Positions 1 through 64,000 of a stretch of 64,000 nucleotides of DNA are shown here, piece after piece (the first letter of the stretch is position 1; the number at the start of each line of letters is the position of its first letter). A program made the translations under genes and the position numbers. The notes below the pieces were generated by a model. That model was not told where the DNA came from and searched no databases. It saw only the letters and a list, made by a program, of their open reading frames with translations. This stretch comes from Flavobacteriaceae bacterium UJ101. Its GTDB lineage: Bacteria > Bacteroidota > Bacteroidia > Flavobacteriales > UJ101. Where the stretch lies: assembly GCA_001880285.1 (NCBI GenBank), contig CP016269.1, positions 124,001 to 188,000 on the forward strand, written 5' to 3'.

Positions 1-1
1 T

Positions 2-1537
2 GTTACCTACCGTTTAAATGATCAATTAAAATTTAATTTCTTAGGAAGTTTTTCTCAAAACGATATCGATATCTACCCAAAATTACGTGAAACAACCTTT
101 GGAACGTTAACCAATCCTTATAAATTAGTTGTAAACTATACGGGTCAAGAGAATGATCAATTCCAAACAAGTTCAGGTGCTTTTTCAACCATCTATGAAC
201 CCAATAAACGCTTAACTTTAACTGCAGATATTTCTGCTTTTCATTCAAAAGAAGAGGAATATTTTGATATTACCAGTCGGTATATATTAGGTAGAATCGA
301 TCCTGAAACGGGACGATTTACTTCTACCTTTGATACCGCTAAACAAATTGACCATGCACGTAACGATTTAGACCTACTCGTTACCTCTTTCCAACATAGA
401 GGAAAATATAAAATTAAAAATGGAGATATCGAATGGGGATTTAAATTCCAAAATGAAGATATCAAAGATCGTTTAAATGAATACCATCGTATAGATTCCG
501 CAGGCTATATTCGTCCAGTGACCTCATTACCGGGATTTGATTATATATATGATGTAACTAATGTTGACGTTCAAAATAATTTAAATTCAAATCGTATTTC
601 AGGATATGCCCAATACTCTAAAAAACATCAACTAAATCATGGAAAATTGATGTATAATATCGGTTTACGTACAACTCATTGGGATTATAATGGAGAGACC
701 AATTTTTCTCCACGAGGACAAATTGCTTACAAACCTGATTGGAAACATGATATGCTATTCCGATTCTCAACAGGACTATATTATCAACCACCTTTTTATA
801 AAGAAATTCGTGATGTCTATGGTAATTTAAATCCTGAAATTAAATCACAACGTTCTATACATTTCATTGCAGGAAATGATTATGAATTTGAAATGAAAGA
901 ACGTCCCTTTAAATTAACCACGGAACTTTATTATAAAGCATTAGATGATGTTATTCCCTATTACATAGATAATGTACGTACAGTTTACGTAGGAGAAAAT
1001 AGTGCTACAGGAAATCAATATGGAATTGACATGCGTTTAAATGGAGAGTTTGTACCTGGAAATGAATCTTTTATAAGCTTGTCTTATGCACGTGCAAAAT
1101 GGGATATTAACGATCAAGGAAGTATTCCTATGCCAACTGATCAACGTTTAAAAGTAGGGTTGTTCTTTCAAGACTATATGCCTTCCTTCCCTTCTTTTAA
1201 AGTACATTTAAATGCCGTTTATGCATCAGGATTACCTAATGGAGCTCCATTATATACCAATCCTTATGGTTATTCTGGAGAATTAAATGACTATAAACGA
1301 TTAGATATTGGTTTTACCAAGACTTTTATTGATCAAAACGAAATGAAACCTAAGCGAGGTACTTTTTGGAGTAATTTTAAAGAGCTATCATTAGGATTAG
1401 AAATTTTCAATTTATTTGATATTGAAAACCACATCAGTAATTTATGGGTACAAGATTTGACTAATTCACAATATTATGCTGTTCCTAACCGATTAACTGG
1501 ACGTTTTTTTAATGCTAAAATGTGGATGAAGTTTTGA
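2..1537 (+). CDS. TonB-dependent outer-membrane receptor, C-terminal part (5' end outside window)
   Basis: The reading frame is open from base 2, so the gene starts before the window; about 511 residues are visible. The sequence alternates aromatic and polar residues in the way of outer-membrane beta-strands, has YYQPPFYKEIRD-type barrel segments and ends in ...MWMKF, a terminal Phe typical of barrels inserted by the BAM machinery. Such receptors import siderophores, sugars or peptides using TonB energy. The plug and any TonB box lie outside the window, so the substrate cannot be inferred. It converges on metX with a 6-base gap and no visible terminator between them. Confidence 0.85.
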   Translation, partial: VTYRLNDQLKFNFLGSFSQNDIDIYPKLRETTFGTLTNPYKLVVNYTGQENDQFQTSSGAFSTIYEPNKRLTLTADISAFHSKEEEYFDITSRYILGRIDPETGRFTSTFDTAKQIDHARNDLDLLVTSFQHRGKYKIKNGDIEWGFKFQNEDIKDRLNEYHRIDSAGYIRPVTSLPGFDYIYDVTNVDVQNNLNSNRISGYAQYSKKHQLNHGKLMYNIGLRTTHWDYNGETNFSPRGQIAYKPDWKHDMLFRFSTGLYYQPPFYKEIRDVYGNLNPEIKSQRSIHFIAGNDYEFEMKERPFKLTTELYYKALDDVIPYYIDNVRTVYVGENSATGNQYGIDMRLNGEFVPGNESFISLSYARAKWDINDQGSIPMPTDQRLKVGLFFQDYMPSFPSFKVHLNAVYASGLPNGAPLYTNPYGYSGELNDYKRLDIGFTKTFIDQNEMKPKRGTFWSNFKELSLGLEIFNLFDIENHISNLWVQDLTNSQYYAVPNRLTGRFFNAKMWMKF

Positions 1538-1543
1538 TTATAA

Positions 1544-2542
1544 TCAAACAACAAATCTTCTTACAAAAACATGTTTTAAAATAATATTTAATTGCTTATA
1601 TTCTATTAAAAATGCATCATGGCCATGAATAGAACGTAATTCATAATATTTTGAACTTGCTCCTTTATGTTTTAAAATTTGATGGTTTACTCGATTTTCA
1701 GCTGCTGTAAATAATAAATCTGAATTAATTGCTATTTGATATACATTAGCTTTTACAGTACCTGCTAATTCTTCAAAATTATTTTTACCATGTGTAATAT
1801 CGGCAGAACTTAATAAATAATTCATTGTTTTATAGGATTTCAAAGCAAAACGCTCCTTAATTTTAGTTCCATGATGGTTCAACCAACTTACTACATTGGG
1901 AATATGTTGCTTTTCACATTCCGAGCGGTTAAATTTACTAGTAAAAGATTCAGGTGTTCTATAAAATAACATAGCCATTTTACGAGCATCTTCCATCGGT
2001 TTACAAGAATTTTCTAATAAATTATTTTGAATTCCACATTGAGCAATAATCCAATCTGTTGCCTTCCAATCAGAAGCTATTGGAAAAATATTCTCAACAA
2101 AATCAGGATACTGTATTGCAATTTCCCAAGCCACACACCCTCCTAATGAACTTCCTATACATGCAAACAACTTATCAACTTTAATTTTCTTTAGTCCTTC
2201 TACAAATAATTTAGCAATATCAGCAACAATTAAATCATCATATTCAATATCAACATGTTCAATTGCATAATTATTATTTGGAATATCAAAAGTAATTACC
2301 GTATAATCATTTAAATTAATTACTTTATTAACTCCTACTAAACTTTTCCACCATCCTTTTTCTCCTGCTACTTCAGAATTTCCAGTTAATGCATGATTTA
2401 CCAATACAACTTCTGCTTCTCCTAACGGTTGTCCAAAAACCTGGTAAGTTAATTTTATAGAATCAAAGAACTTTCCTCTATAACTTATAAAGTTTTCTAT
2501 TGAACATTCTGATATTGTATTTGTTATTAAATTCGTAATCAT
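1544..2542 (-). CDS. metX: Homoserine O-acetyltransferase (MetX), alpha/beta hydrolase fold
   Basis: The 332-residue protein transfers an acetyl group from acetyl-CoA to homoserine, the committed step of methionine synthesis. It shows the nucleophile elbow GSSLGG (Ser near residue 132), the SDLLF segment carrying the acid, and the C-terminal GHDAFL with the catalytic His, all in MetX order. The start at 2542 (MITNL) was chosen because the longer frame up to 2650 runs backwards through a terminator hairpin and a leader peptide. That methionine-coded leader independently supports a role in Met synthesis. The length is slightly below the usual 350-380 residues, as in other short bacteroidete MetX proteins. 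An acyltransferase using succinyl-CoA cannot be excluded. Confidence 0.9.
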   Translation of the reverse strand: MITNLITNTISECSIENFISYRGKFFDSIKLTYQVFGQPLGEAEVVLVNHALTGNSEVAGEKGWWKSLVGVNKVINLNDYTVITFDIPNNNYAIEHVDIEYDDLIVADIAKLFVEGLKKIKVDKLFACIGSSLGGCVAWEIAIQYPDFVENIFPIASDWKATDWIIAQCGIQNNLLENSCKPMEDARKMAMLFYRTPESFTSKFNRSECEKQHIPNVVSWLNHHGTKIKERFALKSYKTMNYLLSSADITHGKNNFEELAGTVKANVYQIAINSDLLFTAAENRVNHQILKHKGASSKYYELRSIHGHDAFLIEYKQLNIILKHVFVRRFVV

Positions 2543-2565
2543 GTTTTTGTGTCTAAAAAGGTAAT

Positions 2566-2602
2566 AAAAAAAGAACCCCTGAAACATTTCAGAGGCTCTT
2601 TT
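2566..2602 (-). terminator. Intrinsic terminator of the metX attenuator
   Basis: On the - strand a 14-bp stem (2571-2584 with 2587-2600, two G-U pairs) closes a 2-base apex and is followed by seven U. It ends about 24 bases before the metX start codon and after the leader-peptide stop, the classical position for transcription attenuation. Confidence 0.85.
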
Positions 2603-2647
2603 AAATTGTCGTTGTTCCCATTTATATTTTGACCATAAAAACCTCTG
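2590..2647 (-). promoter_or_regulatory. Antiterminator pairing of the metX attenuator
   Basis: Bases 2637-2647 (CAGAGGTTTTT on the - strand, inside leader codons 10-13) can pair over 11 bp, two of them G-U, with 2590-2600, the 5' arm of the terminator. The two pairings exclude each other. A ribosome stalled on the early Met codons would leave 2637-2647 free and allow the antiterminator; a ribosome that reaches the end of the leader would cover it and allow termination. Confidence 0.75.
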
Positions 2648-2675
2648 CATAGTAATTACGCATCATAAACATCAT
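2622..2675 (-). CDS. Methionine-coded leader peptide of metX (MMFMMRNYYAEVFMVKI)
   Basis: This 17-codon open frame has Met at positions 1, 2, 4, 5 and 14. It lies about 45 bases downstream of a consensus promoter and ends about 20 bases before the terminator stem. It is too short for a gene caller. The clustering of Met codons in front of a Met-biosynthesis gene, with alternative RNA pairings downstream, marks it as a regulatory leader rather than a functional protein. No translation evidence is available from sequence. Confidence 0.82.
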   Translation of the reverse strand: MMFMMRNYYAEVFMVKI

Positions 2676-2719
2676 ATTTATTTGGTTTCTATATCTCAAA
2701 TTTCTAATTCTTATGTTTA

Positions 2720-2751
2720 CAAACATAATATCTTATTTTCATAAAAACAAA
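2720..2751 (-). promoter_or_regulatory. Bacteroidota-type promoter of the metX leader
   Basis: On the - strand TTTG (2748-2751) is followed by 20 bases and TATGTTTG (2720-2727), matching the TTTG / TAnnTTTG consensus used by bacteroidete RpoD. The -7 box is embedded in a perfect 8-bp-arm palindrome at 2711-2728 (TTATGTTT-AC-AAACATAA), which could be an operator. Confidence 0.7.
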
Positions 2752-2817
2752 CAAAACACTATATTTTATGTAAAGAAAACATTAAATTATTAATTAATAT
2801 AGATGAAAGATTCTTTT

Positions 2818-5800
2818 TTACTGATGAACTGTTTTTTCTTTCTTAATTTCTCTTTGCTCTTTTGATGAAAAACCAAAGCTATCCTTTACTCCACTTAAAA
2901 TAGATTTCCACCAATATCCAATAAATGATTTTTGATCATCTCTTTCTAAATAAATAACATTCTTTTTATTTTCTTGTCTGTTAGAAGAATGATTATTCAA
3001 AACTAAATTAACAAGTCCACTTAAAAATTTTTGTTCTTTTATTCGTTCTTTATCTAACAACGCAATATTTAGACTATCATAAATTAAATTTACGTTTCCT
3101 ATAGCATTTTTATCAGTTAAATCCATATCAAAATCCAAACGACGTGTATGCCCTTCTCGAACTCGTATTCCTGCAGCATCTTCAACAATTTCGTTTAAAC
3201 GGTCTAATGGAAAATTAGTCAAACTCCCCTTCATTTTTTGTAATTCATCTTCAGCTAATAAATCAAATTCCAAATCAACATCCAATCGACCTGCTCCCAT
3301 CAACAAAGCTTGTGCATGAGCATGAGCTTTATGATTTTGTATTAACTTTTCAGAAATATTCGTTATGTTATTCATCATTAAACTTAAACTATCCAAATAG
3401 ACTTGTCCTCCCTTTGGTGTATTTCCTGAGTATTCAGAATAATATAAAGATGAGGGTTTAAGATTTAATCGATTTACATAAAATTCTTTTTCAATTTTAC
3501 TTAATAATTCCTGAGGTAAAGGCTTAACTTTTGCTACTTTTGGAACTCTTTTATCTTTAAACAAATCTAATTCAGAAGATCCTATTATAACTTCATCTGC
3601 AAATAATTGTTCTTTTTCAATCCAATGTGGAATATCAATTTTATTAATTTTTACATAATCAATTTTTGCATCGATACGATCTACTTGGTTTTTCATTACC
3701 TTATGGTACGTTTCTTTAGAAAAAGTAGGTTCAATTTTTATATTTTGAATCTCTAATTGAGATGGATTAGTTGAAAATGTAATATTCTCAGCTCCAAAAT
3801 CATATAATTTACTCGATCTATGAACATCATGAACATTCAAAATGATATTTTTAGAATGTAATAATCGATCTTTATAATAATTTTTATCAATTAAAACATC
3901 TTCAAATTCTAAATTTACTTGACTTTGTTTTAATTTTCCAATTTCTAAATTTGCATCTTTAATTTCTACAGATTGTGCTTTTACATAATTAAAAATGTTC
4001 TCAATTGCCGGGTAAACATTAATAGAATCGATTTTTGGTATTCTTTTTTTACCTTCTGTTTGTTTATTCGGATTCTCTTTAATTTTTATCGTAGGTCGAT
4101 TAATAACGATTGATTGCACATCAAAATCATCATAATATAACTTTTCAGGATCCAAATCATCCAACATAAATTCTTCAATATCTACTTCTATTCGATCCTC
4201 TTTTTTAAATGTAAAGTTTTTTACTTTAAAAGCTCCTTTCATTACATCAAATTTTAAATCGTCCATTTTAAGTCCTGATTTATTTTTCAACGGAATATGA
4301 ACTTTTTTCATATGATACGTGGCATCATCAATTTCAAAATCGGTTTCTTTACCTACTCCATTATTAATTAAAACAAAATTCTTCCAATCTGAAGTTATTT
4401 CAAAACTTGCTTTTAATACAGGTTTACTTTTATTTACTTCTTCTTTATAAGTTTCTACAATCGTATTTTTAACATTTAACTCGCCTAATTTTAATGCTTT
4501 TACATCTTTAGGAAGTGGTAAATAGAAATTTTTAAAATTAAACTTCTTAACTTCTTTACCTTTTTTAGGGCGGTTTAATAAATTAATTTCAGCTTCAGTT
4601 AAACTTACTTTTCCAATTGAAACGGTATCGGTCTCGAATGCTTTTATCAAATCAAACTCTGTAACATCTAACGAAGGAATAATTACTTGGTAAAGTCCTT
4701 GGATTGACTTATATTTTTGAGCATTTGTATCAGGAAACATCAAAGCATTTCGAACATGCAATGAATTATCATTTGAATGAAAACTAATCTCATCTGCTGT
4801 TACCTTATGAACACCATCTCCTATTCCAAAGGTTTGATTTTCAACTGCAATAATAGCATTTTCAGAGAAAAAAACTTTGGCTTCTTTACCTGTTTTCCTC
4901 ATTTCTTCTTCATTAAACAAAAAGTGATCAATCTGAATATTAAAATCGTTATGGATATTCGTCTTTAACTTCTGTTCTTCATCTATCGTTTTTAAATGAA
5001 TTTTCCCATTAGGAATTTCTATACGATCAATTTTTATTTGCGGCATATAATTTAATGCCGTATAAAAAACGCCCTCTATTTCTTTAGGATCAAACTTTTT
5101 ATTTTTCTTTTTAAATTTTTTATGTGTTTCAATATCAACGGTTGGCTGATTAATTTCAAATAATGTTGCCTTCAACTCTCGATCAAAAATAGCTTTTTGG
5201 AAATCAATACCTTTAATATTAATTTGATCTGCTGAAATATTCATTAAAGAAGCTATTTTATAATGTTTTAAAGCTTCATGTCCACCCATCTCGGGTCGTA
5301 TTTTAAAGTTATTAATTTGAACTTGATCAGTCGTGTTTTCTAACTCAATTCTTTTAGCACTATAAATATTAACATCTTTTGGAGCTTTAAACTCATAATC
5401 TTCTATATTTAAGTCAAAACTCTTCGAAAATAAAACATGTCTATTTTCTTTAAAACGCTTAATATCAACATCTAAATTATGTAGCTGAAAATTAATTTTT
5501 CCTTTAAACTTTCCAGGTTTATTTAAAATTCGAAAATCTTTAAAATCAATTATGGCATTTTGTAAATGTACTTTTCTTGCTTGTACTCTATTAAAAATAG
5601 GTTCCAAAACATCTTCTAATTTAGAATCTCCCGGCTTAGTTTGGTCTAATTTATATAAATCATCTTTAATTTTCACATTCGACAATAATAATTCATCCAT
5701 CACTAATGATTTCTGATGATAAAGTTTTTTGAAATCGATCTTCTTTATTAATATTTCATCCGTATTTAAAAAGAATTTTTCATTCATTTTTTCTTTTAAT

Positions 5801-7086
5801 TGAATAGGCTGAATTGAAATATCTTTTAACAATACATTTTGTTTAGATGATGAAAGTTGAAAATCTTTAATTTTAAACTCATGAATTTGGTCATCTAAAT
5901 TTAATTGAAAATCGTGTACATCAATTTTAAAACTGTCAGCATAAAATATTTTATTAGGATCTTTTTCACTTATTGAGTCAATAGAAAATTGGTTAAGTTC
6001 AAAATCTAATTCCTCTACCTTTTGTATTAATTTAGGAGATTTTGAAGCTAAAAAATAATGAAATTTTGCTTGATCAATTTTTAAATGATGAATTGCTATT
6101 TTTTCAAAATCTTTTTTAATTAAATCATATAGATTCAGCTCATCAAGTTGTTCATAAGATGTGTTCTCCTTTTTCGTTTTCACCTCATTTTTATAATATT
6201 CAACTTGAGGTCTTTTAAGTATTAAATCATTTATAACCAATGAATCAAAAGCATGTAAATCAATCTTTTTTAATTTTAGATGTGCTTTCGGTATTTTAAA
6301 TTTAAAATAGTCTTTTTCTTTTTGAATATGTTTAGGCAATACAGCCAAATTTGACACATTCAAATATGATTTTTTTAACGAAAAGTCAAGTGTATCCGCT
6401 TTTAACAAATGAATTTCGTCTCCCAGCATACTTTCAAAATCTAAAAATCGTATGGCTAAATCTTTTATATCAAAATATTGTTCTTTTTCTATTAAAGAAG
6501 GATCTGAATGAAATTGATCTACTAGAATATCAATACGCTTAGCATTGGAAAACTTAACATTTTTAACTAATTTAGAATAAATGTTATAACCTGCATTTTC
6601 TAAAGAAATTTTATTGATATTTATTTCTTTAAATAAATCTTTTAGCACGTGATTACGAGGAGAAGTTGATTTTTTAGTATCGATTTCCTTAAAAGTACCA
6701 TACGTTGAAACTTTTGGGGAATTTAAACGCAACTCATCCATTTGAATAATTTCTTCTTTAAAGATCTTCTTATACTCAAAATTTAAAGCGTCAAACTCCT
6801 TAACTTTAATATTAAAAAATATAGTAGTTGAATCCTTTGCTAAAATTTGATTGGCTTTAATCGTATCAAACTGTAAATTAAACCCATGTATTTTTATATC
6901 TCCATCAAATAAGCCTATCTCAATTTTGTCATATTTTAGCTGATAAAGTCCATCGGTTTTTTCAATTAAATAATTATTGACTTTATCTTTAAAATATGCT
7001 TCTCCACGATAATAAATCAATGCTAAAACTCCCACTATTATTATCGTACAAACAACTCCTATTATTTTGAGTGTTTTATTCAACAT
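2818..7086 (-). CDS. Giant AsmA-like membrane-anchored envelope protein
   Basis: The protein has about 1422 residues. One N-terminal transmembrane helix (about residues 5-25, IIGVVCTIIIVGVLALIYY) is followed by a very long Lys/Asp/Ile-rich periplasmic part made of repeated amphipathic beta segments, and by a C-terminal piece containing GYWWKSILSG. This layout is that of AsmA/TamB/YhdP-type proteins, which are thought to bridge the envelope and move lipids; the exact role here is inferred. The start at 7086 (ATG) was preferred to a TTG three codons upstream. An 18-bp hairpin ends 8 bases before this start, so the gene either reads through from the Spy-like gene or uses a promoter inside the hairpin. 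Confidence 0.7.
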   Translation of the reverse strand: MLNKTLKIIGVVCTIIIVGVLALIYYRGEAYFKDKVNNYLIEKTDGLYQLKYDKIEIGLFDGDIKIHGFNLQFDTIKANQILAKDSTTIFFNIKVKEFDALNFEYKKIFKEEIIQMDELRLNSPKVSTYGTFKEIDTKKSTSPRNHVLKDLFKEININKISLENAGYNIYSKLVKNVKFSNAKRIDILVDQFHSDPSLIEKEQYFDIKDLAIRFLDFESMLGDEIHLLKADTLDFSLKKSYLNVSNLAVLPKHIQKEKDYFKFKIPKAHLKLKKIDLHAFDSLVINDLILKRPQVEYYKNEVKTKKENTSYEQLDELNLYDLIKKDFEKIAIHHLKIDQAKFHYFLASKSPKLIQKVEELDFELNQFSIDSISEKDPNKIFYADSFKIDVHDFQLNLDDQIHEFKIKDFQLSSSKQNVLLKDISIQPIQLKEKMNEKFFLNTDEILIKKIDFKKLYHQKSLVMDELLLSNVKIKDDLYKLDQTKPGDSKLEDVLEPIFNRVQARKVHLQNAIIDFKDFRILNKPGKFKGKINFQLHNLDVDIKRFKENRHVLFSKSFDLNIEDYEFKAPKDVNIYSAKRIELENTTDQVQINNFKIRPEMGGHEALKHYKIASLMNISADQINIKGIDFQKAIFDRELKATLFEINQPTVDIETHKKFKKKNKKFDPKEIEGVFYTALNYMPQIKIDRIEIPNGKIHLKTIDEEQKLKTNIHNDFNIQIDHFLFNEEEMRKTGKEAKVFFSENAIIAVENQTFGIGDGVHKVTADEISFHSNDNSLHVRNALMFPDTNAQKYKSIQGLYQVIIPSLDVTEFDLIKAFETDTVSIGKVSLTEAEINLLNRPKKGKEVKKFNFKNFYLPLPKDVKALKLGELNVKNTIVETYKEEVNKSKPVLKASFEITSDWKNFVLINNGVGKETDFEIDDATYHMKKVHIPLKNKSGLKMDDLKFDVMKGAFKVKNFTFKKEDRIEVDIEEFMLDDLDPEKLYYDDFDVQSIVINRPTIKIKENPNKQTEGKKRIPKIDSINVYPAIENIFNYVKAQSVEIKDANLEIGKLKQSQVNLEFEDVLIDKNYYKDRLLHSKNIILNVHDVHRSSKLYDFGAENITFSTNPSQLEIQNIKIEPTFSKETYHKVMKNQVDRIDAKIDYVKINKIDIPHWIEKEQLFADEVIIGSSELDLFKDKRVPKVAKVKPLPQELLSKIEKEFYVNRLNLKPSSLYYSEYSGNTPKGGQVYLDSLSLMMNNITNISEKLIQNHKAHAHAQALLMGAGRLDVDLEFDLLAEDELQKMKGSLTNFPLDRLNEIVEDAAGIRVREGHTRRLDFDMDLTDKNAIGNVNLIYDSLNIALLDKERIKEQKFLSGLVNLVLNNHSSNRQENKKNVIYLERDDQKSFIGYWWKSILSGVKDSFGFSSKEQREIKKEKTVHQ

Positions 7087-7093
7087 ATAAAAC

Positions 7094-7138
7094 AAAACTA
7101 CTAAATAAAAGTTGAAAACACTTTTATTTAGTAGTTTT
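7094..7138 (-). terminator. 18-bp perfect hairpin between the Spy-like and AsmA-like genes
   Basis: Arms 7094-7111 and 7121-7138 are perfectly complementary over 18 bp with a 9-base loop; on the - strand TTTTGTTTTAT follows. It is a good terminator for the Spy-like gene. The downstream arm also contains TAGTTTTG (7093-7100), a perfect -7 box, though no matching TTTG lies at 19-20 bases. Confidence 0.7.
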
Positions 7139-7167
7139 TATTTCAGATTAGTTGATTGCTTTCTACA

Positions 7168-7596
7168 CTACGAGTCATGCTTTTCTTTATGATCACGATC
7201 TTCTTTCCTATGATCTCTTCTTTTACGCATGCTTTCTAATTTTTGAACTTGTTCTGGAGTTAAAATTTCTTTCATTTTTATTTTTTTCTCCTCCATCAAT
7301 TGATGATGTTTCTTTCTAGACTCAAACATTTCAGTTCTTAATACTTTTAATTGAGGAGAATAACTAGCATCTAATTCTTTTATTTTCCGTATTTGATCTT
7401 CTGTTAAGTCTAACTTTTCTGTTAAACGATCCATCATTCTTTTCTTACGTTCCTCATGGATAGAATCTCTTTCTTGTACTGAAATATCCATTCTTTCTTC
7501 ATGCATTTCTGGACCATGATGATGTCCATCTTTTCTATCTTTATGTCCGCATGAGGCTAAAAAAACGACTCCTAATACAACTGTTAAATATTTCAT
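7168..7596 (-). CDS. Spy/CpxP-like His-rich periplasmic lipoprotein
   Basis: The 142-residue protein begins with a signal peptide ending in the lipobox LASC (Cys 16), so it is probably lipid-anchored. It is followed by a His/Asp-rich stretch (HKDRKDGHHHGPEMHEE) and a highly charged helical part with two LTxxQ motifs, LDLTEDQIRKI and ILTPEQVQKL, the hallmark of the Spy/CpxP/ZraP family of periplasmic chaperones and metal sensors. The His cluster suggests metal binding, which is inference. It stands alone between glgX and the AsmA-like gene, all on the - strand. Confidence 0.75.
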   Translation of the reverse strand: MKYLTVVLGVVFLASCGHKDRKDGHHHGPEMHEERMDISVQERDSIHEERKKRMMDRLTEKLDLTEDQIRKIKELDASYSPQLKVLRTEMFESRKKHHQLMEEKKIKMKEILTPEQVQKLESMRKRRDHRKEDRDHKEKHDS

Positions 7597-7640
7597 GTTT
7601 ACCTTATTTTACTACTTAGACGCCCTTTTTTCTAAAAGGT

Positions 7641-9686
7641 TTAATTGGAATCATAATTTTTCCCATTTTTTAAAACCACTACACTTCTCGAACATACTTT
7701 ATATATATGATTTTGAACAATAGAATTTGTTTGTACCTCTAAAGAAGTATCGATCAACCGCTGCCATTTATATTCTTTAGGTAAATCAAACTCTAAATCT
7801 TCCCAAAAAGAATTAAAAATGATGAAAAAATGATTTTTTGTTATAGGATTTATAAACTCACATGCTAATGACCTCGATTCTTTACTCCAATCAGGCTGAT
7901 TACTTTTTTGCCCATGCCAAATTACATAAGGACGATCTTCTTTCTTTTCAGAATTGATATATTCTTCTACGTTAAACAATTTATAATTCTTTGAAATCGC
8001 TATAATTTGTTTTGTAAAATCTACAATCTCCTTATTTTTTTCTATATCATCCCAATTTAACCATGAAATTTCGTTATCCTGACAATAAGCATTATTATTT
8101 CCTCTCTGAGTTCTTCTCATTTCATCTCCCATCAATAACATGGGAGTTCCCTGAGATAGAAATAAAATGGTTAAAAAATTTTTAATTTGCTTCTTTCGTA
8201 GCTTTTTTATTTTTGTATTATCTGTTTCACCTTCTACTCCACAATTCCAACTTTCATTATGGTTATGTCCATCTCGATTATCTTCTCCATTTTCTATATT
8301 ATGTTTTTCATTATATGAAACTAAATCATTCAATGTAAAACCGTCATGACACGTTATAAAATGTATACTTCTATCAGGAACAAACTCATGATGACGTCCT
8401 TTTAATATATCTTGACTGCCTAAAATTCGAGATGCTAATACTGAAACCATTCCTTCATTACTTTTAACAAATTTTCTAATATCATCTCGATAATTGGCAT
8501 TCCATATCGCCCAACGATCTCCTGAAAAGTTAGAAACTTGATACAAACCAGCAGCATCCCAAGGTTCTGCAATTAATTTCGTATTAGCTAAAATAGGATT
8601 TGATTCAATAGACCATAAAACAGGAGGATTATACATTGGAGTTCCATCTTCATCTCGTGATAAAATAGATGCTAAATCAAATCTGAAACCATCTACATGC
8701 ATTTCCTGAACCCAATACTCTAGTGAATTATATATCATTCTTCTAACAACTGAATGATTAGCATTCAAAGTATTACCACAACCTGAGTAATCTTTATTTT
8801 CTCCTTTTTCATCCAATATATAGTAAGAATAGTTCGAAAATCCTCTTAAATTATACGTCGGTCCATTATAATCTGCTTCTGCAGTATGATTATATACAAC
8901 ATCCAAAATAACCTCTATACCAGCACGATGTAATTCTCGAACCATTGTTTTAAATTCATTAATCATTTCTTGAGGTTCATTTGATTCACAGAAAGATGGG
9001 TGTGGAGCAAAAAAATTAATAGGAGAATACCCCCAATAATTTGTTTTACCCTCTGGAGCATCTTGTTCATCAAAGGCAAAAACAGGTAATAATTCTACTG
9101 CTGTGATTCCTAATGATTTTAAATAAGGGATTTTTTCAATCACTCCCGCAAAAGTTCCTCTTTTATTTTCAGATACTTTACTACTTGGATGTTTAGTAAA
9201 ACCACCTACATGCATTTCATAAATAACCAATGTTGTCTGTGGATTATTAGGAAAATATACTCCTTGCCAATCAAAATAATTTTCAACAACAGCCGATTTT
9301 AAACATACTTTTAAATTACATTTTCCATATTCAGAAGCTAATCGCCGATCATAATTACCTACAATTGCTTTTCCATAAGGATCAGTTAATACCTTCGAGG
9401 AATCGAACCTTCGACCTCTATCAGTATTTAAATCTCCTTCTACTCGATACCCATATAATTGATTTTTCTTTAATCCTTCAACAAAAATATGCCAATAATA
9501 AAAGGTTTTGTTTTTTTTAGAATCCAATGCGATTACAGTAGGATTTTCATCATCTTCATGAGAAAAAAGCAATAATTCTATACATTTTGCTTCTGGAGAA
9601 AACACACAAAAATTAACCCCTTCATCAGACAATGTTGCTCCCAGTGGATTTGATTCTCCTTTCTGTATACTATAGTTATGATTCAT
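7641..9686 (-). CDS. glgX: Glycogen debranching enzyme, GlgX/isoamylase type (GH13)
   Basis: The 681-residue protein hydrolyses alpha-1,6 branches of glycogen or limit dextrins. An N-terminal CBM48-like domain (NPLGATLSDEGVNFCVFSP) precedes the GH13 barrel with its conserved regions in order: DVVYNHTAE, GFRFDLAS (nucleophile Asp), LIAEPWDA (acid/base Glu) and ITCHDGFTL. The start at 9686 (MNHNYSIQKG) is an ATG; the frame opens five codons earlier at a TTG overlapping the gldA stop. No other glycogen genes are near, so it may act on imported or stored glucan made elsewhere. It follows gldA by 11 bases and may be co-transcribed. Confidence 0.92.
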   Translation of the reverse strand: MNHNYSIQKGESNPLGATLSDEGVNFCVFSPEAKCIELLLFSHEDDENPTVIALDSKKNKTFYYWHIFVEGLKKNQLYGYRVEGDLNTDRGRRFDSSKVLTDPYGKAIVGNYDRRLASEYGKCNLKVCLKSAVVENYFDWQGVYFPNNPQTTLVIYEMHVGGFTKHPSSKVSENKRGTFAGVIEKIPYLKSLGITAVELLPVFAFDEQDAPEGKTNYWGYSPINFFAPHPSFCESNEPQEMINEFKTMVRELHRAGIEVILDVVYNHTAEADYNGPTYNLRGFSNYSYYILDEKGENKDYSGCGNTLNANHSVVRRMIYNSLEYWVQEMHVDGFRFDLASILSRDEDGTPMYNPPVLWSIESNPILANTKLIAEPWDAAGLYQVSNFSGDRWAIWNANYRDDIRKFVKSNEGMVSVLASRILGSQDILKGRHHEFVPDRSIHFITCHDGFTLNDLVSYNEKHNIENGEDNRDGHNHNESWNCGVEGETDNTKIKKLRKKQIKNFLTILFLSQGTPMLLMGDEMRRTQRGNNNAYCQDNEISWLNWDDIEKNKEIVDFTKQIIAISKNYKLFNVEEYINSEKKEDRPYVIWHGQKSNQPDWSKESRSLACEFINPITKNHFFIIFNSFWEDLEFDLPKEYKWQRLIDTSLEVQTNSIVQNHIYKVCSRSVVVLKNGKNYDSN

Positions 9687-9697
9687 AAACGTAATAA

Positions 9698-10390
9698 TCA
9701 AATATTGGTTAACTGATAAAAAGCTTTTTCAACAGATCCGTATTCTTGTCTTATTTCTTCTAAAGAAGTATTTTTTAATAATATTCCTTTATTTAAAATA
9801 AGAACCTGATCACAAATTGCTTCTACCTCTTGCATAATATGTGTTGAAATTAGAATGGTCTTATCTTTACCAAAATTTTTAATTAAATTCCTAATTTCTA
9901 AAATCTGATTAGGATCTAGACCTGTTGTAGGTTCATCTAGTATCAAAACATCTGGATTATGAATCATGGCTTGAGCTAAACCTACTCTTTGACGATAGCC
10001 TTTCGAAAGCATTTTTATCTTTTTATGTTGTTCTAATGATAAACTTGTTTTTTCAACAATATCTTTAACATAAGATTTAGGGATTTTTCGAATTCCCGCA
10101 ACGTATTCTAAATATTCTTTTACATACAAATCTAAATACAACGGATTATGTTCAGGTAGATAGCCTACTTTCTTCTTTATTTCCTCAGGATTTTTCGAAA
10201 CATCAATCCCTGAAACGATAACTTCTCCTGAAGTTTTATTTGAAAAAGTAGTTAAAATTTTCATCAAAGAAGATTTCCCAGCCCCGTTTGGTCCTAATAA
10301 CGCTACAATACCTTTTGCTTCAAAAGATATCTCATTTAAAACCACTTGTTTTTCTATTATTTTAGAAAGATTAGAAACTTTTATAGACAT
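9698..10390 (-). CDS. gldA: ABC transporter ATP-binding protein, GldA-like
   Basis: This 230-residue ATPase has Walker A GPNGAGKSS, the signature LSKGYRQRVGLAQA and Walker B LILDEPTTGLDP. The segment VGYLPEHNPLYLDLYVKEYL closely matches GldA, the ATPase of the GldAFG transporter needed for gliding in some Flavobacterium species. No GldF/GldG permease gene is adjacent, so a motility role is uncertain; GldA homologues also occur in non-gliding flavobacteria. The gene runs divergently from the ribosomal-protein operon. Confidence 0.75.
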   Translation of the reverse strand: MSIKVSNLSKIIEKQVVLNEISFEAKGIVALLGPNGAGKSSLMKILTTFSNKTSGEVIVSGIDVSKNPEEIKKKVGYLPEHNPLYLDLYVKEYLEYVAGIRKIPKSYVKDIVEKTSLSLEQHKKIKMLSKGYRQRVGLAQAMIHNPDVLILDEPTTGLDPNQILEIRNLIKNFGKDKTILISTHIMQEVEAICDQVLILNKGILLKNTSLEEIRQEYGSVEKAFYQLTNI

Positions 10391-10483
10391 AAAGCAAAGA
10401 TATAAATTGTAAAGTAATAACGAAAAAGTAAAAAGTAGAGTAAAAAAGAGGTTTTTATTAACCTATTTTTGTTTATAACTTAT

Positions 10484-10514
10484 TTTGTCAAATCAAATGA
10501 AATCACTAAATTTG
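10484..10514 (+). promoter_or_regulatory. Consensus promoter of the rplM-rpsI operon
   Basis: TTTG at 10484-10487, a 19-base spacer and TAAATTTG at 10507-10514 give a full match to the bacteroidete promoter. The predicted transcript starts about 40 bases before rplM. Confidence 0.75.
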
Positions 10515-10559
10515 CGGGCTCGATAAAGAGTTTATGTATAATTTATAATTAAAAACGAA

Positions 10560-11015
10560 GTGAACACATTAAGTTACAAAACAATTTCGATTAACAAAGC
10601 CAATGCTGATAAACAGTGGGTTGTTGTTGATGCAGAAGGAGAAACTTTGGGTCGCTTAGCTTCAAAAGTTGCAAAACTTATTAGAGGTAAGTACAAACCA
10701 AGTTTTACTCCACATGCTGACTGTGGTGACAACGTAATCGTTGTTAACGCTGAGAAAATTCAATTAACAGGGAATAAGTGGACAGACAAAGTATATGTTC
10801 GTCATACTAATTATCCAGGAGGACAACGTTTTTTAACTGCACAACAAATGCATGATAAAGACAACCGTCGTTTAATTGAAAAAGCAGTAAAAGGGATGTT
10901 ACCTAAAAACAAATTAGGAAGAGCAATCCATAAAAACCTTCATGTTTTTGCAGGAGCAGAACATACACATGAGGCACAGAAACCAACAACAATCAATTTA
11001 AAAGATTTAAAGTAG
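10560..11015 (+). CDS. rplM: Large-subunit ribosomal protein L13 (uL13)
   Basis: The 151-residue protein carries the L13 hallmarks WVVVDAEGETLGRLASKVA, RGKYKPSFTPH and GMLPKNKLGR. It starts with GTG (VNTLSYKT...), the position that aligns with flavobacterial L13 N-termini; no ATG is available nearby. It is an early assembly protein of the 50S subunit. rpsI begins one base after its stop, the usual L13-S9 pair, and both follow the promoter at 10484. Confidence 0.97.
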   Translation: MNTLSYKTISINKANADKQWVVVDAEGETLGRLASKVAKLIRGKYKPSFTPHADCGDNVIVVNAEKIQLTGNKWTDKVYVRHTNYPGGQRFLTAQQMHDKDNRRLIEKAVKGMLPKNKLGRAIHKNLHVFAGAEHTHEAQKPTTINLKDLK

Positions 11016-11016
11016 T

Positions 11017-11403
11017 ATGGAAATAGTACACAAAATCGGAAGAAGAAAAAACGCAGTAGCTCGTATTTATATGAGTGAAGGAAACGGTACTGTAACTGTA
11101 AATGGAAAAGACTATAAACAATATTTTCCTACAGAAGTAATGCAGTATAAAGTTCAACAACCTTTTGCTTTAACTGAAAACGTTGATAAATATGACGTAA
11201 AAGTTAATGTATTTGGAGGTGGAACTACAGGACAAGTAGAAGCTATTCGTTTGGCAATTTCAAGAGCATTATGTGAAATTGATCAAGAAAATAGAAAAAC
11301 TTTAAAACCAGAAGGATTATTAACTCGTGATCCAAGAATGGTAGAACGTAAGAAATTTGGACAAAAGAAAGCTCGTAAAAAATTCCAATTCTCAAAACGT
11401 TAA
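11017..11403 (+). CDS. rpsI: Small-subunit ribosomal protein S9 (uS9)
   Basis: The 128-residue protein shows KIGRRKNAVARIYM at the N-terminus, the VFGGGTTGQ turn and the basic C-terminal tail KKFGQKKARKKFQFSKR, which reaches the decoding site of the 30S subunit. It has full length for the family and is co-transcribed with rplM. Confidence 0.97.
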   Translation: MEIVHKIGRRKNAVARIYMSEGNGTVTVNGKDYKQYFPTEVMQYKVQQPFALTENVDKYDVKVNVFGGGTTGQVEAIRLAISRALCEIDQENRKTLKPEGLLTRDPRMVERKKFGQKKARKKFQFSKR

Positions 11404-11437
11404 TTATTATCAATTTGCCGCATAAATTTAGCATCCA

Positions 11438-11473
11438 AATTGTTAAGGTCGATTCTATCGCCACTTATCAATT
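11438..11473 (+). promoter_or_regulatory. Hairpin in the rpsI-rpsB intergenic region, possible rpsB leader
   Basis: AATTGTTAAG (11438-11447) pairs with CTTATCAATT (11464-11473) with one mismatch and a 16-base GC-containing loop. There is no U-tract, so it is not a terminator. It could be a 5' UTR structure controlling S2 synthesis. No consensus promoter was seen in this 107-base gap. Confidence 0.3.
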
Positions 11474-11510
11474 GATTGCGTAAGCGGAACGTAAATTAAA
11501 ACATTTAAAA

Positions 11511-12344
11511 ATGGCAAAAGTAGAAGTAAAACAATTATTAGACGCAGGTGTACACTTCGGACACTTAACGCGTAAATGGAATCCAAACATGGCTCCTTAT
11601 ATCTTCATGGAGAAAAATGGAATCCACATTATAGATTTACATAAAACAGCTGCAAAATTAGACGAAGCGAACAGTGCTTTATCTAAAATTGCCGCATCAG
11701 GAAGAAAAATCCTTTTCGTTGCAACGAAAAAACAAGCAAAAGATATTGTATCTGATTATGCTGGAAATGTGAATATGCCTTACATCACAGAAAGATGGCC
11801 AGGAGGTATGTTAACCAACTTTGTTACCATCCGTAAGGCTGTTAAAAAGATGAACCACATTGACCGTATGAAGAAAGATGGATCTTTTGATTCTTTATCG
11901 AAAAAAGAAAAATTACAAATCAACCGTCAACGTGCTAAATTAGAAAAGAACTTAGGTTCAATTTCTGATATGACTCGTTTACCAGGTGCTATTTTCTTAG
12001 TTGATGTAAAACGTGAACACATCGCACTAGCAGAAGCTAACAAATTAAATATCCCTGTATTTGCTATGGTTGATACAAACTCTGACCCAAGAGACATCCA
12101 CTTCCCTATTCCAGCAAATGATGACGCAACAAAATCAATTGATATCATCATGAAGAGTGTTACTGAAGCTGTAGCGAATGGATTATCTCAAAGAAAAGCT
12201 GAAAAAGAAGCTCAAAAGGCTGAAAAAGAAGCAAAACAAATGGAAGCTGAGAAAAAAGAAACTCCAAAAGCTGAGGTAACACCTGAAGCTCCAAAAGTAG
12301 AAGAAGCTCCAGCTCCAACAACAGAGAAAAATAACGAAGCTTAA
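11511..12344 (+). CDS. rpsB: Small-subunit ribosomal protein S2 (uS2)
   Basis: The 277-residue protein has the S2 signature motifs LLDAGVHFGHLTRKWNPNM at the N-terminus and DTNSDPRDIHFPIPANDD in the C-terminal half. After about residue 230 it adds a Lys/Glu/Ala/Pro-rich tail (KAEKEAQKAEKEA ... EAPAPTTEKNNEA) that is longer than in E. coli S2 and probably unstructured; such tails are common in Bacteroidota. It sits in the usual order before tsf. Confidence 0.97.
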   Translation: MAKVEVKQLLDAGVHFGHLTRKWNPNMAPYIFMEKNGIHIIDLHKTAAKLDEANSALSKIAASGRKILFVATKKQAKDIVSDYAGNVNMPYITERWPGGMLTNFVTIRKAVKKMNHIDRMKKDGSFDSLSKKEKLQINRQRAKLEKNLGSISDMTRLPGAIFLVDVKREHIALAEANKLNIPVFAMVDTNSDPRDIHFPIPANDDATKSIDIIMKSVTEAVANGLSQRKAEKEAQKAEKEAKQMEAEKKETPKAEVTPEAPKVEEAPAPTTEKNNEA

Positions 12345-12407
12345 AAAAATGTAATTACATAATTAAAAGTTATCTATTGTAACTTCTAAATTTGTAATTA
12401 AAAAATA

Positions 12408-12450
12408 AAAGTAGTTCATAAGCTTCACAGTTTTTGAACTACTTTGTCTT
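12408..12450 (+). terminator. Hairpin with U-tract between rpsB and tsf
   Basis: An 11-bp stem (12408-12418 with 12435-12445) with a 16-base loop is followed by GTCTTTT. It would end or attenuate the rpsB transcript 35 bases before tsf. Confidence 0.6.
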
Positions 12451-12484
12451 TTAAATAAATTGTTTAATACAAAAAAATAATACA

Positions 12485-13438
12485 ATGGTTAAAATTACCG
12501 CTGCAGAAGTAAGTAAATTAAGAAAAAGTACTGGTGCAGGTATGATGGCTTGTAAAAAAGCATTAGTTGAAGCCGAAGGAGATTTCGATAAAGCAATTGA
12601 AATTCTTAGAAAAAATGGTTTAAAAAACGTTGCTAAGCGAGATGATAACGAAACTTCTGAAGGAGTTACTATTGCTAAAATAAATGATGATGCAACATCA
12701 GGTGTAATTGTTTCTTTAAACTGTGAAACTGAGCCTGTAACCAATACAGATCAATTTGTTGCATTAAAAGAAGCAATTGAAAATGTTGCACTAAATAGTA
12801 ACACAAAAGAAGAATTATTAGCTCAAACTGTTAATGGGAAAACCATTTCTGAAATGATTGATGATATTCGTATCGCCATTCAAGAAAACATTAACGTTGC
12901 ACAATATGCTCGTATAGATGCTCCTTTCATTGGAGGTTATACTCACGGTGGAAAAATTTCTGCTGTTGTAGGTCTTAATCAAAAAAATGAAGAGGTTGGA
13001 AAAGATTTAGCAATGCAAGTTGCTTCAATGAATCCTACATCTCTTTCTTATAAAGATTTAGATCCTACTTATGTAGCTAATGAAACAGAAGCAAGAATTG
13101 TAGCAATTAAAAAAGATAACGAAGAATTAGCTCGACTAGGAAAACCATTAAAAAATATTCCTCAGTTTATTTCTAGATCTCAATTATCTGATGAAGTGAT
13201 CGCTCAAGCTGAAGAAAATATTAAAGCTGAATTAAAAGCTGAAGGAAAACCAGAAGCTATTTTTGATAAAATTGTTCCTGGAAAACTTCAGCGATTTATC
13301 TCTGATAATACATCTTTAGATAAAGAACAATGCTTATTAGATCAAGATTTTATTAAAGACGAAAAGAAAACAGTTCAAGATTATGTTTCTGCAAGTAACG
13401 TAGAAATTATTGGTTTTAAACGTGTTTCTTTAAGTTAA
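12485..13438 (+). CDS. tsf: Elongation factor Ts
   Basis: The 317-residue protein recycles EF-Tu by exchanging GDP for GTP. The N-terminal UBA-like domain reads AAEVSKLRKSTGAGMMACKKAL, followed by the family core with ISLNCETEP-type VSLNCETEPVTNTDQF (contacts to EF-Tu) and the dimerization-like region. The length is normal for Bacteroidota, longer than the 283 residues in E. coli. It is separated from rpsB by a terminator-like hairpin and followed by a strong terminator. Confidence 0.96.
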   Translation: MVKITAAEVSKLRKSTGAGMMACKKALVEAEGDFDKAIEILRKNGLKNVAKRDDNETSEGVTIAKINDDATSGVIVSLNCETEPVTNTDQFVALKEAIENVALNSNTKEELLAQTVNGKTISEMIDDIRIAIQENINVAQYARIDAPFIGGYTHGGKISAVVGLNQKNEEVGKDLAMQVASMNPTSLSYKDLDPTYVANETEARIVAIKKDNEELARLGKPLKNIPQFISRSQLSDEVIAQAEENIKAELKAEGKPEAIFDKIVPGKLQRFISDNTSLDKEQCLLDQDFIKDEKKTVQDYVSASNVEIIGFKRVSLS

Positions 13439-13450
13439 GAAATTCTTTAT

Positions 13451-13493
13451 ATAAAAATAGCCCTTTATAAAACATATATAGGGCTATTTTTAT
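13451..13493 (+). terminator. Terminator after tsf (bidirectional)
   Basis: A 14-bp perfect stem (13451-13464 with 13480-13493) flanked by A-rich and U-rich sides lies between the convergent tsf and kinase genes and can serve both. Confidence 0.85.
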
Positions 13494-13517
13494 ATTGTAA
13501 ATTTCAAATTACTTCTA

Positions 13518-14288
13518 TCAACTATATTCTCTCCCTAAAAATTTTGCTTTAAAATGCATTCTTCTTTGATAACTTTTTTGAAAATCATCACTAGCATTTT
13601 TCATTAAATTATAAATTTCTTCTGAAGGTTTATTTATTATTTGAGCATATTCATCACTCATAATGCGAATCATATCATCCTTGGCAGACAATTTTCTAAA
13701 ATTTGCCATACGGTCTTCAAGATTCATTTCTTTAAAATCCATACGGTTTAAATCAATCAAATAAAAATCGTACGTTTTATTTTCCTTTTCAATAATTAAC
13801 GTGTTCCCTGGTGAATGATCTAGAAAATCAATTTGATTTTCATGTAATTGGTATGTAAAATGAGTAAATTGTTTTAAAATATTCACTCTATCAGGAAAAT
13901 TTTCATTTAATAATTCTCTATATGTGAAATCGTAATCAACATGCCCTGAAATATAATAACTATTTGTAATTCCTAAACTATTAGAAAATTCTATATAAGC
14001 TATTGGAAGTGGTGTTAAAACCCCCGATTGTATTAACTTCCCTGCATTTTCATATGATCTTTTTGCCTTTGAAGGGCGAATATACGCATAAGAAAACTGG
14101 TTAATAAGATGTGGTTTTTTAAATGACTTAATATTAATCATTAAACCTGAAGACAATTTGAATTTCTTAATCAAATTCCGTTCCCCATCCATTACAATAT
14201 CACCTTGATCTGCAAAAGAATCTATAATACCTTTCAACTCTTTTTCAAAGGATTTATAATTGTTATGAATTACCCAGTTTTTCTTCAT
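13518..14288 (-). CDS. Lipopolysaccharide (Kdo/InaA family) kinase
   Basis: The 256-residue protein resembles Kdo/heptose kinases. The catalytic-loop segment FLDHSPGNTLI (Asp and Asn expected to bind phosphate and metal) and the later LIDLNRMDF (equivalent of DFG) match the InaA/KdkA/WaaP kinase pattern. It probably phosphorylates a Kdo or core sugar of lipid A-core on the cytoplasmic side. Its divergent neighbour is a GT9 heptosyltransferase-like gene, which supports an LPS-core role. The exact sugar acceptor cannot be read from the sequence. Confidence 0.75.
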   Translation of the reverse strand: MKKNWVIHNNYKSFEKELKGIIDSFADQGDIVMDGERNLIKKFKLSSGLMINIKSFKKPHLINQFSYAYIRPSKAKRSYENAGKLIQSGVLTPLPIAYIEFSNSLGITNSYYISGHVDYDFTYRELLNENFPDRVNILKQFTHFTYQLHENQIDFLDHSPGNTLIIEKENKTYDFYLIDLNRMDFKEMNLEDRMANFRKLSAKDDMIRIMSDEYAQIINKPSEEIYNLMKNASDDFQKSYQRRMHFKAKFLGREYS

Positions 14289-14340
14289 TAAAATTTTTTG
14301 CTAATTTAGAAAAATTATATTTGTAATAGAATACTTTTAG

Positions 14341-15411
14341 ATGAAAATACTTATTATACAAAATAAATATATGGGAGATGTTTTAATGGCCTCTACCCTT
14401 GCTAATAATTTAAAACGATTTAATTCTTCATTTAGTATTTATTTTCTATGCTACACCCATCATGCTCAAATTATTGCTACAAACCCTAATATTGATCAAA
14501 TCATCAAGGTAGAAGAAAAAAAACTTAAAACCTTTTCTGGTTTAATTCAAACTATTAATCACATCCGGAAAGAAAAATTTGATATACTAATCGATCCTTA
14601 TGAAAAAACACAAAGTAAACTCATTAGTAAATTTTCGAGTATTCCTATGAGAATTTCATATCCTAAAAAAGATTTTTTTGGAAATTATACCCATGTTATT
14701 AATCCTAAATCTATATCAAAAACATCTGCTGGACTAGCTTTAGACAACAGGTTGGCTCTTATCGATCCTATTATTGACTCTTCTTTTCAAAAAGATTACA
14801 TTCATCCTTTATTTTTAAAAAAAGAAGAAATTGATCATGGAGAAAAAATTTTAAAAGAAGGTAACATATCTTTTACTAAACCTATTGTAATGTTAGGTGT
14901 TTTAGGAAGCAAAGAAGAAAAAACTTACCCCTTATCTTACATGGGGCAAATTATTAATACCATTTTAGAAAATCGAGACATAGATGTTTTATTCAATTAT
15001 ATCCCTAAGCAAAAAGATCAAATTGATCTATTAATGAGCAGTATTGATCCAAAACATCATTCAAAAATCCATCTTAATATCATTGGTAAAAGCATTCGTG
15101 AATTTGCATCTATTATGTATCATTGCGATTTACATATATCTAATGAAGGTGGTGGTTGTCATATATCTAAAGCTTTAAACAAACCAACTTTCACTATCTT
15201 CTCACCTTATATTAAAGTAGAAGATTGGAATACTTTTTCTGACAATGAATTATTTAGCTATTCAGATTTAAAACAAATTAAACCTGAATTATTTGAAAAT
15301 GAAACCCAGAAACAATGGAGAAAAAGGAGTTTAGAGCTATATAAGGCTTATAAACCCATGTTAATTATAGCTAAAATCGAGAACTTTATGAAAAAACATT
15401 TAAAATTCTAG
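14341..15411 (+). CDS. Glycosyltransferase family 9 (heptosyltransferase-like)
   Basis: The 356-residue protein starts MKILIIQNKYMGDVLMAS, the GT9 N-terminal pattern, and has the C-terminal donor-site region CDLHISNEGGGCHISKAL, where GT9 enzymes hold the activated sugar (equivalent of the D-x-G-x-x-H-x-A segment). GT-B fold enzymes of this family add heptose or related sugars to LPS core. A -7 box TATATTTG (14316-14323) lies shortly before the start, without a well-spaced -33 element. It is divergent from the kinase gene and followed by a GT2 gene. Confidence 0.85.
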   Translation: MKILIIQNKYMGDVLMASTLANNLKRFNSSFSIYFLCYTHHAQIIATNPNIDQIIKVEEKKLKTFSGLIQTINHIRKEKFDILIDPYEKTQSKLISKFSSIPMRISYPKKDFFGNYTHVINPKSISKTSAGLALDNRLALIDPIIDSSFQKDYIHPLFLKKEEIDHGEKILKEGNISFTKPIVMLGVLGSKEEKTYPLSYMGQIINTILENRDIDVLFNYIPKQKDQIDLLMSSIDPKHHSKIHLNIIGKSIREFASIMYHCDLHISNEGGGCHISKALNKPTFTIFSPYIKVEDWNTFSDNELFSYSDLKQIKPELFENETQKQWRKRSLELYKAYKPMLIIAKIENFMKKHLKF

Positions 15412-15455
15412 TTTTCTTTTTTAAATTTGTATTTCCAAAACTATAAAATCATTTT

Positions 15456-16217
15456 TTGATACATAAGGGTCATAAAATATCAGCTTTACTCATCACATAT
15501 AATGAGTATGAAAACTTAGAAAAGTTACTTCCAAAACTTTGTTTTGCAGACGAAGTTATTATTGTCGATTCTTTTAGTGAAGATAAGTCTCAAGAATTGA
15601 TTTCTCAATTTCCCAAAGTTCAATTTGTACAACGAAAGTTTGATAATTTTTCATCTCAACGTAATTATGCAATAAGTTTAGCAAAAAATGAGTGGATTTT
15701 ATTTTTAGATGCTGATGAAGGATTACCTGAACAACTTATTGAAGAAGTAAAAACAATCACTTCAAATGATAAATCATCTTGTGATGCTTATTTTGTTTAT
15801 CGCAAATATCATTTTATGAATAAACATTTACGTTATTCTGGTTGGCAAAGTGACAAAGTGATTCGATTATTTAAAAAGAGTAAATGCAAGTACAAGGGAT
15901 ATGTACATGAACAGTTACAAGTAAATGGAACTACGGGTATATTAGAAACTCGTATTGAACATTATACCTATAAAAGCTTTGATCATTATGTATATAAATT
16001 ACATCAATACGCTGATTTAAAAGCTACAGAACTCCATAATCAAAACGTTTCTCCAGGAGCCTTTCATTATTTTTTTAAACCTGCCTATCGTTTTTTCAAT
16101 AGCTATTTCCTACGTTTAGGATTTTTAGATGGTTATGAAGGTTTAATTAATTGTATTACACAATCTTATGGTGTTTTTTTACGTTACGTGAAACTCAGAG
16201 AAATGGAGAGAAAATAA
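15456..16217 (+). CDS. Glycosyltransferase family 2, WaaE/KdtX-like
   Basis: The 253-residue protein has the GT2 start ISALLITYNEYENLEKLL, the VDSFSEDKSQE segment and FLDADEGLP, the metal-binding DxD, as in WaaE-type LPS-core glucosyltransferases (RNYAISLAKNEWILFLDADE). A start at TTG (15456) is assumed: a stop lies four codons upstream and the first in-frame ATG is far inside the catalytic domain. TAAATTTG at 15422-15429 could be its -7 box. It is probably part of core-oligosaccharide synthesis with the preceding GT9. Confidence 0.85.
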   Translation: MIHKGHKISALLITYNEYENLEKLLPKLCFADEVIIVDSFSEDKSQELISQFPKVQFVQRKFDNFSSQRNYAISLAKNEWILFLDADEGLPEQLIEEVKTITSNDKSSCDAYFVYRKYHFMNKHLRYSGWQSDKVIRLFKKSKCKYKGYVHEQLQVNGTTGILETRIEHYTYKSFDHYVYKLHQYADLKATELHNQNVSPGAFHYFFKPAYRFFNSYFLRLGFLDGYEGLINCITQSYGVFLRYVKLREMERK

Positions 16218-16240
16218 AAAGAGTTTAAAATAGGTCTTAA

Positions 16241-17132
16241 TTATCTATAATCAATCCAACTATAATAACCACCTGATAGTTCTTGCTTGATATTTCCTGT
16301 TAAATTAACATACCATTTATAAGTTCCTGTCCCTGGTAAGTAATTATTACTCCTAGCTAATAAAATTCGTTTATTTGATCGGGTACAATAGTATGTTTGC
16401 TTTCCATTCGTTGAAGTATAATTAATTCCTATATTATTATTCCCATTACTACTTGTAGAAAACTTTATTTGTGAGCCTATATTCACAAAAATATTTCTAG
16501 GCTCTCCTGCATTTCGCCATCCTCCTCCATACCATTCTAACTTTACATCTAGATACAATTGCGAGTAATATTGAGCTCCATAATTATAATTAATTGAAAT
16601 TAATTCATGAACATATTTTAAAGCTGCATTAATATTACTATCTGAAGAACTATTACAATCTCTCTCTATATTTATATCCTCTAAACTCTTTTTGATGACT
16701 ATCCCCTATTTGGTTAACATTCATAACCGTTTCAAATGTTTCTCCAAAACTAAGACTTGATTTTGTTATATTATTAACTTTTCCTATTTCAATACTACCA
16801 ATAGGTAAAAGCTCTTTATAATCTAATTTTAAATTTTCTTTCTCATTTATATCTAAGTCTAGATCAAAATCATACAAATTACCTTCTTTAATCCATACTA
16901 TCTTATTACCTATTTGTATTTCTCCATCTTCATTAAACAAACTTAAATAAGTTAACTCTTCCTCATCTGAAAGACTAATTTCTTCACTATTTTTAATAAA
17001 ATCTTCAAAAGTTTCAAATTTTATTCTAGAAGAAAAATTTGCTGTAGTCATATCTTGCTCCATCCCTTCTTCATTATCACAATTAATTAGACTAATTGTA
17101 ATAAGAACTAATATAACAACTTTTAATTTCAT
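16241..17132 (-). pseudogene. Secreted lipoprotein gene interrupted by a frameshift in a (GA) repeat
   Basis: The 5' part (17132-16653, 159 codons) encodes a signal peptide with lipobox SLINC (Cys 19) and an acidic, structured domain, then stops right after a GAGAGAGA tract. The adjacent frame is open through the tract and continues to 16241 (DCNSSSDSNINAAL ... YYSWIDYR). Adding one GA unit at 16659-16667 would restore one protein of about 297 residues. The C-terminal half is rich in Tyr, Asn, Gly and Trp, like an exported beta-domain. I do not recognise the family. The break may be a true mutation, a phase-variable state or a sequencing error. Confidence 0.65.
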
Positions 17133-17167
17133 AATAATTAATTTTACTATATAAATATATATAAAAA

Positions 17168-18226
17168 TTATGAAAAAAACAATTTTATCAGTTTTTGAAC
17201 ACTACTTTCTAAAGAAAACTTATTCAAAATCGTATGGTTTCCCTTTTTAGCTATACGAATTCTTATTTCATCATTATCAATTAAATTCATAATTTTTTCA
17301 AAAGCTTCATTTACATTTTTTGACTCAAAAAAGATTCCTGATTCATTATGTTCAATAAAATCTTTATGTCCATCTATTTCAGAAGCGATAACACAACATC
17401 CACATGCCATAGCTTCACAAGCTGGCAACCCCCAACCTTCCATAATACTGGTTGTTAAAAAAATAGAATGTTCATTATATAGTTGTGTTAAATGATCTGG
17501 TTTTTGAACATAATTAACCCAACTAGGTAAACCAGACGGTCTATGGTGTGTACCGAAAAAACTAAATTTCAAAGTATTTCCATATTTATCATATAATTTT
17601 TTTACTACTTCAATTGCATATAAACTTCCTTTTCGTTCCTGCTTAGAATACAACATCAAAATAGATGGTTTTCTATCTTCTATATTATTTTCTAATTTAT
17701 AAATGGTTGTATCAATAGAATTAGGTATTACATACACTGGCTTTTGAGTATATTTTTTCAAAATTTCAATTAAATAAGTTGCTATAACCACATTTAAGGT
17801 ATTAGGCAAATCATATGAAGTATGCAATAAGTTTTCATATCCTTTCCAGTTTTCATAATCTTGAATCAAATTAATCTTTTTACCTTTCGATTTACTTAAT
17901 TTTGAAACTTCAAGAGCTGTAGCCCACCAAGTTGAAATAATCACATCTCCATCCTTTATATAAGAATCATTCACTTCCTTTATATTTATGGAATGTATTC
18001 TAGCATCTAATTCAAACCAGTTTGGTTGATGTGTCCTCCTCATATAATGTAAAATTCTTCTAATAAAATAAGGTTTACTATATCTTTTATATGAAGTATT
18101 TAATGAATGATAAATGTTTACTTTGTATCCTCTTTCTACTAGCATATTTGCATAAATATACATAACTTTGGGACCTCCTGTTGGCTCCTTAGGAGGAAAT
18201 GGAAGAACAAAATTAATCGTTTTCAT
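17168..18226 (-). CDS. Glycosyltransferase family 4
   Basis: The 352-residue GT-B enzyme has an N-terminal Rossmann half (MKTINFVLPFPPKEPTGGPKVM) and a C-terminal donor half with VYVIPNSIDT, KQERKGSLYAIEV and the E-x7-E retaining motif region MEGWGLPACEAMACGCCVIAS. It would transfer a sugar from a nucleotide donor to a growing surface polysaccharide. It is divergent from the next GT2 gene with only 16 bases between the start codons, so their promoters must overlap each other or the coding regions. Confidence 0.88.
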   Translation of the reverse strand: MKTINFVLPFPPKEPTGGPKVMYIYANMLVERGYKVNIYHSLNTSYKRYSKPYFIRRILHYMRRTHQPNWFELDARIHSINIKEVNDSYIKDGDVIISTWWATALEVSKLSKSKGKKINLIQDYENWKGYENLLHTSYDLPNTLNVVIATYLIEILKKYTQKPVYVIPNSIDTTIYKLENNIEDRKPSILMLYSKQERKGSLYAIEVVKKLYDKYGNTLKFSFFGTHHRPSGLPSWVNYVQKPDHLTQLYNEHSIFLTTSIMEGWGLPACEAMACGCCVIASEIDGHKDFIEHNESGIFFESKNVNEAFEKIMNLIDNDEIRIRIAKKGNHTILNKFSLESSVQKLIKLFFS

Positions 18227-18242
18227 ACCTTAATTTTTAAAA

Positions 18243-19169
18243 ATGGATGTATCTATAATCATAATCAATTTTAATACAGCTCAATTAACATTAGATTGTA
18301 TACAATCTATTCAAGAAAAAACAAATATACAGTTATCTTATGAAATTATCATTGTAGATAACAACTCTAATATAGATGATTATCTATTCTTAAGAAATCA
18401 ACTTCCTCAAAATATAAAATTAGTTCGAAGTGTTTTTAATTGTGGTTTTTCTAGTGGAAATATGTTGGGCGTACATCATGCTACTGGAGACTATTTAGCT
18501 TTTATCAATAGTGATGTGCTTTTTATTGATGATTGCTTACAAGATTTAAAAAACTATATGGATCATAATCTTAAAACTGGTGTTTGTGGACCGAAACAAG
18601 TTTCAAAAGAATTAAAATGGAAAAAATCTTTTGATCATTTTCATGGTATTCGTAAAAAGTTATTTGGTAAATCATTTTTAGAAACTTTTTTTTCAAAAAC
18701 AAAACCAAAGAGGAAAGGGAATTATTCCCAACCATTAAAAGTAGATTTTGTTCAAGGTAGTTTTATGTTTTTTAGAGCTGATTATTTTGCAAAAATTGGT
18801 GGTTTTGACACCAATATCTTCCTTTATTACGAAGAAATGGATATTTGCAAGAGATTAAAAAATAAAGGATATGATAGTATTCACATACCCACTTCAAGTT
18901 TTATTCATTATGAAGGAGCCAGCACAAAACTAGGATATTTAAAAAAATTAGAACTAACGATTTCATATTTATATGTACTCAGAAAAAACTTTGGATACCC
19001 ACGTTATTTATTTATCAAATATTTTATTTTAATCCAAACTTTCTTCAAATCTCTTTTTAATTGGAGTCATTGGAAACTCTTTTTCACATTATTAACTTTA
19101 GGTGCCCCCCTTTCTCATTCATTAAGAAAAAAACAAACCATTAACTTTATTCATCATGAAAATAATTAA
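18243..19169 (+). CDS. Glycosyltransferase family 2 (rhamnosyltransferase-like)
   Basis: The 308-residue protein has DVSIIIINFNTAQLTLDCI, IIVDNNSN, the DxD-type metal site FINSDVLF, and the acceptor-side segment IFLYYEEMDICKRLKNKGY, the E-E-x-D/E pattern found in rhamnosyl- and related GT2 transferases. The following rfbC gene overlaps its end by 14 bases; the tight coupling to a dTDP-rhamnose pathway gene supports, but does not prove, rhamnose as donor sugar. Confidence 0.87.
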   Translation: MDVSIIIINFNTAQLTLDCIQSIQEKTNIQLSYEIIIVDNNSNIDDYLFLRNQLPQNIKLVRSVFNCGFSSGNMLGVHHATGDYLAFINSDVLFIDDCLQDLKNYMDHNLKTGVCGPKQVSKELKWKKSFDHFHGIRKKLFGKSFLETFFSKTKPKRKGNYSQPLKVDFVQGSFMFFRADYFAKIGGFDTNIFLYYEEMDICKRLKNKGYDSIHIPTSSFIHYEGASTKLGYLKKLELTISYLYVLRKNFGYPRYLFIKYFILIQTFFKSLFNWSHWKLFFTLLTLGAPLSHSLRKKQTINFIHHENN

Positions 19170-19716
19170 TACTCCATTAAAAGACTGTTTTATCATAGAG
19201 CCTCGTGTTTTTAAGGATTCACGTGGATTTTTCTATGAAAGTTTCAATAAAGACAAATTTAAACAAGAAACAGGTATCGCTACCGATTTTATTCAAGATA
19301 ATGTTGCTTTTTCTACTCAAAATGTTATCCGAGGCTTACATTTTCAAGAAGGAAAATTTGCTCAAGCTAAATTAGTATCATGTATTAAGGGACGAATTAT
19401 TGATGTAGCCGTTGACATCCGTACTGATTCACCTACTTTCGGACAAAGCTTTACAATTGAATTAAGTAGTGAAAATAATTTACAATTATACGTTCCTAGA
19501 GGTTTTGCACATGGATATTCTGTTTTGAGTAAAGAGGCCTATTTCCAATATAAAGTCGATAATATATATGCTCCTCAATCTGAAAGAGGGATTATTTATA
19601 ATGATCCAACACTAAACATTAATTGGTCAGTTGAAAAACCTGTTCTAAGTGATAAAGATTTAATCCTTCCTAGTTTTAAAGAATATTTTCTAGGTTCTGA
19701 AACAGGTTCAAAGTAA
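19156..19716 (+). CDS. rfbC: dTDP-4-dehydrorhamnose 3,5-epimerase
   Basis: The 186-residue cupin enzyme epimerizes C3 and C5 of dTDP-4-keto-6-deoxyglucose during dTDP-rhamnose synthesis. Visible motifs are EPRVFKDSRGFFYESF at the N-terminus, the His-containing NVIRGLHFQEG, and YVPRGFAHGYSVLS. Length is normal. The other dTDP-rhamnose genes (rfbA, rfbB, rfbD) are not in this window. The start overlaps the upstream GT2 gene. Confidence 0.95.
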   Translation: MKIINTPLKDCFIIEPRVFKDSRGFFYESFNKDKFKQETGIATDFIQDNVAFSTQNVIRGLHFQEGKFAQAKLVSCIKGRIIDVAVDIRTDSPTFGQSFTIELSSENNLQLYVPRGFAHGYSVLSKEAYFQYKVDNIYAPQSERGIIYNDPTLNINWSVEKPVLSDKDLILPSFKEYFLGSETGSK

Positions 19717-19746
19717 CATTAAAAGATGATGATCATTCTATAATAG

Positions 19747-19816
19747 ATTCCAAATCAAGTTTGGAATGACAAATTTAATAGACTTTATTTATGTCATTCT
19801 GAATTTATTTCAGAAT
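19747..19816. repeat. Pair of REP-like palindromes in inverted orientation
   Basis: Two 8-bp hairpins of related sequence, ATTCCAAA-tcaag-TTTGGAAT (19747-19767) and ATTCTGAA-tttat-TTCAGAAT (19796-19816), face each other. Inner flanks AATGACA (19765-19771) and TGTCATT (19792-19798) are also complementary. This has the layout of REP/BIME elements. Elements with the core ATTCTGAA...TTCAGAATGACA occur dispersed in Bacteroidota genomes, stated from general memory. No second copy was seen in the window. Confidence 0.6.
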
Positions 19817-21422
19817 ATTTTTTATTCAATTTATATAACGTATACGATAGTCTATGTGTATAATTATTAGCTTTCTCTCCAAAATTATTATGATCAAAAC
19901 TTTTGATAGAATCAATCAAATAAAGAGAGTTTAAATTCTGTTTTAAAGAATCTTTTTCTGAAGTTAATACTAAAAAATGATTAGGATACTCTTTTTCTTT
20001 TTGTAAATCGAATACCTTCATTTTTTGTCCATATTGAAACCAAAGTTCAGGTGAATAAAATTCGTACGTAAATAATGCTAAATTTTGTTTTTTAATTTCT
20101 TCTTTCAAATTTTCTATAGAAGTATAATTTTCGTTCTTTGGAAAAAAATTCAAAACTAACGGCATCCCCAAAAAAGCAAACAATGTCATAAATCCAATTA
20201 TACTAAAAAAAGATTTTGAATAATCTTTTCTTCTTAAACTCATAAAAAGATAAATACCTATACTTATTGATCCTATAGCTAATAAAATAAATCGTATCCA
20301 ATTTACAGAATCACTAACAATATAAATACCTATAGGTAAAAGTATAGCTACAATACCCACTAAACCTATAATAAACTGAACTATATAATGTTCCCTTTTT
20401 ACTAAACTAAATTTTTCTTTTATAATACAATCAAAGAAAAATGCGGTTGTTGTAGCCATAGGAATCATTACAGGTAATAAATAACGTTCCTTTTTCTCTG
20501 GAATTAAAGACAACAATATTACACTCAAAATAGTCCACCAAAAAAACAACTGGTATGCTTTTTTTGAAAATACCTTATCTTTTAAATAAGGATATAATAA
20601 TCCTATTAAAGTAGGTACTACCCAAATTCCACTTTGGACAAAAAAAGTGAAATAGCGATAAAATGGCTTCACATTTCGATTTACCCAAGCAGTCGTTTCT
20701 TTATCTGAAATTTCATTAGCTGCATGTGTATCCATTATAGAAATATAACCATACCAGCTTCCTCCTATTAGTAAAGCTATTATTATATAGATTATCAATT
20801 GTGGTAATTTTGATTTTAATTGATAACGATATACAATTCCATAAGCTATTAAAAAAGGTAAAAATAAGGCATATAATGATACAGGTCCTTTACTCAATAT
20901 GGAGAGACCTAAAAATACTCCTCCTAACATCCAGTTTTTCCATTCTTTATCTTTTGATTGTAACCCTTCAAAAAGATAGTATATTGAAATGATAGTAAAT
21001 GTATGACAAAAAATATCCCAAGTTCCTTGTCTTCCCATAAAAACAATCAAATAAGATGTAGTAGCTACTAACGTTGCCATCAAACTAAATTCTTTACTCT
21101 GTGTAATTCTAAAATTCAAAAAATAAAGATATAACATCAGTACAATAGAACAAATAGCAGCCGGTATTCGTAAAAAAGTAACATTTTGGATGCCACCTAC
21201 CATTCCTGAAAAAGCGGTTAACCACGTAGGTAAAGGTGGTTTTTCATAACGTGCTTCTCCATTCATTGTTGTTAGAATCCAATTTCCGTCTTCAACCATT
21301 TCACGAGCTGTAACAAAGTTACGTGCCTCCATTATATTCACCGGAAGTGTATCTAAATTAAATAGAAAAACTAAACTACTAACAATAAAAATAATAATTA
21401 AGTTACGTTGATGTTTCTTCAT
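19794..21422 (-). CDS. Membrane glycosyltransferase family 39 (ArnT-like)
   Basis: The 542-residue polytopic protein has the GT39/ArnT layout: about ten or more hydrophobic helices, the early acidic loop VNIMEARNFVTAREMVEDGNW and the periplasmic loop with ARYEKPPLPTW. Such enzymes move a sugar from undecaprenyl phosphate to lipid A or another acceptor on the outer face of the inner membrane. The start at 21422 (MKKHQRN) was chosen; earlier codons lie inside the LAB_N gene, which it overlaps by 20 bases. The last seven codons and the stop are formed by a REP-like repeat. Neighbouring LAB_N and DPM-like genes make up the rest of an Arn-like lipid-sugar module. Confidence 0.88.
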   Translation of the reverse strand: MKKHQRNLIIIFIVSSLVFLFNLDTLPVNIMEARNFVTAREMVEDGNWILTTMNGEARYEKPPLPTWLTAFSGMVGGIQNVTFLRIPAAICSIVLMLYLYFLNFRITQSKEFSLMATLVATTSYLIVFMGRQGTWDIFCHTFTIISIYYLFEGLQSKDKEWKNWMLGGVFLGLSILSKGPVSLYALFLPFLIAYGIVYRYQLKSKLPQLIIYIIIALLIGGSWYGYISIMDTHAANEISDKETTAWVNRNVKPFYRYFTFFVQSGIWVVPTLIGLLYPYLKDKVFSKKAYQLFFWWTILSVILLSLIPEKKERYLLPVMIPMATTTAFFFDCIIKEKFSLVKREHYIVQFIIGLVGIVAILLPIGIYIVSDSVNWIRFILLAIGSISIGIYLFMSLRRKDYSKSFFSIIGFMTLFAFLGMPLVLNFFPKNENYTSIENLKEEIKKQNLALFTYEFYSPELWFQYGQKMKVFDLQKEKEYPNHFLVLTSEKDSLKQNLNSLYLIDSIKSFDHNNFGEKANNYTHRLSYTLYKLNKKYSEINSE

Positions 21423-22032
21423 GTTGATTTTTATAAAGAATAATATTTCGAATATAAACAATAAGCCCAAAAATATGCCCAAACATGAGCACATAATCAA
21501 CTCTTATAATTGCATAAATAAAAATTAATAGAGATCCTATTAAGCTTAAAATCCAAAAATGAATAGGTAACTCTGATTTTTTAGATCGTTCAGAAAGAAG
21601 CCATTGAATTACAAATCGCAATGTAAAAATTACTTGTCCTATAATACCCAACATTAATAAATTAAACGGTATTTCATCATTTCTAAAAAGACGGTCTACA
21701 TCATAAATCCCATTGTTAAAAGAATAACCAATCACTAGTATAGGAAATGATAAAATAAAGATTTTAAATATAGTATTTAACTTTTTCCAGTAACCAAGTA
21801 ATTGTAAATTTCGAATGTAAATATAATACGTTAAAATTTGCCCTAACATGATAGAAAAATCATCTCGAAACCATCCGTAAGTAAACAATAGAAACCCTCC
21901 TAAAAGACTTAACTGCCAAAATATAAGGGGTGAAACAACTTTTTTTTCTTTTTCAGAAAGAAACCATTGTATAATCAACCTGGAAGAAAAAAGAATTTGA
22001 GCTAAAAATCCTATTGCCGTTACCCACCACAT
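21403..22032 (-). CDS. Membrane protein with two LAB_N domains
   Basis: The 209-residue protein contains the same unit twice: FLAQILFSSRLIIQWFLSEKEKK ... ILTYYIYIRNL and IGQVIFTLRFVIQWLLSERSKK ... IFGLIVYIRNI. This is the lipid-A-disaccharide-synthase N-terminal (LAB_N) domain, a small membrane unit with the RxxIQWxxSE signature. Stand-alone LAB_N proteins are commonly linked to DPM-like and GT39 transferases and may help flip or handle the lipid-linked sugar; that role is inferred. It starts one base after the stop of the DPM-like gene and overlaps the GT39 gene. Confidence 0.85.
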   Translation of the reverse strand: MWWVTAIGFLAQILFSSRLIIQWFLSEKEKKVVSPLIFWQLSLLGGFLLFTYGWFRDDFSIMLGQILTYYIYIRNLQLLGYWKKLNTIFKIFILSFPILVIGYSFNNGIYDVDRLFRNDEIPFNLLMLGIIGQVIFTLRFVIQWLLSERSKKSELPIHFWILSLIGSLLIFIYAIIRVDYVLMFGHIFGLIVYIRNIILYKNQHEETST

Positions 22033-22752
22033 TTAGAAACTTTTTTTCCCTACTTTATAATTCAAGTATTTTTTTCGCATCCATAAGAAAGCAAAACAAT
22101 CCATTAAAGGACCAACTAGACGATTCATAACTCCAAATTTTGCTTCTCCTGCTATTCTTTCATAATGCCTAACGGGTATTTGCTTTACTTTACCATTTTG
22201 AAGTTGTATCATGGCAGGTAAAAAACGATGTAATCCTTTAAACATTGGAATTCGTTTAGCATATTCTGTTTTTATGACTTTCAATGGACATCCCGTATCT
22301 TCTACTCCATCATCCGTAAACATTCTTCTAAAATTGTTAGCAAATTTTGAAGAAAAATTTCGGAGTCCATCATCTTGGCGTTTTGAGCGAATTCCTGTTA
22401 CCAATTCAAAATCATTACGGTATTCCAATAACAAATTAAAATCTTCTGGATCAGTTTGTAAATCAGAATCGATATACCCTACGTAAGGTGTATCTACAAA
22501 ATCAAAACCTGCCTTAATTGCAGCACTTAATCCTGCATTTTCTGAAAATGAAACATAATCAAAGGCTTCATTTCGATCACAAATCATTTCAATCATTTCT
22601 TGGCTCCGATCTTTCGAACCATCATTAATAAAAAGTGCTTTAGACTTTATCAGAGCTTTTTCAAAAAAAGCAGAAAGTTCTTTCTCTACACGTTCTAAAT
22701 TATACTCTTCATTATAAACCGGTACAATAATGGTAAACTGGTATTCTGACAT
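22033..22752 (-). CDS. Polyprenyl-phosphate glycosyltransferase (GT2, DPM1/ArnC-like)
   Basis: The 239-residue protein shows FTIIVPVYNEEYNLERV, LFINDGSKDRSQEMI, the DxD-type GYIDSDLQTDPEDF and RxxDDGLRNFSSKFAN, the pattern of dolichol/undecaprenyl-phosphate sugar transferases. It would charge the lipid carrier that the GT39 enzyme uses. Unlike GtrB or ArnC, it has no pair of C-terminal membrane helices, so it is probably peripheral. It leads the three-gene - strand operon with the LAB_N and GT39 genes. Confidence 0.88.
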   Translation of the reverse strand: MSEYQFTIIVPVYNEEYNLERVEKELSAFFEKALIKSKALFINDGSKDRSQEMIEMICDRNEAFDYVSFSENAGLSAAIKAGFDFVDTPYVGYIDSDLQTDPEDFNLLLEYRNDFELVTGIRSKRQDDGLRNFSSKFANNFRRMFTDDGVEDTGCPLKVIKTEYAKRIPMFKGLHRFLPAMIQLQNGKVKQIPVRHYERIAGEAKFGVMNRLVGPLMDCFAFLWMRKKYLNYKVGKKSF

Positions 22753-22800
22753 TGAATTTGAAAGTTTATTTTGGCAAAGATAGTGATTAAACTTTATTTT

Positions 22801-24099
22801 CTATCTACCAATTGAATAATATGAAAAAGCTTCTTTTTCTACGTTTTCTAATTCAAAAATATTACGCCCATCAAAAATAACCGCTTCTTTTAAATGCTTC
22901 TTAATCTCAGATAATGAAACCGATTTAAACTTTCTCCACTCCGTACATATGATAAGTCCATCTGCATCTTTTAAAGCATCAATGGGAGAATGAGCATATT
23001 GAATTTGGTCTCCTAAAACATTTTTTACATTATCCATCGCAACAGGATCAAAAGCTATAATTTCTGCTCCTTCTTTCAGTAAAGCTTTTATGGTATATAA
23101 AGAAGAGGCCTCTCGAATATCATCTGTATCAGGTTTAAAAGACAATCCCCAAACTGCTAATTTTTTATTTTTAATATCATGGTTAAAGTGTTTCAAAATC
23201 TTAGGTACTAAAATAACCTTTTGATCATCATTCACTTCCCTAACTGATTTCATGATTCTAAAATCATAATCATAATCTTCAGCAATCTGAATTAAGGCCC
23301 TCATATCTTTCGGAAAACACGAACCTCCTACTCCAATACCTGGATTTAAGAATTTAGAACTAATTCTTGAATCACTTCCTAACCCTTCTTTTATAAAATC
23401 AACATTAGCACCTGTCCTTTCACAAAGGTTAGCTAATTCATTCATATAGGTAATTTTCATTGCTAAAAACGAATTAGCAGCATATTTCGTTAATTCAGCA
23501 GAAACTTCATCCATTACTAAAAATGAATTCTTTGTTGTAATGAAAGGTTTATATAATTCTCTTAAAATACGAATTGCTTTTTCTGAACTTGCTCCTACAA
23601 CAATTCGTTCTGGATTCATAAAATCTTGAATAGCTAATCCTTCTCTTAAAAATTCAGGATTAGAAACCACATCAAAAGGAATTGATGTTTTATCTTCTAT
23701 CACCTTTGTTACCTTAGCTGCTGTACCAACTGGAACAGTACTTTTATTAATAATTACTTTATAATCTTGAATAAAATCACCTATCTGTTCTGCAACACTT
23801 AGAACATAAGATAGATCTGCTGAACCATCTTCTCCTGGAGGTGTCGGTAAAGCTAAAAAAATCACTTCACAAACCTCTAGTGCTTCTTGTAATGAGGTTG
23901 TAAATTTTATACGACCTGCTTTACTATTTCTTATAAGATAATCTTCTATATCTTTTTCAAAAATAGGCGAAACTCCATTTTGAAGTTGTTCTACCTTTTT
24001 AGAATCGATATCAACACCGATTACATGATGTCCTACTTCTGCCAAGCAAACCCCTGTAACTAAACCTACGTAACCGCTACCTACAACTGCAACTTTCAT
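22801..24099 (-). CDS. ugd: UDP-glucose 6-dehydrogenase
   Basis: The 432-residue enzyme oxidises UDP-glucose twice with NAD to UDP-glucuronate. It has the NAD-binding VVGSGYVGLVTGVCLAE, the INKSTVPVGT segment, the catalytic cysteine in GGSCFPKDM and the C-terminal UDP-binding domain with WGLSFKPDTDDIREA. Full length. It is divergent from a UDP-glucuronate-epimerase-like gene, and both probably supply uronic acid donors to the surrounding transferases. Confidence 0.95.
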   Translation of the reverse strand: MKVAVVGSGYVGLVTGVCLAEVGHHVIGVDIDSKKVEQLQNGVSPIFEKDIEDYLIRNSKAGRIKFTTSLQEALEVCEVIFLALPTPPGEDGSADLSYVLSVAEQIGDFIQDYKVIINKSTVPVGTAAKVTKVIEDKTSIPFDVVSNPEFLREGLAIQDFMNPERIVVGASSEKAIRILRELYKPFITTKNSFLVMDEVSAELTKYAANSFLAMKITYMNELANLCERTGANVDFIKEGLGSDSRISSKFLNPGIGVGGSCFPKDMRALIQIAEDYDYDFRIMKSVREVNDDQKVILVPKILKHFNHDIKNKKLAVWGLSFKPDTDDIREASSLYTIKALLKEGAEIIAFDPVAMDNVKNVLGDQIQYAHSPIDALKDADGLIICTEWRKFKSVSLSEIKKHLKEAVIFDGRNIFELENVEKEAFSYYSIGR

Positions 24100-24184
24100 A
24101 ATATTATTTTGAATTATTTTTAAGCGTCTAATTTAAACAAATTAACTAAATTAGCCTTAAAATTATATACTTTAAATAAGTCAA

Positions 24185-25138
24185 ATGAAAATATTAGTCA
24201 CTGGAGCTGCCGGATTTATTGGTTCTCACACTGCTGAACGTCTAAAAAAATTGGGACATCATGTAATTGGAATCGATAATTTTTCCCCTTATTATGATCG
24301 TGAATTAAAAGAATTGAATACAAAAGATCTAAAAGAACAAGATATTCCTGTAGTTGAAATGGATCTACGAAATGTCGAAGATTATACGCTTTTAGACCAA
24401 GATTTTGATTATATTTTTCATTTTGCTGCACAGCCAGGTATTTCTTCTCTTTGTACTTTTGAAGATTATTTAACCAATAATATTATAGCAACACATAATT
24501 TAATCGATTTTGCCCTTCAAAATAGTCGATTAAAGCTTTTTATTAATATTGCTACCTCTTCTATTTATGGAAGAGAAGCTACATTAAGTGAGGAAAAACC
24601 TCCTGAACCTATTTCAAATTATGGTATTACTAAATTGGCTGCAGAGCAATACGTTTTATCAAAAGCAAGAGAAGAACAATTAAATGCTTGCTCATTTCGT
24701 TTATATTCAGTTTACGGACCAAGAGAACGGCCTGAAAAGCTTTATACAAAACTTATTTCCTGCGCCTTTAACAATGAACCTTTCCCTTTATATGAAGGAA
24801 GTGAAAAACATCTACGTAGTTTTACTTATGTGGGTGATATTGTAGACGGAATTGTAAGTGCTTTAGATAATGAACGTATTTTAAATAAACAAATTATCAA
24901 TTTAGGTACTGAAGCTGAAAACTCTACTCAAGAAGGAATTGATTTTGTAGAAGAAGTTTTAAATACTTCCATCAATATTCAAAAGGTTCCTCCACGTGAA
25001 GGAGATCAATTAAAAACCAATGCCGTTATTGATAAGGCTAAAAAATTATTAAATTACAATCCTTCAACAACCTTAAAAGAAGGTATTGAAAAACAAGCAG
25101 AATGGTACAAAAAAAACTTTGTAAAAACATCTTCTTAG
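24185..25138 (+). CDS. NAD-dependent nucleotide-sugar epimerase (UDP-glucuronate 4-epimerase-like)
   Basis: The 317-residue extended SDR has TGAAGFIGSHTAERL for NAD, GIDNFSPYYDRELKELN (a feature of UDP-GlcA 4-epimerases), the SSIYG serine and the YGITK catalytic Tyr-Lys pair. With the divergent ugd gene this suggests UDP-glucose to UDP-glucuronate to UDP-galacturonate. A UDP-glucuronate decarboxylase or another epimerase is possible. A terminator shared with rpoD follows. Confidence 0.85.
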   Translation: MKILVTGAAGFIGSHTAERLKKLGHHVIGIDNFSPYYDRELKELNTKDLKEQDIPVVEMDLRNVEDYTLLDQDFDYIFHFAAQPGISSLCTFEDYLTNNIIATHNLIDFALQNSRLKLFINIATSSIYGREATLSEEKPPEPISNYGITKLAAEQYVLSKAREEQLNACSFRLYSVYGPRERPEKLYTKLISCAFNNEPFPLYEGSEKHLRSFTYVGDIVDGIVSALDNERILNKQIINLGTEAENSTQEGIDFVEEVLNTSINIQKVPPREGDQLKTNAVIDKAKKLLNYNPSTTLKEGIEKQAEWYKKNFVKTSS

Positions 25139-25177
25139 ATCTTTAAAATTAGTTTAGTTTTTAATATAATTTCTAAT

Positions 25178-25211
25178 AAAAAAACCTTGTCAAAATATTG
25201 ACAAGGTTTTT
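25178..25211. terminator. Bidirectional terminator between the epimerase gene and rpoD
   Basis: AAAACCTTGTCAA pairs with TTGACAAGGTTTT around a short AT loop, flanked by A-run and T-run, between two convergent genes. Confidence 0.88.
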
Positions 25212-25232
25212 ATTTCTTTAAACTTTATTAGA

Positions 25233-26099
25233 TTACTTACCTAAATATGTTTTTAATATTTTACTTCTTGAAGTATGCTTCATTCTTCGAATAGCTTTTT
25301 CTTTAATTTGACGTACACGCTCGCGTGTTAAATCAAATGTTTCACCAATTTCTTCTAATGTCATTGGGTGATTACCATTTAATCCAAAATATAAACGAAT
25401 TACATCAGCCTCACGTGGTGTTAAAGTGTTCAAAGAACGTTCTATTTCTACTCGTAGTGATTCTACTAATAAATCTTTATCTGGACTTGGGGATTCACCT
25501 GAACGAACAACATCATATAAATTAGAATCTTCTCCTTCTACTAGCGGTGCATCCATTGAAACGTGACGACCTGAGTTTTTCATTGATTCTTTTACATCAG
25601 ATTCACTCATTTCTAATAACTCTGCAATTTCTTTTGCTGAAGGTATACGTTCATGCTCCTGCTCTAATTGAGCAAATGCTTTATTAATTTTGTTAATTGA
25701 ACCAATTTTATTCAATGGTAAACGCACAATACGTGATTGCTCTGCTAATGCTTGTAAAATAGATTGACGAATCCACCAAACAGCATACGATATAAATTTA
25801 AAACCACGAGTCTCATCAAAACGCTTTGCTGCCTTTATCAAACCTAAATTTCCTTCATTAATTAAATCGGGTAAACTTAATCCTTGATTTTGATATTGTT
25901 TTGCCACTGAAACCACAAAACGTAAATTCGCCTTAGTTAATTTTTCTAAAGCAATTTTATCTCCTGCTTTAATTCGTTGCGCTAATTCTACTTCTTCTTC
26001 TGCTGTAATTAAATCAACTTTCCCAATCTCTTGTAAATATTTATCTAATGAAGCCGTTTCACGATTGGTAACCTGCTTGGTAATTTTAAGTTGTCTCAT
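25233..26099 (-). CDS. rpoD: RNA polymerase housekeeping sigma factor RpoD
   Basis: The 288-residue sigma-70 protein begins directly with region 1.2 ([25 protein letters not shown]) and lacks region 1.1, the bacteroidete form. Region 2 reads [33 protein letters not shown], followed by [13 protein letters not shown], region 3, and region 4 with [24 protein letters not shown]-type [19 protein letters not shown]. It is expected to recognise the TTTG/TAnnTTTG promoters seen in this window. A purine-rich AAAGGAGAA lies 8-16 bases before the start, unusual in this AT-rich, weak Shine-Dalgarno genome. Confidence 0.95.
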
Positions 26100-26271
26100 G
26101 TATATATATTCTCCTTTGGTACGTAATTATATATACGACCTAAAGTCAAAAAAAGTTACACTTTTTTTAAAATCAGTCTCTTTTTAACATTTAGTTAACA
26201 TTTAAAACAGAAAACATAAAATTTTATATACGATTAATGCTTAACTTTCCATCCCCAAATAACACAGTAAA

Positions 26272-27513
26272 ATGAAAGGATTTAATTCAAAATTGATACA
26301 TGGTAAATTAGACAATCATTCTGATGAAAATTTTAGAAGTTTAAAAACACCTATTTACGATACTGCTTCATATGATTTTAAGAACGCTGAAGAATTAGAA
26401 GATGCTTTTCATGGTCGTGGGAATCATTTTGCTTATTCAAGAACAGCCAATCCAACTGTAGCAGAATTACAAAATCGTTTAAAAACAATGTCCAATGCAG
26501 AACATTGTTTGTGTGTAAGTTCTGGAATGTTTGCTATTTCCAGTGTTATTTTAAGTCTTTGTGATTCTGGGGATAATATTCTAGCTTCTAAATATCTTTT
26601 CGGAAATACCTATTCTCTATTTATAAAGACTTTTAAATCTTTTGGAATAGAAACCCGATTTGTTGATTTTGAAAATTTAGAAGAAGTTCAATCACATATT
26701 GATTCGAATACGCGTGCTATTTTTATGGAAATCATGACCAACCCTCAGTTAATTGTATATGATTTTGAACAAGTTGCTCAACTGGCTACTCAAAAAAATA
26801 TTCCTTTAATTGCTGACAATACGGTTTTAACATCGTATGGTTTTCCTTGTCATCAATACGATATTGATATTGAAGTTATTTCAACTTCTAAATTTGTTTC
26901 TGGAGGTGCTACATCTATTGGAGGAGCTGTTTTTGTACATAAAAACACCAAATGGGAACATGTCCCAAAATTAAAAAATGAATTCCAAAATTTTGGAGAA
27001 GATGCTTTTATCAAAAAAATCACACCTGAAATTTTTAGAAATATGGGAGGTTGTATGGCTCCCAATAATGCTTATTTAAAATTATTAGGGTTAGAAACAC
27101 TTTCATTACGTATTGATAAAATCTGTGATAATGCATTAAAAGCTGCACAATTTTTACAAAACCATCCTAAAGTAAAAGGAATCTCTTATAATTTACTAGA
27201 TAACTCACCTTACAACAAACGAACTAAAAAATATTTTAAAGAAAATATTGGAGGATGTCTGATCAAATTAGAATTGGAAAACAAACAACAAGCCTTCAAT
27301 TTTTCTAATGCTTTACAAATGATTCGTAGAGGTACGAATTTCTGTGATAACAAATCTATGATTATTCACCCTGCTTCTACTATTTATTGTGATTATTCAG
27401 ATGAAGAACGTCAAGAAATGCAAATTTATGATGGAACCTTACGTCTAGCAATTGGTTTAGAAGATTTTTCTGATATTCAAGAAGATTTAGAACAAGCATT
27501 AGATATACTATAA
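26272..27513 (+). CDS. Cys/Met-metabolism PLP enzyme (O-acetylhomoserine sulfhydrylase or gamma-lyase type)
   Basis: The 413-residue fold-type I PLP enzyme has TPIYDTASYDF, YSRTANPTVAELQ, SSGMFAISSVILSL, the PLP-contacting ADNTVLTSYG and the Schiff-base lysine in ISTSKFVSGGATSIGG. The family covers O-acetylhomoserine sulfhydrylase, cystathionine gamma-synthase and methionine gamma-lyase, which cannot be separated safely by eye. With a MetX enzyme in the same genome, direct sulfhydrylation of O-acetylhomoserine is a reasonable guess. A DUF1456 gene follows 18 bases downstream. Confidence 0.8.
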   Translation: MKGFNSKLIHGKLDNHSDENFRSLKTPIYDTASYDFKNAEELEDAFHGRGNHFAYSRTANPTVAELQNRLKTMSNAEHCLCVSSGMFAISSVILSLCDSGDNILASKYLFGNTYSLFIKTFKSFGIETRFVDFENLEEVQSHIDSNTRAIFMEIMTNPQLIVYDFEQVAQLATQKNIPLIADNTVLTSYGFPCHQYDIDIEVISTSKFVSGGATSIGGAVFVHKNTKWEHVPKLKNEFQNFGEDAFIKKITPEIFRNMGGCMAPNNAYLKLLGLETLSLRIDKICDNALKAAQFLQNHPKVKGISYNLLDNSPYNKRTKKYFKENIGGCLIKLELENKQQAFNFSNALQMIRRGTNFCDNKSMIIHPASTIYCDYSDEERQEMQIYDGTLRLAIGLEDFSDIQEDLEQALDIL

Positions 27514-27531
27514 ATAACAAATAAATAGTTT

Positions 27532-27993
27532 ATGACAAACAACGACATTTTACGTCGCATTCGTTACACTTTTAATTATGACGATTCAAAAATGATTGAA
27601 TTGTTTCAATTAATGAACTATGAAGTTACATTGGAACAAGTAAAAAATTGGTTAAAAAAAGATCATGATCCTCAATATCAAAATATCCCCGATAAACAAT
27701 TAGCTCTATTTTTAAATGGTTTTATTATAGAAAAAAGAGGTAAAAAAGAAGGTCCTCAGCCCGTTCCTGAAAAACGTTTAAACAATAACATTATATTTAG
27801 AAAATTAAGAATTGCATTGAATTTAAAAGATCATGAAATATTAGACATTCTTAAATTAGCAGATTTTGAAATAAGTAAACATGAATTAAGTGCTTTTTTC
27901 AGAAAACCTACTCAAAGTCAATATCGAATATGTAAGGATCAGGTTTTACGTAATTTTCTTTATGGAATGCAAAGAAAATATCATAAAGCCTAA
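27532..27993 (+). CDS. DUF1456 family protein (YehS-like)
   Basis: The 153-residue protein has two copies of a helical unit: NNDILRRIRYTFNYDDSKMIELFQL and NNIIFRKLRIALNLKDHEILDILKL, each followed by a Leu-rich piece ending in LALFLNGF or LRNFLYGM. This duplicated architecture is that of the DUF1456/YehS family, whose function is unknown. It is probably co-transcribed with the upstream PLP-enzyme gene. Confidence 0.85.
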   Translation: MTNNDILRRIRYTFNYDDSKMIELFQLMNYEVTLEQVKNWLKKDHDPQYQNIPDKQLALFLNGFIIEKRGKKEGPQPVPEKRLNNNIIFRKLRIALNLKDHEILDILKLADFEISKHELSAFFRKPTQSQYRICKDQVLRNFLYGMQRKYHKA

Positions 27994-28044
27994 CAATACA
28001 TAATCTTTCACCTTTTCTACTAAAATTTTAAGTAATTTTGCTCT

Positions 28045-29601
28045 ATGATTAAAGAAATCCAACTTCGAGCAACAGTTGAGGAAGCAAAGAAAACTTCTTT
28101 TTTAGAAAAAAAAGCAGCAGAATATTTATCTATTGATATTAAGAAAATCAACAACGTAAAAATCCTTCGTAAATCTATTGATGCTAGAAGAAAACCTGTT
28201 TTCTTTAATTATAAGGTAGCAGTATATACTCAAAATTCTTTTCCAGAGCCTACAACCTATTCTTTTGATTATAAAGATGTTTCTTCGGCCAAGGAAATTC
28301 ATATTATTGGATTTGGCCCAGCAGGAATGTATGCAGCATTACGTTGTATTGAATTGGGTTATAAACCTATTGTATTGGAACGTGGAAAAAAAGTTCAAAA
28401 TCGACGTCGTGATTTAAAAGCCATCAACCAAGATCATCATGTTGATGAAGATTCTAATTATTGTTTTGGAGAAGGTGGTGCTGGAACTTACTCAGATGGG
28501 AAGCTCTATACAAGAAGCTTAAAAAGAGGTAATGTTCGTCGTATCTTCGAAAATTTGGTCTATCATGGGGCAACTGAACAAATTCTAATTGACGCTCACC
28601 CACATATTGGTACAAACAAATTACCAAAAGTAGTTCAAAACATACGAGAAACTATTTTACATTATGGTGGTGAAATTCATTTTGAAAGTCGTGTAACTGA
28701 TTTTATTATTAAGAATAATAAAATTCAAGCCATACAATTACTTAATGGTAAAGAAATGACAGCTAAAAAAGTCATCTTAGCTACAGGGCACTCAGCACGT
28801 GATATTTACTATTTATTACATAAAAAAGAAATTGCTCTAGAAGCAAAATCCTTTGCTATGGGGGTTCGAGCAGAGCATCCTCAGCATATAATCGATTCTA
28901 TTCAATATCATTGTAAAGGATTGAGAGATGAACTCCTACCCGCTGCTTCTTATAGTCTAGTTCAACAAGTAAAAGACCGTGGTGTTTATTCATTTTGTAT
29001 GTGTCCTGGAGGTTTTATTGTCCCAGCAGCAACAGCAAATGGTGAGGTCGTTGTGAACGGAATGTCTCCCTCTAAAAGAAACAATCAGTTTGCCAATTCT
29101 GGAATTGTTGTAGAAATTAACATTCACAAAGATTTACCCAAATATGAACATTTTGGAGCCTTAAAAGGCTTAGAATTTCAAAAAGATTTAGAAAAATTAG
29201 CTTTTCAAGCTGGAGGGCGTTCACAAACAGCACCTGCACAGCGTTTAACCGATTTTGTAAAAGGTCACAATTCATCTAGTTTAAATCCTACCTCTTATCA
29301 ACCTGGTTTAAAATCGGCTCCATTACATTCTTTATTACCTAAAATTATAGGTAGTCGCCTACGTAAAGGATTCCAAGAATTTGGAAAAAAAATGCATGGT
29401 TATTATACACAAGAAGCTAATATAGTAGGTGTTGAATCACGAACTTCTTCTCCTGTTAATATCCCACGAAACGATCATTTAGAGCATCCACAAATTGAAG
29501 GATTATATCCTTGTGGTGAAGGTGGTGGTTATGCTGGAGGAATTATCTCAGCAGCTATGGATGGAGAACGATGTGCTGAAGCAGCTATTCAAAACTATTA
29601 A
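28045..29601 (+). CDS. FAD-dependent oxidoreductase of unknown substrate
   Basis: The 518-residue flavoprotein has an N-terminal basic domain of about 80 residues, then the FAD-binding GFGPAGMYAALRCIELG, a glycine-rich CFGEGGAGTYSDGKLYTR loop and the C-terminal FAD motif GLYPCGEGGGYAGGIISAAMDG. This is the widespread family annotated as NAD(FAD)-utilizing dehydrogenase, with no established reaction. A -7 box TAATTTTG at 28033-28040 ends 4 bases before the ATG, so the transcript may be leaderless. It converges with the methyltransferase gene, overlapping by 4 bases. Confidence 0.85.
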   Translation: MIKEIQLRATVEEAKKTSFLEKKAAEYLSIDIKKINNVKILRKSIDARRKPVFFNYKVAVYTQNSFPEPTTYSFDYKDVSSAKEIHIIGFGPAGMYAALRCIELGYKPIVLERGKKVQNRRRDLKAINQDHHVDEDSNYCFGEGGAGTYSDGKLYTRSLKRGNVRRIFENLVYHGATEQILIDAHPHIGTNKLPKVVQNIRETILHYGGEIHFESRVTDFIIKNNKIQAIQLLNGKEMTAKKVILATGHSARDIYYLLHKKEIALEAKSFAMGVRAEHPQHIIDSIQYHCKGLRDELLPAASYSLVQQVKDRGVYSFCMCPGGFIVPAATANGEVVVNGMSPSKRNNQFANSGIVVEINIHKDLPKYEHFGALKGLEFQKDLEKLAFQAGGRSQTAPAQRLTDFVKGHNSSSLNPTSYQPGLKSAPLHSLLPKIIGSRLRKGFQEFGKKMHGYYTQEANIVGVESRTSSPVNIPRNDHLEHPQIEGLYPCGEGGGYAGGIISAAMDGERCAEAAIQNY

Positions 29602-30755
29602 TCCTCCATTAATTGTTCTAATTCATGATATTCAATTTCAAATTCCTGTTTAACAGCATTGATTTTTGATTGAATAACTTGTTCTTCCACCTTTTTAGAA
29701 TGCTTTCCTCCTATCAACATAACATTTTTAGCAGTATGTTCACTCGAAATAAACTCAAAAACCTGTGTTCTATATTGGCTCTTTTCTAATAATAAAGCAC
29801 GTATTGTATCGGTAACCATCTCAAACATTCGTTCTTTAAAGATACCGTATTTTAATATTGGATTTTTAAATTCTTTTCCTTTTAACTGCTGACGAATTTG
29901 TTTATGACAACATGGTGCACAAATGATTAAAGAAGCATTTGCCTTAATTCCCTTTGCTATAGCGAAATCAGTTGCTATATCACAAGCATGTAAGGCTATT
30001 AATATATCAATTTGACTATTATCATATTCTTCAATTGGTTTTGCTTCAAATTTCAGATGATGGAAATCACACTTCTCAGCAATCGTGTTACAAAAATCCA
30101 CTAAATTCTGACGCAATTCAATCCCTGTAATCGTAACATTTAATCCTTTTTGATTCACTAAATAATCATACAATGCAAAGGTTAAGTATCCTTTTCCTGA
30201 CCCCATATCTACAATTTGAACTTTTTCAGGTAAGGTTACCGATTTTAACTGAGCTTCTATGATTTCTAAATATTTATTGATTTGGCGGTATTTATCAGCC
30301 ATTTTAGGAATCACATTGTCTTTTTCATCTAAAATACCTAATTCTTTTAAGAAAATGGTGTTCTGTACATACTTTACTTTCGGCCTATCGTGTACCTCAG
30401 GTGGTTTATTTTTAAAACTAGGTGTATTTTTTTTATACGATATTTTTCTTTTTTTTGATACAAAAATTAATAGATCTTCTTTTAAAGAAAAAAAAGTAGC
30501 CAATCGAAAAGAATTCATTAAAAGATCTTCTATTATATCTTTAGCTTCTTCAAAAACATAATTTTTAACTTGATCATTTGTTTTATAACGATACGTAAAT
30601 GATAAATAAGGCTCTTCTTTTATATAAACCAATCGTACATATACATTATTTAATTCTTCACTTTTCCGAATAGGTTTACTAAATGTCAACTTCACAAAAT
30701 CATCACGATCAAAACTTTTTTGAATCGATTCGAATAACTCTTTTAAATCTGTCAT
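29598..30755 (-). CDS. Class I SAM-dependent methyltransferase (Methyltransf_32 type)
   Basis: The 385-residue protein has an N-terminal domain of about 150 residues, then the SAM-binding motif VDMGSGKGYLTFALYDYL and the family-specific ALHACDIATDFAIAKGI and IICAPCCHKQIR, in which a Cys-Cys-His cluster follows the catalytic core. That combination is typical of the PF13679 group; the substrate (probably RNA) is not known. Its start lies 15 bases beyond the terminator of the NlpE/META gene, so it has its own promoter or depends on read-through. Confidence 0.8.
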   Translation of the reverse strand: MTDLKELFESIQKSFDRDDFVKLTFSKPIRKSEELNNVYVRLVYIKEEPYLSFTYRYKTNDQVKNYVFEEAKDIIEDLLMNSFRLATFFSLKEDLLIFVSKKRKISYKKNTPSFKNKPPEVHDRPKVKYVQNTIFLKELGILDEKDNVIPKMADKYRQINKYLEIIEAQLKSVTLPEKVQIVDMGSGKGYLTFALYDYLVNQKGLNVTITGIELRQNLVDFCNTIAEKCDFHHLKFEAKPIEEYDNSQIDILIALHACDIATDFAIAKGIKANASLIICAPCCHKQIRQQLKGKEFKNPILKYGIFKERMFEMVTDTIRALLLEKSQYRTQVFEFISSEHTAKNVMLIGGKHSKKVEEQVIQSKINAVKQEFEIEYHELEQLMED

Positions 30756-30770
30756 AAAAACAAAATTAAT

Positions 30771-30802
30771 TAAAAAATCCTACTCTTTTCAAAGTAGGAT
30801 CT
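30771..30802 (-). terminator. Terminator after the NlpE/META lipoprotein gene
   Basis: An 8-bp stem ATCCTACT/AGTAGGAT (30777-30784 with 30793-30800) is followed on the - strand by six U. Confidence 0.8.
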
Positions 30803-30824
30803 TTATTCTATTATTTTACATTCT

Positions 30825-31637
30825 TTAGAAATTTAACTTTCTAAAAACCATGATTACATTTTCTCCTTTTTTCAAAGATAATTGATCTCCTTCTAATGTA
30901 TAATTTGTAGCTTCTTTAAAAGCTTTCAATACTTTAGATTCGTATTCATCATCAAAACAAGCTTTACGTGTCGTTGCCATAGGTCCAAAATGAATTTCTG
31001 TATCGGTATTGGAAAAAGTTCCTCTAGCATTATTACATCCTGCAAAACCTGTTACGGTCTTCTCTTTACTATTAAATTTAAACGTAGGATGTGCTTTATC
31101 AGCTGGAATTGGAAATTCTCCTTGATCAAAAGCAATTAATAAAAAGGTTCCATTAATTGTTGCTGTATCAAAACTACGAGTTTGTTTTCCTACCACTTCA
31201 CTTTGCTTGGCTACTTTATTCAATTTATATAAATCAGCTGTACTACCTGTAATTTCATTTCCATTCATATCTAATTTAGTTAAATTACCTACTGTATTCA
31301 TCTTAAAATACGTTTTTACTCCTTCATTATTTTCAAGTACTAACTTTCCTCCTTTTTGAATAGACCAATCTCCTTTTTCAGAAAAGGAACTATCTCGTTC
31401 CAAATAGGTACTAACGGAAGAAAATGTCATATCTCGATTCAGTTCTAACTTGTATGCTATACCTGGACAATCTGCACAAGGAAAAGTAGCTTCATAATTA
31501 CCTGCTAAAATTTTAGTGAATTTGTCCATTCTTAAAGAAACTTCGTGGTTTTCATTTCCTTCTGTTTTCTCTTTTTGGGCCGTACTACAACTAATCAACC
31601 CAAAACATAATGTTAGTGATAAAAAAAGTGTTTTCAT
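30825..31637 (-). CDS. Lipoprotein with NlpE and META (HslJ-like) domains
   Basis: The 270-residue protein has a signal peptide with lipobox GLISC (Cys 17). Residues about 45-140 form an NlpE-type domain with the signature FPCADCPGIAY; residues about 160-270 form a META domain with GFAGCNNARGTFS and GPMATTRKACFDDEYE. The two cysteines of each motif are present. NlpE senses surface contact or copper in E. coli and META/HslJ is linked to heat and antibiotic tolerance; a function in envelope stress is inference. A terminator follows. Confidence 0.88.
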   Translation of the reverse strand: MKTLFLSLTLCFGLISCSTAQKEKTEGNENHEVSLRMDKFTKILAGNYEATFPCADCPGIAYKLELNRDMTFSSVSTYLERDSSFSEKGDWSIQKGGKLVLENNEGVKTYFKMNTVGNLTKLDMNGNEITGSTADLYKLNKVAKQSEVVGKQTRSFDTATINGTFLLIAFDQGEFPIPADKAHPTFKFNSKEKTVTGFAGCNNARGTFSNTDTEIHFGPMATTRKACFDDEYESKVLKAFKEATNYTLEGDQLSLKKGENVIMVFRKLNF

Positions 31638-31773
31638 TTTTCTAATTTTTAGATCTAATTCAAAACAAAAATCCTACCAAAAACTCTATATATGAAAAAA
31701 ATATAAAAAAATATATAAAAGCCCTTCTTTCTCATTTATAAATCTTACTTTTACAGAAATTAAATTATATAAA

Positions 31774-31965
31774 ATGAATAAAGGAACAGTAAAGTTCTTC
31801 AATGATACCAAAGGTTTTGGTTTTATTGTTGAGGAAGGTTCAGGAAATGAATACTTCGTACACGTAACAGGATTAGTTGACGAAATCAGAGAAGGTGACG
31901 AAGTTGAATTCGAACTTAAGGAAGGTAAAAAAGGATTAAATGCAATTGATGTAAAGGTTATCTAA
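31774..31965 (+). CDS. Cold-shock domain protein (CspA family)
   Basis: The 63-residue OB-fold protein has the RNP1 motif KGFGFIVEE and RNP2-like EYFVHVTGL. It binds single-stranded RNA or DNA and acts as an RNA chaperone. RNP2 differs slightly from the classical FVHFS (FVHVTG), as in many bacteroidete Csp proteins. A strong terminator follows. Confidence 0.93.
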   Translation: MNKGTVKFFNDTKGFGFIVEEGSGNEYFVHVTGLVDEIREGDEVEFELKEGKKGLNAIDVKVI

Positions 31966-31998
31966 TACATTAATTTTTATTATAAGATTTTTTTAGCG

Positions 31999-32031
31999 AA
32001 AGAGAATATCAAAAAGATATTCTCTTTTTTT
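31999..32031 (+). terminator. Terminator after the cold-shock gene
   Basis: A 12-bp perfect stem AAAGAGAATATC/GATATTCTCTTT with a 5-base loop is followed by a T-run. Confidence 0.9.
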
Positions 32032-32057
32032 ATATAAAAACCCTCTATCTTTATAAA

Positions 32058-32744
32058 ATGAAGAATATTGTTATACTAACAGGTGCTGGAATTAGTGCTG
32101 AAAGTGGAATCAACACATTTCGGGACTCCAATGGATTATGGGAAGGTCATGATATAATGGAAGTAGCTTCTCCTATTGGTTGGACTAAAAACCCAAAACT
32201 CGTACTTGATTTTTACAATAAACGTCGTGCTCAACTTACAACTGTAAAACCTAATGTTGCACATAAAGCTTTAAAAGAACTTGAAAAAAATTTTACTGTT
32301 CACATCATCACACAAAATGTAGATGATTTACATGAACGGGCAGGATCTTCTTCTATTTTACATCTACATGGAGAATTAATTAAAGTTCGTAGTACTAAAG
32401 ATGTGTCTTTAATTTACGAATGGCGAAAAGATTTAGTTTTAGGAGATCTAGCAGAAGATCATGCACAATTACGCCCTCATATTGTTTGGTTTGGAGAAGA
32501 TGTACCACTTATTCCAAAAGCCATTCAATTGGTTGAACAGGCTGATATAGTGTTAATTATTGGCACATCGCTACAAGTGTACCCTGCTGCTAGCTTAATG
32601 CATTATGCAAAACCTACCATTCCTATTTATTATATTGATCCAAAAGCGAATCAAATAGATGGATTACCTTCTAATATTATCTGTATCCCTGAATTAGCTA
32701 CTGTTGGTATGAAAAAAATAATGAATCTTTTAACTTCAAATTAA
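32058..32744 (+). CDS. cobB: Sir2-family NAD-dependent deacylase, lacking zinc cysteines
   Basis: The 228-residue sirtuin has GAGISAESGINTFRDSNGLW for NAD, TQNVDDLHERAG, the catalytic His in LHLHGEL and the C-terminal IIGTSLQVYPAASL. The FYNKRR Tyr/Arg pair is the feature that lets class III sirtuins accept succinyl- or malonyl-lysine. The stretch where the four zinc cysteines normally lie (between HGELIKV and LRPHIVWFGE) contains no cysteine. TATCTTTA ends 5 bases before the ATG, so the mRNA may be nearly leaderless. It converges with a small lipoprotein gene, overlapping by 4 bases. Confidence 0.9.
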   Translation: MKNIVILTGAGISAESGINTFRDSNGLWEGHDIMEVASPIGWTKNPKLVLDFYNKRRAQLTTVKPNVAHKALKELEKNFTVHIITQNVDDLHERAGSSSILHLHGELIKVRSTKDVSLIYEWRKDLVLGDLAEDHAQLRPHIVWFGEDVPLIPKAIQLVEQADIVLIIGTSLQVYPAASLMHYAKPTIPIYYIDPKANQIDGLPSNIICIPELATVGMKKIMNLLTSN

Positions 32745-33127
32745 TTAAGTCGTTTTAATTGAAAAAGATCTTCTTCGTATTCATTTTTTAAAATCATTTT
32801 TGAATTATTCTCTAAAAATCGAAGGCGAACCGTATCTACATATTTACCTCTACTCAATAAATAAATCGTATCATTTTTCTTCTTCCAAAACCCTGTAACT
32901 TTACCTAATGATTGACAATTACCTGTTTCATCCATTATATAATTCTCAAAAATAAAAAGAGAATCATGCGTAAAGGAATTAATGGTCTTTTTACTACACT
33001 CAACAAAATCGGCTGATTCATCGTTAATTAGGTCCTTTTCTATTTTCCAATCTCCTATAATAGGATCTTGCTTTTGACACGAATGAAGAAGAAATCCAAT
33101 TAAAAATAAACTTATAATAGTACGCAT
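32741..33127 (-). CDS. Small lipoprotein, lipocalin-like, function unknown
   Basis: The 128-residue protein (start at MRTIIS, 33127) has a signal peptide with lipobox LLHSC and a body with GDWKIEKD and GFWKKKNDTIYLL, the W-containing strand pattern often seen in small lipocalin-like bacteroidete lipoproteins. A longer start at 33151 is rejected because those codons fall in the terminator of the upstream gene. I do not recognise a specific family. Confidence 0.65.
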   Translation of the reverse strand: MRTIISLFLIGFLLHSCQKQDPIIGDWKIEKDLINDESADFVECSKKTINSFTHDSLFIFENYIMDETGNCQSLGKVTGFWKKKNDTIYLLSRGKYVDTVRLRFLENNSKMILKNEYEEDLFQLKRLN

Positions 33128-33139
33128 AATCATTATTTT

Positions 33140-33175
33140 AAAAAAAATCATCCCGAAACAAGTCCGGGATGATTT
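33140..33175 (-). terminator. Terminator after the DUF937 gene
   Basis: AAATCATCCCG/CGGGATGATTT is an 11-bp perfect stem with a 9-base loop followed on the - strand by a U-run. Confidence 0.9.
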
Positions 33176-33195
33176 AACTTGTATGTTATTTTGTT

Positions 33196-33789
33196 TTATT
33201 TACTCATAAAAGATTTAAATAAAGACATTCCCATTGAAGCTACATCATCAATTACAGAACCATCATTATTTTGATCTAATAATTTTTCAACCATGCTCAT
33301 TTCTTGCCCATGATTTTGTTGAGCACCACTTACCACTTGTGTCAACATATCAGATAATCCGTTTGAATCTAAACCTTGTTGTTGTGTTTCCTTACCTAAT
33401 GCTCCCATTAATACTGGTGCAGCCATAGATAACAATTGTCCAATACTCCCTGAGTCCACTCCAGAAGATTTACTTAATGCATTTTGGACATTTCCTTGTG
33501 AACCTCCTAAAATATGTCCTAATATTTTAGACCCATCAGAAAAATCACCTTGGTTTAAAAATCCAGCAACATTATCTAAAATTGAACCATCGTGAGCTCC
33601 TAAAGCATTCATCAAACTATCTGCTCCACCTGGTTGATTTGTATTATTGTTAAGACCACTTACTAGAGCTGGCAAAGCCATTGATAATAATCCTTGAACT
33701 TGCCCCCCTTCTAATCCTAATTTTGAACTAGCTCCAGCAATTAATTGTTGTCCTTGTTGTGAGTTTAATAACCCTAAAATTTCCTCCAT
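33196..33789 (-). CDS. DUF937 domain protein (YidB-like)
   Basis: The 197-residue protein is rich in Gly, Gln, Leu and Asn and contains repeated helical units: MALPALVSGLNNNTNQPGGADSLMNAL, DVAGFLNQGDFSDGSKILGHILGGSQ-type segments, and SMAAPVLMGALGKETQQQGLD. The ILGHILGG and LSMAAPVLMG motifs mark DUF937, a family of unknown function. The DQNNDGSVIDDV segment near the end looks like a calcium-binding loop. No signal peptide is seen. Confidence 0.88.
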   Translation of the reverse strand: MEEILGLLNSQQGQQLIAGASSKLGLEGGQVQGLLSMALPALVSGLNNNTNQPGGADSLMNALGAHDGSILDNVAGFLNQGDFSDGSKILGHILGGSQGNVQNALSKSSGVDSGSIGQLLSMAAPVLMGALGKETQQQGLDSNGLSDMLTQVVSGAQQNHGQEMSMVEKLLDQNNDGSVIDDVASMGMSLFKSFMSK

Positions 33790-33917
33790 TTTGATTGTAT
33801 TAAATTAATTTTTATTTTTTCTTATGCTTACAAATTACATAATTTTTTCAATAAATTAGTATCAATTACAATACCATTTTTTATTTTTTACTATATTTAC
33901 GAAAAATAATAGGAAAC

Positions 33918-33944
33918 ATGAATTTTTGGTGGAACACATATTAA
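33918..33944 (+). CDS. trp leader peptide (MNFWWNTY)
   Basis: This 8-codon open frame contains two consecutive Trp codons at positions 4-5. It lies 107 bases before trpE and 34 bases before a perfect terminator hairpin. The combination is that of a trp-operon leader in which ribosome stalling on UGG codons reports low tryptophan. TATATTTA at 33892-33899 could be the -7 box; no clear -33 element was found. Confidence 0.85.
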   Translation: MNFWWNTY

Positions 33945-33977
33945 CCTGAATATCAAACAGAAATCAATATAATATTG

Positions 33978-34002
33978 GCTTGTCTGTAGACAAGCTTTTT
34001 TT
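33978..34002 (+). terminator. Attenuator terminator before trpE
   Basis: GCTTGTCT/AGACAAGC form an 8-bp perfect stem (33978-33985 with 33988-33995) followed by seven T, 23 bases before the trpE ATG. Confidence 0.88.
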
Positions 34003-34024
34003 ATTCCAAAATATAAAAAATACA

Positions 34025-35428
34025 ATGCATTTTAATATAAAAACAAAATCAACTCAAATGCTAGGAGATATTATAACTCCTGTACAACTCTATTTTAAAA
34101 TCAGAGATCAATTTCCTAATTCTCTTTTATTAGAAAGTTCTGATTATAACTCCAAAGAAACCAGTTTTTCTTTTATCTGTTGTAATCCTATTGCAAGCAT
34201 TGAAACAAAGGATGGAAAAATAACTAAAAAATACCCTAATGGAAAAATTGAAGAAATCCATTTAGAAAATAAAACTGATTTTGCTTCTATTTTTGATGAA
34301 TTTATCCATCAATTTAAAAGTGATTCAGATCATGATATCAACGGTTTTTTTGGATATGCTTCTTATGATTCTATTGAATATTTTGAAAATATTACATTAT
34401 CAGCTCCTAAAAGCGAATCTAGTGACATTCCAGAATTATATTATGCTTTTTATCAAAACATCATTTCTTTTAATCACTATTACAATGAAATAACACTTAT
34501 TGAGAACATTTATGATCAAAATACTTCAACTATTCCTCAAATAAAAGGATTAATTAACAGTCATAAATTTCAAACCTTTCCTTTTAAAATAGATGGAGAA
34601 AGAACATCAAATTTAACTGATGAAGCTTATAAAGAAGCGGTAACAAAAGGAAAGAATGCTTGTTATAGAGGAGATGTTTTTCAAATCGTTCCTTCTCGAC
34701 AATTTCAACAAAAATTTAAAGGAGATGATTTCAATGTTTACAGAGCATTACGATCAATCAACCCATCACCTTATTTGTTCTATTTTGATTATGGAAGTTT
34801 TAAAATATTTGGATCTTCCCCTGAAGCTCAATTAGTTATAAAAAACAATGAAGCTTATATTGACCCAATTGCTGGCACTATAAAGAGATCTGGTAATCTG
34901 GAAAAAGATGCTGAATTAGCACAAATATTAGCTAATGATCCTAAAGAAAATGCAGAACATGTTATGCTCGTCGATCTAGCTCGAAATGATTTAAGTAGAA
35001 ATTCAAAAGAAGTTAAGGTTAAAGATTACAAAGAAATTCAATATTTCTCTCACGTTTTACATATGGTATCACGTGTGACTGCCAAATTATCTAAAAACAT
35101 TAATTCTATGAAAGTTTTTGGTGATACTTTCCCTGCAGGAACTTTAACCGGTGCTCCAAAATATAAAGCGATGCAATTAATTGATCAGTTTGAGAATCAA
35201 CGTCGTGGGACTTATGGTGGAGGAATTGGTTTCATAGGTTTAAATGGTGATATTAATACCGCAATTATCATTCGAACTTTTGTTTCTAAAAGCAATACAT
35301 TATACTTTCAGGCGGGAGCAGGGGTTGTTGCAAAATCAAAAGAAGAAAATGAATTACAAGAAGTGAACAATAAATTAGAAGCTTTAAATAAAGCTATTAT
35401 AAAAGCTGAAAAAATCTCAAATAATTAA
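34025..35428 (+). CDS. trpE: Anthranilate synthase component I
   Basis: The 467-residue enzyme converts chorismate and ammonia to anthranilate. The N-terminal LLESSDY is the tryptophan feedback-binding motif; the catalytic part shows IVPSRQFQQ, IAGTIKRSG, DPKENAEHVMLVDLARNDL and GAPKYKAMQLIDQ. The start at 34025 (MHFNIKTK) was chosen because the 15 upstream codons fall inside the attenuator hairpin. trpG follows after 7 bases. The Trp-Trp leader shows that this pair serves tryptophan rather than folate synthesis. Confidence 0.95.
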   Translation: MHFNIKTKSTQMLGDIITPVQLYFKIRDQFPNSLLLESSDYNSKETSFSFICCNPIASIETKDGKITKKYPNGKIEEIHLENKTDFASIFDEFIHQFKSDSDHDINGFFGYASYDSIEYFENITLSAPKSESSDIPELYYAFYQNIISFNHYYNEITLIENIYDQNTSTIPQIKGLINSHKFQTFPFKIDGERTSNLTDEAYKEAVTKGKNACYRGDVFQIVPSRQFQQKFKGDDFNVYRALRSINPSPYLFYFDYGSFKIFGSSPEAQLVIKNNEAYIDPIAGTIKRSGNLEKDAELAQILANDPKENAEHVMLVDLARNDLSRNSKEVKVKDYKEIQYFSHVLHMVSRVTAKLSKNINSMKVFGDTFPAGTLTGAPKYKAMQLIDQFENQRRGTYGGGIGFIGLNGDINTAIIIRTFVSKSNTLYFQAGAGVVAKSKEENELQEVNNKLEALNKAIIKAEKISNN

Positions 35429-35435
35429 AAAGAAC

Positions 35436-36005
35436 ATGAAAATATTAGTTTTAGATAATTACGATTCATTTACTTATAATTTAGTTCATGCTATACATAA
35501 GTTTACAGAAGCTGAAGTAGATGTTTATCGTAATGACGAAATCTCATTAGATGCTATTGAACAATATGATAAAATTTTACTCTCCCCTGGTCCGGGAGTA
35601 CCTGATGAAGCCAATATTTTAAAGCCTTTAATTGAGCGTTACGCTCCTACCAAAAGTATATTTGGGGTTTGTTTAGGACAACAAGCTATAGGAGAAGTTT
35701 TTGGATCTCAACTTTTAAATACTCAAAAAGTCTATCATGGTGTTTCTACAGAAGCAACCATCATAATTGAAAATGAGCTTTTATTTAAGGGACTTCCAAA
35801 ACAAATAGAAATTGGTCGCTATCATTCATGGGTAGTAGACCCTGATCATTTTTCGAATGAATTGGAAATCACAGCATTAGGCCCTGAAGGAGAGATCATG
35901 GCATTACGTCATAAAACTTTTGATGTTAGAGGGGTACAATTTCATCCTGAATCTGTTTTAACTCCGTTAGGTGAAAAAATGATCGAAAATTGGATTCACA
36001 ATTAA
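35436..36005 (+). CDS. trpG: Anthranilate synthase component II (glutamine amidotransferase)
   Basis: The 189-residue class I amidotransferase supplies ammonia to TrpE. It has the oxyanion-loop LSPGPGVPDEA, the nucleophile Cys in GVCLGQQAIGEVFG and the His-Glu pair in QFHPES. It is translated with trpE as a two-gene unit, and a 12-bp terminator follows 51 bases downstream, so trpD, trpC, trpF, trpB and trpA must lie elsewhere. Confidence 0.95.
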   Translation: MKILVLDNYDSFTYNLVHAIHKFTEAEVDVYRNDEISLDAIEQYDKILLSPGPGVPDEANILKPLIERYAPTKSIFGVCLGQQAIGEVFGSQLLNTQKVYHGVSTEATIIIENELLFKGLPKQIEIGRYHSWVVDPDHFSNELEITALGPEGEIMALRHKTFDVRGVQFHPESVLTPLGEKMIENWIHN

Positions 36006-36055
36006 TATAATTATGATCTAAGAAAAAGAACAAAAACTCCCATAATACCCAATAT

Positions 36056-36092
36056 AAAAAAACGCATTAAAATAAATTTTAATGCGTTTTTT
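36056..36092. terminator. Bidirectional terminator after trpG
   Basis: ACGCATTAAAAT pairs perfectly with ATTTTAATGCGT (36062-36073 with 36076-36087), flanked by an A-run and a T-run. It serves trpG and the convergent small gene, whose stop codon touches it. Confidence 0.9.
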
Positions 36093-36255
36093 ATACTATA
36101 TCTAATAACGGGCAACGTTTACATTGTTTACCTTTTGCTATTTTATTACAACATTTTTTTTTCTTTTTAAAAGAAAACTTCTGAGGTACCGCAACAGTTG
36201 TTGTTTCTTCAATTACTAAAATATCAATAGCTAAAGCTGATGTTTGGTCCCTCAT
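36091..36255 (-). CDS. Small Cys-rich protein, unknown function
   Basis: A 54-residue ATG-started frame: a hydrophobic-acidic N-terminal half (SALAIDILVIEETTTVAVP), a run of lysines, and a C-terminal CC-x8-C-x2-C cluster (KKKCCNKIAKGKQCKRCPL). The four cysteines with basic neighbours suggest a small metal-binding protein. It has its own terminator and lies between trpG and the ferritin gene. I recall similar short CC...CxxC proteins in flavobacteria but cannot name a family. It is the only coding content of the 342-base gap after trpG. Confidence 0.6.
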   Translation of the reverse strand: MRDQTSALAIDILVIEETTTVAVPQKFSFKKKKKCCNKIAKGKQCKRCPLLDIV

Positions 36256-36347
36256 TATTTGTTTGTATTTATTCTAAATAAAGACAAATATAAACCTTAT
36301 AATAAAAGGAACCAAATTATTTTTAAATATTCTAAATAAACTATTAA

Positions 36348-36857
36348 TTATTCTCCGCCTGTGCTCTCAGCCTGAAAAGTTTCTATGTCACGATCAAACA
36401 TATATAGTCCTCCTTTATCATCACCAATTATTTTTAATTTATCAAGCAAATCAGTAGCTAACGATTCTTCTTCAATTTGCTCAGCTACATACCATTGCAT
36501 AAAATTATGAACTGTATAATCTTTTACCTGCAAACAATTAAAAACAATTTCATTTACGTGATTCGTCACGACTTGCTCTTTCTCTAAAAAAAACTGAAAC
36601 AAATGATTTAAAGAATCAAAATCATCTTTTGGTTTTTCAAAAGCAGGAACTTCAGCTCTACCTCCTCTTTCATTAACAAAAACCATCAATTTTACCATAT
36701 GTTCACGTTCTTCTTCTGCTTGATTATAAAAGAATTTTGCTACACCACTATACCCTTTTGCTTCTGCCCAAGAAGACATTGCTAAATATTGTAATGAAGC
36801 CATTCCTTCTAATTTTATTTGGGCATTTAACGCTTTTTCAATTTCCTTAATGATCAT
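36348..36857 (-). CDS. ftnA: Non-haem ferritin
   Basis: The 169-residue four-helix protein stores iron as a 24-mer. Ferroxidase ligands are visible in EGMASLQYLAMSSWAEAKGY, FFYNQAEEEREHMVKL (E-E-R-E-H) and FMQWYVAEQIEEESLATDLLDKL. The start at 36857 (MIIKEIEKALN) matches ferritin N-termini; upstream codons fall in an AT-rich leader and a terminator. No Fur box was looked up by search; none is obvious by eye. Confidence 0.93.
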   Translation of the reverse strand: MIIKEIEKALNAQIKLEGMASLQYLAMSSWAEAKGYSGVAKFFYNQAEEEREHMVKLMVFVNERGGRAEVPAFEKPKDDFDSLNHLFQFFLEKEQVVTNHVNEIVFNCLQVKDYTVHNFMQWYVAEQIEEESLATDLLDKLKIIGDDKGGLYMFDRDIETFQAESTGGE

Positions 36858-36897
36858 AATTATAATTTTTATTAAAGGTACAATATTAAACAAAAAT

Positions 36898-36934
36898 AAA
36901 AAAGCCACTTTAAATTAATTATAGTGACTTTTTT
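36898..36934 (-). terminator. Terminator upstream of the ferritin gene, serving the 36954 gene
   Basis: AAAAAGCCACT pairs with AGTGACTTTTT with one mismatch; the - strand continues in U-rich sequence. Confidence 0.65.
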
Positions 36935-36953
36935 ACATATCGAAAAATTATCC

Positions 36954-37427
36954 TTATGGTGTTTGTTTCTTTATTTTAGCTAGAATATGATTCAATGCCT
37001 TATATTCTATTTCATTTTTAAGTAATCGATCAATTAGAAAGTAATTATTCACCTTTTTTAAAGGTAATACTTTACTAAATTCTTTATAATATTTTCCTTC
37101 TAATTTACTTTCTTTCTTTGCAATTTCTCTAAGTTTTTTGTTGTGTATCATTAACTTATCATCTGTAAACGATTGGTAGTTATTCACATAACTTGTTGCT
37201 AATTGCTTCCACTCAGAATGATATTCCTGTTTTTTAATTAAATATTGATCAAAAATAGGTTCAAAATCAATTACTTCATTGCTTGTCAAATCAAGATTAT
37301 CAAAAACAAAAACTTTATAACGTATTTTTATTTCCTGATCTACTAAATCTTCTAAATCTTTTGCTATTTGACCATTTACAAATAAAGTAAGAAGAATTAA
37401 TATCGTACTTAAAATATTTTTTATCAT
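36954..37427 (-). CDS. Secreted helical protein, unknown function
   Basis: The 157-residue protein has a signal peptide (MIKNILSTILILLTLFVNGQ) and a charged helical body with two long amphipathic segments (DLEDLVDQEIKIRYKVF and DKLMIHNKKLREIAKKESKLEGKYYKEFSKVLPLKKVNNYFLIDRLLKNEIE). The pattern resembles Spy/CpxP-like helical hairpins or the short exported proteins often encoded near anti-sigma systems, but no LTxxQ motif is present. No firm family. Confidence 0.55.
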   Translation of the reverse strand: MIKNILSTILILLTLFVNGQIAKDLEDLVDQEIKIRYKVFVFDNLDLTSNEVIDFEPIFDQYLIKKQEYHSEWKQLATSYVNNYQSFTDDKLMIHNKKLREIAKKESKLEGKYYKEFSKVLPLKKVNNYFLIDRLLKNEIEYKALNHILAKIKKQTP

Positions 37428-37517
37428 ATTACTTCTAGTTTAAAAGCGAAGATCATAAAGTATATTTCATGATATTTTATTTTACGTTGTATTTATTCAT
37501 TAGAACGTTAAAGCGTT

Positions 37518-38465
37518 TTAATAATTAGTTAAAATACTTTCTCTTGCTTCTTTATATTCTTGCATTAATTCTTTTATAATTTCTTGAACAGACTGAATTT
37601 TTTCAAATTGTGCACACACTTGTCCCACTTCTAACATTCCTTGATCAATATCTCCTTCGAACATTCCTCTTTTAGGCCGTCCGACACCTTTCAATTCTTT
37701 CAACTGATCTACTGTTACTTTCTTTACATAAGCAGCTTCTACTTCTTTATAAAAGTTATTTTTCATTAATCTTACTGGTACAATTTCTTTCAAAGTTAAC
37801 ATAGTGGATTGTTCATCTGCTTTTTTCATCTGTTCTTTAAAATTAACATGACATGAAGCCTCGTGGCTCATCAAAAAGCGAGATCCTATTTGAACACCAT
37901 CTGCACCTAATACTTGAGCAGCCAACAATGCTTCTCCAGAGCCAATACCACCCGCTGCCAATATAGGAATTTGAAGATTCTTTTTTAATAAAGGAATTAA
38001 ACACATCGTTGTAGTTTCTTCTTTACCATTATGCCCTCCTGCCTCAAAACCTTCTCCTACAATAGCGTCCACACCAGCTTCTTGAGCTTTTAAAGCAAAT
38101 TTTAAACTTGATACAACATGTACCACCTTAATTCCTTTTTCTTGTAAAAAAGAAGTCCATACTTTAGGGTTACCCGCTGATGTAAAAACAATTTTAACAC
38201 CTTCTTCAATGATAATTTTCATTATCTCTTCTACATTAGGATACATTAGTGGAACGTTTACACCAAAAGGTTTTTGAGTTGCTGCTTGTGTTTTTTTAAT
38301 ATGATCACGTAAAATTTCAGGATACATACTTCCAGCCCCAATTAAACCTAATCCACCAGCATTAGATACAGCTGAAACTAACTCCCAACCACTTGCCCAT
38401 ATCATTCCTCCTTGAATAATTGGGTATTCTATTGAAAATAATGTTGTTATTCTATTTGATTTCAT
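37518..38465 (-). CDS. FMN-dependent enoyl-ACP reductase II (FabK-like) or nitronate monooxygenase
   Basis: The 315-residue TIM-barrel flavoprotein starts NRITTLFSIEYPIIQGGMIWAS and contains SNAGGLGLIGAGSMYP, FGVNVPLMYPNVEEI, VGEGFEAGGHNG and the FMN phosphate site AAGGIGSGEALLAAQVLGADGVQIGSRF. The family includes nitronate monooxygenases and FabK. N-terminal layout, the EAGGHxG segment and overall length recall FabK, so it may be the last enzyme of fatty-acid elongation. The start at 38465 (ATG) is preferred to a TTG one codon earlier. Confidence 0.8.
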   Translation of the reverse strand: MKSNRITTLFSIEYPIIQGGMIWASGWELVSAVSNAGGLGLIGAGSMYPEILRDHIKKTQAATQKPFGVNVPLMYPNVEEIMKIIIEEGVKIVFTSAGNPKVWTSFLQEKGIKVVHVVSSLKFALKAQEAGVDAIVGEGFEAGGHNGKEETTTMCLIPLLKKNLQIPILAAGGIGSGEALLAAQVLGADGVQIGSRFLMSHEASCHVNFKEQMKKADEQSTMLTLKEIVPVRLMKNNFYKEVEAAYVKKVTVDQLKELKGVGRPKRGMFEGDIDQGMLEVGQVCAQFEKIQSVQEIIKELMQEYKEARESILTNY

Positions 38466-38577
38466 CAATTTACATTTTATAAAACGGTATCATTTTTTAA
38501 CAAAACTACCTCTGTTTTTATTTAGACTTATTCTAAAAACTAGTACCTTGCGCTAAAAACTATTAAATTAATAATTC

Positions 38578-39366
38578 ATGAAAAAAATTACAAGTATTAT
38601 AGCTTCTATTTTTATAATACCGTCATTATTTTCACAAGTTGGAGGAATATCTACTTCAAAACTAAACACAAATGCTCCTGAAACTATAGGTAAAAATGCT
38701 CTGGAAGTTGAAGCTGATTTCACTTTTATTGGAGGAAATAAGCAATTTGATAATCATCGTTCAGTAGAGACATTACCTGAAAACTTTAATGATACTGAAT
38801 TAGGAGTACGTATGGCATATGGAATCTCTGACAAAACGGATGTTGGGGCATATCTTGACGAAGAACTTACCATTTTAAATTTAAGTGGGCGCTATCATTT
38901 CTTAGATCATGAAAAATTTAATGTAGGAACTATAGCAGGATTCAACATCCCTTTAAGAGAAGCTTTTAAAGCTCACTCCATACATGATGAAGGCAATACT
39001 ACAGCTTACGTTGTTGGCTTAACATCATCATATTATTTTTCTGATTGCCTTAGTATTGATTCTGATTTTCAAATTCAAAATTACTTCAAACACTTGGATA
39101 ATCATCATAAAGAAGATATTTTTATCAATACTGATGTAGGTTTTCAAGCTTCTGAAAAATGGCTTATAATGACTGGTGTTAATTATGTTTTTTCACATTA
39201 TACAGAATCAATTGATAATTCAGAAAATTTAACTATAAATCCTGGGGTAGCTTTTTTTCCTTCCAACACTATTTTTAATTGTACAATAAACTTTCCTTTT
39301 AGTGTCTATGGAAAAAATAGTGAGAAACAAAATGGAGTCCAATTTGCCTGGACTTTTGCTTTTTAA
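38578..39366 (+). CDS. Outer-membrane beta-barrel protein, transporter-like
   Basis: The 262-residue protein has a signal peptide (MKKITSIIASIFIIPSLFSQ) and alternating beta-strands such as LEVEADFTFIGG, TDVGAYLDEELTILNLSGRYHF and KWLIMTGVNYVFSHY, ending in QFAWTFAF with a terminal Phe. This is the pattern of 12-14-stranded barrels of the phenol-degradation MetA/OMPP1-like type. The substrate is unknown. It stands alone between the FabK-like and aminotransferase genes. Confidence 0.7.
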   Translation: MKKITSIIASIFIIPSLFSQVGGISTSKLNTNAPETIGKNALEVEADFTFIGGNKQFDNHRSVETLPENFNDTELGVRMAYGISDKTDVGAYLDEELTILNLSGRYHFLDHEKFNVGTIAGFNIPLREAFKAHSIHDEGNTTAYVVGLTSSYYFSDCLSIDSDFQIQNYFKHLDNHHKEDIFINTDVGFQASEKWLIMTGVNYVFSHYTESIDNSENLTINPGVAFFPSNTIFNCTINFPFSVYGKNSEKQNGVQFAWTFAF

Positions 39367-39510
39367 ACTGAATCTTTAATGAGTATATTAATAAAATAAA
39401 TGATTAAATCGATACTTTAAATAATGATTACAAATCACTCATTTAAAACATATTAAATAACAATATAAATTTTATCTATGATGTGTTTTTTATAAAAAAA
39501 CAGAACTATT

Positions 39511-40695
39511 TTATTCATTTAAGACTTCTAAAATAATCTTGCATCCTATTTCAATTTCTTTCTTCGTTATGGTTAATGGAGGGGTAATTCTGAGACATTC
39601 CCCAGCAAACAAAAGTAAGAATACAATCAAGCCTTTTTCCATACATTTTTGAATGAATTCTAAAACATATTCTTTTGATTCTAATTCTATTGCTATCATT
39701 AATCCTTCACCTCTAATGGACTTTATTTTTGGGTGTTTTAATAATGATTTAAACAAAATCGCCTTCTCCTCTACTTCATTCATATAAGAAGTATGTAACA
39801 ATTCTTTTAAAGTAGCATGTGCGGCTGCCGCAATAACAGGATGTCCTCCAAAAGTTGTAATATGCCCCAACATAGGTTTACGTTTTAAACAATCCATTAT
39901 TTCATAAGAAGACATAAACGCTCCAATTGGCATACCACCTCCCATACCTTTTCCCATAACAACGATATGAGGTGTAACCTTATATTTTTGAAAAGCAAAT
40001 AGATGACCTGTCCGTCCAAAACCAGGTTGAATTTCATCTAAAATCAATAATGCCCCTACTTCATCACAACGATCTTTGACTTTCTTTAAATAATCTTTTT
40101 CAGGAACAATAAAACCTGCTGCTCCCTGAATGGATTCTAAAATGACAGCTGCTGTTCTTTTTGTGATTTTTTTTAAATCTAACTCGTTATTAAACTTAAT
40201 AAAATTCACATTAGGAAGCAAAGGACGATAAGCTTGTTTCTGTTCTTCATTTCCCATAATAGACATCGAACCATGTGTATTACCATGATAAGCTTTTTCT
40301 GCCGCTATAATCTCATCTCTTCCTGTATAACGTTTTGCTAACTTTAAAGCCCCTTCAATAGCCTCTGTACCCGAATTGGTTAAATATGTCGTTTCTAAGC
40401 CCTCTGGTGTATGCTCTGCTAATAAATGGCATAAGGCTAACGGTTCCTCTTGTACATATTCACCATAAACCATTACATGCATATAGCGATTAACTTGTTC
40501 TTTAACAGCTTCCACAATTGCAGGATATGAATGTCCTAAAGTATTAGCAGAAACTCCTGCAACAAAATCTAAATAGGATTTACCATCCTTTCCGTAAATA
40601 TAATTGCCTTTAGCATGGCTAACTTCAAAGGCTGAAGCAAAATCGGTAGTTTGTGCTTGAAATTTAAAAAAGTTATTTTGATTTAATGTTTTCAT
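39511..40695 (-). CDS. Class III PLP-dependent aminotransferase
   Basis: The 394-residue enzyme has YLDFVAGVSANTLGHSYP, TNSGTEAIEGALKLAKRYTG, LILDEIQPGFGRTGHLFAF and the Schiff-base lysine in IVVMGKGMGGGMPIGAF. The family includes acetylornithine, ornithine and 4-aminobutyrate aminotransferases; the amino donor cannot be decided. It overlaps the OstA-like gene by 23 bases, so the two are translationally coupled. Confidence 0.87.
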   Translation of the reverse strand: MKTLNQNNFFKFQAQTTDFASAFEVSHAKGNYIYGKDGKSYLDFVAGVSANTLGHSYPAIVEAVKEQVNRYMHVMVYGEYVQEEPLALCHLLAEHTPEGLETTYLTNSGTEAIEGALKLAKRYTGRDEIIAAEKAYHGNTHGSMSIMGNEEQKQAYRPLLPNVNFIKFNNELDLKKITKRTAAVILESIQGAAGFIVPEKDYLKKVKDRCDEVGALLILDEIQPGFGRTGHLFAFQKYKVTPHIVVMGKGMGGGMPIGAFMSSYEIMDCLKRKPMLGHITTFGGHPVIAAAAHATLKELLHTSYMNEVEEKAILFKSLLKHPKIKSIRGEGLMIAIELESKEYVLEFIQKCMEKGLIVFLLLFAGECLRITPPLTITKKEIEIGCKIILEVLNE

Positions 40696-42514
40696 GATTT
40701 TCTTCTAATGTTACACCTACTGTATCATAAAAAAAGTATTCAGGTAATGCAGGACCTTTTGGAAGATCTGAACGATCATCTTTCGGCTTTTCTTCTTCTA
40801 GTGGTTTTTCTTCCTCCTTTTCACTAGATTCTTGTATTTCAAGTTCTTTTAATTCTTCTTCTACTATATTTTTCGAAACTTGCTTTTGAGCAAACTCAAC
40901 ATCTTCTGTAACCGTTTGAACATAGTCTAAAAAGGCTTGCTTGTCCGCAAACATTTCTTTTCCTCTCCAAGTAAATCCTTTTAAATACTTATCTTCATCA
41001 AAAATCTTCTCTTCTGGAGAGAGAATGGATTTTGTCCCACCCATACACGAAATCTCTTCCATTTCCTTATTTTGAATATAAGCATTAATATAGGCACAAT
41101 CTGAACGGTTAATTCCTATCCTACTCTGTGGTTTTCCATCTTTCTCTTCTTCATCTGCATAGATTAATGACTGTGCATTTCCTTCTACATGAATAAAATC
41201 AATATTATTCTTTGCATCACGAAAGGTAGCATACATAAAACGACCTTTTATTTGGTTGTATTCTTTTTCATAAATTGAATCTACTTTACTTAAAACCATT
41301 GCATTACCCATTACAACAGTAGAATCTATTTTATTTTCAATTGAAAAAGCACGAATTGTATCTCCCGTAATTTGACTCTCTCCATACCACAAAATCGGAT
41401 CTTTATACAATTCCATTATTCCAGTTTTATTATGATAAATTAAAGAATCTGCTTTAGCCTGACCGTCTACATTGTATGTTCTTGCTTTTGTAAATCCTCT
41501 AATAGTATAGGTGGAATCAGGATGCTGAACCCCTTCAATTCGTTTTGCATGAAAATAAGCAGAATCGGTTCCTTGTGCTTTTGCAGCATAAGCCCTGCTA
41601 TATAAAAAAACGGAATCTTTCTTTAAAGTAGGAATTGTAGAGCGGAAATATTCTCCATGATCACTTTTCATACGAATTCGTTCCAAAGGTCTTTCAACAC
41701 GAACGTTTCCATCTGCTTTTCCGTATCCAATTTTTTGATCAAAATACAATTCATCACCTTTTAAAGTATTTCCATCATAATGCAAACTTCCATTCTTGGT
41801 AGATTTTGAAATTAAGGTTCTTGTATTATAAGTTCCTTCTTCTGTAAAAACAAAATCTCCTGGATTATCATTATCCTCTATCGTTGTATTTCCTAAAAAA
41901 TTAACATCTTTTGTTTCAGGAAAGTATATTAAATGAGGTGAATTTACGATAAAGTTCTTATCACCTTTGTTATTAACATTAGTAACAATGTTCACATCTT
42001 GCAAAAATTCTGCACGATTGGGTGTTACATAGTAGGTTCCTATTTTACTGACCATCGTATTATCCTCATCATGAACGGTTCCCCAATTATCATAATAGGC
42101 TTCGTTTTTTACACGATCATAAAATAATTCCTGTGTTTCTAAGGTAAGTTTTCTATTTTTTAATACAACATTTCCTCTTGATCTTGAAAATCGCGTGACA
42201 CCATTGTAATCCAGGTAATCGGAGTCCATAAAAACACTATCTCCCATATTAACCTTTACATTACCAAAAGCCTCAAAATACTGTGCTTTTTCATTGAAAA
42301 CCGCACTATCACATTTCATAGTACTTCCTTGATGCTTGAATACAACAGCAATAGAATCTGTTGCAAATATCAAATCAGGATATTGTTCTTTTAGCTCTAC
42401 TAAAGCAGCATCCATTTCAATAGGATCCTTCTTTTTCTGGAGCTTTTTGGGATTTTGTTGAGCAACTAAAAATGATGCTAAAAATATGTAAATAAATAGG
42501 ATCTTACTCCTCAT
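40673..42514 (-). CDS. OstA-like (LptA/LptD-N family) periplasmic protein
   Basis: The 613-residue protein starts with a signal peptide ([20 protein letters not shown]) and contains repeated LptA-type beta-jellyroll units recognisable as [41 protein letters not shown] and [13 protein letters not shown] Glu/Lys-rich, low-complexity C-terminal tail follows (about residues 550-600). Proteins with OstA domains carry LPS across the periplasm. The start at 42514 overlaps the Fur-type gene end by 11 bases. It is an LptA analogue, not the full LptD barrel. Confidence 0.82.
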
Positions 42515-42974
42515 TATTCTCTTTCTGCGATTCATCAATTCGTTTTCCATAGAAATATAACGAATGACTTTCAATTTTCACGCCAAAAACTTCTTCAATA
42601 GTAGCTTTAATTGACTGAATTCTAGGATCACAGAATTCAATTACTTCTCCTGTATCTCCTAATATCACATGATCATGTTGTTTATTGAAGAAAGATTTTT
42701 CATAATGCGCCTGTGCATTTCCAAACTGATGTTTTCTTATCAATTTAGCATCTAATAATAATTCAATGGTATTGTATATCGTTGCACGACTTACTCTATA
42801 TTTCTTTTCAATCATTTTAATGTACAAATTATCTACATCAAAATGTTCATTCACTGAATATATTTCTTCTAAAATAGCATAGCGTTCTGGTGTCTTACGA
42901 TGCCCCTTTTCCTCTAAATAAGCCGTAAAAACATTTTTTACTAATTCGAATTTTTTTCCTTTAACTGTTTCCAT
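42504..42974 (-). CDS. Fur-family transcriptional regulator
   Basis: The 156-residue protein has the winged-helix DNA-binding part [31 protein letters not shown] ... [14 protein letters not shown] and the metal-site segment KQHDHVIL. The CxxC pair that normally binds structural zinc after HDHxxC is replaced by GDTGEV, so only the regulatory metal site is obvious. It could be Fur, PerR or Zur. The start at 42974 (METVKGKK) is an ATG with upstream codons unlikely to be used. It leads an operon with the OstA-like and aminotransferase genes. Confidence 0.88.
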
Positions 42975-43040
42975 AATAATTAGAACAAATATAGTTAATA
43001 TTCGGGACAATTAGCCATAAGATTTTCCTATAAACGTATA

Positions 43041-43081
43041 AACTAATCTTAGAAAGAAAAAATACTTTCCAAGATTAGTTT
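43041..43081 (-). terminator. Probable terminator after fhs
   Basis: ACTAATCTTAGAAAG and CTTTCCAAGATTAGT pair with one mismatch; on the - strand the following tract is only weakly U-rich. Confidence 0.5.
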
Positions 43082-43106
43082 TAATAATGTTATAGAATGA
43101 TTGGAT

Positions 43107-44786
43107 TTAAGATAATCCTTTAATCACTCCATCTTTATCAATATCCATATGTTCTGCTGCCGGTGTAGCAGGTAACCCAGGCATACGCATCATTTTTCCA
43201 GCAATTGGAATAATAAATCCTGCTCCAGAAGCTATTTCAACATCACGAATGTTAATGGTAAATCCTTCTGGTTTTCCAATTTTTTTATCCTCATCAGAAA
43301 ATGATTTTTGTGTTTTCGCCATGCAAATTGGCAAATCTCCTAAACCAATCGTAACTGCTTGTTTCAATTTTCTTAAGGCTAAAGCTGAAAATGCCACATC
43401 TTTTGCTCCGTATGTTTTTTGAGCAATCATTTCTATTTTTTCTTCCAGTGATTTATCTAAAGGATATAAAGGTTGAAAATCATGTGTTGCTTTTTCTACC
43501 ACTTCTACCACTGCTTTAGCTAAAGGCTCACATCCTTCTCCTCCTTTTGCCCATCCTTCACTTAACAAAGCTTTTACACCCATTTCTGCACATAATTCTT
43601 GTACTTTTGCTATTTCTGCTTCAGTATCAGCTGAGAATCTATTAATTGAAATAACAGGCGTAACACCATATAGTTTAGCATTTTCAATATGTCTTTCTAA
43701 GTTTTTGAATCCATTTGAAACAGCTTCTACATTTTCTTCATTTAATTCTTTTAAAGAAACTCCTCCATGGTATTTTAAAGCACGAATAGTTGCTACAATT
43801 ACCCATGTTTTAGGATTCAAATTCCCTGCTCGACATTTAATGTTCATAAATTTCTCTGCTCCTAAATCAGATCCAAATCCAGCTTCTGTCACAACATACT
43901 CTGACAAACTCAATCCCATTTTAGTTGCTATAATCGAATTAGTACCTTGTGCTATATTAGCAAATGGTCCTCCATGCAAAATAGCTGGATTTCCTTCTAA
44001 AGTTTGAACTAAATTAGGTTTGATTGCATCTTTTAATAATAATGTCATTGCGCCTATACCGTTCAAATCTTTAGCATAAACTGGTGTTTTATCAAATTTA
44101 AACCCTATTAAAATATTTCCAATACGTTCTTTTAAATCTTCAATATCATTACTCAAACATAATATAGCCATAATTTCAGAAGCTGGTGTAATATTGAACC
44201 CATCTTGACGAGGAATTCCATTGGCTGTACCTCCTAAACCTATTGTAATATTTCGAAGAGCACGATCGTTCATATCCATAACTCGTTTCCATAAAATCGT
44301 ACGAGGATCAATACCTAAATTTCGTGTTTTACTTTGAATATTATTATCAATTAAAGCAGAAAGTAAATTATTAGCTTTTTCAATTGCAGAAAAATCACCT
44401 GTAAAATGTAAGTTGATATCTTCCATCGGAATTACTTGTGAATATCCTCCTCCTGCGGCACCTCCTTTCATTCCAAAAACAGGGCCTAACGAAGGTTCTC
44501 TCAAAACTACCGTTGCTTTCTTTCCTATTCGATTTAAAGCTTCCGTCAAACCAATTGAAGTAGTGGTTTTTCCTTCTCCTGCCGGTGTCGGAGATAATGC
44601 TGTAACTAAAATCAGTTTATTTTGTTTTATTTTGCTCTCATCAATTAAATCTAAAGGAAGTTTAGCTTTATACTTTCCGTATAGTTCTAATTGATCTTCT
44701 GTAATTCCTATTTTTTTAGCAATTAAATGAATCGGCTTGATATCGGCAGCCGTTGCAATTTCTAAATCTGATTTTACTTTTGTCAT
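43107..44786 (-). CDS. fhs: Formate-tetrahydrofolate ligase
   Basis: The 559-residue enzyme makes 10-formyl-tetrahydrofolate from formate and ATP. The ATP loop TPAGEGKTTTSIGL, LREPSLGPVFGMKGGAAGGG and the C-terminal RMPGLPATPAAEHMDID are diagnostic, and the length is normal. It stands as a single gene in front of a 210-base AT-rich gap with no further feature, opposite the divergent RelA/SpoT gene. Confidence 0.97.
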   Translation of the reverse strand: MTKVKSDLEIATAADIKPIHLIAKKIGITEDQLELYGKYKAKLPLDLIDESKIKQNKLILVTALSPTPAGEGKTTTSIGLTEALNRIGKKATVVLREPSLGPVFGMKGGAAGGGYSQVIPMEDINLHFTGDFSAIEKANNLLSALIDNNIQSKTRNLGIDPRTILWKRVMDMNDRALRNITIGLGGTANGIPRQDGFNITPASEIMAILCLSNDIEDLKERIGNILIGFKFDKTPVYAKDLNGIGAMTLLLKDAIKPNLVQTLEGNPAILHGGPFANIAQGTNSIIATKMGLSLSEYVVTEAGFGSDLGAEKFMNIKCRAGNLNPKTWVIVATIRALKYHGGVSLKELNEENVEAVSNGFKNLERHIENAKLYGVTPVISINRFSADTEAEIAKVQELCAEMGVKALLSEGWAKGGEGCEPLAKAVVEVVEKATHDFQPLYPLDKSLEEKIEMIAQKTYGAKDVAFSALALRKLKQAVTIGLGDLPICMAKTQKSFSDEDKKIGKPEGFTINIRDVEIASGAGFIIPIAGKMMRMPGLPATPAAEHMDIDKDGVIKGLS

Positions 44787-44996
44787 TCTTTTTTTGGTTT
44801 TGATGTTTTGTAAATGTATTGATTAACTTATAATTATAGCATGATATTTATCATTTTTAAACGAGTTAATCTCTTATAAAATTATATAATAAATCCTATA
44901 TAATAAAATTTCTATTGCTTTTTTACTGTTCTTTATTTCTCTTAAAATGTTTTTTGTATATTGGCTTTACTAATGACCTAGAACTACATTATTTAT

Positions 44997-47207
44997 ATGT
45001 ATAAAATTGACCTAGAGAAAGAAGAACAAGAAATTGCACGTCGCTATCGTGATTTGTTACAAGATACCTATCAATTTTTATCTGATGAGGATAAAATCTT
45101 GATACGTAAAGCCTTTGATGTAGCCAAAGATGCCCATAAAGACCAAAGGAGAAAGTCAGGTGAGCCGTATATTTATCATCCTATTGCTGTTGCTAAAATT
45201 GTAGCTTATGATATTGGTCTAGGTGCAGTTGGTATTGCAGCAGGATTAATGCATGATGTTGTAGAAGATAGTGAAGATTATACTGTTGAAAAGATGCGTG
45301 ATCTTTTTGGTGATAAAATTGCTACTATTATTGATGGATTAACCAAGATAGAATTCATTAAACATCAAGATGTTTCTGTACAAACTGAGAATTACAGAAA
45401 GTTATTATTAACCTTATCAGAAGATGTACGTGTCATTTTAGTCAAACTAGCCGATCGATTGCATAATATGCGTACTATGGAATTTATGCCACCTCATAAG
45501 CAAATTAAAATTGCTTCTGAGACATTGTTTATTTATGCTCCATTAGCGCATCGACTAGGACTTTACAGTATAAAAACGGAACTTGAAAACTTAAGTTTAA
45601 AATATACAGAGCCTAAACTTTATAATGAAATCAAACGAAAACTACGTGAGACCAAGGAAGAACGTGAAGATTATATACGTGATTTCTCTCAAAAAGTAAA
45701 AGAACGTTTAGATGATGAAGGATTTGAATATACCATCAAAGGAAGACCAAAAAGTATTTATTCAATTTATAAAAAGATGACTTCAAAAAATGTAAATTTT
45801 GAAGAAGTCTACGATAAATTTGCCATCCGAATTATTTTTAAATCAACTCCTAAAAATGAAAAGTTTAATGCATGGAAAATTTATTCTATCGTAACCGATA
45901 ATTTTAGACCTAATCCTAGTCGTTTACGAGATTGGATTTCTCAACCCAAATCGACAGGTTATGAAGCCTTGCATACAACTGTTATGGGATTGAATCATCG
46001 GTGGGTTGAAGTTCAAATTCGCTCCTATAGAATGGATGAGATCGCGGAAAAAGGAATCGCAACACATTATAAATACAAACATAATAGTAAAGAAACAGAG
46101 TCTAATTTAGAAGTATGGATCAATAAAATCAAAGATGTTATTGAAAATGAAAATTTAGAATCCAATGAATTTATTGATAATGTAAAACTCAATTTATACG
46201 CTAAAGAGATTTTTGTTTTTACACCAAATGGTGATTTAAAATCATTACCAAAAGGTTCAACGGCGCTCGATTTTGCTTACGATATTCACTCAAAAATTGG
46301 AGATACTTGTTCTGGAGCCAAAGTAAATGGTATCTTACGACCTATATCGCATGTTTTAAAAAGTGGTGATAATGTTGAAATTCTTACTTCTTCAACTCAA
46401 AAACCCAATCCTAACTGGCTGGATATTGTTCATACATCAAGAGCTCGATCAAAAATTAAAACAGCTTTAAAAGAAGAACGTAAAAAAATTGCTCAAGAAG
46501 GAAAAGAGATTCTTTCTCGAAAATTGCGCCATTTAAAAATCAATATGAATGAAGCAACTGTTAACTCTTTGGTTACGTATTTTAAGGCAACTACAAGTCA
46601 GGATGTTTTTTTCAAAGTTGGTACTGGGGAAATCGATAGTAAAGATTTACGTTCTTTTTCAGAAGATTCTCAAGGAGGTATTTATAATATTTTTAAACGA
46701 TTTAGAAGAAAATCAAACAACACACCTGTTCAAAAAGATCCTCCTAAATCCAATTTAGATTTATTGGTTTTTGGACATGATGAAGAAAAATTAGATTATA
46801 CTTTAGCAAATTGTTGTAATCCTATTGCAGGAGATCAAGTTTTTGGTTTCATATCAGTTAACCAAGGAATTAAAGTTCACAAAGAAAACTGTCCAAATGC
46901 CATAAGCCTTCGTGCCAATTATAATTATCGAATTTTACCTGCAAAATGGGTAGATTCTTCCGATCGTCCTTTTACTACCAAAATTCAATTAAAAGGTTTA
47001 GATCGTATGGGAATTGTTACGGATATAACCAATTTAATTACTCGAAAATTACATGTTGAAATGCGTGGAATTAATTTAAATAGTAATGATGGTATTTTTG
47101 ATGGAAAATTAAAGCTTCATGTCAAAAACAAAACAGAACTAGGAAAAATATTAGGGGAATTAAAAAAGATTAAGGGAATTAAAAGTGTGGAAAGAAGTAA
47201 TAAGTAA
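44997..47207 (+). CDS. Bifunctional (p)ppGpp synthetase/hydrolase (RelA/SpoT)
   Basis: The 736-residue protein has the HD hydrolase domain with HPIAVAKIVAYD and an intact MHDVVEDS, then the synthetase domain with RPKSIYSIYKKM, YDKFAIRIIF and STGYEALHTTV, a TGS domain (VFTPNGDLKSLPKGSTALDFAYDIHS) and a C-terminal ACT domain. Intact HD residues suggest a SpoT/Rel-type enzyme that both makes and degrades the alarmone. No other copy is in the window. Confidence 0.95.
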   Translation: MYKIDLEKEEQEIARRYRDLLQDTYQFLSDEDKILIRKAFDVAKDAHKDQRRKSGEPYIYHPIAVAKIVAYDIGLGAVGIAAGLMHDVVEDSEDYTVEKMRDLFGDKIATIIDGLTKIEFIKHQDVSVQTENYRKLLLTLSEDVRVILVKLADRLHNMRTMEFMPPHKQIKIASETLFIYAPLAHRLGLYSIKTELENLSLKYTEPKLYNEIKRKLRETKEEREDYIRDFSQKVKERLDDEGFEYTIKGRPKSIYSIYKKMTSKNVNFEEVYDKFAIRIIFKSTPKNEKFNAWKIYSIVTDNFRPNPSRLRDWISQPKSTGYEALHTTVMGLNHRWVEVQIRSYRMDEIAEKGIATHYKYKHNSKETESNLEVWINKIKDVIENENLESNEFIDNVKLNLYAKEIFVFTPNGDLKSLPKGSTALDFAYDIHSKIGDTCSGAKVNGILRPISHVLKSGDNVEILTSSTQKPNPNWLDIVHTSRARSKIKTALKEERKKIAQEGKEILSRKLRHLKINMNEATVNSLVTYFKATTSQDVFFKVGTGEIDSKDLRSFSEDSQGGIYNIFKRFRRKSNNTPVQKDPPKSNLDLLVFGHDEEKLDYTLANCCNPIAGDQVFGFISVNQGIKVHKENCPNAISLRANYNYRILPAKWVDSSDRPFTTKIQLKGLDRMGIVTDITNLITRKLHVEMRGINLNSNDGIFDGKLKLHVKNKTELGKILGELKKIKGIKSVERSNK

Positions 47208-47296
47208 TGTATTATTGTTCTTTTTTAATTATTAATTATTCCAATATTGTCGAGAAATATTTAAAAAATAAAAAAGCAACATATATTTTAGTAAAA

Positions 47297-47328
47297 AGAA
47301 AATCCTGTTTATACAGGATTTTCTCTTT
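47297..47328. terminator. Bidirectional terminator between relA/spoT and aspS
   Basis: AGAAAATCCTGT/ACAGGATTTTCT is a 12-bp perfect stem with a 4-base loop between convergent genes. Confidence 0.88.
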
Positions 47329-47347
47329 TATAAATAAATACAAGTTC

Positions 47348-49096
47348 TTATTCTTTTAATGTTAAATGTAATTCATCTAGCTGCTCGTTATCGATAACAG
47401 CTGGAGCATCAATCATAACATCACGTCCACTATTATTTTTAGGGAATGCTATAAAATCACGAATGGTTTCTTGCCCTCCTAAAATAGCAACTAAACGGTC
47501 AAAACCAAAAGCAAGACCTGCATGTGGTGGTGCTCCATATTGAAATGCATCCATTAGAAAACCAAATTGTGCTTTAGCTTCTTCTTCAGTAAATCCTAAG
47601 TGCTTAAACATCAATTCCTGCGTTTGTCTATCATGAATACGAACAGATCCTCCTCCTATTTCATTACCATTCAATACTAAATCATAAGCGTTTGCTCGAA
47701 CTTTCCCTGGATCTGTATCCAATAATGCCATATCTTCAGGTTTAGGAGCAGTAAATGGATGATGCATAGCATGATAACGTTCCGTTTCTTCATCCCATTC
47801 TAATAAAGGAAAATCCACTACCCACAATGGAGCAAATTCATCAGGTTTACGCAACCCTAAACGTTCCGCTAGTTCCATTCGTAATGCAGAAAGTTGTGCA
47901 CGAGTCTTATTCGTAGGACCTGAAAGCACACAAATTAAATCTCCTGCTTTTGCACCTGTTGCTTCAGCCCACTTAGCTAAATCATCTTGATCATAAAACT
48001 TATCAACTGATGATTTAAATGAACCATCCTCATTACATTTCACGTAAACCATTCCTAAAGCACCTACTTGAGGACGCTTTACCCAATCGATTAATTTATC
48101 AATTTCCTTACGTGTCATTGTTGCAGCTTCTGGAACTGCAATTCCTACAACCAATTCAGCTGAATTAAACACATTAAAATCTTTGTGCTGCGCTACTTCA
48201 TTTAATTCTCCAAATTCCATCCCAAAACGAATATCGGGTTTGTCATTTCCATATTTTCGCATGGCTTCATCAAAAGTCATTCGAGGAAACTTCTCTATTT
48301 CAACACCGTTTATTTCTTTTAATAAATGACGTGTTAATCCTTCAAACGTATTTAAAACATCTTCTTGCTCTACAAAAGCCATTTCACAATCAATCTGAGT
48401 AAACTCTGGTTGACGATCGGCACGTAAATCTTCATCACGGAAACATTTTACAATTTGAAAATATTTATCCATTCCTCCCACCATCAACAATTGTTTAAAT
48501 GTTTGTGGAGATTGAGGCAAAGCATAAAACTGACCTTCATTCATACGTGACGGCACAACAAAATCACGCGCACCTTCTGGCGTTGATTTAATTAAATAAG
48601 GCGTTTCAACTTCGATAAATCCATCATTTGCAAGATAATTACGAACTTGCTGTGCTACTTTACTTCTATAGATCAAAGCTTCTTTTACAGGATTACGACG
48701 AATATCTAAATAACGGTATTGCATACGTAATTCTTCTCCTCCATCTGTTTCATTTTCTATTGTAAAAGGTGGTGTTTTAGAAGCATTTAATATTTTAAGA
48801 TTGCTTACTAAAATTTCAATTTCTCCTGTAGGAATTTTATCATTTTTAGAAACACGTTCAATCACGGTTCCTGTTACCTGAATCACAAACTCACGTCCTA
48901 ACGTTTCTCCTAACTTCATTAATTCTTCTGAAGAACGTTCCTGATCAATAATTAATTGTGTTATACCATATCGATCACGCAAATCAACCCAAAGCATAAA
49001 CCCTTTATTTCTAACTTTTTGAACCCATCCTGAGAGGGTTACTTCTTGATCTTTATGTGAAAGGCGTAATTCGCCACAAGTATGTGTTCTATACAT
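47348..49096 (-). CDS. aspS: Aspartate-tRNA ligase
   Basis: The 582-residue class II synthetase has the anticodon-binding OB domain ([22 protein letters not shown]), class II motif 2 [18 protein letters not shown] and motif 3 [15 protein letters not shown], with the large GAD insertion typical of bacterial AspRS. Length is normal. A 150-base gap separates it from the divergent helicase gene. Confidence 0.97.
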
Positions 49097-49247
49097 TTTT
49101 TTAAAATTAGGTTGCTAAAATACAAAACCCTATGATTTTTACCTAACGATTTTCTATTTGGAATCAAAAAGATATTATTTTAAATAAACCAATGAAAATT
49201 AAAAAAAGATATCTGAAACCAGTAAAAATAACTATCTTCACGCTCAC

Positions 49248-50474
49248 ATGAAATTTACAGAATTAAATTTAGAAGAGGAATTATTAGAAGCACTTGATTA
49301 TATGGGGTTTGAAACCGCTACTCCCATTCAAGAAAAGGCTATTCCTATTATTTTAGACCATAAGGATATCTTAGCTTGTGCTCAAACAGGTACGGGTAAA
49401 ACAGGGGCTTTTGTATTGCCTATTTTAAATAAATTAATTGGTAAAAAAGATTCAAAAACCAATACTTTAATTATTGTTCCAACAAGAGAATTAGCCATTC
49501 AAATTGAACAACAAATAGAAGGCTTATCCTATTTTATATCGGTTGGTTCTATTGCTATTTATGGCGGTGGTAGTGGTAATGATTGGGAACAGCAAAAAAA
49601 GGCTTTAAAAAATGGAACCGATATTATTGTAGCTACCCCAGGAAAACTATTATCACATTTAAAATTGGGTTATGTCGATTTTAAGCATTTGAAACACCTT
49701 GTTTTAGATGAAGCAGATAAAATGCTTAACATGGGCTTTATTGATGATTTAAAAGCTATTATCTCTTATCTTCCTAAAAAACATCAAACTTTGATGTTTA
49801 GTGCTACTATGCCTAGAAGCATTGAACAATTAGCACAAAAAATACTACATCAGCCAGAGAAAGTTTCATTGGCCATTTCAAAACCTGCTGAAGGAGTTAA
49901 TCAAAAAGTTTATTTGGCTTTTGATGAACAAAAACTTGATCTATTAAATCATATTTTATCAGAAAGAAAAGAATATCAAAGTACCATTATATTTACCTCC
50001 ACTAAAAGTAAAGTTTCTGATATTGTTAAATCACTTAGAAATTTTGGGTTTAAATCACAGGGGATTTCTTCAAATTTAGATCAAGATAGACGTGAAGAAG
50101 TTTTACGAAATTTTCGTTCAAAAAAAATTGCCGTTTTAGTAGCAACTGATGTGATGAGTCGTGGAATTGATATTAAAGAAATTAACATGGTTATTAACTT
50201 TGATGTTCCTCATGATCCTGAAGATTATGTTCACCGAGTTGGAAGAACTGCCAGAGCCAATACAAAAGGAGAAGCTTTTACATTGGTTAATCCAAAAGAA
50301 ATGCGCATCTTTCAGAAGATTGAAAAATTAATTGAATCTTCTATCGAAAAACTTCAGCCCCCTGAAAAATTAGGAAAAGGACCTGAATGGAGAGAATGGA
50401 AACCACGTCCAAAAAAGAAAAAAAAGTTTTATCCTAAAAAAAAGAACTTCAAAAAACCCAAAAATCATAATTAA
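49248..50474 (+). CDS. DEAD-box RNA helicase, RhlE-like
   Basis: The 408-residue helicase has the Q motif region FETATPIQEKAIP, motif I AQTGTGKT, Ia PTRELAIQ, II DEAD, III SAT, and VI HRVGRTAR, then a basic Lys/Pro-rich tail (KPRPKKKKKFYPKKKNFKKPKNHN) that probably binds RNA without specificity. It unwinds short RNA duplexes, often at low temperature or in ribosome assembly. A small NAD-binding protein gene follows after 5 bases. Confidence 0.93.
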   Translation: MKFTELNLEEELLEALDYMGFETATPIQEKAIPIILDHKDILACAQTGTGKTGAFVLPILNKLIGKKDSKTNTLIIVPTRELAIQIEQQIEGLSYFISVGSIAIYGGGSGNDWEQQKKALKNGTDIIVATPGKLLSHLKLGYVDFKHLKHLVLDEADKMLNMGFIDDLKAIISYLPKKHQTLMFSATMPRSIEQLAQKILHQPEKVSLAISKPAEGVNQKVYLAFDEQKLDLLNHILSERKEYQSTIIFTSTKSKVSDIVKSLRNFGFKSQGISSNLDQDRREEVLRNFRSKKIAVLVATDVMSRGIDIKEINMVINFDVPHDPEDYVHRVGRTARANTKGEAFTLVNPKEMRIFQKIEKLIESSIEKLQPPEKLGKGPEWREWKPRPKKKKKFYPKKKNFKKPKNHN

Positions 50475-50479
50475 AATTC

Positions 50480-51292
50480 ATGAAAAAAATAGGGATATTA
50501 GGTTGTGGATGGCTTGGAGAACGTTTAGCAAGTTATTTGTTAGAAATGGATTACCATGTAATCTGCACTAATTCTACTTCTTCTAAACAAAAAGAAATTC
50601 GTTCTAAAGGAATTCCTCCATTATTCCTTCGTTTTTCCACTAAAAAATCTATGGATTTTTCTAATGAATTTACAAAAGTTAAAAAAGAATTTGAAACATG
50701 CGATACGGTTATAATTAGTATTCCTATTTCAAAAAAGGATGATAAAGCCAATACCATACAATTTGAAAACATTATTCATTTTTTAAGTAACAACACGCAC
50801 CAACAATTATTTTTCTTTAATTCTACTCGAATTTACCCTTCTACCAATATGCTTATTGATGAATCTTTTGAAAATAAAATGCTTTTAGATTCTCCTTTTT
50901 ATAAAACAGAAATTCAATTGCAGAAAGCATTTCCTTCGATCAATATTCTACGGCTAGGCGGTCTTTTTGGTGATGATCGTGTTTTTATGAAATATTTTTC
51001 AAATAAGGTTTTACAAGATGGGCAAACACCTGTGAACCACATTCATTATCGTGACATTTGCTCTATCATTCATAAAATGACACATGAAAACCACAATCAA
51101 ATGATTTTCAACTTAGTAGCTCCACTACATCCTTCTAAGGAAGACGTTATCAAAAATCAAAGTAATCAATATGATTATGAAAAACCTTCTAAAATAGCCT
51201 ACAACAAAATTCCATATAAAATTATTTCTTCTCAAAAACTGATTCAGGAATTAAACTATTCTTTTATTTTTCCTAATCCCGAAACTTTTTAA
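50480..51292 (+). CDS. NAD(P)-binding protein of the atypical SDR type
   Basis: The 270-residue protein starts MKKIGILGCGWLGERLASYL, a Rossmann GxGxxG motif, and continues with TVIISIPISK and FFFNSTRIYPS. The catalytic YxxxK pattern appears only as YKTEIQLQ, so it is an atypical extended SDR like YeeZ. No substrate can be assigned. It is probably co-transcribed with the helicase and ends exactly one base before the convergent flavin-reductase gene. Confidence 0.72.
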   Translation: MKKIGILGCGWLGERLASYLLEMDYHVICTNSTSSKQKEIRSKGIPPLFLRFSTKKSMDFSNEFTKVKKEFETCDTVIISIPISKKDDKANTIQFENIIHFLSNNTHQQLFFFNSTRIYPSTNMLIDESFENKMLLDSPFYKTEIQLQKAFPSINILRLGGLFGDDRVFMKYFSNKVLQDGQTPVNHIHYRDICSIIHKMTHENHNQMIFNLVAPLHPSKEDVIKNQSNQYDYEKPSKIAYNKIPYKIISSQKLIQELNYSFIFPNPETF

Positions 51293-52123
51293 TCAAAGTA
51301 ATACTTGCCAGGCTTCTTCAACTTTCTTTTCAGCTAATAATTCTTTTGCTTTTTGATGTTTTTCTATTATAGATCTATCATTAGCCTCTTTCTTACTTGG
51401 TATTTTTTCTACATTAGCCAGCATAGCCAAATCATTTCCTGATAAAATTGTACTCTCACGAATTTCTTTAGGCAATTGATCAAAACCAACACCTAATGCT
51501 GCTAAAGGTTTAGGAATAGTAAATAAAGACGCATCAAACGTACTATTATAATACATACCTCCCATTCTACCTACTAAATCCATTTTTAATGGATCTATAT
51601 TTCCTTCTTCATTTAAAACTTCCTCTTTAATATGGAATTTAACTACTTCACAAATCACCAAATTACCTGCTCCACCTTGATTTCCTAACTGAATTACTTC
51701 ATTTACTTTACATTCAAAAGCAACTTTTGATTCTCCTACACGTGGAGGCTTAACATTATCTGAATTTACTTGTGTAAATCCTGCTTTCTCAAATTCATTA
51801 ATTCCCTCAGCATATTCTGTACTTGATAAAGACATTTGTTGCACAATATCATATGAAACAATATTGATCACAACTTCTTTTGTCTCCAATACATTTTCTA
51901 AAGTATGTTTTGTAGTATTATCTTTAACTCTTCGTGCTGGAGAAAAAATCATGATCGGTGGGTTAGCACTAAAAACATTAAAGAAACTAAAAGGACTTAA
52001 ATTTACATTTCCTTTTTCATTAATAGTACTTGCTAAAGCAATAGGTCTAGGAGCTACCGCTGTTAATAAATAGCCATGTAAAGTACGTGTTTCTAATTCT
52101 GATGGTGTAAATGATTTATACAT
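51293..52123 (-). CDS. Flavin reductase-like FMN-binding protein
   Basis: The 276-residue protein has a flavin-reductase domain with RPIALASTINEKGNVNLSPFSFFNVFSANPPIMIFSP, KEVVINIVSYD and FECKVNEVIQLG, plus a C-terminal helical extension with KHQKAKELLAEKKVEEAWQVLL. Members of this group supply reduced FMN or act as flavoprotein oxidoreductases; the partner is unknown. The start at 52123 (MYKSF) is an ATG. Confidence 0.82.
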   Translation of the reverse strand: MYKSFTPSELETRTLHGYLLTAVAPRPIALASTINEKGNVNLSPFSFFNVFSANPPIMIFSPARRVKDNTTKHTLENVLETKEVVINIVSYDIVQQMSLSSTEYAEGINEFEKAGFTQVNSDNVKPPRVGESKVAFECKVNEVIQLGNQGGAGNLVICEVVKFHIKEEVLNEEGNIDPLKMDLVGRMGGMYYNSTFDASLFTIPKPLAALGVGFDQLPKEIRESTILSGNDLAMLANVEKIPSKKEANDRSIIEKHQKAKELLAEKKVEEAWQVLL

Positions 52124-52129
52124 CTTCAA

Positions 52130-52705
52130 TTTATTTTGTTCTCTGAATAAAGATAGAATAATTTTATCTTAGTATAAAATATTAATTCATTTTACATTCT
52201 ACTCAATAAAAAAATACGCAGTTCATCGAAAAAATGATAAAAAAATAATTTAAGTATTATTTTAACTACACTTTTAATAAAACACACTATAAATCCAAAC
52301 CTAAACACAAATATAACCATTTAATTATCAGTAAATTAAATTAAAAAACATTAATTTCACTTATTTTTATAATACTTTCTTCTACTTTTACCCCCCCTTT
52401 TTATATAGCATTATATTTATCTTAAAAACAGTAGAAAAGATCTAAAAACCCTTGTTCAAAAGATATGCTTTAAAAGAAAATCCCTTTTTATATAAATTTA
52501 TCTTTATCCTAAAAAATCTATCTTTTTAAGTTTTAAAAACTATAAAGACAAAGTATTAAAAAACTATTAACCAACACCATACACATTTATTAAAATTTAC
52601 TTGATTTATACTTTTTCTTCAATCTTATAGCTTATATATGTTACTTATGTTACATAAGCATTTTTTTTTCTAAAGCAATTTTGTACTTAGTTTGAAACAC
52701 ATGAA
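52130..52705. other. 576-base non-coding region before the QVGI-protein operon
   Basis: The region is strongly AT-rich with stops in all frames and no gene that I can support. It holds a C7 tract (52391-52397), rare in such sequence, and near its right end two overlapping signals at 52637-52658. A long 5' region of this kind suggests a regulated promoter. Confidence 0.6.
52637..52658 (+). promoter_or_regulatory. Candidate operator before the QVGI-protein operon
   Basis: TATGTTACTT (52637-52646) is followed by the palindrome CTTATG-TTA-CATAAG (52644-52658). The element is centred about 55 bases before the start codon at 52706. TATGTTACTT also occurs, read in the gene direction, in front of the opposite operon (58763-58772). 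Confidence 0.45.
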
Positions 52706-53599
52706 ATGAAAAAATTATCTGTACTAAAATGGAAAGAAAATACACAAGCGTACATAAGAATATCACGCTATGTATACAAGTTTAAAATCTTTATTACTAT
52801 TATGATTATTGTAGTATGTCATTATTCATTAAAAGGTCAAGTTGGAATTAGTAGTACCAACACAAAAGAAATCATTCATAAGAATGCTATTTTGCAAACA
52901 TTTGATACTGACAAGGGGCTTATTTTACCTAAAGTTGACTCTAACTCTTACTTACCTTATTACAATCCTTCAGCATCAGATCTTTATGATGATGATTCAA
53001 GTATGAAAGGAATGATCATGTATAATAAGAAGGACAAAAGTATTTACCTTTATAAAGGTACTATATGGGAAAATTTAAAAACTACTCCCATATCTCATCT
53101 AGATCAATTATCAAGATTTGTGGGAAAAGATGGTGATACAGAAACCATTGTTTGTGTATTAGCATGTGGCGGTCCTAAATCAGAAAAATACGCTGGCACA
53201 AAAAACACCTTAAACAATGCACATATTCAACATAATTCAAATTATAAAGAATTTAATGTAACAGAATCTGGATTATATGAAATATCAGCACGAGGTGTTG
53301 CTAATTCAGGAAGTGCATTAAGTACTTTTGAAGCTTTTCTTACTTTACAAGAAAAGAAAAAAGGAGATCGAAAATTTGTAGAAATAGCCAAATCTAAATT
53401 TAAAGCAGAAGATTTTCTTGGTATTGGTGGGGCTAGTAATTTAGGTACTACAGTAAGTGCCACATTATATTTAAATCCTGAGGATAAAATTCGAATTCAA
53501 TTTGGGGTTTCAGGTATAGGTGTCGGAGGTGGAGCTACATCCGTATCTAATGAACACAATAGAAGAATTCGAGAAATAACTTTTAGAAAACTAGATTAA
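52706..53599 (+). CDS. QVGI-type secreted protein with jelly-roll-like C-terminus (first of three paralogues)
   Basis: The 297-residue protein has a long N-terminal region with one hydrophobic helix (ITIMIIVVCHYSLKGQ) as signal, then QVGISSTNT, a linker with LPYYNPSASDLYDDDSSMKGMIMYN and IYLYKGTIWENL, a CVLACGG cysteine pair and a C-terminal beta domain (FNVTESGLYEISARGV ... LYLNPEDKIRIQFGV ... REITFRKLD) that resembles the C1q/TNF jelly roll. It is exported; surface or extracellular placement and function are inferred. Two paralogues follow in tandem. Confidence 0.75.
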   Translation: MKKLSVLKWKENTQAYIRISRYVYKFKIFITIMIIVVCHYSLKGQVGISSTNTKEIIHKNAILQTFDTDKGLILPKVDSNSYLPYYNPSASDLYDDDSSMKGMIMYNKKDKSIYLYKGTIWENLKTTPISHLDQLSRFVGKDGDTETIVCVLACGGPKSEKYAGTKNTLNNAHIQHNSNYKEFNVTESGLYEISARGVANSGSALSTFEAFLTLQEKKKGDRKFVEIAKSKFKAEDFLGIGGASNLGTTVSATLYLNPEDKIRIQFGVSGIGVGGGATSVSNEHNRRIREITFRKLD

Positions 53600-53610
53600 T
53601 CAATTATAAT

Positions 53611-54444
53611 ATGAAATCATTTATATCTTTTATACTTGGAATTATTTGCATTGTACCTATTACAATCAAATCTCAAGTTGGAATTGGAACGAATACACCT
53701 CACAATAAATCAGTGTTAGATATTAAAAGTGGTAAAAACAAAGGGGTTATTATAGGTAAATCTCAGAATTTAGAAACTTTACCACTTTACGATAAAAGTC
53801 AATCCGATTTTTATCAAGATGACCCATCTATGGAAGGGATGATTATCTATGTTATAAGTGAAAAGGAGATTTATCTTTATGATGGCAAAAAGTGGATTCC
53901 AGCAGGAACAATTCAAAGTAATTATAATCCCAATATAACTCGAATTGGAACTTCTAAATCAAAAACAGCTGTATGTATTATTAATATTTGTGGATCTCCT
54001 TCATTAGAATTTGATCGTGTAAATGATCCTAATTTATATTTTTCAGATGGATTAGGTATCACACAAGGCAGAACTGATAATACTTATGTTGAAATTAAGG
54101 AAGATGGTTTTTATAGAATATCTCCTTCTATAGCTGTAGATGGTGGTGGTGTTAGTCTATTGGGTTCAAAAATAAGTTTACAAATATTAGGGAACTTGCT
54201 TACAGAAGATAATCGCTATCGAGGTAACCAAGTATTAGGAAGATCTTCTCTTAATACAATAGGATTACTTCTTGAAGTTGGAACCAGTCTTGATATCAAT
54301 TTTTCTCAAATTCAATACTTACAAAAGGGTGATCGAATCTCAATAGAATTTGATGTTGATGCATCTGGAATATCTTTAGGAAGCGGCTTTTCCAATGAAA
54401 CATATTATGATAGAACATACTTAACTATTGAAAAATTACAATAA
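53611..54444 (+). CDS. QVGI-type secreted protein with jelly-roll-like C-terminus (second paralogue)
   Basis: The 277-residue protein has a cleavable signal (MKSFISFILGIICIVPITIKS), the bacteroidete N-terminal motif QVGIGTNTPHNKSVLDI, a linker LPLYDKSQSDFYQDDPSMEGMIIY and IYLYDGKKW, the cysteine pair CIINICG and a jelly-roll-like end (VEIKEDGFYRISPSIAV ... LQKGDRISIEFDV ... LTIEKLQ). It lies 11 bases after the first paralogue and one base before the third, so the three form one operon. I do not know a described function. Confidence 0.78.
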   Translation: MKSFISFILGIICIVPITIKSQVGIGTNTPHNKSVLDIKSGKNKGVIIGKSQNLETLPLYDKSQSDFYQDDPSMEGMIIYVISEKEIYLYDGKKWIPAGTIQSNYNPNITRIGTSKSKTAVCIINICGSPSLEFDRVNDPNLYFSDGLGITQGRTDNTYVEIKEDGFYRISPSIAVDGGGVSLLGSKISLQILGNLLTEDNRYRGNQVLGRSSLNTIGLLLEVGTSLDINFSQIQYLQKGDRISIEFDVDASGISLGSGFSNETYYDRTYLTIEKLQ

Positions 54445-54445
54445 A

Positions 54446-55243
54446 ATGAAACATATTATACTAATAGGTTTATCCTTATTTCTTTATAACATTAATGCAC
54501 AAGTAGGAATTAATATAGACTCTCCACACAAAAATGCTATGTTGCATTTAAAAAACTCAAATGAACATGATAAAGATAAATCTAAAGGATTTATACTACC
54601 AAATGTCCAAGATATAACTAAACTACCTTTGTACAGTAGTGCTGAACCTGATTTATTTAAAGATGATCCTACTATGGAAGGGATGATTATGTATCAAGAA
54701 GACACAAATGAACTACTCGTCTATGACGGAGAAAAATGGGTAGCACAATTATTAGACATTCCCTCTTTAGGTAAAAAAACACGTGTAAAATCTACAAAAG
54801 AAGTTATGTATGCCTGTGGAATTAATATATGTGGAGAAGCCAATATTCCATTCTATTTAAAACCTGATGACGATACTACCCAATACTTTGATCAATTAGA
54901 ACTTCATCCTAACACTTTTTTTACTATAAAAGAAACAGGGTTATATAATATATCTGTTGGAATGGAAGTAAGTGTAAATGGAGTCACTTTATTACCTAAC
55001 GTTCTATTGAAAGTCTATAAAGATGATAACATGATTATGTCAAAAAATACTCAAGCAAAAGTTTTCATAATTGGAAGTGATTCAAGATCACAAGTAAATT
55101 ATACTTTAAGTTTATTTTTAAAACAAGGTGAAACACTTCATTTTGCAGCTTCCTCTCCTATTGATTCAGGGCTAACTATTGGTTCTGAAACCTATATCAA
55201 AAGCTCTGATCTTACTACTGTATTGTTTGAAAAAATATACTAA
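54446..55243 (+). CDS. QVGI-type secreted protein with jelly-roll-like C-terminus (third paralogue)
   Basis: The 265-residue protein (start at ATG 54446; an upstream TTG overlaps the previous stop) has a signal peptide, QVGINIDSPHKNAMLHL, the shared linker LPLYSSAEPDLFKDDPTMEGMIMY, LLVYDGEKW, the cysteine pair CGINICG and the beta C-terminus FTIKETGLYNISVGMEV ... LFLKQGETLHFAAS. The three paralogues share order and spacing of all these blocks but differ widely in the beta domain, as expected for surface-exposed parts. Confidence 0.77.
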   Translation: MKHIILIGLSLFLYNINAQVGINIDSPHKNAMLHLKNSNEHDKDKSKGFILPNVQDITKLPLYSSAEPDLFKDDPTMEGMIMYQEDTNELLVYDGEKWVAQLLDIPSLGKKTRVKSTKEVMYACGINICGEANIPFYLKPDDDTTQYFDQLELHPNTFFTIKETGLYNISVGMEVSVNGVTLLPNVLLKVYKDDNMIMSKNTQAKVFIIGSDSRSQVNYTLSLFLKQGETLHFAASSPIDSGLTIGSETYIKSSDLTTVLFEKIY

Positions 55244-55254
55244 CATATAATTCT

Positions 55255-55342
55255 ATATTATTAACTACAAAAGAGGTTATGACCCTTCATTATACACCCC
55301 CCTTAAATTTTCCCTTTCATAACTTCTTGTAGTTAATAATAT
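55255..55342. repeat. Long imperfect inverted repeat before the Crp/Fnr gene
   Basis: ATATTATTAACTACAA (55255-55270) pairs over 16 bp with 55327-55342, and GTTATGA (55276-55282) with TCATAAC (55317-55323) over 7 bp, with a small bulge between and a 34-base pyrimidine-rich loop holding a C6 tract. No T-run follows, so a simple terminator is unlikely. Confidence 0.6.
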
Positions 55343-55468
55343 TTCATTCATGATACAAATTATCAAGTTTACCGAAAAAAAAATAACACCATTTACTTAT
55401 TGTTTATTTTATAAAATAGATTTCCTATTACCTATTACCCGAACTAAAAAAGATAGTAAATTATTAAA

Positions 55469-56134
55469 ATGAACACCACACACATAGAACATCTTTTTCA
55501 AAAAGATTTACTTATAGAAATAAAAAAAGTATCTTTTTGGGAAAAATATAACAAAAATGAACTCTTAATTGATATAGGTGAAAAAATTACACACCTTCCC
55601 ATTGTTCTTAAAGGCTCTTTAAAAGTTTTATTAGAAAATGAAAAAGATGAAGAAATATTACTTTATTATTTATATCAAGGAAAAACGTGCTCTATCATTC
55701 TAAATTCATCTATAACTCATTCTCATAATGAGATTAAAATCATATGTTTAGAAGATTCAGAAATTCTTTTTGTCCCTTTGGAATATATAGAGCCTTGGTT
55801 CTCTAAATTTCACTCATGGCGATCTTTTGTTTTAAATAACTTCAACCTACAATTAAAAGACCTATTGAAAACCATTGATAGTTTAACTTTTCGTAATATG
55901 GAAGAACGTGTTTATAAGTATTTAAAAGATCAAAGTACTCTTTTAAATCAAACTAATCTTGATATTACTCATTGTCAAATAGCTCAAGATTTAAATTCTT
56001 CACGTGTTGTTATATCTAGAACCCTAAAAAAATTAGAACGTAATAATTTGATATATCAAACACGAAATAAAATAAAACTTACACGGAAATATTATGGGAT
56101 CATTTTCTTTTTTAGCCTAATAAAGTGGTTTTGA
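55469..56134 (+). CDS. Crp/Fnr-family transcriptional regulator
   Basis: The 221-residue protein has an N-terminal cyclic-nucleotide-binding-like beta domain (THLPIVLKGSLKVLLENEKDEEILLYYLYQGKTC) and a C-terminal winged helix with LDITHCQIAQDLNSSRVVISRTLKKLERNNLI, the Crp HTH. The phosphate-binding cassette of CRP is not conserved and there is no FNR cysteine cluster, so the signal is unknown, as for many bacteroidete members. It lies between the two convergent QVGI operons and probably controls them. A terminator hairpin overlaps its stop codon. Confidence 0.88.
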   Translation: MNTTHIEHLFQKDLLIEIKKVSFWEKYNKNELLIDIGEKITHLPIVLKGSLKVLLENEKDEEILLYYLYQGKTCSIILNSSITHSHNEIKIICLEDSEILFVPLEYIEPWFSKFHSWRSFVLNNFNLQLKDLLKTIDSLTFRNMEERVYKYLKDQSTLLNQTNLDITHCQIAQDLNSSRVVISRTLKKLERNNLIYQTRNKIKLTRKYYGIIFFFSLIKWF

Positions 56135-56152
56135 AATAAAACCACTTTATTT
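56119..56152. terminator. Terminator overlapping the end of the Crp/Fnr gene (bidirectional)
   Basis: AATAAAGTGGTTTT/AAAACCACTTTATT is a 14-bp perfect stem with a 5-base loop; the stop codon lies in the loop region. Confidence 0.85.
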
Positions 56153-56174
56153 ATAACATATTTTAATCTATATA

Positions 56175-57416
56175 TTAATAATCTGTAGTAGACAATACAC
56201 ACCAAGCATTATGTGTATCAGTCAAAATACCGGCAGTAGCTGCATTTCCAACTGACTGTATTTCATAAGTATTATCTGATGTAGATGAATTAGCTGACCA
56301 ATTTGTATTACTACTTAAAACGGCTGTATTATTTAAAAATGTTGCACTATTTTCGATAGAATTTATTTTTATCAAATCTAAAGCATTAGCCGTTGTTGTT
56401 GAACCATCTAATAAAGTAAAACTAATTCCTTCACATTGTGTTTGAACTTCTGAAGTAGCTACAGCATCACTTGTCAATGAAAAGCCTGTTGTTGTTTCTG
56501 TTAAAATAAAAAAGTTCCCAGACGTATCAGTACCCCATGCATAACTTTGTGAAATAGGACCTATTACAACCGTTTCTGCTGTTCCTGTTGCAGGTGTTGT
56601 ATCTGCTGGTGTCACTTCAAAGACAATATATTGTCCATCATAAGAGGCATTATCTAACTTTAAAGTTGAATTTGTTGCTCCTGATATTGCTACAGGTGAT
56701 GAACCATCACTATTGGCTGAAGTATACCATTGAATTGAAGTAGCCCCTTCAGCATTTTCACCAACATAAGCATAACTTCCTCTTAACTCACCTCCCAACT
56801 CTGTAATACCATCAACTGACACAAACTTTGCTTTAGGACTACCATCATAACTCAAAACCTCTTCTTTACTAAAAGGAACAGCCCAATAACCACTAAAATT
56901 ATGAACTCCCTGAATAGTAACTGTTTCTCCTGAGTTTAAGGATGTAATTATTGCCCCATATTGAGAAGGTTTAATTGTATCTCCTGAAGTTGGAATAAAA
57001 GTAACCGTTCCTGTACCAATATTCTTAATCGTTATTTTTTTTCCTCTATACCTTGCTTCATCTAATGGCGATGGAAGTGTGATCGAAATATTAGTATTTG
57101 AATTTACAATAAGTGTTTCATCATCAAAACCTATTGTATAATCTGCTGTAATTTCTTCCACTTTTTGTGTAAAAAATATTTTTCCATCACGAACAGCCAA
57201 TTGATCACCATTTAAACTCAATCCAGTTAAATCATTGGTACTACTAACAAATAAAGCTTTTGTTGGAGGAGTTGTTGAAGTTGGAAGATTATCTAACCGA
57301 ACTTCTCCAGCAACATGCAAAGTTGCTTGTGGATCTGTTGTCCCAATTCCTACTTGACTGTATAATGTAAAAGGTAAACTTAATGCAATACTATATATTA
57401 TTCTTTTTATCTCCAT
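56175..57416 (-). CDS. QVGI-type exported fibre-like protein, 413 residues
   Basis: After a signal peptide the mature part begins QVGIGTTDPQATLHVAGEVRLDNL, then YTIGFDDETLIVNSNTNISITLPSP ... GKKITIKNIGTGTVTFIP, a repeated beta unit seen in tail-fibre and adhesin-like proteins, followed by an Ig/fibronectin-like middle (SYAYVGENAEGATSIQWYTS ... VFEVTPADTTPA) and a Ser/Thr-rich end with two cysteines. No type IX secretion C-terminal signal is evident. It is the last gene of the - strand operon and unlike its two neighbours has the added C-terminal domains. Confidence 0.72.
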   Translation of the reverse strand: MEIKRIIYSIALSLPFTLYSQVGIGTTDPQATLHVAGEVRLDNLPTSTTPPTKALFVSSTNDLTGLSLNGDQLAVRDGKIFFTQKVEEITADYTIGFDDETLIVNSNTNISITLPSPLDEARYRGKKITIKNIGTGTVTFIPTSGDTIKPSQYGAIITSLNSGETVTIQGVHNFSGYWAVPFSKEEVLSYDGSPKAKFVSVDGITELGGELRGSYAYVGENAEGATSIQWYTSANSDGSSPVAISGATNSTLKLDNASYDGQYIVFEVTPADTTPATGTAETVVIGPISQSYAWGTDTSGNFFILTETTTGFSLTSDAVATSEVQTQCEGISFTLLDGSTTTANALDLIKINSIENSATFLNNTAVLSSNTNWSANSSTSDNTYEIQSVGNAATAGILTDTHNAWCVLSTTDY

Positions 57417-57419
57417 TTC

Positions 57420-57959
57420 TTAAAAACTTTTAAATAAAACATACCAATTCCCGTCTGAATTAGCCTGAAGTACAGCACTTTGTCGCCCTGGAATTCTAGT
57501 AAATTCTCCTGTTAAATAATTTTCTAATACTTGCCCTGACGTGGTAACTAAGTTAAGTGCTCCATTTGCCCATGCAATAATCGATACAATTCTTCCTGCC
57601 TGAGTAGAAGCATCAGGTAAAGTCACCGTCTTATCACCTAAACCTGAATTAGAAATTGTATTTGCATAATTATTCAAACTTACACTACTTTGAAAATTCT
57701 TAAATGAATTTTTAAAACGTAATACATTATCATCACCTATAATCATATGATCTGAATAAAATCGAAAATCACCTACATCATCATTATTATCAATATAAAA
57801 AAAACGAGAACTAGAAAGTGATGACTCATTATTTAATGTTTCTATTCGAACCCCTCCTGTCACATGTAAATCTTTTTGTGGATTTGTATTCCCTATACCT
57901 ACTTGTGCTGTAACATAATGACTTATTAATAAAAGTATAAAAAGTATATTTTTTTCCAT
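57420..57959 (-). CDS. QVGI-type exported fibre-like protein, 179 residues
   Basis: Signal peptide, QVGIGNTNPQKDLHVTGGVRIETLN, a short spacer, then the beta unit ISNSGLGDKTVTLPDASTQAGRIVSIIAWANGALNLVT and a tryptophan ending GNWYVLFKSF. The body matches the N-terminal half of the 413-residue neighbour. It starts 11 bases after the first gene and ends 3 bases before the third. Confidence 0.7.
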   Translation of the reverse strand: MEKNILFILLLISHYVTAQVGIGNTNPQKDLHVTGGVRIETLNNESSLSSSRFFYIDNNDDVGDFRFYSDHMIIGDDNVLRFKNSFKNFQSSVSLNNYANTISNSGLGDKTVTLPDASTQAGRIVSIIAWANGALNLVTTSGQVLENYLTGEFTRIPGRQSAVLQANSDGNWYVLFKSF

Positions 57960-57970
57960 GTCCTTAGCTT

Positions 57971-58519
57971 TTAATTGTTATAATGTATTACTTCCCAAAC
58001 CCCACTAGTTGCGTTTGCACGTAACATAGCAGATTCTGTCGATAACACCTTTGTTAAATTCTGACTTGATGTTAAGCGAATATTAGCTGTAGAAGATAAT
58101 GTTATATTCCCCTCACCAAAAGCTTTAAATATTAAAGTTCTTCCCTTATTTTCAGCCGAAGTAGGATCAGGTAATGTAACGGTTACATTAGAACTTCCTT
58201 TAGATAAAATAGTTTCATCGTTTGCTGTAATTGTATAATTGGCTGTAACTTCTTTAATATTTCCTTGTACATATAACTGTCCTGATCGATTAGCTAATTG
58301 TACTGTATTCGTTGAATATTTTGTTAAATCCCCATTTGAATCGACCAAAATCCAATTTCCTGTAGATAAATCAGTATTAGCTGGTGAGGTATCAACCCTC
58401 ATAGTTCCTTTTACATGAAGTGTATTTTGTGGTAATGTACCTTCGTCTATATTTATCCCTACTTGCCCAAATATAGGTATACTCATTACCGTTAAAAATA
58501 ATCTTTTTAATTTTTTCAT
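57971..58519 (-). CDS. QVGI-type exported fibre-like protein, 182 residues
   Basis: Signal peptide (MKKLKRLFLTVMSIPIFG), QVGINIDEGTLPQNTLHVKGTMRVDT, then EVTANYTITANDETILSKGSSNVTVTLPDP and GRTLIFKAFGEGNITLSST, ending GVWEVIHYNN. The VTLPDP unit followed by a Gly-rich strand is common to phage tail fibres and bacteroidete surface proteins. It is the first gene of the - strand operon and is preceded by a 376-base region with palindromes. Confidence 0.7.
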   Translation of the reverse strand: MKKLKRLFLTVMSIPIFGQVGINIDEGTLPQNTLHVKGTMRVDTSPANTDLSTGNWILVDSNGDLTKYSTNTVQLANRSGQLYVQGNIKEVTANYTITANDETILSKGSSNVTVTLPDPTSAENKGRTLIFKAFGEGNITLSSTANIRLTSSQNLTKVLSTESAMLRANATSGVWEVIHYNN

Positions 58520-58686
58520 TATGATAGTTTATTATGGTTTTCTAAATTACGTCTCCATCACATTATTAAATAATATTTTAGCTGTATATCTTTTTTAAAA
58601 AGGTCAACAAAAGAAATTAATAGATGAAATTTATTATAAAATATTATTAAAATCTATAACATCTTGTTCTCCGAATAACGCATTAT

Positions 58687-58708
58687 AAACATGACATATA
58701 TCATGTTT
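58687..58708. promoter_or_regulatory. CRP-like palindrome before the - strand QVGI operon
   Basis: AAACATGA-catata-TCATGTTT has perfect 8-bp arms and a 6-base spacer, the geometry of CRP sites (TGTGA-N6-TCACA) with CATGA in place of TGTGA. It lies about 170 bases before the start codon of the 58519 gene, in a 376-base gap (58520-58895) that otherwise holds only further palindromes and the peptidase terminator. Confidence 0.5.
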
Positions 58709-58740
58709 TGACGTAAATATATGATACATGTAATAATATA

Positions 58741-58757
58741 GTTCACATTATGTAAAC
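58741..58757. promoter_or_regulatory. Second palindrome in the same intergenic region
   Basis: GTTCACATTATGTAAAC is a 17-base palindrome with one mismatched pair. TATGTTACTT on the - strand (58763-58772) follows nearby and recurs before the + strand operon. Confidence 0.4.
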
Positions 58758-58831
58758 CATCAAGTAACATACTTTTATATATAAAGATTATACAATACTT
58801 ATAGCAAATAGGTATAGGAAAGTTTTAATAA

Positions 58832-58869
58832 ACAAAAGGCTAAATATGAAAACATATTTAGCCTTTTGT
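58832..58869 (-). terminator. Terminator after the M13 peptidase gene
   Basis: A 17-bp perfect stem (58832-58848 with 58853-58869) with an AAAA loop lies just beyond the peptidase stop; the - strand continues TTTATTA. Confidence 0.85.
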
Positions 58870-58895
58870 TTTATTATATAATTATTAATAAAGGA

Positions 58896-60989
58896 TTACC
58901 AAATCTTTATTCGATCATCTTCTTTTTTAAACATTTTATCACCTTCTTTAGTATCAAATGCTTTATGGAATCCATCATGATTTTCTAACGGACCAGTTGC
59001 ACGATACATGCCTGGAGCATGATAATCTGTTTTTATTTGATCAACTAAAGCATCATCTCTAAATTTAGTTCTCCAAATTGTAGCCCATGAAACAAAGAAA
59101 CGTTGAGCTGGAGTTAAATTATCTATTAATTCTTTTTCATCCATTCCTTTATCCTTCAAATACATTAACAAAGCATCATAAGCAACACTCGTACCTCCTA
59201 AATCAGCAATATTTTCTCCTAAAGTTGAACGTCCATTAACATGAATATCATTTCCTTTATCTTTCAGAGGTTGATATGCATCATACTGTGCAACTAACTG
59301 ATCTCCTAAAGCATTAAACTTCTCACGATCTTCTTTAGTCCACCAATTTTTTTGATTACCCTCTGCGTCAAATTGTGATCCTGAATCATCAAACCCATGT
59401 GAAATTTCATGACCAATCACACCTCCTATTCCACCAAAATTAATGGCAGCATCTGCATTAAAATTAAAAAAAGGTGGTTGTAAAATTGCTGCAGGGAAAA
59501 CTATTTCATTTTTTAAAGGATTATAATAAGCATTTACCATTTGAGGAGGCATTCCCCATTCTCCTTTGTCTACTGGCTTACCATATTTACTTCTATTATC
59601 TTCATTATACCATTTAGAAGCATTCTTCATATTTTGATAATAACTTCCTCCTTTTTCAGATGAAGTAATTTCCATTGAAGAGTAATCTTTCCATTTATCC
59701 GGATACCCTATTTTAACTGTAATTTTATCTAGTTTTTCAAACGCTTTCTTTTTTGTCTCGTCTGACATCCATGTTAATTCTCCAATGTGTTTTTTATATG
59801 ATTTAAATAAATAATCTACCATTTCTTTTGCACTTGCTTTTGCTTCTGGAGGAAATACGTCAGCGACATAAACTTCTCCTACCGCTTCTCCAAGAACACC
59901 ACTAACTGCTGATAATGCTCTCTTTTTAATCGGTCTCATTTCTTTGACTCCTCTTAATTCTTTTGAATAGAAATCAAACTTTTGTTGTTCTAATTCCATA
60001 TTTAAAAGACCTGCTGCACTATTGAAGTCAATCCATTTCAAATACGACTTTATTGTTTCTAAAGGTGTATCATTTAGTAATTTCTCTAACCCTTTAAAAT
60101 ACTCTAAATCTGTTACAATTAGTCCTTCTACATTTTCAATGCCCGAGTTTGCAAAAAATGCTTTCCAATCTATTGAAGGTGTTAACTTTTTCAAATCCGC
60201 TACTTTATACGGATTATTAGTCAATTCATTATCTCTTGACTTCTCAATTGGAATCATATTTTGAGCTAATGCCTTTTCAAAAGCTACAATCTTTCCTGCT
60301 TCTTCTGTTGCTTCTTTTTCAGGCTCTCCCAAATTTTGCAACATACTCGCTACATACTTCTGATATTTTTCAACTTTATCTTTTGCATCATCTTTTTGAT
60401 AATAATCTTGATCCAATCCTAAATCTCCAGCGTTTAGATAGATCGTATTCATACTACTATTATTCATATCAGCATAAACATAATACCCTAAAGGAGATCC
60501 ATAACTTTCTTTTTGAGCTTTTGCCAAGTACTTCTGTAAATCTTCTTTTGTTTGGATTGCATCTATTTCTGCCAAATGTGCTTTTATAGGCTCTATTCCT
60601 TGCTTATTTCGATTTTCAGTATTTAAAACTGATGCAAATAAATCTGCTATTTTTTTAGGAGTTGACCCTTCTTTAAGATCTTGACTCATTGCTTTTTCTA
60701 AAACAGCTAAGGTTACAGAATCATTCATTTCTATCAGTTCATTAAATGATCCCCAACGACTTTTATCATCAGGTATTTTAGCTATTTTTTCCCACCCTCC
60801 GTTTGAATAATTATAAAAATCTTCTTGAGGTTTCACTGACTGATCCATCATTGCCATATCCAAAGCTGGCACTTGAGCTACTTTATCTTTTACTTCTGCT
60901 TCGCTTTTTCCTTCCTGCTTAGGTTGATTACACGAATAAAAAGATAATATTGCTCCTAAAATCACTACAGATTTGTACGTTAATTTCAT
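58896..60989 (-). CDS. M13-family zinc metallopeptidase lipoprotein (PepO/neprilysin type)
   Basis: The 697-residue protein has a signal peptide with lipobox SFYSC (Cys 20) and so is membrane-anchored. The M13 C-terminal domain shows NAYYNPLKNEIVFPAAILQPPFF, the zinc motif HEISH within GHEISHGFDDSG, the third zinc ligand in ENIADLGG and the C-terminal IKIW. It cleaves peptides in the periplasm or at the surface. Full length. An ORF of unknown function lies just upstream on the same strand, 14 bases away. Confidence 0.94.
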   Translation of the reverse strand: MKLTYKSVVILGAILSFYSCNQPKQEGKSEAEVKDKVAQVPALDMAMMDQSVKPQEDFYNYSNGGWEKIAKIPDDKSRWGSFNELIEMNDSVTLAVLEKAMSQDLKEGSTPKKIADLFASVLNTENRNKQGIEPIKAHLAEIDAIQTKEDLQKYLAKAQKESYGSPLGYYVYADMNNSSMNTIYLNAGDLGLDQDYYQKDDAKDKVEKYQKYVASMLQNLGEPEKEATEEAGKIVAFEKALAQNMIPIEKSRDNELTNNPYKVADLKKLTPSIDWKAFFANSGIENVEGLIVTDLEYFKGLEKLLNDTPLETIKSYLKWIDFNSAAGLLNMELEQQKFDFYSKELRGVKEMRPIKKRALSAVSGVLGEAVGEVYVADVFPPEAKASAKEMVDYLFKSYKKHIGELTWMSDETKKKAFEKLDKITVKIGYPDKWKDYSSMEITSSEKGGSYYQNMKNASKWYNEDNRSKYGKPVDKGEWGMPPQMVNAYYNPLKNEIVFPAAILQPPFFNFNADAAINFGGIGGVIGHEISHGFDDSGSQFDAEGNQKNWWTKEDREKFNALGDQLVAQYDAYQPLKDKGNDIHVNGRSTLGENIADLGGTSVAYDALLMYLKDKGMDEKELIDNLTPAQRFFVSWATIWRTKFRDDALVDQIKTDYHAPGMYRATGPLENHDGFHKAFDTKEGDKMFKKEDDRIKIW

Positions 60990-61003
60990 ATTACTTCTAG
61001 AGT

Positions 61004-61375
61004 TTAATTATTAATTTTATTTAGTATTTTATTTAATTCTGGACTAAAAACTTTAGTTTCTTCAAAATAATGATTAATCAAGTTTTCAACTTTATTAAAC
61101 AATATTGTTGCATTAGTCGTATCACCTACTCGATTTGTTACAGTCGCTTTTAAAAAAAGTAAATGAATATACTGATAAATTTGATCATTTTGAAAATTTA
61201 AATCATTTTTTAAGTACTCATACAATTCTTCATCTCGTATTCCTTCCAACTCTTCATTTAATGATTTAAAATATTCATTTTCTGTTTCTTTGATAATTGA
61301 TAAGGCTTCATCTAGTTGATTATTTTCAATCAATCCTGTTATTCTTTTTAGAGCATTTATCAATTGCTCTATCAT
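61004..61375 (-). CDS. Conserved-looking helical protein, unknown function
   Basis: The 123-residue protein (start at MIEQLINALK, 61375; an earlier TTG is possible) is entirely helical and acidic, with TPR-like packing in LIENNQLDEALSIIKETENEYF and QIYQYIHLLFLKATVTNRVGDTTNATILFNKVENLI. It has no signal peptide or known motif. It lies 14 bases before the M13 peptidase gene and may be co-transcribed with it. Confidence 0.6.
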   Translation of the reverse strand: MIEQLINALKRITGLIENNQLDEALSIIKETENEYFKSLNEELEGIRDEELYEYLKNDLNFQNDQIYQYIHLLFLKATVTNRVGDTTNATILFNKVENLINHYFEETKVFSPELNKILNKINN

Positions 61376-61481
61376 TTTTATAATATAATCTTTTCTATTA
61401 ATCAATTTTAGAAGTTCTTTTCTCAAAAATAGTTATTTTATAATTAACTTTGCTTTATAACTTCAATTTAAGAACAATAAA

Positions 61482-63173
61482 ATGTCAGACGATAAGAAAA
61501 TTATTTTTTCCATGACGGGCGTTAGCAAAACGTATCAGTCTACAGGGAAACAAGTACTAAAAAATATTTATTTAAGTTTTTTTTACGGAGCTAAAATTGG
61601 AATTTTAGGTTTAAATGGATCAGGTAAATCTACTTTATTAAAAATTATTGCAGGTTTAGATAAAAACTATCAAGGAGATGTTGTTTTTACAGGAGGATAT
61701 TCTGTTGGGTATTTAGCCCAAGAACCTGTATTAGATGAAGAAAAAACCGTTTTAGATATTGTAAAAGAAGGAGCTGCTGAAGCAGTTGCTGCTCTAGAAG
61801 AATATAACAAAATTAACGATGATTTTGCTTTACCTGAGGTGTATGAAAATCCAGAAAAAATGGAACAACTCATGAATCGACAAGCAGAATTACAAGATAT
61901 TATTGATGCAACCAATGCTTGGGAATTAGAAACCACATTAGAAATTGCTATGGATGCTTTACGAACACCTGACCCTGATAAAAAGATTAAAGTACTTTCT
62001 GGGGGAGAACGTCGACGTGTAGCTTTATGTCGTTTATTATTACAAAAACCTGATGTGCTATTATTGGATGAGCCAACAAACCATTTAGATGCCGAATCGG
62101 TACATTGGCTGGAACAACATCTACAACAATACCAAGGAACCGTTATTGCCGTAACGCACGACCGTTATTTCTTAGACAATATTGCAGGTTGGATTCTAGA
62201 ATTAGACCGAGGTGAAGGAATTCCTTGGAAAGGAAATTATTCTTCTTGGTTAGATCAAAAAGCAAAACGTTTAGCTACAGAACAAAAACAAGCATCAAAA
62301 CGTCAAAAAACATTAGAACGAGAATTAGAATGGGTACGAATGTCTCCTAAAGGACGTCAATCCAAATCAAAAGCACGTTTGGCTAATTATGATAAATTGA
62401 TGAGCCAAGACCAAAAACAATTAGATGAAAAACTTGAAATTTATATTCCAAATGGACCTCGTTTAGGAACCAATGTTATCGAAGCTAAAAATGTTTCAAA
62501 GGCGTATGATGACAAATTGTTATATGAAGATCTAAACTTTAATTTACCTCAAGCAGGAATTGTAGGTATCATCGGTCCTAATGGAGCAGGTAAATCTACT
62601 ATTTTTAGAATGATTATGGATGAAGTAGAACCTGATCAAGGAGAATTTATCGTTGGTGAAACAGCTAAAGTGGCTTATGTTGATCAAAATCACGTAAATA
62701 TAGATTCTGAAAAATCCATTTGGGAAAATTTTTCAGAAGGACAAGACTTAGTAATGATGGGTGGACGCCAAGTCAATTCAAGAGCTTATTTGAGTCGTTT
62801 TAATTTTAGTGGTTCTGAACAAAATAAAAAAGTAAAAGAACTTTCTGGTGGAGAACGAAATCGTTTACATTTAGCTATGACTTTAAAAGAAGAAGGTAAT
62901 GTTTTATTACTTGATGAGCCTACTAATGATTTAGATGTGAACACATTACGAGCATTAGAAGAAGGACTGGAAAACTTTGCAGGATGTGCCGTTGTTATTT
63001 CACATGATCGCTGGTTCTTAGACCGTGTTTGTACACACATCTTAGCTTTTGAAGGAGATTCTCAAGTTTATTTCTTTGAAGGAAGCTTCTCTGAATATGA
63101 AGAAAACAAAAAGAAACGATTAGGTGGTGATTTAACTCCAAAACGAATTAAATATAAAAAATTAACACGTTAA
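61482..63173 (+). CDS. ettA: ABC-F protein EttA, energy-dependent translational throttle
   Basis: The 563-residue protein has two ABC domains: GLNGSGKST with LSGGERRRVALCR and LLLDEPTNHLDAESVHWL, then GPNGAGKST with LSGGERNRLHLAM and LLLDEPTNDLDV. Between them lies the linker (WVRMSPKGRQSKSKARLANYD) that reaches the ribosomal P-site tRNA, and the arm insertion is present in domain one. EttA gates the first translation steps according to the ATP/ADP ratio. No membrane segments. A strong terminator follows. Confidence 0.95.
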   Translation: MSDDKKIIFSMTGVSKTYQSTGKQVLKNIYLSFFYGAKIGILGLNGSGKSTLLKIIAGLDKNYQGDVVFTGGYSVGYLAQEPVLDEEKTVLDIVKEGAAEAVAALEEYNKINDDFALPEVYENPEKMEQLMNRQAELQDIIDATNAWELETTLEIAMDALRTPDPDKKIKVLSGGERRRVALCRLLLQKPDVLLLDEPTNHLDAESVHWLEQHLQQYQGTVIAVTHDRYFLDNIAGWILELDRGEGIPWKGNYSSWLDQKAKRLATEQKQASKRQKTLERELEWVRMSPKGRQSKSKARLANYDKLMSQDQKQLDEKLEIYIPNGPRLGTNVIEAKNVSKAYDDKLLYEDLNFNLPQAGIVGIIGPNGAGKSTIFRMIMDEVEPDQGEFIVGETAKVAYVDQNHVNIDSEKSIWENFSEGQDLVMMGGRQVNSRAYLSRFNFSGSEQNKKVKELSGGERNRLHLAMTLKEEGNVLLLDEPTNDLDVNTLRALEEGLENFAGCAVVISHDRWFLDRVCTHILAFEGDSQVYFFEGSFSEYEENKKKRLGGDLTPKRIKYKKLTR

Positions 63174-63201
63174 ATAGTTTTCAATTAATAACAACATAAA
63201 A

Positions 63202-63249
63202 AATAAAATCTCCTTTAAAAATACTTATTATTTAAAGGAGATTTTTTAT
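63202..63249. terminator. Bidirectional terminator between ettA and pyc
   Basis: AAAATCTCCTTTAAA/TTTAAAGGAGATTTT is a 15-bp perfect stem (63205-63219 with 63231-63245) with an 11-base loop. Confidence 0.9.
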
Positions 63250-63265
63250 CATATAATTTTTAAAA

Positions 63266-64000
63266 TTACTTCTTCAATACCATAACTAAATCTTCTGAAT
63301 TAATCATGGTTCCTTCTTTTAGAATAACTTTTTCTATTTCAGCATCTTCACTTGCTGCAATAGTGGTTTCCATCTTCATAGCTTCAATAATAAACAAAGG
63401 ATCGTTTTTCTTTACTTTTTGTCCTTCACTCACCAATACAGTTGATAATAACCCTTGTAAAGGAGCTCCAATTTGTTTTGAATCTGACTTATCAGCTTTA
63501 ACATGAACTACTTTATTAATTTCAATAGAACGATCTTGCACCACGACATTCCTCGTTTGACCATTCACTTTAAAGAATACTATAACTTTTCCTTCATAAT
63601 CAGGTTCTCCTATTGAAACTAACTCAATCAATAATGTTTTTCCTTTGTCTAATTCCACAATGATTTCTTCTCCAGGAACCATTCCATAGAAAAAATTTTT
63701 TGTGGGAATATTTGTTACATTTCCATATTTAAGATGATGATTATACGCTTCTAAAAAAACTTTAGGATATAATTTGTAAGAAAGAAAATCAGTTATTTCA
63801 AGTTCTCTTCCCATACCCTTTTTAAATAGTTCCACAAAATTTTTAAATTCTTCCTCAAATTCAATAGGTTCAAGCTTGGCATTAGGGCGATCTGTGTAAG
63901 GCTTTTGATCTTTTAAAACCATTTTTTGAATATCTTTTGGAAAACCTTCAACAGGTTGACCTAAATCTCCTTTGAAGAAACTCTCTACCGATTGTGGAAA
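63266..64000 (-). CDS. pyc: Pyruvate carboxylase, C-terminal part (5' end outside window)
   Basis: The frame is open to the window edge; 244 residues are visible. The segment FFKGDLGQPVEGFPKDIQKMVLK and the following PYTDRP are the carboxyltransferase-tail signature of pyruvate carboxylase. After the allosteric/PT part (VPGEEIIVELDKGKTLLIELVSIGEPDYEG) comes the biotin carrier domain with the biotinylated lysine in IIEAMKMETTI. It makes oxaloacetate from pyruvate, biotin and ATP. The biotin carboxylase half lies beyond 64000. Confidence 0.93.
   Translation of the reverse strand, partial: FPQSVESFFKGDLGQPVEGFPKDIQKMVLKDQKPYTDRPNAKLEPIEFEEEFKNFVELFKKGMGRELEITDFLSYKLYPKVFLEAYNHHLKYGNVTNIPTKNFFYGMVPGEEIIVELDKGKTLLIELVSIGEPDYEGKVIVFFKVNGQTRNVVVQDRSIEINKVVHVKADKSDSKQIGAPLQGLLSTVLVSEGQKVKKNDPLFIIEAMKMETTIAASEDAEIEKVILKEGTMINSEDLVMVLKK

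Follow-up and report, generated by a model that had tools for sequence, protein, structure and literature searches.

Classical leader-peptide attenuators, such as those of the trp, his, thr, ilv, leu and phe operons, consist of a short ORF rich in codons for the amino acid of the pathway, an antiterminator that overlaps a U-tailed terminator, and a downstream gene of the same pathway. Methionine control is, in the textbook view, exercised by a riboswitch, a T-box or a repressor; the T-box reads tRNA charging ahead of amino-acid genes, among them the Met genes of some Firmicutes, and leader attenuation has, to our knowledge, hardly been described in the Bacteroidota phylum. In Actinobacteria, Cys leader peptides precede cys operons, those of Mycobacterium without an evident terminator, and no conserved RNA regulatory structures were found upstream of Met operons (PMC1262725).

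The element upstream of metX in the window (the whole stretch of DNA analysed, 64,000 nucleotides from Flavobacteriaceae bacterium UJ101) has the parts of the classical design; judged by its sequence, it functions in the same manner, and it belongs neither to the known SAM riboswitches nor to the T-boxes. It departs from the classical systems in its control amino acid, Met, and its host, a Bacteroidota, in the frequent occurrence of two attenuators in series at related met loci, and in the location of the antiterminator arm, which falls within the leader ORF or at its end. Codons for sulfur amino acids in the leader ORF are shared with the actinobacterial Cys leaders (PMC1262725), which the Met/Cys second leaders of the relatives resemble. 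With the SAM-I riboswitch (RF00162) that precedes metX in flavobacteria it has in common the gene and the position, and both would reduce metX expression when methionine or SAM is plentiful; the metX leader, however, is without an aptamer, and sensing would occur by translation of Met codons rather than by binding of SAM. From the T-box it differs in that the proposed mechanism requires an ORF and a ribosome, not direct binding of tRNA. The first-pass annotation had called a Met leader peptide in Bacteroidota little documented, and we found no description of one in the open-licence literature, though older subscription journals may hold one; nor did we find there any account of control by Met codons, of attenuators in tandem or of their alternation with SAM-I at one gene, and priority is not claimed.

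Anatomy of the metX upstream region

The attenuator lies on the (-) strand of an intergenic site, with the metX ATG (2542) on one side and the end of a large gene (2818) on the other (Table 1). The MetX family profile matches the window MetX at 5.7e-47, under the curated cutoff, and the MetX of a flavobacterial relative scores in a similar range. Since the metX reading frame is open upstream to an ATG at 2650, through the attenuator (2543-2650, -), yielding a 368-aa ORF, automatic annotation may place the MetX start inside the leader and thus hide the attenuator.

Table 1. Features of the metX upstream region, in window coordinates.
Feature	Coordinates	Strand	Basis
Putative Bacteroidota-type promoter: TTTG 2751-2748, 20 nt, TATGTTTG 2727-2720	2720..2751	-	consensus fit
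Leader peptide gene MMFMMRNYYAEVFMVKI, Met codons 1, 2, 4, 5, 14	2622..2675	-	sequence; Met-rich counterparts before metX or metY in relatives
Antiterminator 5' arm, within leader ORF	2637..2647	-	folding, duplex test, covariation
Common arm: antiterminator 3' arm = terminator 5' arm	2590..2600	-	folding, covariation
Intrinsic terminator hairpin, 15 pairs, loop 4	2569..2602	-	terminator scan, folding, covariation
Terminator U-tract	2566..2572	-	terminator scan and sequence
metX (homoserine O-acetyltransferase family), presumed regulated gene	1544..2542	-	TIGR01392 match and relatives

The leader, whose length and five Met positions are as the first-pass annotation had read them, runs from the ATG at 2675 to the stop at 2624-2622 (-), with 5 Met among its 17 codons (ATG ATG TTT ATG ATG CGT AAT TAC TAT GCA GAG GTT TTT ATG GTC AAA ATA TAA); it is thus rich in codons for the amino acid of the pathway, as are its counterparts at other loci. 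Short ORFs with at least 5 Met and 25% Met number 3 in the window against a mean of 0.15 in block-shuffled windows, and among these 3 only MMFMMRNYYAEVFMVKI has a terminator and a met gene downstream. A 34-residue leader from the in-frame ATG at 2726 was rejected, since this start sits within the -7 box and would probably not be part of the transcript.

Bacteroidota promoters follow the consensus TTTG near -33 and TAnnTTTG near -7 (PMC7366714). Of the consensus promoter proposed at first pass, the Bacteroidota-type pair of TTTG and TATGTTTG exists; a scan for sigma70-type promoters is at chance level (5 found, 4.9 expected), and the -7 octamer is common by chance (107 in the window, 113 expected), so that the promoter at 2751-2720, which would place the start near 2713, is at most plausible.

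The antiterminator joins 2647-2637 to 2600-2590 by 11 pairs, including G-U; its 63-nt stretch folds at -13.4 kcal/mol (z -2.9), equalled by 1 of 200 shuffles, and its duplex energy is also reached by 1 of 200. The terminator, reported with 14 bp and counted here as 15 pairs, belongs to a 72-nt stretch folding at -19.9 kcal/mol (z -4.4), with 0 of 200 shuffles equally good. It is the one terminator-like site in 2300-3000, where 0.0 are expected, and stands between leader and gene, its tail 23-24 nt from the metX ATG (about 24 bases in the earlier reading). Both helices use 2590-2600 and are thus mutually exclusive, as had been claimed; all the sequence elements reported at first pass are present. 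The predicted fold of the entire region alone includes the terminator, so that in the untranslated state the default is predicted to be off.

Leaders before metX and metY in related genomes

The window genome (one contig of 3,074,209 bases) is the sole member of its family in the compared set, so that the relatives compared with the window copy all lie outside its family. The survey covered up to 3 kb upstream of metX at 128 loci, including the window, and searched for a short Met/Cys-rich ORF followed by a terminator, a strict Met leader having at least 4 Met and at least 20% Met. Most of these loci carry a SAM-I riboswitch upstream of metX, often immediately before it; the first-pass remark that other bacteria control Met mostly through SAM riboswitches and similar devices thus holds at metX too. 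A strict Met leader with a terminator is present at 19 of the 34 loci without SAM-I (window included) versus 3 of the 94 with it (Fisher 8.5e-11, a nominal value, given the relatedness of the genomes and the fact that the leader type was first recognised on part of the same 128 loci). The three exceptions are L117, L126 and L093; the leaders of L117 and L126 lie about 3 kb upstream, in L117 ahead of metY, with SAM-I separately before metX.

In the region upstream of metX, Met is the most over-represented amino acid of short ORFs followed by a terminator: 18 such ORFs in sense and 0 in antisense have a Met content of at least 20%, and the next highest sense-strand residues are Lys (10 to 0) and Ser (7 to 4). 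Similar leaders occur at many loci, usually ahead of a metY-metX operon and often in tandem, the pair frequently comprising one Met type and one Met/Cys type; examples are MKRLMHMPFMMMWNTPQGLLFA and MYTLTLDMAMRMMDMMMSPPCYGQKWKS (L022), MKRMMMHMTMMMPERNWRG and MKSLKQNMMMCMIMSMSMCMMMSMCRILQKAKQ (L012), and MCCMMCRLIYANGIVI and MMNNKFCCCLMEMCMMMHIMQPYYPD (Crocinitomix, L017). Flavobacterium davisii (L045) has two attenuators in series directly before metX, in place of SAM-I, the first with leader MITTICNMVFMMWKFPQR, leader arm GCAGAGG and terminator CCTCTGC-AAAA-GCAGAGG, the second with leader MLTIRKMMCCYYMMCCCASPSYYQYIKT and terminator GTCCTTTTGG. Met-rich leaders with the same order of parts are also found in a Saprospiraceae MAG and other Bacteroidota. 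The retention of leader Met codons in relatives, proposed at first pass as a check, is thus seen in several Bacteroidota families, either at metX or at the start of the metY-metX operon. In the one case tested, the gene that follows the leader is MetY (TIGR01326, 1.2e-192), and most others start alike.

Among 40 further Flavobacteriales loci held out from the survey, 3 have no SAM-I upstream: L232 and L234 have strict tandem Met leaders (MYKFICNMMRKMMWKASAARIIA / MSNNLSKAKNMMMNIMMMCMSMRMKCYCQNRM and MYQTIFNMMRMMMWKASAAHSIE / MKKAMNNMMMRDMMMSMMMRHMNRYCQNRI, respectively), and L214 a weaker Met/Cys leader, below the strict cutoff. Leaders are also present at 4 SAM-I loci of this set, in 3 of the 4 about 3 kb upstream, the position of metY in relatives (Fisher 0.054 for this small set). 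In a second held-out set, comprising 40 loci with distant MetX (about 28% identical; 39 outside Flavobacteriales), 0 of the 23 loci without SAM-I have a strict leader, and one leader adjoins a SAM-I; the claim therefore extends to the flavobacterial MetX group and some relatives, but not to all Bacteroidota.

Several loci show further arrangements. In the Flavobacterium-type loci L117, L126, L225, L228 and L233 the cluster holds three cis elements: a Met/Cys leader some 3 kb upstream, which in L117 precedes metY, a further leader (MNKSLQMNKMFNVA..VCVC) about 0.8 kb upstream, and SAM-I immediately before metX. L200 (G660) has a riboswitch and a leader in series, the short leader MMFGMCCCMC with its terminator following immediately downstream of SAM-I, about 1.5 kb before metX. 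On the antisense strand of L121 there are two further Met/Cys leaders with terminators, MKNNRQNNMNKMRNMMCCKHYLWNELA and MKTLHHNEMCHKSCRCMKMRLCCC; Met/Cys leaders may thus control additional genes.

The sole SAM-I of the window genome (G000:C1:896766-896868, L078) lies upstream of metH, the first domain of which is a separate ORF; SAM sensing has thus not been lost in this genome, and on this reading metX would be under Met-tRNA charging and metH under SAM. No leader was found at either of the genome's two further cystathionine-synthase-like genes, one of which lies at window position 26272. The window also contains a likely trp attenuator at 33919-33996 (+), with the leader MNFWWNTY and the terminator GCTTGTCTGTAGACAAGC plus a T run, before trpE and trpG; this leader region has no Rfam match at gathering score.

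Pairing and ribosome geometry across relatives

In 21 of 31 leaders, the duplex between the leader and the 5' arm of the terminator is matched by at most 5 of 200 leader shuffles; it does not rise above shuffles in the first leader of L022, the second leaders of L144 and L145, L142, and L151. Within the window-type group the three arms change together, reading GCAGAGG/CCUCUGC/GCAGAGG in L045, GCGAAGG/CCUUUGC/GCAAAGG in L107, and GCAGCGC/CCGCUGC/GCAGCGG in L232 and L234. The 7-nt arms were registered by hand, with artificial spacers and one bulge removed, which biases the covariation statistics towards structure; thus registered, the antiterminator has 90.5% of cells paired and a covariation of 0.321 (0.172 shuffled, reached by 1 of 500), the terminator 96.8% and 0.377 (0.158 shuffled, reached by 0 of 500), and slid-arm controls are only 35-60% paired. 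The mutually exclusive antiterminator is thus conserved with covariation under hand registration, and the compensatory changes in both pairings that the first-pass annotation named as a check are found in the window-type group.

This covariation bears on the possibility that the hairpin is an ordinary terminator, for example of the upstream gene at 2818-7095 (-), whose end lies 216 nt upstream of the hairpin on the same strand, and that the Met-rich ORF is there by chance. An antiterminator that covaries with the terminator, and the recurrence of Met-rich ORF, competing helix and terminator at metX or metY amid different neighbors, make this very improbable. Slightly less probable again is a metabolite riboswitch, either a SAM variant or an unknown class, acting through the terminator, with the short ORF incidental: SAM-I does occupy the same place in most relatives, but the window has no Rfam match at gathering score, for a SAM aptamer of known class or otherwise, a permissive scan of 2300-2900 with the SAM families and the T-box covariance model gives no match up to E = 5, only about 70 nt separate the leader start from the hairpin, and both the Met codons and the arms are kept in relatives.

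The distance from the last Met codon to the antiterminator arm is mostly 9-15 nt across leaders. The ribosome was assumed to cover 14 nt upstream and 15 nt downstream of the first P-site base; on this footprint, the arm is entirely free in 26 of 30 leaders when the last upstream Met codon is in the A site, and all 30 have at least 2 Met codons that leave it free when so placed; with the ribosome at the stop codon, 70% or more of the arm is covered in 23 of the 30. Both features coincide in 23 leaders; a rough null with random arm positions averages 10 and never exceeds 18. In the window copy the arm is free at all three upstream Met codons and 33% covered with the ribosome at the stop, which lies past the arm, and this cover is lower than in most relatives; repression of the window copy may rest on ribosomes in transit or on partial cover, or it may be leaky. 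An arrest of the TnaC or ErmC kind, in which the nascent chain in the exit tunnel, and not hungry Met codons, would respond to Met, SAM or a drug, could account for the residues that recur past the Met run of several first leaders (MMWK or MMWN, then PQ), yet it is as improbable as the riboswitch, since peptide length and sequence vary widely while Met content and Met-to-arm distance recur, and several of the recurring residues overlap the RNA arm.

Proposed attenuation by charged Met-tRNA

The element is very probably a ribosome-mediated transcription attenuator of metX whose signal would be charged elongator Met-tRNA; the interpretation of the first-pass annotation, a Met leader attenuator, is supported by the sequence comparison. 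From the anatomy we infer the signal, the stalling step and the direction of control as follows. RNA polymerase would start near 2713 and transcribe the leader ORF. With Met-tRNA plentiful, the ribosome would pass the Met codons and run over 2647-2637 towards the stop; the common arm 2600-2590 would then pair forward into the terminator, and transcription would end before metX. When Met is short, the ribosome would stall when codon 2, 4 or 5, each Met, occupies the A site, its front edge short of 2647; the antiterminator 2647-2637/2600-2590 would form first, and polymerase would read through into metX. With no ribosome, the terminator of the predicted fold would keep the default off. One point counts against Met as the control codon: Met starvation should slow initiation at the leader as well, and a shortage that would starve the leader's own initiation is a problem that can be tested.

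Met-specific attenuation is likely a clade-wide alternative to SAM-I at metYX in Flavobacteriales and some relatives, often with two attenuators in series (Met; Met plus Cys codons); the operon would then be gated by how far the tRNAs for sulfur amino acids are charged, not by SAM. The similar elements of related bacteria, found mostly where SAM-I is missing, suggest an undescribed way of methionine sensing; if true, the Met-codon attenuator would add methionine to the amino acids that are sensed by translating ribosomes. Since related genomes have the riboswitch and the attenuator in place of one another at this gene, these bacteria would offer a natural experiment in SAM versus Met-tRNA charging as the signal.

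Follow-up and report, generated by a model that had tools for sequence, protein, structure and literature searches.

Two operons of small exported QVGI-type proteins, with predicted TNF/C1q-type and phage-spike-type domains, beside a Crp/Fnr-family regulator in Flavobacteriaceae bacterium UJ101

Introduction

What might six exported proteins do whose mature chains appear to begin with the same four residues, QVGI, and whose genes converge from two sides on that of a single regulator? The locus in question lies in a stretch of 64,000 nucleotides of Flavobacteriaceae bacterium UJ101 (CP016269.1, positions 124,001 to 188,000), which we call the window and whose numbering we use. Going by titles and the beginnings of abstracts, no paper on this locus was found. 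We propose, with a probability of about 0.6, that its two gene groups specify two sets of small trimer-forming proteins, exported by the Sec route, which act at or close to the cell surface as tips for adhesion or recognition and probably help the cell to stick to, or recognise, something. Here, we infer function, surface location, ligand binding, trimer formation and regulation.

Arrangement of the locus

Three genes on the + strand (w1-w3) are followed by the regulator gene and then by the convergent genes m1-m3 (Table 1), and the open reading frames are placed as the sequence-only reading had described them. As the intergenic gaps within each group are only 1-11 bp, we consider both groups to be operons. 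Each consists of paralogues, with mutual identities of 34-35% for w1-w3 and 25-37% for m1-m3. The start listed for w3, a TTG at 54428, would lie within w2, and the length in the table is counted from the ATG at 54446; w1 perhaps starts at an internal ATG. Judged from their translations, the genes around the locus in the window have housekeeping roles; the sequence-only reading had seen no phage structural, lysis or integrase genes. The long hairpin between the triad and the regulator is not a repeat element, as it has no full second copy in the genome, and Rfam gave no match within 51000-60000.

Table 1. Features of the locus (window positions)
Feature	Positions	Strand	Description
Candidate regulatory element, upstream of triad	52637-52658	+	Shared element 52637-52657; 15-bp palindrome 52644-52658
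w1	52706-53599	+	Exported QVGI protein, 297 aa; triad position 1; ORF
w2	53611-54444	+	Exported QVGI protein, 277 aa; triad position 2; ORF
w3	54446-55243	+	Exported QVGI protein, 265 aa; triad position 3; ORF
Long hairpin, triad-regulator gap	55255-55342	+	16-bp perfect arms in longer stem; -25.6 kcal/mol, z -8.8
Crp/Fnr-family regulator	55469-56134	+	221 aa; tied to the operons by adjacency only
Hairpin between convergent transcripts	56119-56151		Possible shared terminator
m3	56175-57416	-	Exported QVGI protein, 413 aa
m2	57420-57959	-	Exported QVGI protein, 179 aa
m1	57971-58519	-	Exported QVGI protein, 182 aa
Candidate regulatory region, upstream of - operon	58687-58771	-	22-bp palindrome 58687-58708; shared element 58748-58771

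The QVGI head

As had been noticed from the sequence, a hydrophobic leader ends at QVGI in all six proteins, the Q standing at residue 19-22 in five of them and at residue 45 in w1. Gln directly after a leader of the SPI type, found in 6/6, is the pattern of the Bacteroidetes Q-rule, under which signal peptidase I would cut before the Q and the Q would be expected to cyclise. No T9SS C-terminal sorting domain was present among the NCBIfam and Pfam matches of the six proteins at E <= 1, and neither library recognised a surface anchor domain in them. Weak Pfam, NCBIfam and PHROG matches were discarded because they were under cut-offs or uninformative, and pectate lyase matches because they were gapped and low-scoring.

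QVGI had been taken for a signature of this locus, a view that we must give up, as such heads occur at 54 or more places in the genome: searches with w2 and with a profile of m1-m3 found 33 places each, which merge into 54 distinct ones (matches up to E 1 are counted, and the weakest few may be due to chance). Exported proteins of the QVGI type are numerous both in this genome and in related ones, and none of the libraries used has a curated family name for them.

The stretch VGIGTxxPxxxLHV agrees with the capping-loop motif of the Bdellovibrio MAT fibre Bd3182. This motif, V-G-G/N-...-P-X-X-X-L, is present in several MATs, and the capping loops of Bd3182 are named in the same work (PMC10769870). 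Additionally, two profiles (A2 and A5) match Bd3182 (PDB 8ojn) at both capping loops, with E values of 0.0043 and 0.013. In its strict form the motif is found only in m2 and m3; w1 lacks the motif proline, and the spacing is different in w2, w3 and m1. Related heads stand before a C1q domain in a match over the cut-off (locus L165) and before collagen-like repeats in a match below it (locus L163). If QVGI joins a Q-rule terminus to the capping loop of a trimeric fibre, many such proteins would acquire a testable structural role.

Regulator, upstream elements and recurrence of the triad

The regulator combines a cNMP-binding fold (PF00027, 30.1 bits against a cut-off of 27.5, E 4.8e-7) with a Crp-type HTH (HTH_Crp_2, PF13545, 35.4 bits against 27, E 1.1e-8), as proteins of the Crp/Fnr family do. 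It may control one or both operons. The description of it as the locus' own regulator is a matter of adjacency. Members of the family occur widely (in 152 of 296 genomes at E <= 1e-18) and, elsewhere, often adjoin sulfur-type genes (10 of the 19 neighbourhoods read).

The palindromic upstream regions that had been reported do exist as far as the palindromes are concerned: the 15-bp one was read by eye, and the 22-bp one consists of AAACATGA-N6-TCATGTTT. The element shared by the two regions, by contrast, was not significant against controls. With a loose alignment score, 552 of 1000 shuffles scored as high, which is no excess, and 219 of 7271 unrelated upstream pairs equalled or beat it with a stricter score; the pattern was found only at the two operons, but it had been derived from them. 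Consequently, we rejected a shared operator as proof of co-regulation, of which the element is a suggestive sign only.

The triad recurs in Chryseobacterium, an observation that is new here: 22 copies were read, spread over 21 distinct loci, and 21 of the 22 copies are intact, with identical gene order. Conserved synteny, which the sequence-only reading had proposed as its own test, is thus seen for the triad, but no second instance of the complete convergent locus, regulator included, was found: neither the regulator nor the - operon stands beside any Chryseobacterium triad read.

For these reasons, the odds are about even that two unrelated QVGI operons adjoin by chance and that the regulator controls other genes, for instance sulfur-stress genes in trans. 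The abundance of QVGI heads in the genome, the triads without companions, the sulfur-type neighbours of related regulators and the non-significant upstream element all point in this direction. By contrast, at 3/8 places a Crp locus stands no more than 2 kb from a QVGI gene, which occurs in a fraction 0.011 of random placements (the discovery locus counted), and the usual neighbour of the regulator is absent in genome G000, because there is no PF04143 match there. Chance adjacency would be a matter of layout and does not conflict with what the folds suggest.

A predicted TNF/C1q fold in the + triad

Also new is the prediction that the C-terminal part of w2 (residues 105-277) is a TNF/C1q jelly roll; as models, this fold and that of m3 (see below) are well supported. 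The AlphaFold single-chain prediction has the ten-stranded jelly roll of the TNF/C1q superfamily, and resembles CD40L (Z 15.5; 127 residues aligned at 2.0 A), Caprin-2 C1q (Z 13.9) and 4-1BBL (Foldseek E 4.8e-8). In a comparison of the sequence profile with the PDB, all ten matches listed were TNF ligands, although weak ones (E 0.11-0.86), and none of the Pfam families C1q, TNF and BclA_C matched w1-w3 over its cut-off (for w3, BclA_C reached 15.1 bits against 38, E 0.021). Homology to w2 suggests that the C-terminal parts of w1 and w3 are TNF/C1q-like as well. In known cases this fold forms trimers, and glycan or receptor binding is frequent.

Alternatively, the jelly rolls could be released as free glycan binders, that is, as soluble secreted or periplasmic lectins in which the QVGI head only aids trimerisation. 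The proteins are small, Pfam and NCBIfam recognise no anchor domain in them, and a TNF-like bacterial lectin, PLTL, is described in the abstract of PMC12914763; however, the fibre capping-loop motif in the head and the occurrence of related heads before collagen-like repeats are at odds with this proposal, and we consider it unlikely.

A predicted phage-spike-type domain in the - operon

For m3, structure comparison of the predicted model indicates, for the first time here, that residues 82-187 form a beta domain of the phage spike/baseplate type, with a fold like those of phage spike, tailspike and T4 gp9/gp10 domains. Z values reached 12.6, for the Pa223 spike, and were 11.6 for tailspike and 8.8 for T4 gp9, and 155 viral models were matched at E <= 0.001. 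Outside residues 81-185 the model is of low confidence, and residues 199-281 have a weak Ig-like match below the cut-off. By homology, m1 and m2 presumably carry the same beta domain. Together with the fold of w2, these results agree with the earlier description of fibre-like proteins resembling phage tail or adhesin parts.

A prophage or mobile origin was discarded, as no plasmid match was found for w1 and m1, there was no phage match for m1 and m3, and the four matches of a viral-contig scan were all confined within residues 1-46 (leader and head). That the proteins are domesticated tail fibres, structural components of a phage-like particle or of a contractile-injection one, is very improbable: the m3 domain does resemble phage spike and baseplate parts, but all six proteins have export leaders, which cytoplasmically assembled tail parts lack, m1 and m3 match nothing in 50,697 phage records, and the window neighbours are housekeeping rather than phage structural genes.

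Proposed mechanism and known systems

If the locus encodes adhesive or recognition tips, the VGI(G/N)..P..L stretch would serve as the capping-loop motif known from trimeric beta-helical fibres, and the trimer stem would begin with it. In the triad, whose three genes would act as one unit, the head would be followed by the jelly roll, and in the - operon by the phage spike/baseplate-type domain, extended in m3; the adjacent Crp/Fnr protein may act as a switch for one of the operons or for both.

Although the sequence-only reading knew of no described function for such a structure, a functional analogue has been described, the MAT superfamily of Bdellovibrio bacteriovorus. Like the locus proteins, MATs begin with a signal peptide and, behind it, a common head, have variable tips that include TNF-like domains and phage-type parts, and are numerous within a genome (PMC10769870); the capping-loop motif of MATs has its strict form only in m2 and m3 among the locus proteins. 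By contrast, they are typically of ~1,000 aa (179-413 aa here), whereas the locus proteins have the capping motif at the mature N-terminus and their genes in operons. Directly after the signal peptide, MATs have a common beta-rich domain of ~130 aa; the Bdellovibrio MAT structures in the PDB are those of tips only (PMC10769870). The locus proteins are best read as compact MAT-like adhesive trimers, the triad being possibly heterotrimeric.

Other systems share single traits. The C-terminal domains of BclA and F-BclA on Bacillus spores (PMC11952670) are also exported bacterial tips of the TNF/C1q fold, but the locus proteins lack the collagen stalk, and the BclA_C match of w3 is below the cut-off. 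PLTL and the BC2L-C N-domain are bacterial TNF-like lectins, with which the triad would share the fold and, as a candidate function, glycan binding; the abstract (PMC12914763) describes neither a QVGI head nor a three-gene set. The phage domains share the predicted fold of m3 residues 82-187, but m1-m3 are exported bacterial proteins outside a phage gene context. In vertebrate C1q, the A, B and C chains are three paralogous chains of the same fold encoded by adjacent genes. The triad likewise has three paralogous chains from adjacent genes, with a predicted fold, but it lacks the collagen stalk, and a heterotrimer is putative.

The triad as a possible C1q counterpart

In a tree, w1 groups with the genes at position 1 of the Chryseobacterium triads (support 94/90) and w3 with those at position 3 (72/68); the grouping of w2 with position 2 is absent yet not rejected (p-AU 0.189), and a single clade of w1-w3 has a p-AU of 0.034. 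In a larger tree, second-site Chryseobacterium triads were not clearly placed by position. We tentatively suggest, while holding it rather doubtful, that w1, w2 and w3 are a bacterial counterpart of C1q, in which three non-interchangeable chains from one operon would form one heterotrimeric tip, that this unit predates the split from Chryseobacterium, and that the phage-fibre-type operon may supply the stalk. If of the TNF/C1q fold, the triad would be a clean system in which to study bacterial heterotrimers of this fold and their ligands. The BLAST best matches of w1-w3 agree by position as well, with a small margin for w1 (4.5e-23 against 1.0e-21).

Organization of the locus

The six open reading frames and the regulator lie where the sequence-only reading placed them, and its description of the locus (frames, leaders with QVGI and palindromes upstream of both operons) was right. 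The triad proteins share 34–35% identity among themselves and those of the − operon 25–37%, QVGI comes after a hydrophobic leader in each of the six, and the intergenic gaps within each gene set are 1–11 bp. The long hairpin between triad and regulator has a C-rich loop (z −8.8), and no full copy of it was found elsewhere in this genome.

Positions of the features discussed (window coordinates unless a locus is named; G000 is the own genome)
Feature	Strand	Position	Remark
Aminotransferase, OstA-like and Fur-type genes		39511-43010	
w1, w2, w3	+	52706-53599, 53611-54444, 54446-55243	triad
Long hairpin		55255-55342	between triad and regulator
Regulator	+	55469-56134	Crp/Fnr family
Hairpin		56119-56151	between the convergent transcripts
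m3, m2, m1	−	56175-57416, 57420-57959, 57971-58519	− operon
Six-gene QVGI set		L072 2116-8770	G000:C1 ~1410-1417 kb
Regulator cluster		L069 3144-9635	G000:C1 ~2905-2912 kb
Small convergent pair		L071 3878-5373	own genome
Head-plus-C1q genes		L165 699-2131	another Flavobacteriales family

Predicted folds and the QVGI head

The preferred interpretation is that the locus encodes two groups of compact adhesive trimers similar to the mosaic adhesive trimer (MAT) superfamily of Bdellovibrio. This is a likeness and not a claim of membership in MAT, which is defined by an N-terminal domain. In the AlphaFold model of w2 (alignment of 39 rows, mean pLDDT 75.2), residues 105–277 match TNF ligands, for instance 4-1BBL (Foldseek E 4.8e-8) and CD40L (VIA Z 15.5, 2.0 Å over 127 residues), and the same VIA list includes the phi812 spike knob (Z 14.5) and the Caprin-2 C1q domain (Z 13.9). 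Independently of the model, all ten listed matches of a sequence profile to the PDB were TNF ligands, albeit weak ones (E 0.11–0.86). The m3 model is good at residues 81–185 only; its beta domain matches the Pa223 capsid spike (Z 12.6, 1.9 Å over 96), the Solidus tailspike (11.6), the KP1 baseplate (9.7), CBA120 TSP4 (9.6) and T4 gp9 (8.8), beyond which Z drops to 7.5, 5.0 and 3.5. Against a viral structure library, this domain gave 155 matches at E ≤ 0.001, and several of the 50 listed are named tail, fibre or collagen-like proteins.

The glutamine of QVGI agrees with the Bacteroidetes Q-rule, according to which most proteins exported through Sec/SPI have an exposed N-terminal Gln that becomes cyclised (PMC5837995; PMC10653852). 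We propose that the residues after it would form a capping loop such as is found in trimeric beta-helices. PDB 8ojn was matched by profiles A2 and A5 (E 0.0043 and 0.013) at two stretches 96 residues apart; 8ojn is Bd3182, which has two capping loops, R656-H669 and F752-H765, spaced 96, and the loop consensus, V-G-G/N-...-P-X-X-X-L, is also found in MyRF (PMC10769870). MyRF was the second match of A5 (E 0.56). The strict motif is confined to m2 and m3; w2, w3 and m1 space its residues differently, and the proline is missing from w1. The capping loop is thus well identified in the − operon and less closely in the triad. Elsewhere, related heads stand before a C1q domain over the Pfam cut-off (L165) and before collagen-like repeats below it (L163). 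The L165 proteins are encoded in tandem; one passes the C1q threshold and another misses it by 0.1 bit.

MAT proteins are surface-displayed in Bdellovibrio and a TNF-like tip can bind glycans (PMC10769870); by analogy, the UJ101 proteins may do both.

QVGI is no tag of this locus. It occurs at 54 distinct places in the genome, a number obtained by merging the lists from w2 as sole query and from the m1–m3 profile (33 places each); as these lists extend to E = 1, their weakest entries may be chance matches. Among the 54 is a tandem of six QVGI-type genes (L072). This set follows immediately on a gene pair for a two-component kinase and its response regulator, and one of its members starts QVKI.

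Distribution in relatives

Profile A1 matched at least 12 of 296 Flavobacteriales genomes at E ≤ 1e-10, a lower bound because at most the eight best candidates per genome were scored. The 11 other than UJ101 are all Chryseobacterium; the nine read have complete triads, and in G064 and G128 the match covers no more than the N-terminal section of open frames that are longer. A further scan gave 12 named Chryseobacterium loci, with the triad intact in 11, the exception (L091) having broken frames in triad and neighbours alike. Altogether 23 loci with 24 triads were read; counting once the contigs L060/L086 and L061/L090, which appear identical from their lengths, the total is 21 loci carrying 22 triads, all but one intact. 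Gene order is identical in all copies, which occupy two chromosomal sites, and L063 carries a duplication of the whole triad. At the second site (L062-L067), the triad lies between aminotransferase and OstA-like genes and is flanked by the same three genes that, in UJ101, lie ~10 kb from it.

Best BLAST matches between triads are position-matched, and the tree supports position 1 (94/90), leaves positions 2 and 3 open and speaks against one clade of the three UJ101 genes (p-AU 0.034). This favours one old three-gene unit, position-wise orthology of all three being not proved by these sequences. In a class-wide search (295 genomes), the N-terminal part occurred in 13 genomes and full-length triad proteins in UJ101 only.

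The − operon profile matched two of 296 genomes at E ≤ 1e-12, UJ101 included, and 41 at 1e-6, mostly through the head alone. Longer relatives with the m-type beta domain occur in Chryseobacterium, with one further in UJ101 (L159, L160, L162), and the three-gene fibre operon was seen, among the 296 genomes, in UJ101 only.

The regulator and the convergent layout

Either the convergent layout has a function or, in a genome with so many QVGI genes, two such operons may have come together by chance. Neither the regulator nor the − operon adjoined any Chryseobacterium triad read. The regulator family is common (152/296 genomes at E ≤ 1e-18), and in 19 neighbourhoods (L167-L185) no QVGI gene was seen beside it; ten adjoin MBL-hydrolase, TauE-like, YeeE-like or thioredoxin/rhodanese genes, as named by reading translations rather than by domain search. 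A search of the UJ101 genome for PF04143 gave no match. Within UJ101, Crp loci lie ≤ 2 kb from QVGI genes at three of eight places, discovery locus included, where 0.49 would be expected; the fraction of random placements is 0.011, and it is 0.026 for a limit of 3 kb and 0.074 for one of 5 kb. The regulator may control both operons, a hypothesis rather than a finding.

Two other arrangements were observed in UJ101: an unusual cluster of five tandem Crp/Fnr-type genes around one 596-aa QVGI protein (L069), and a 243-aa QVGI gene convergent with a Crp/Fnr-type gene (L071), a small version of the layout studied here.
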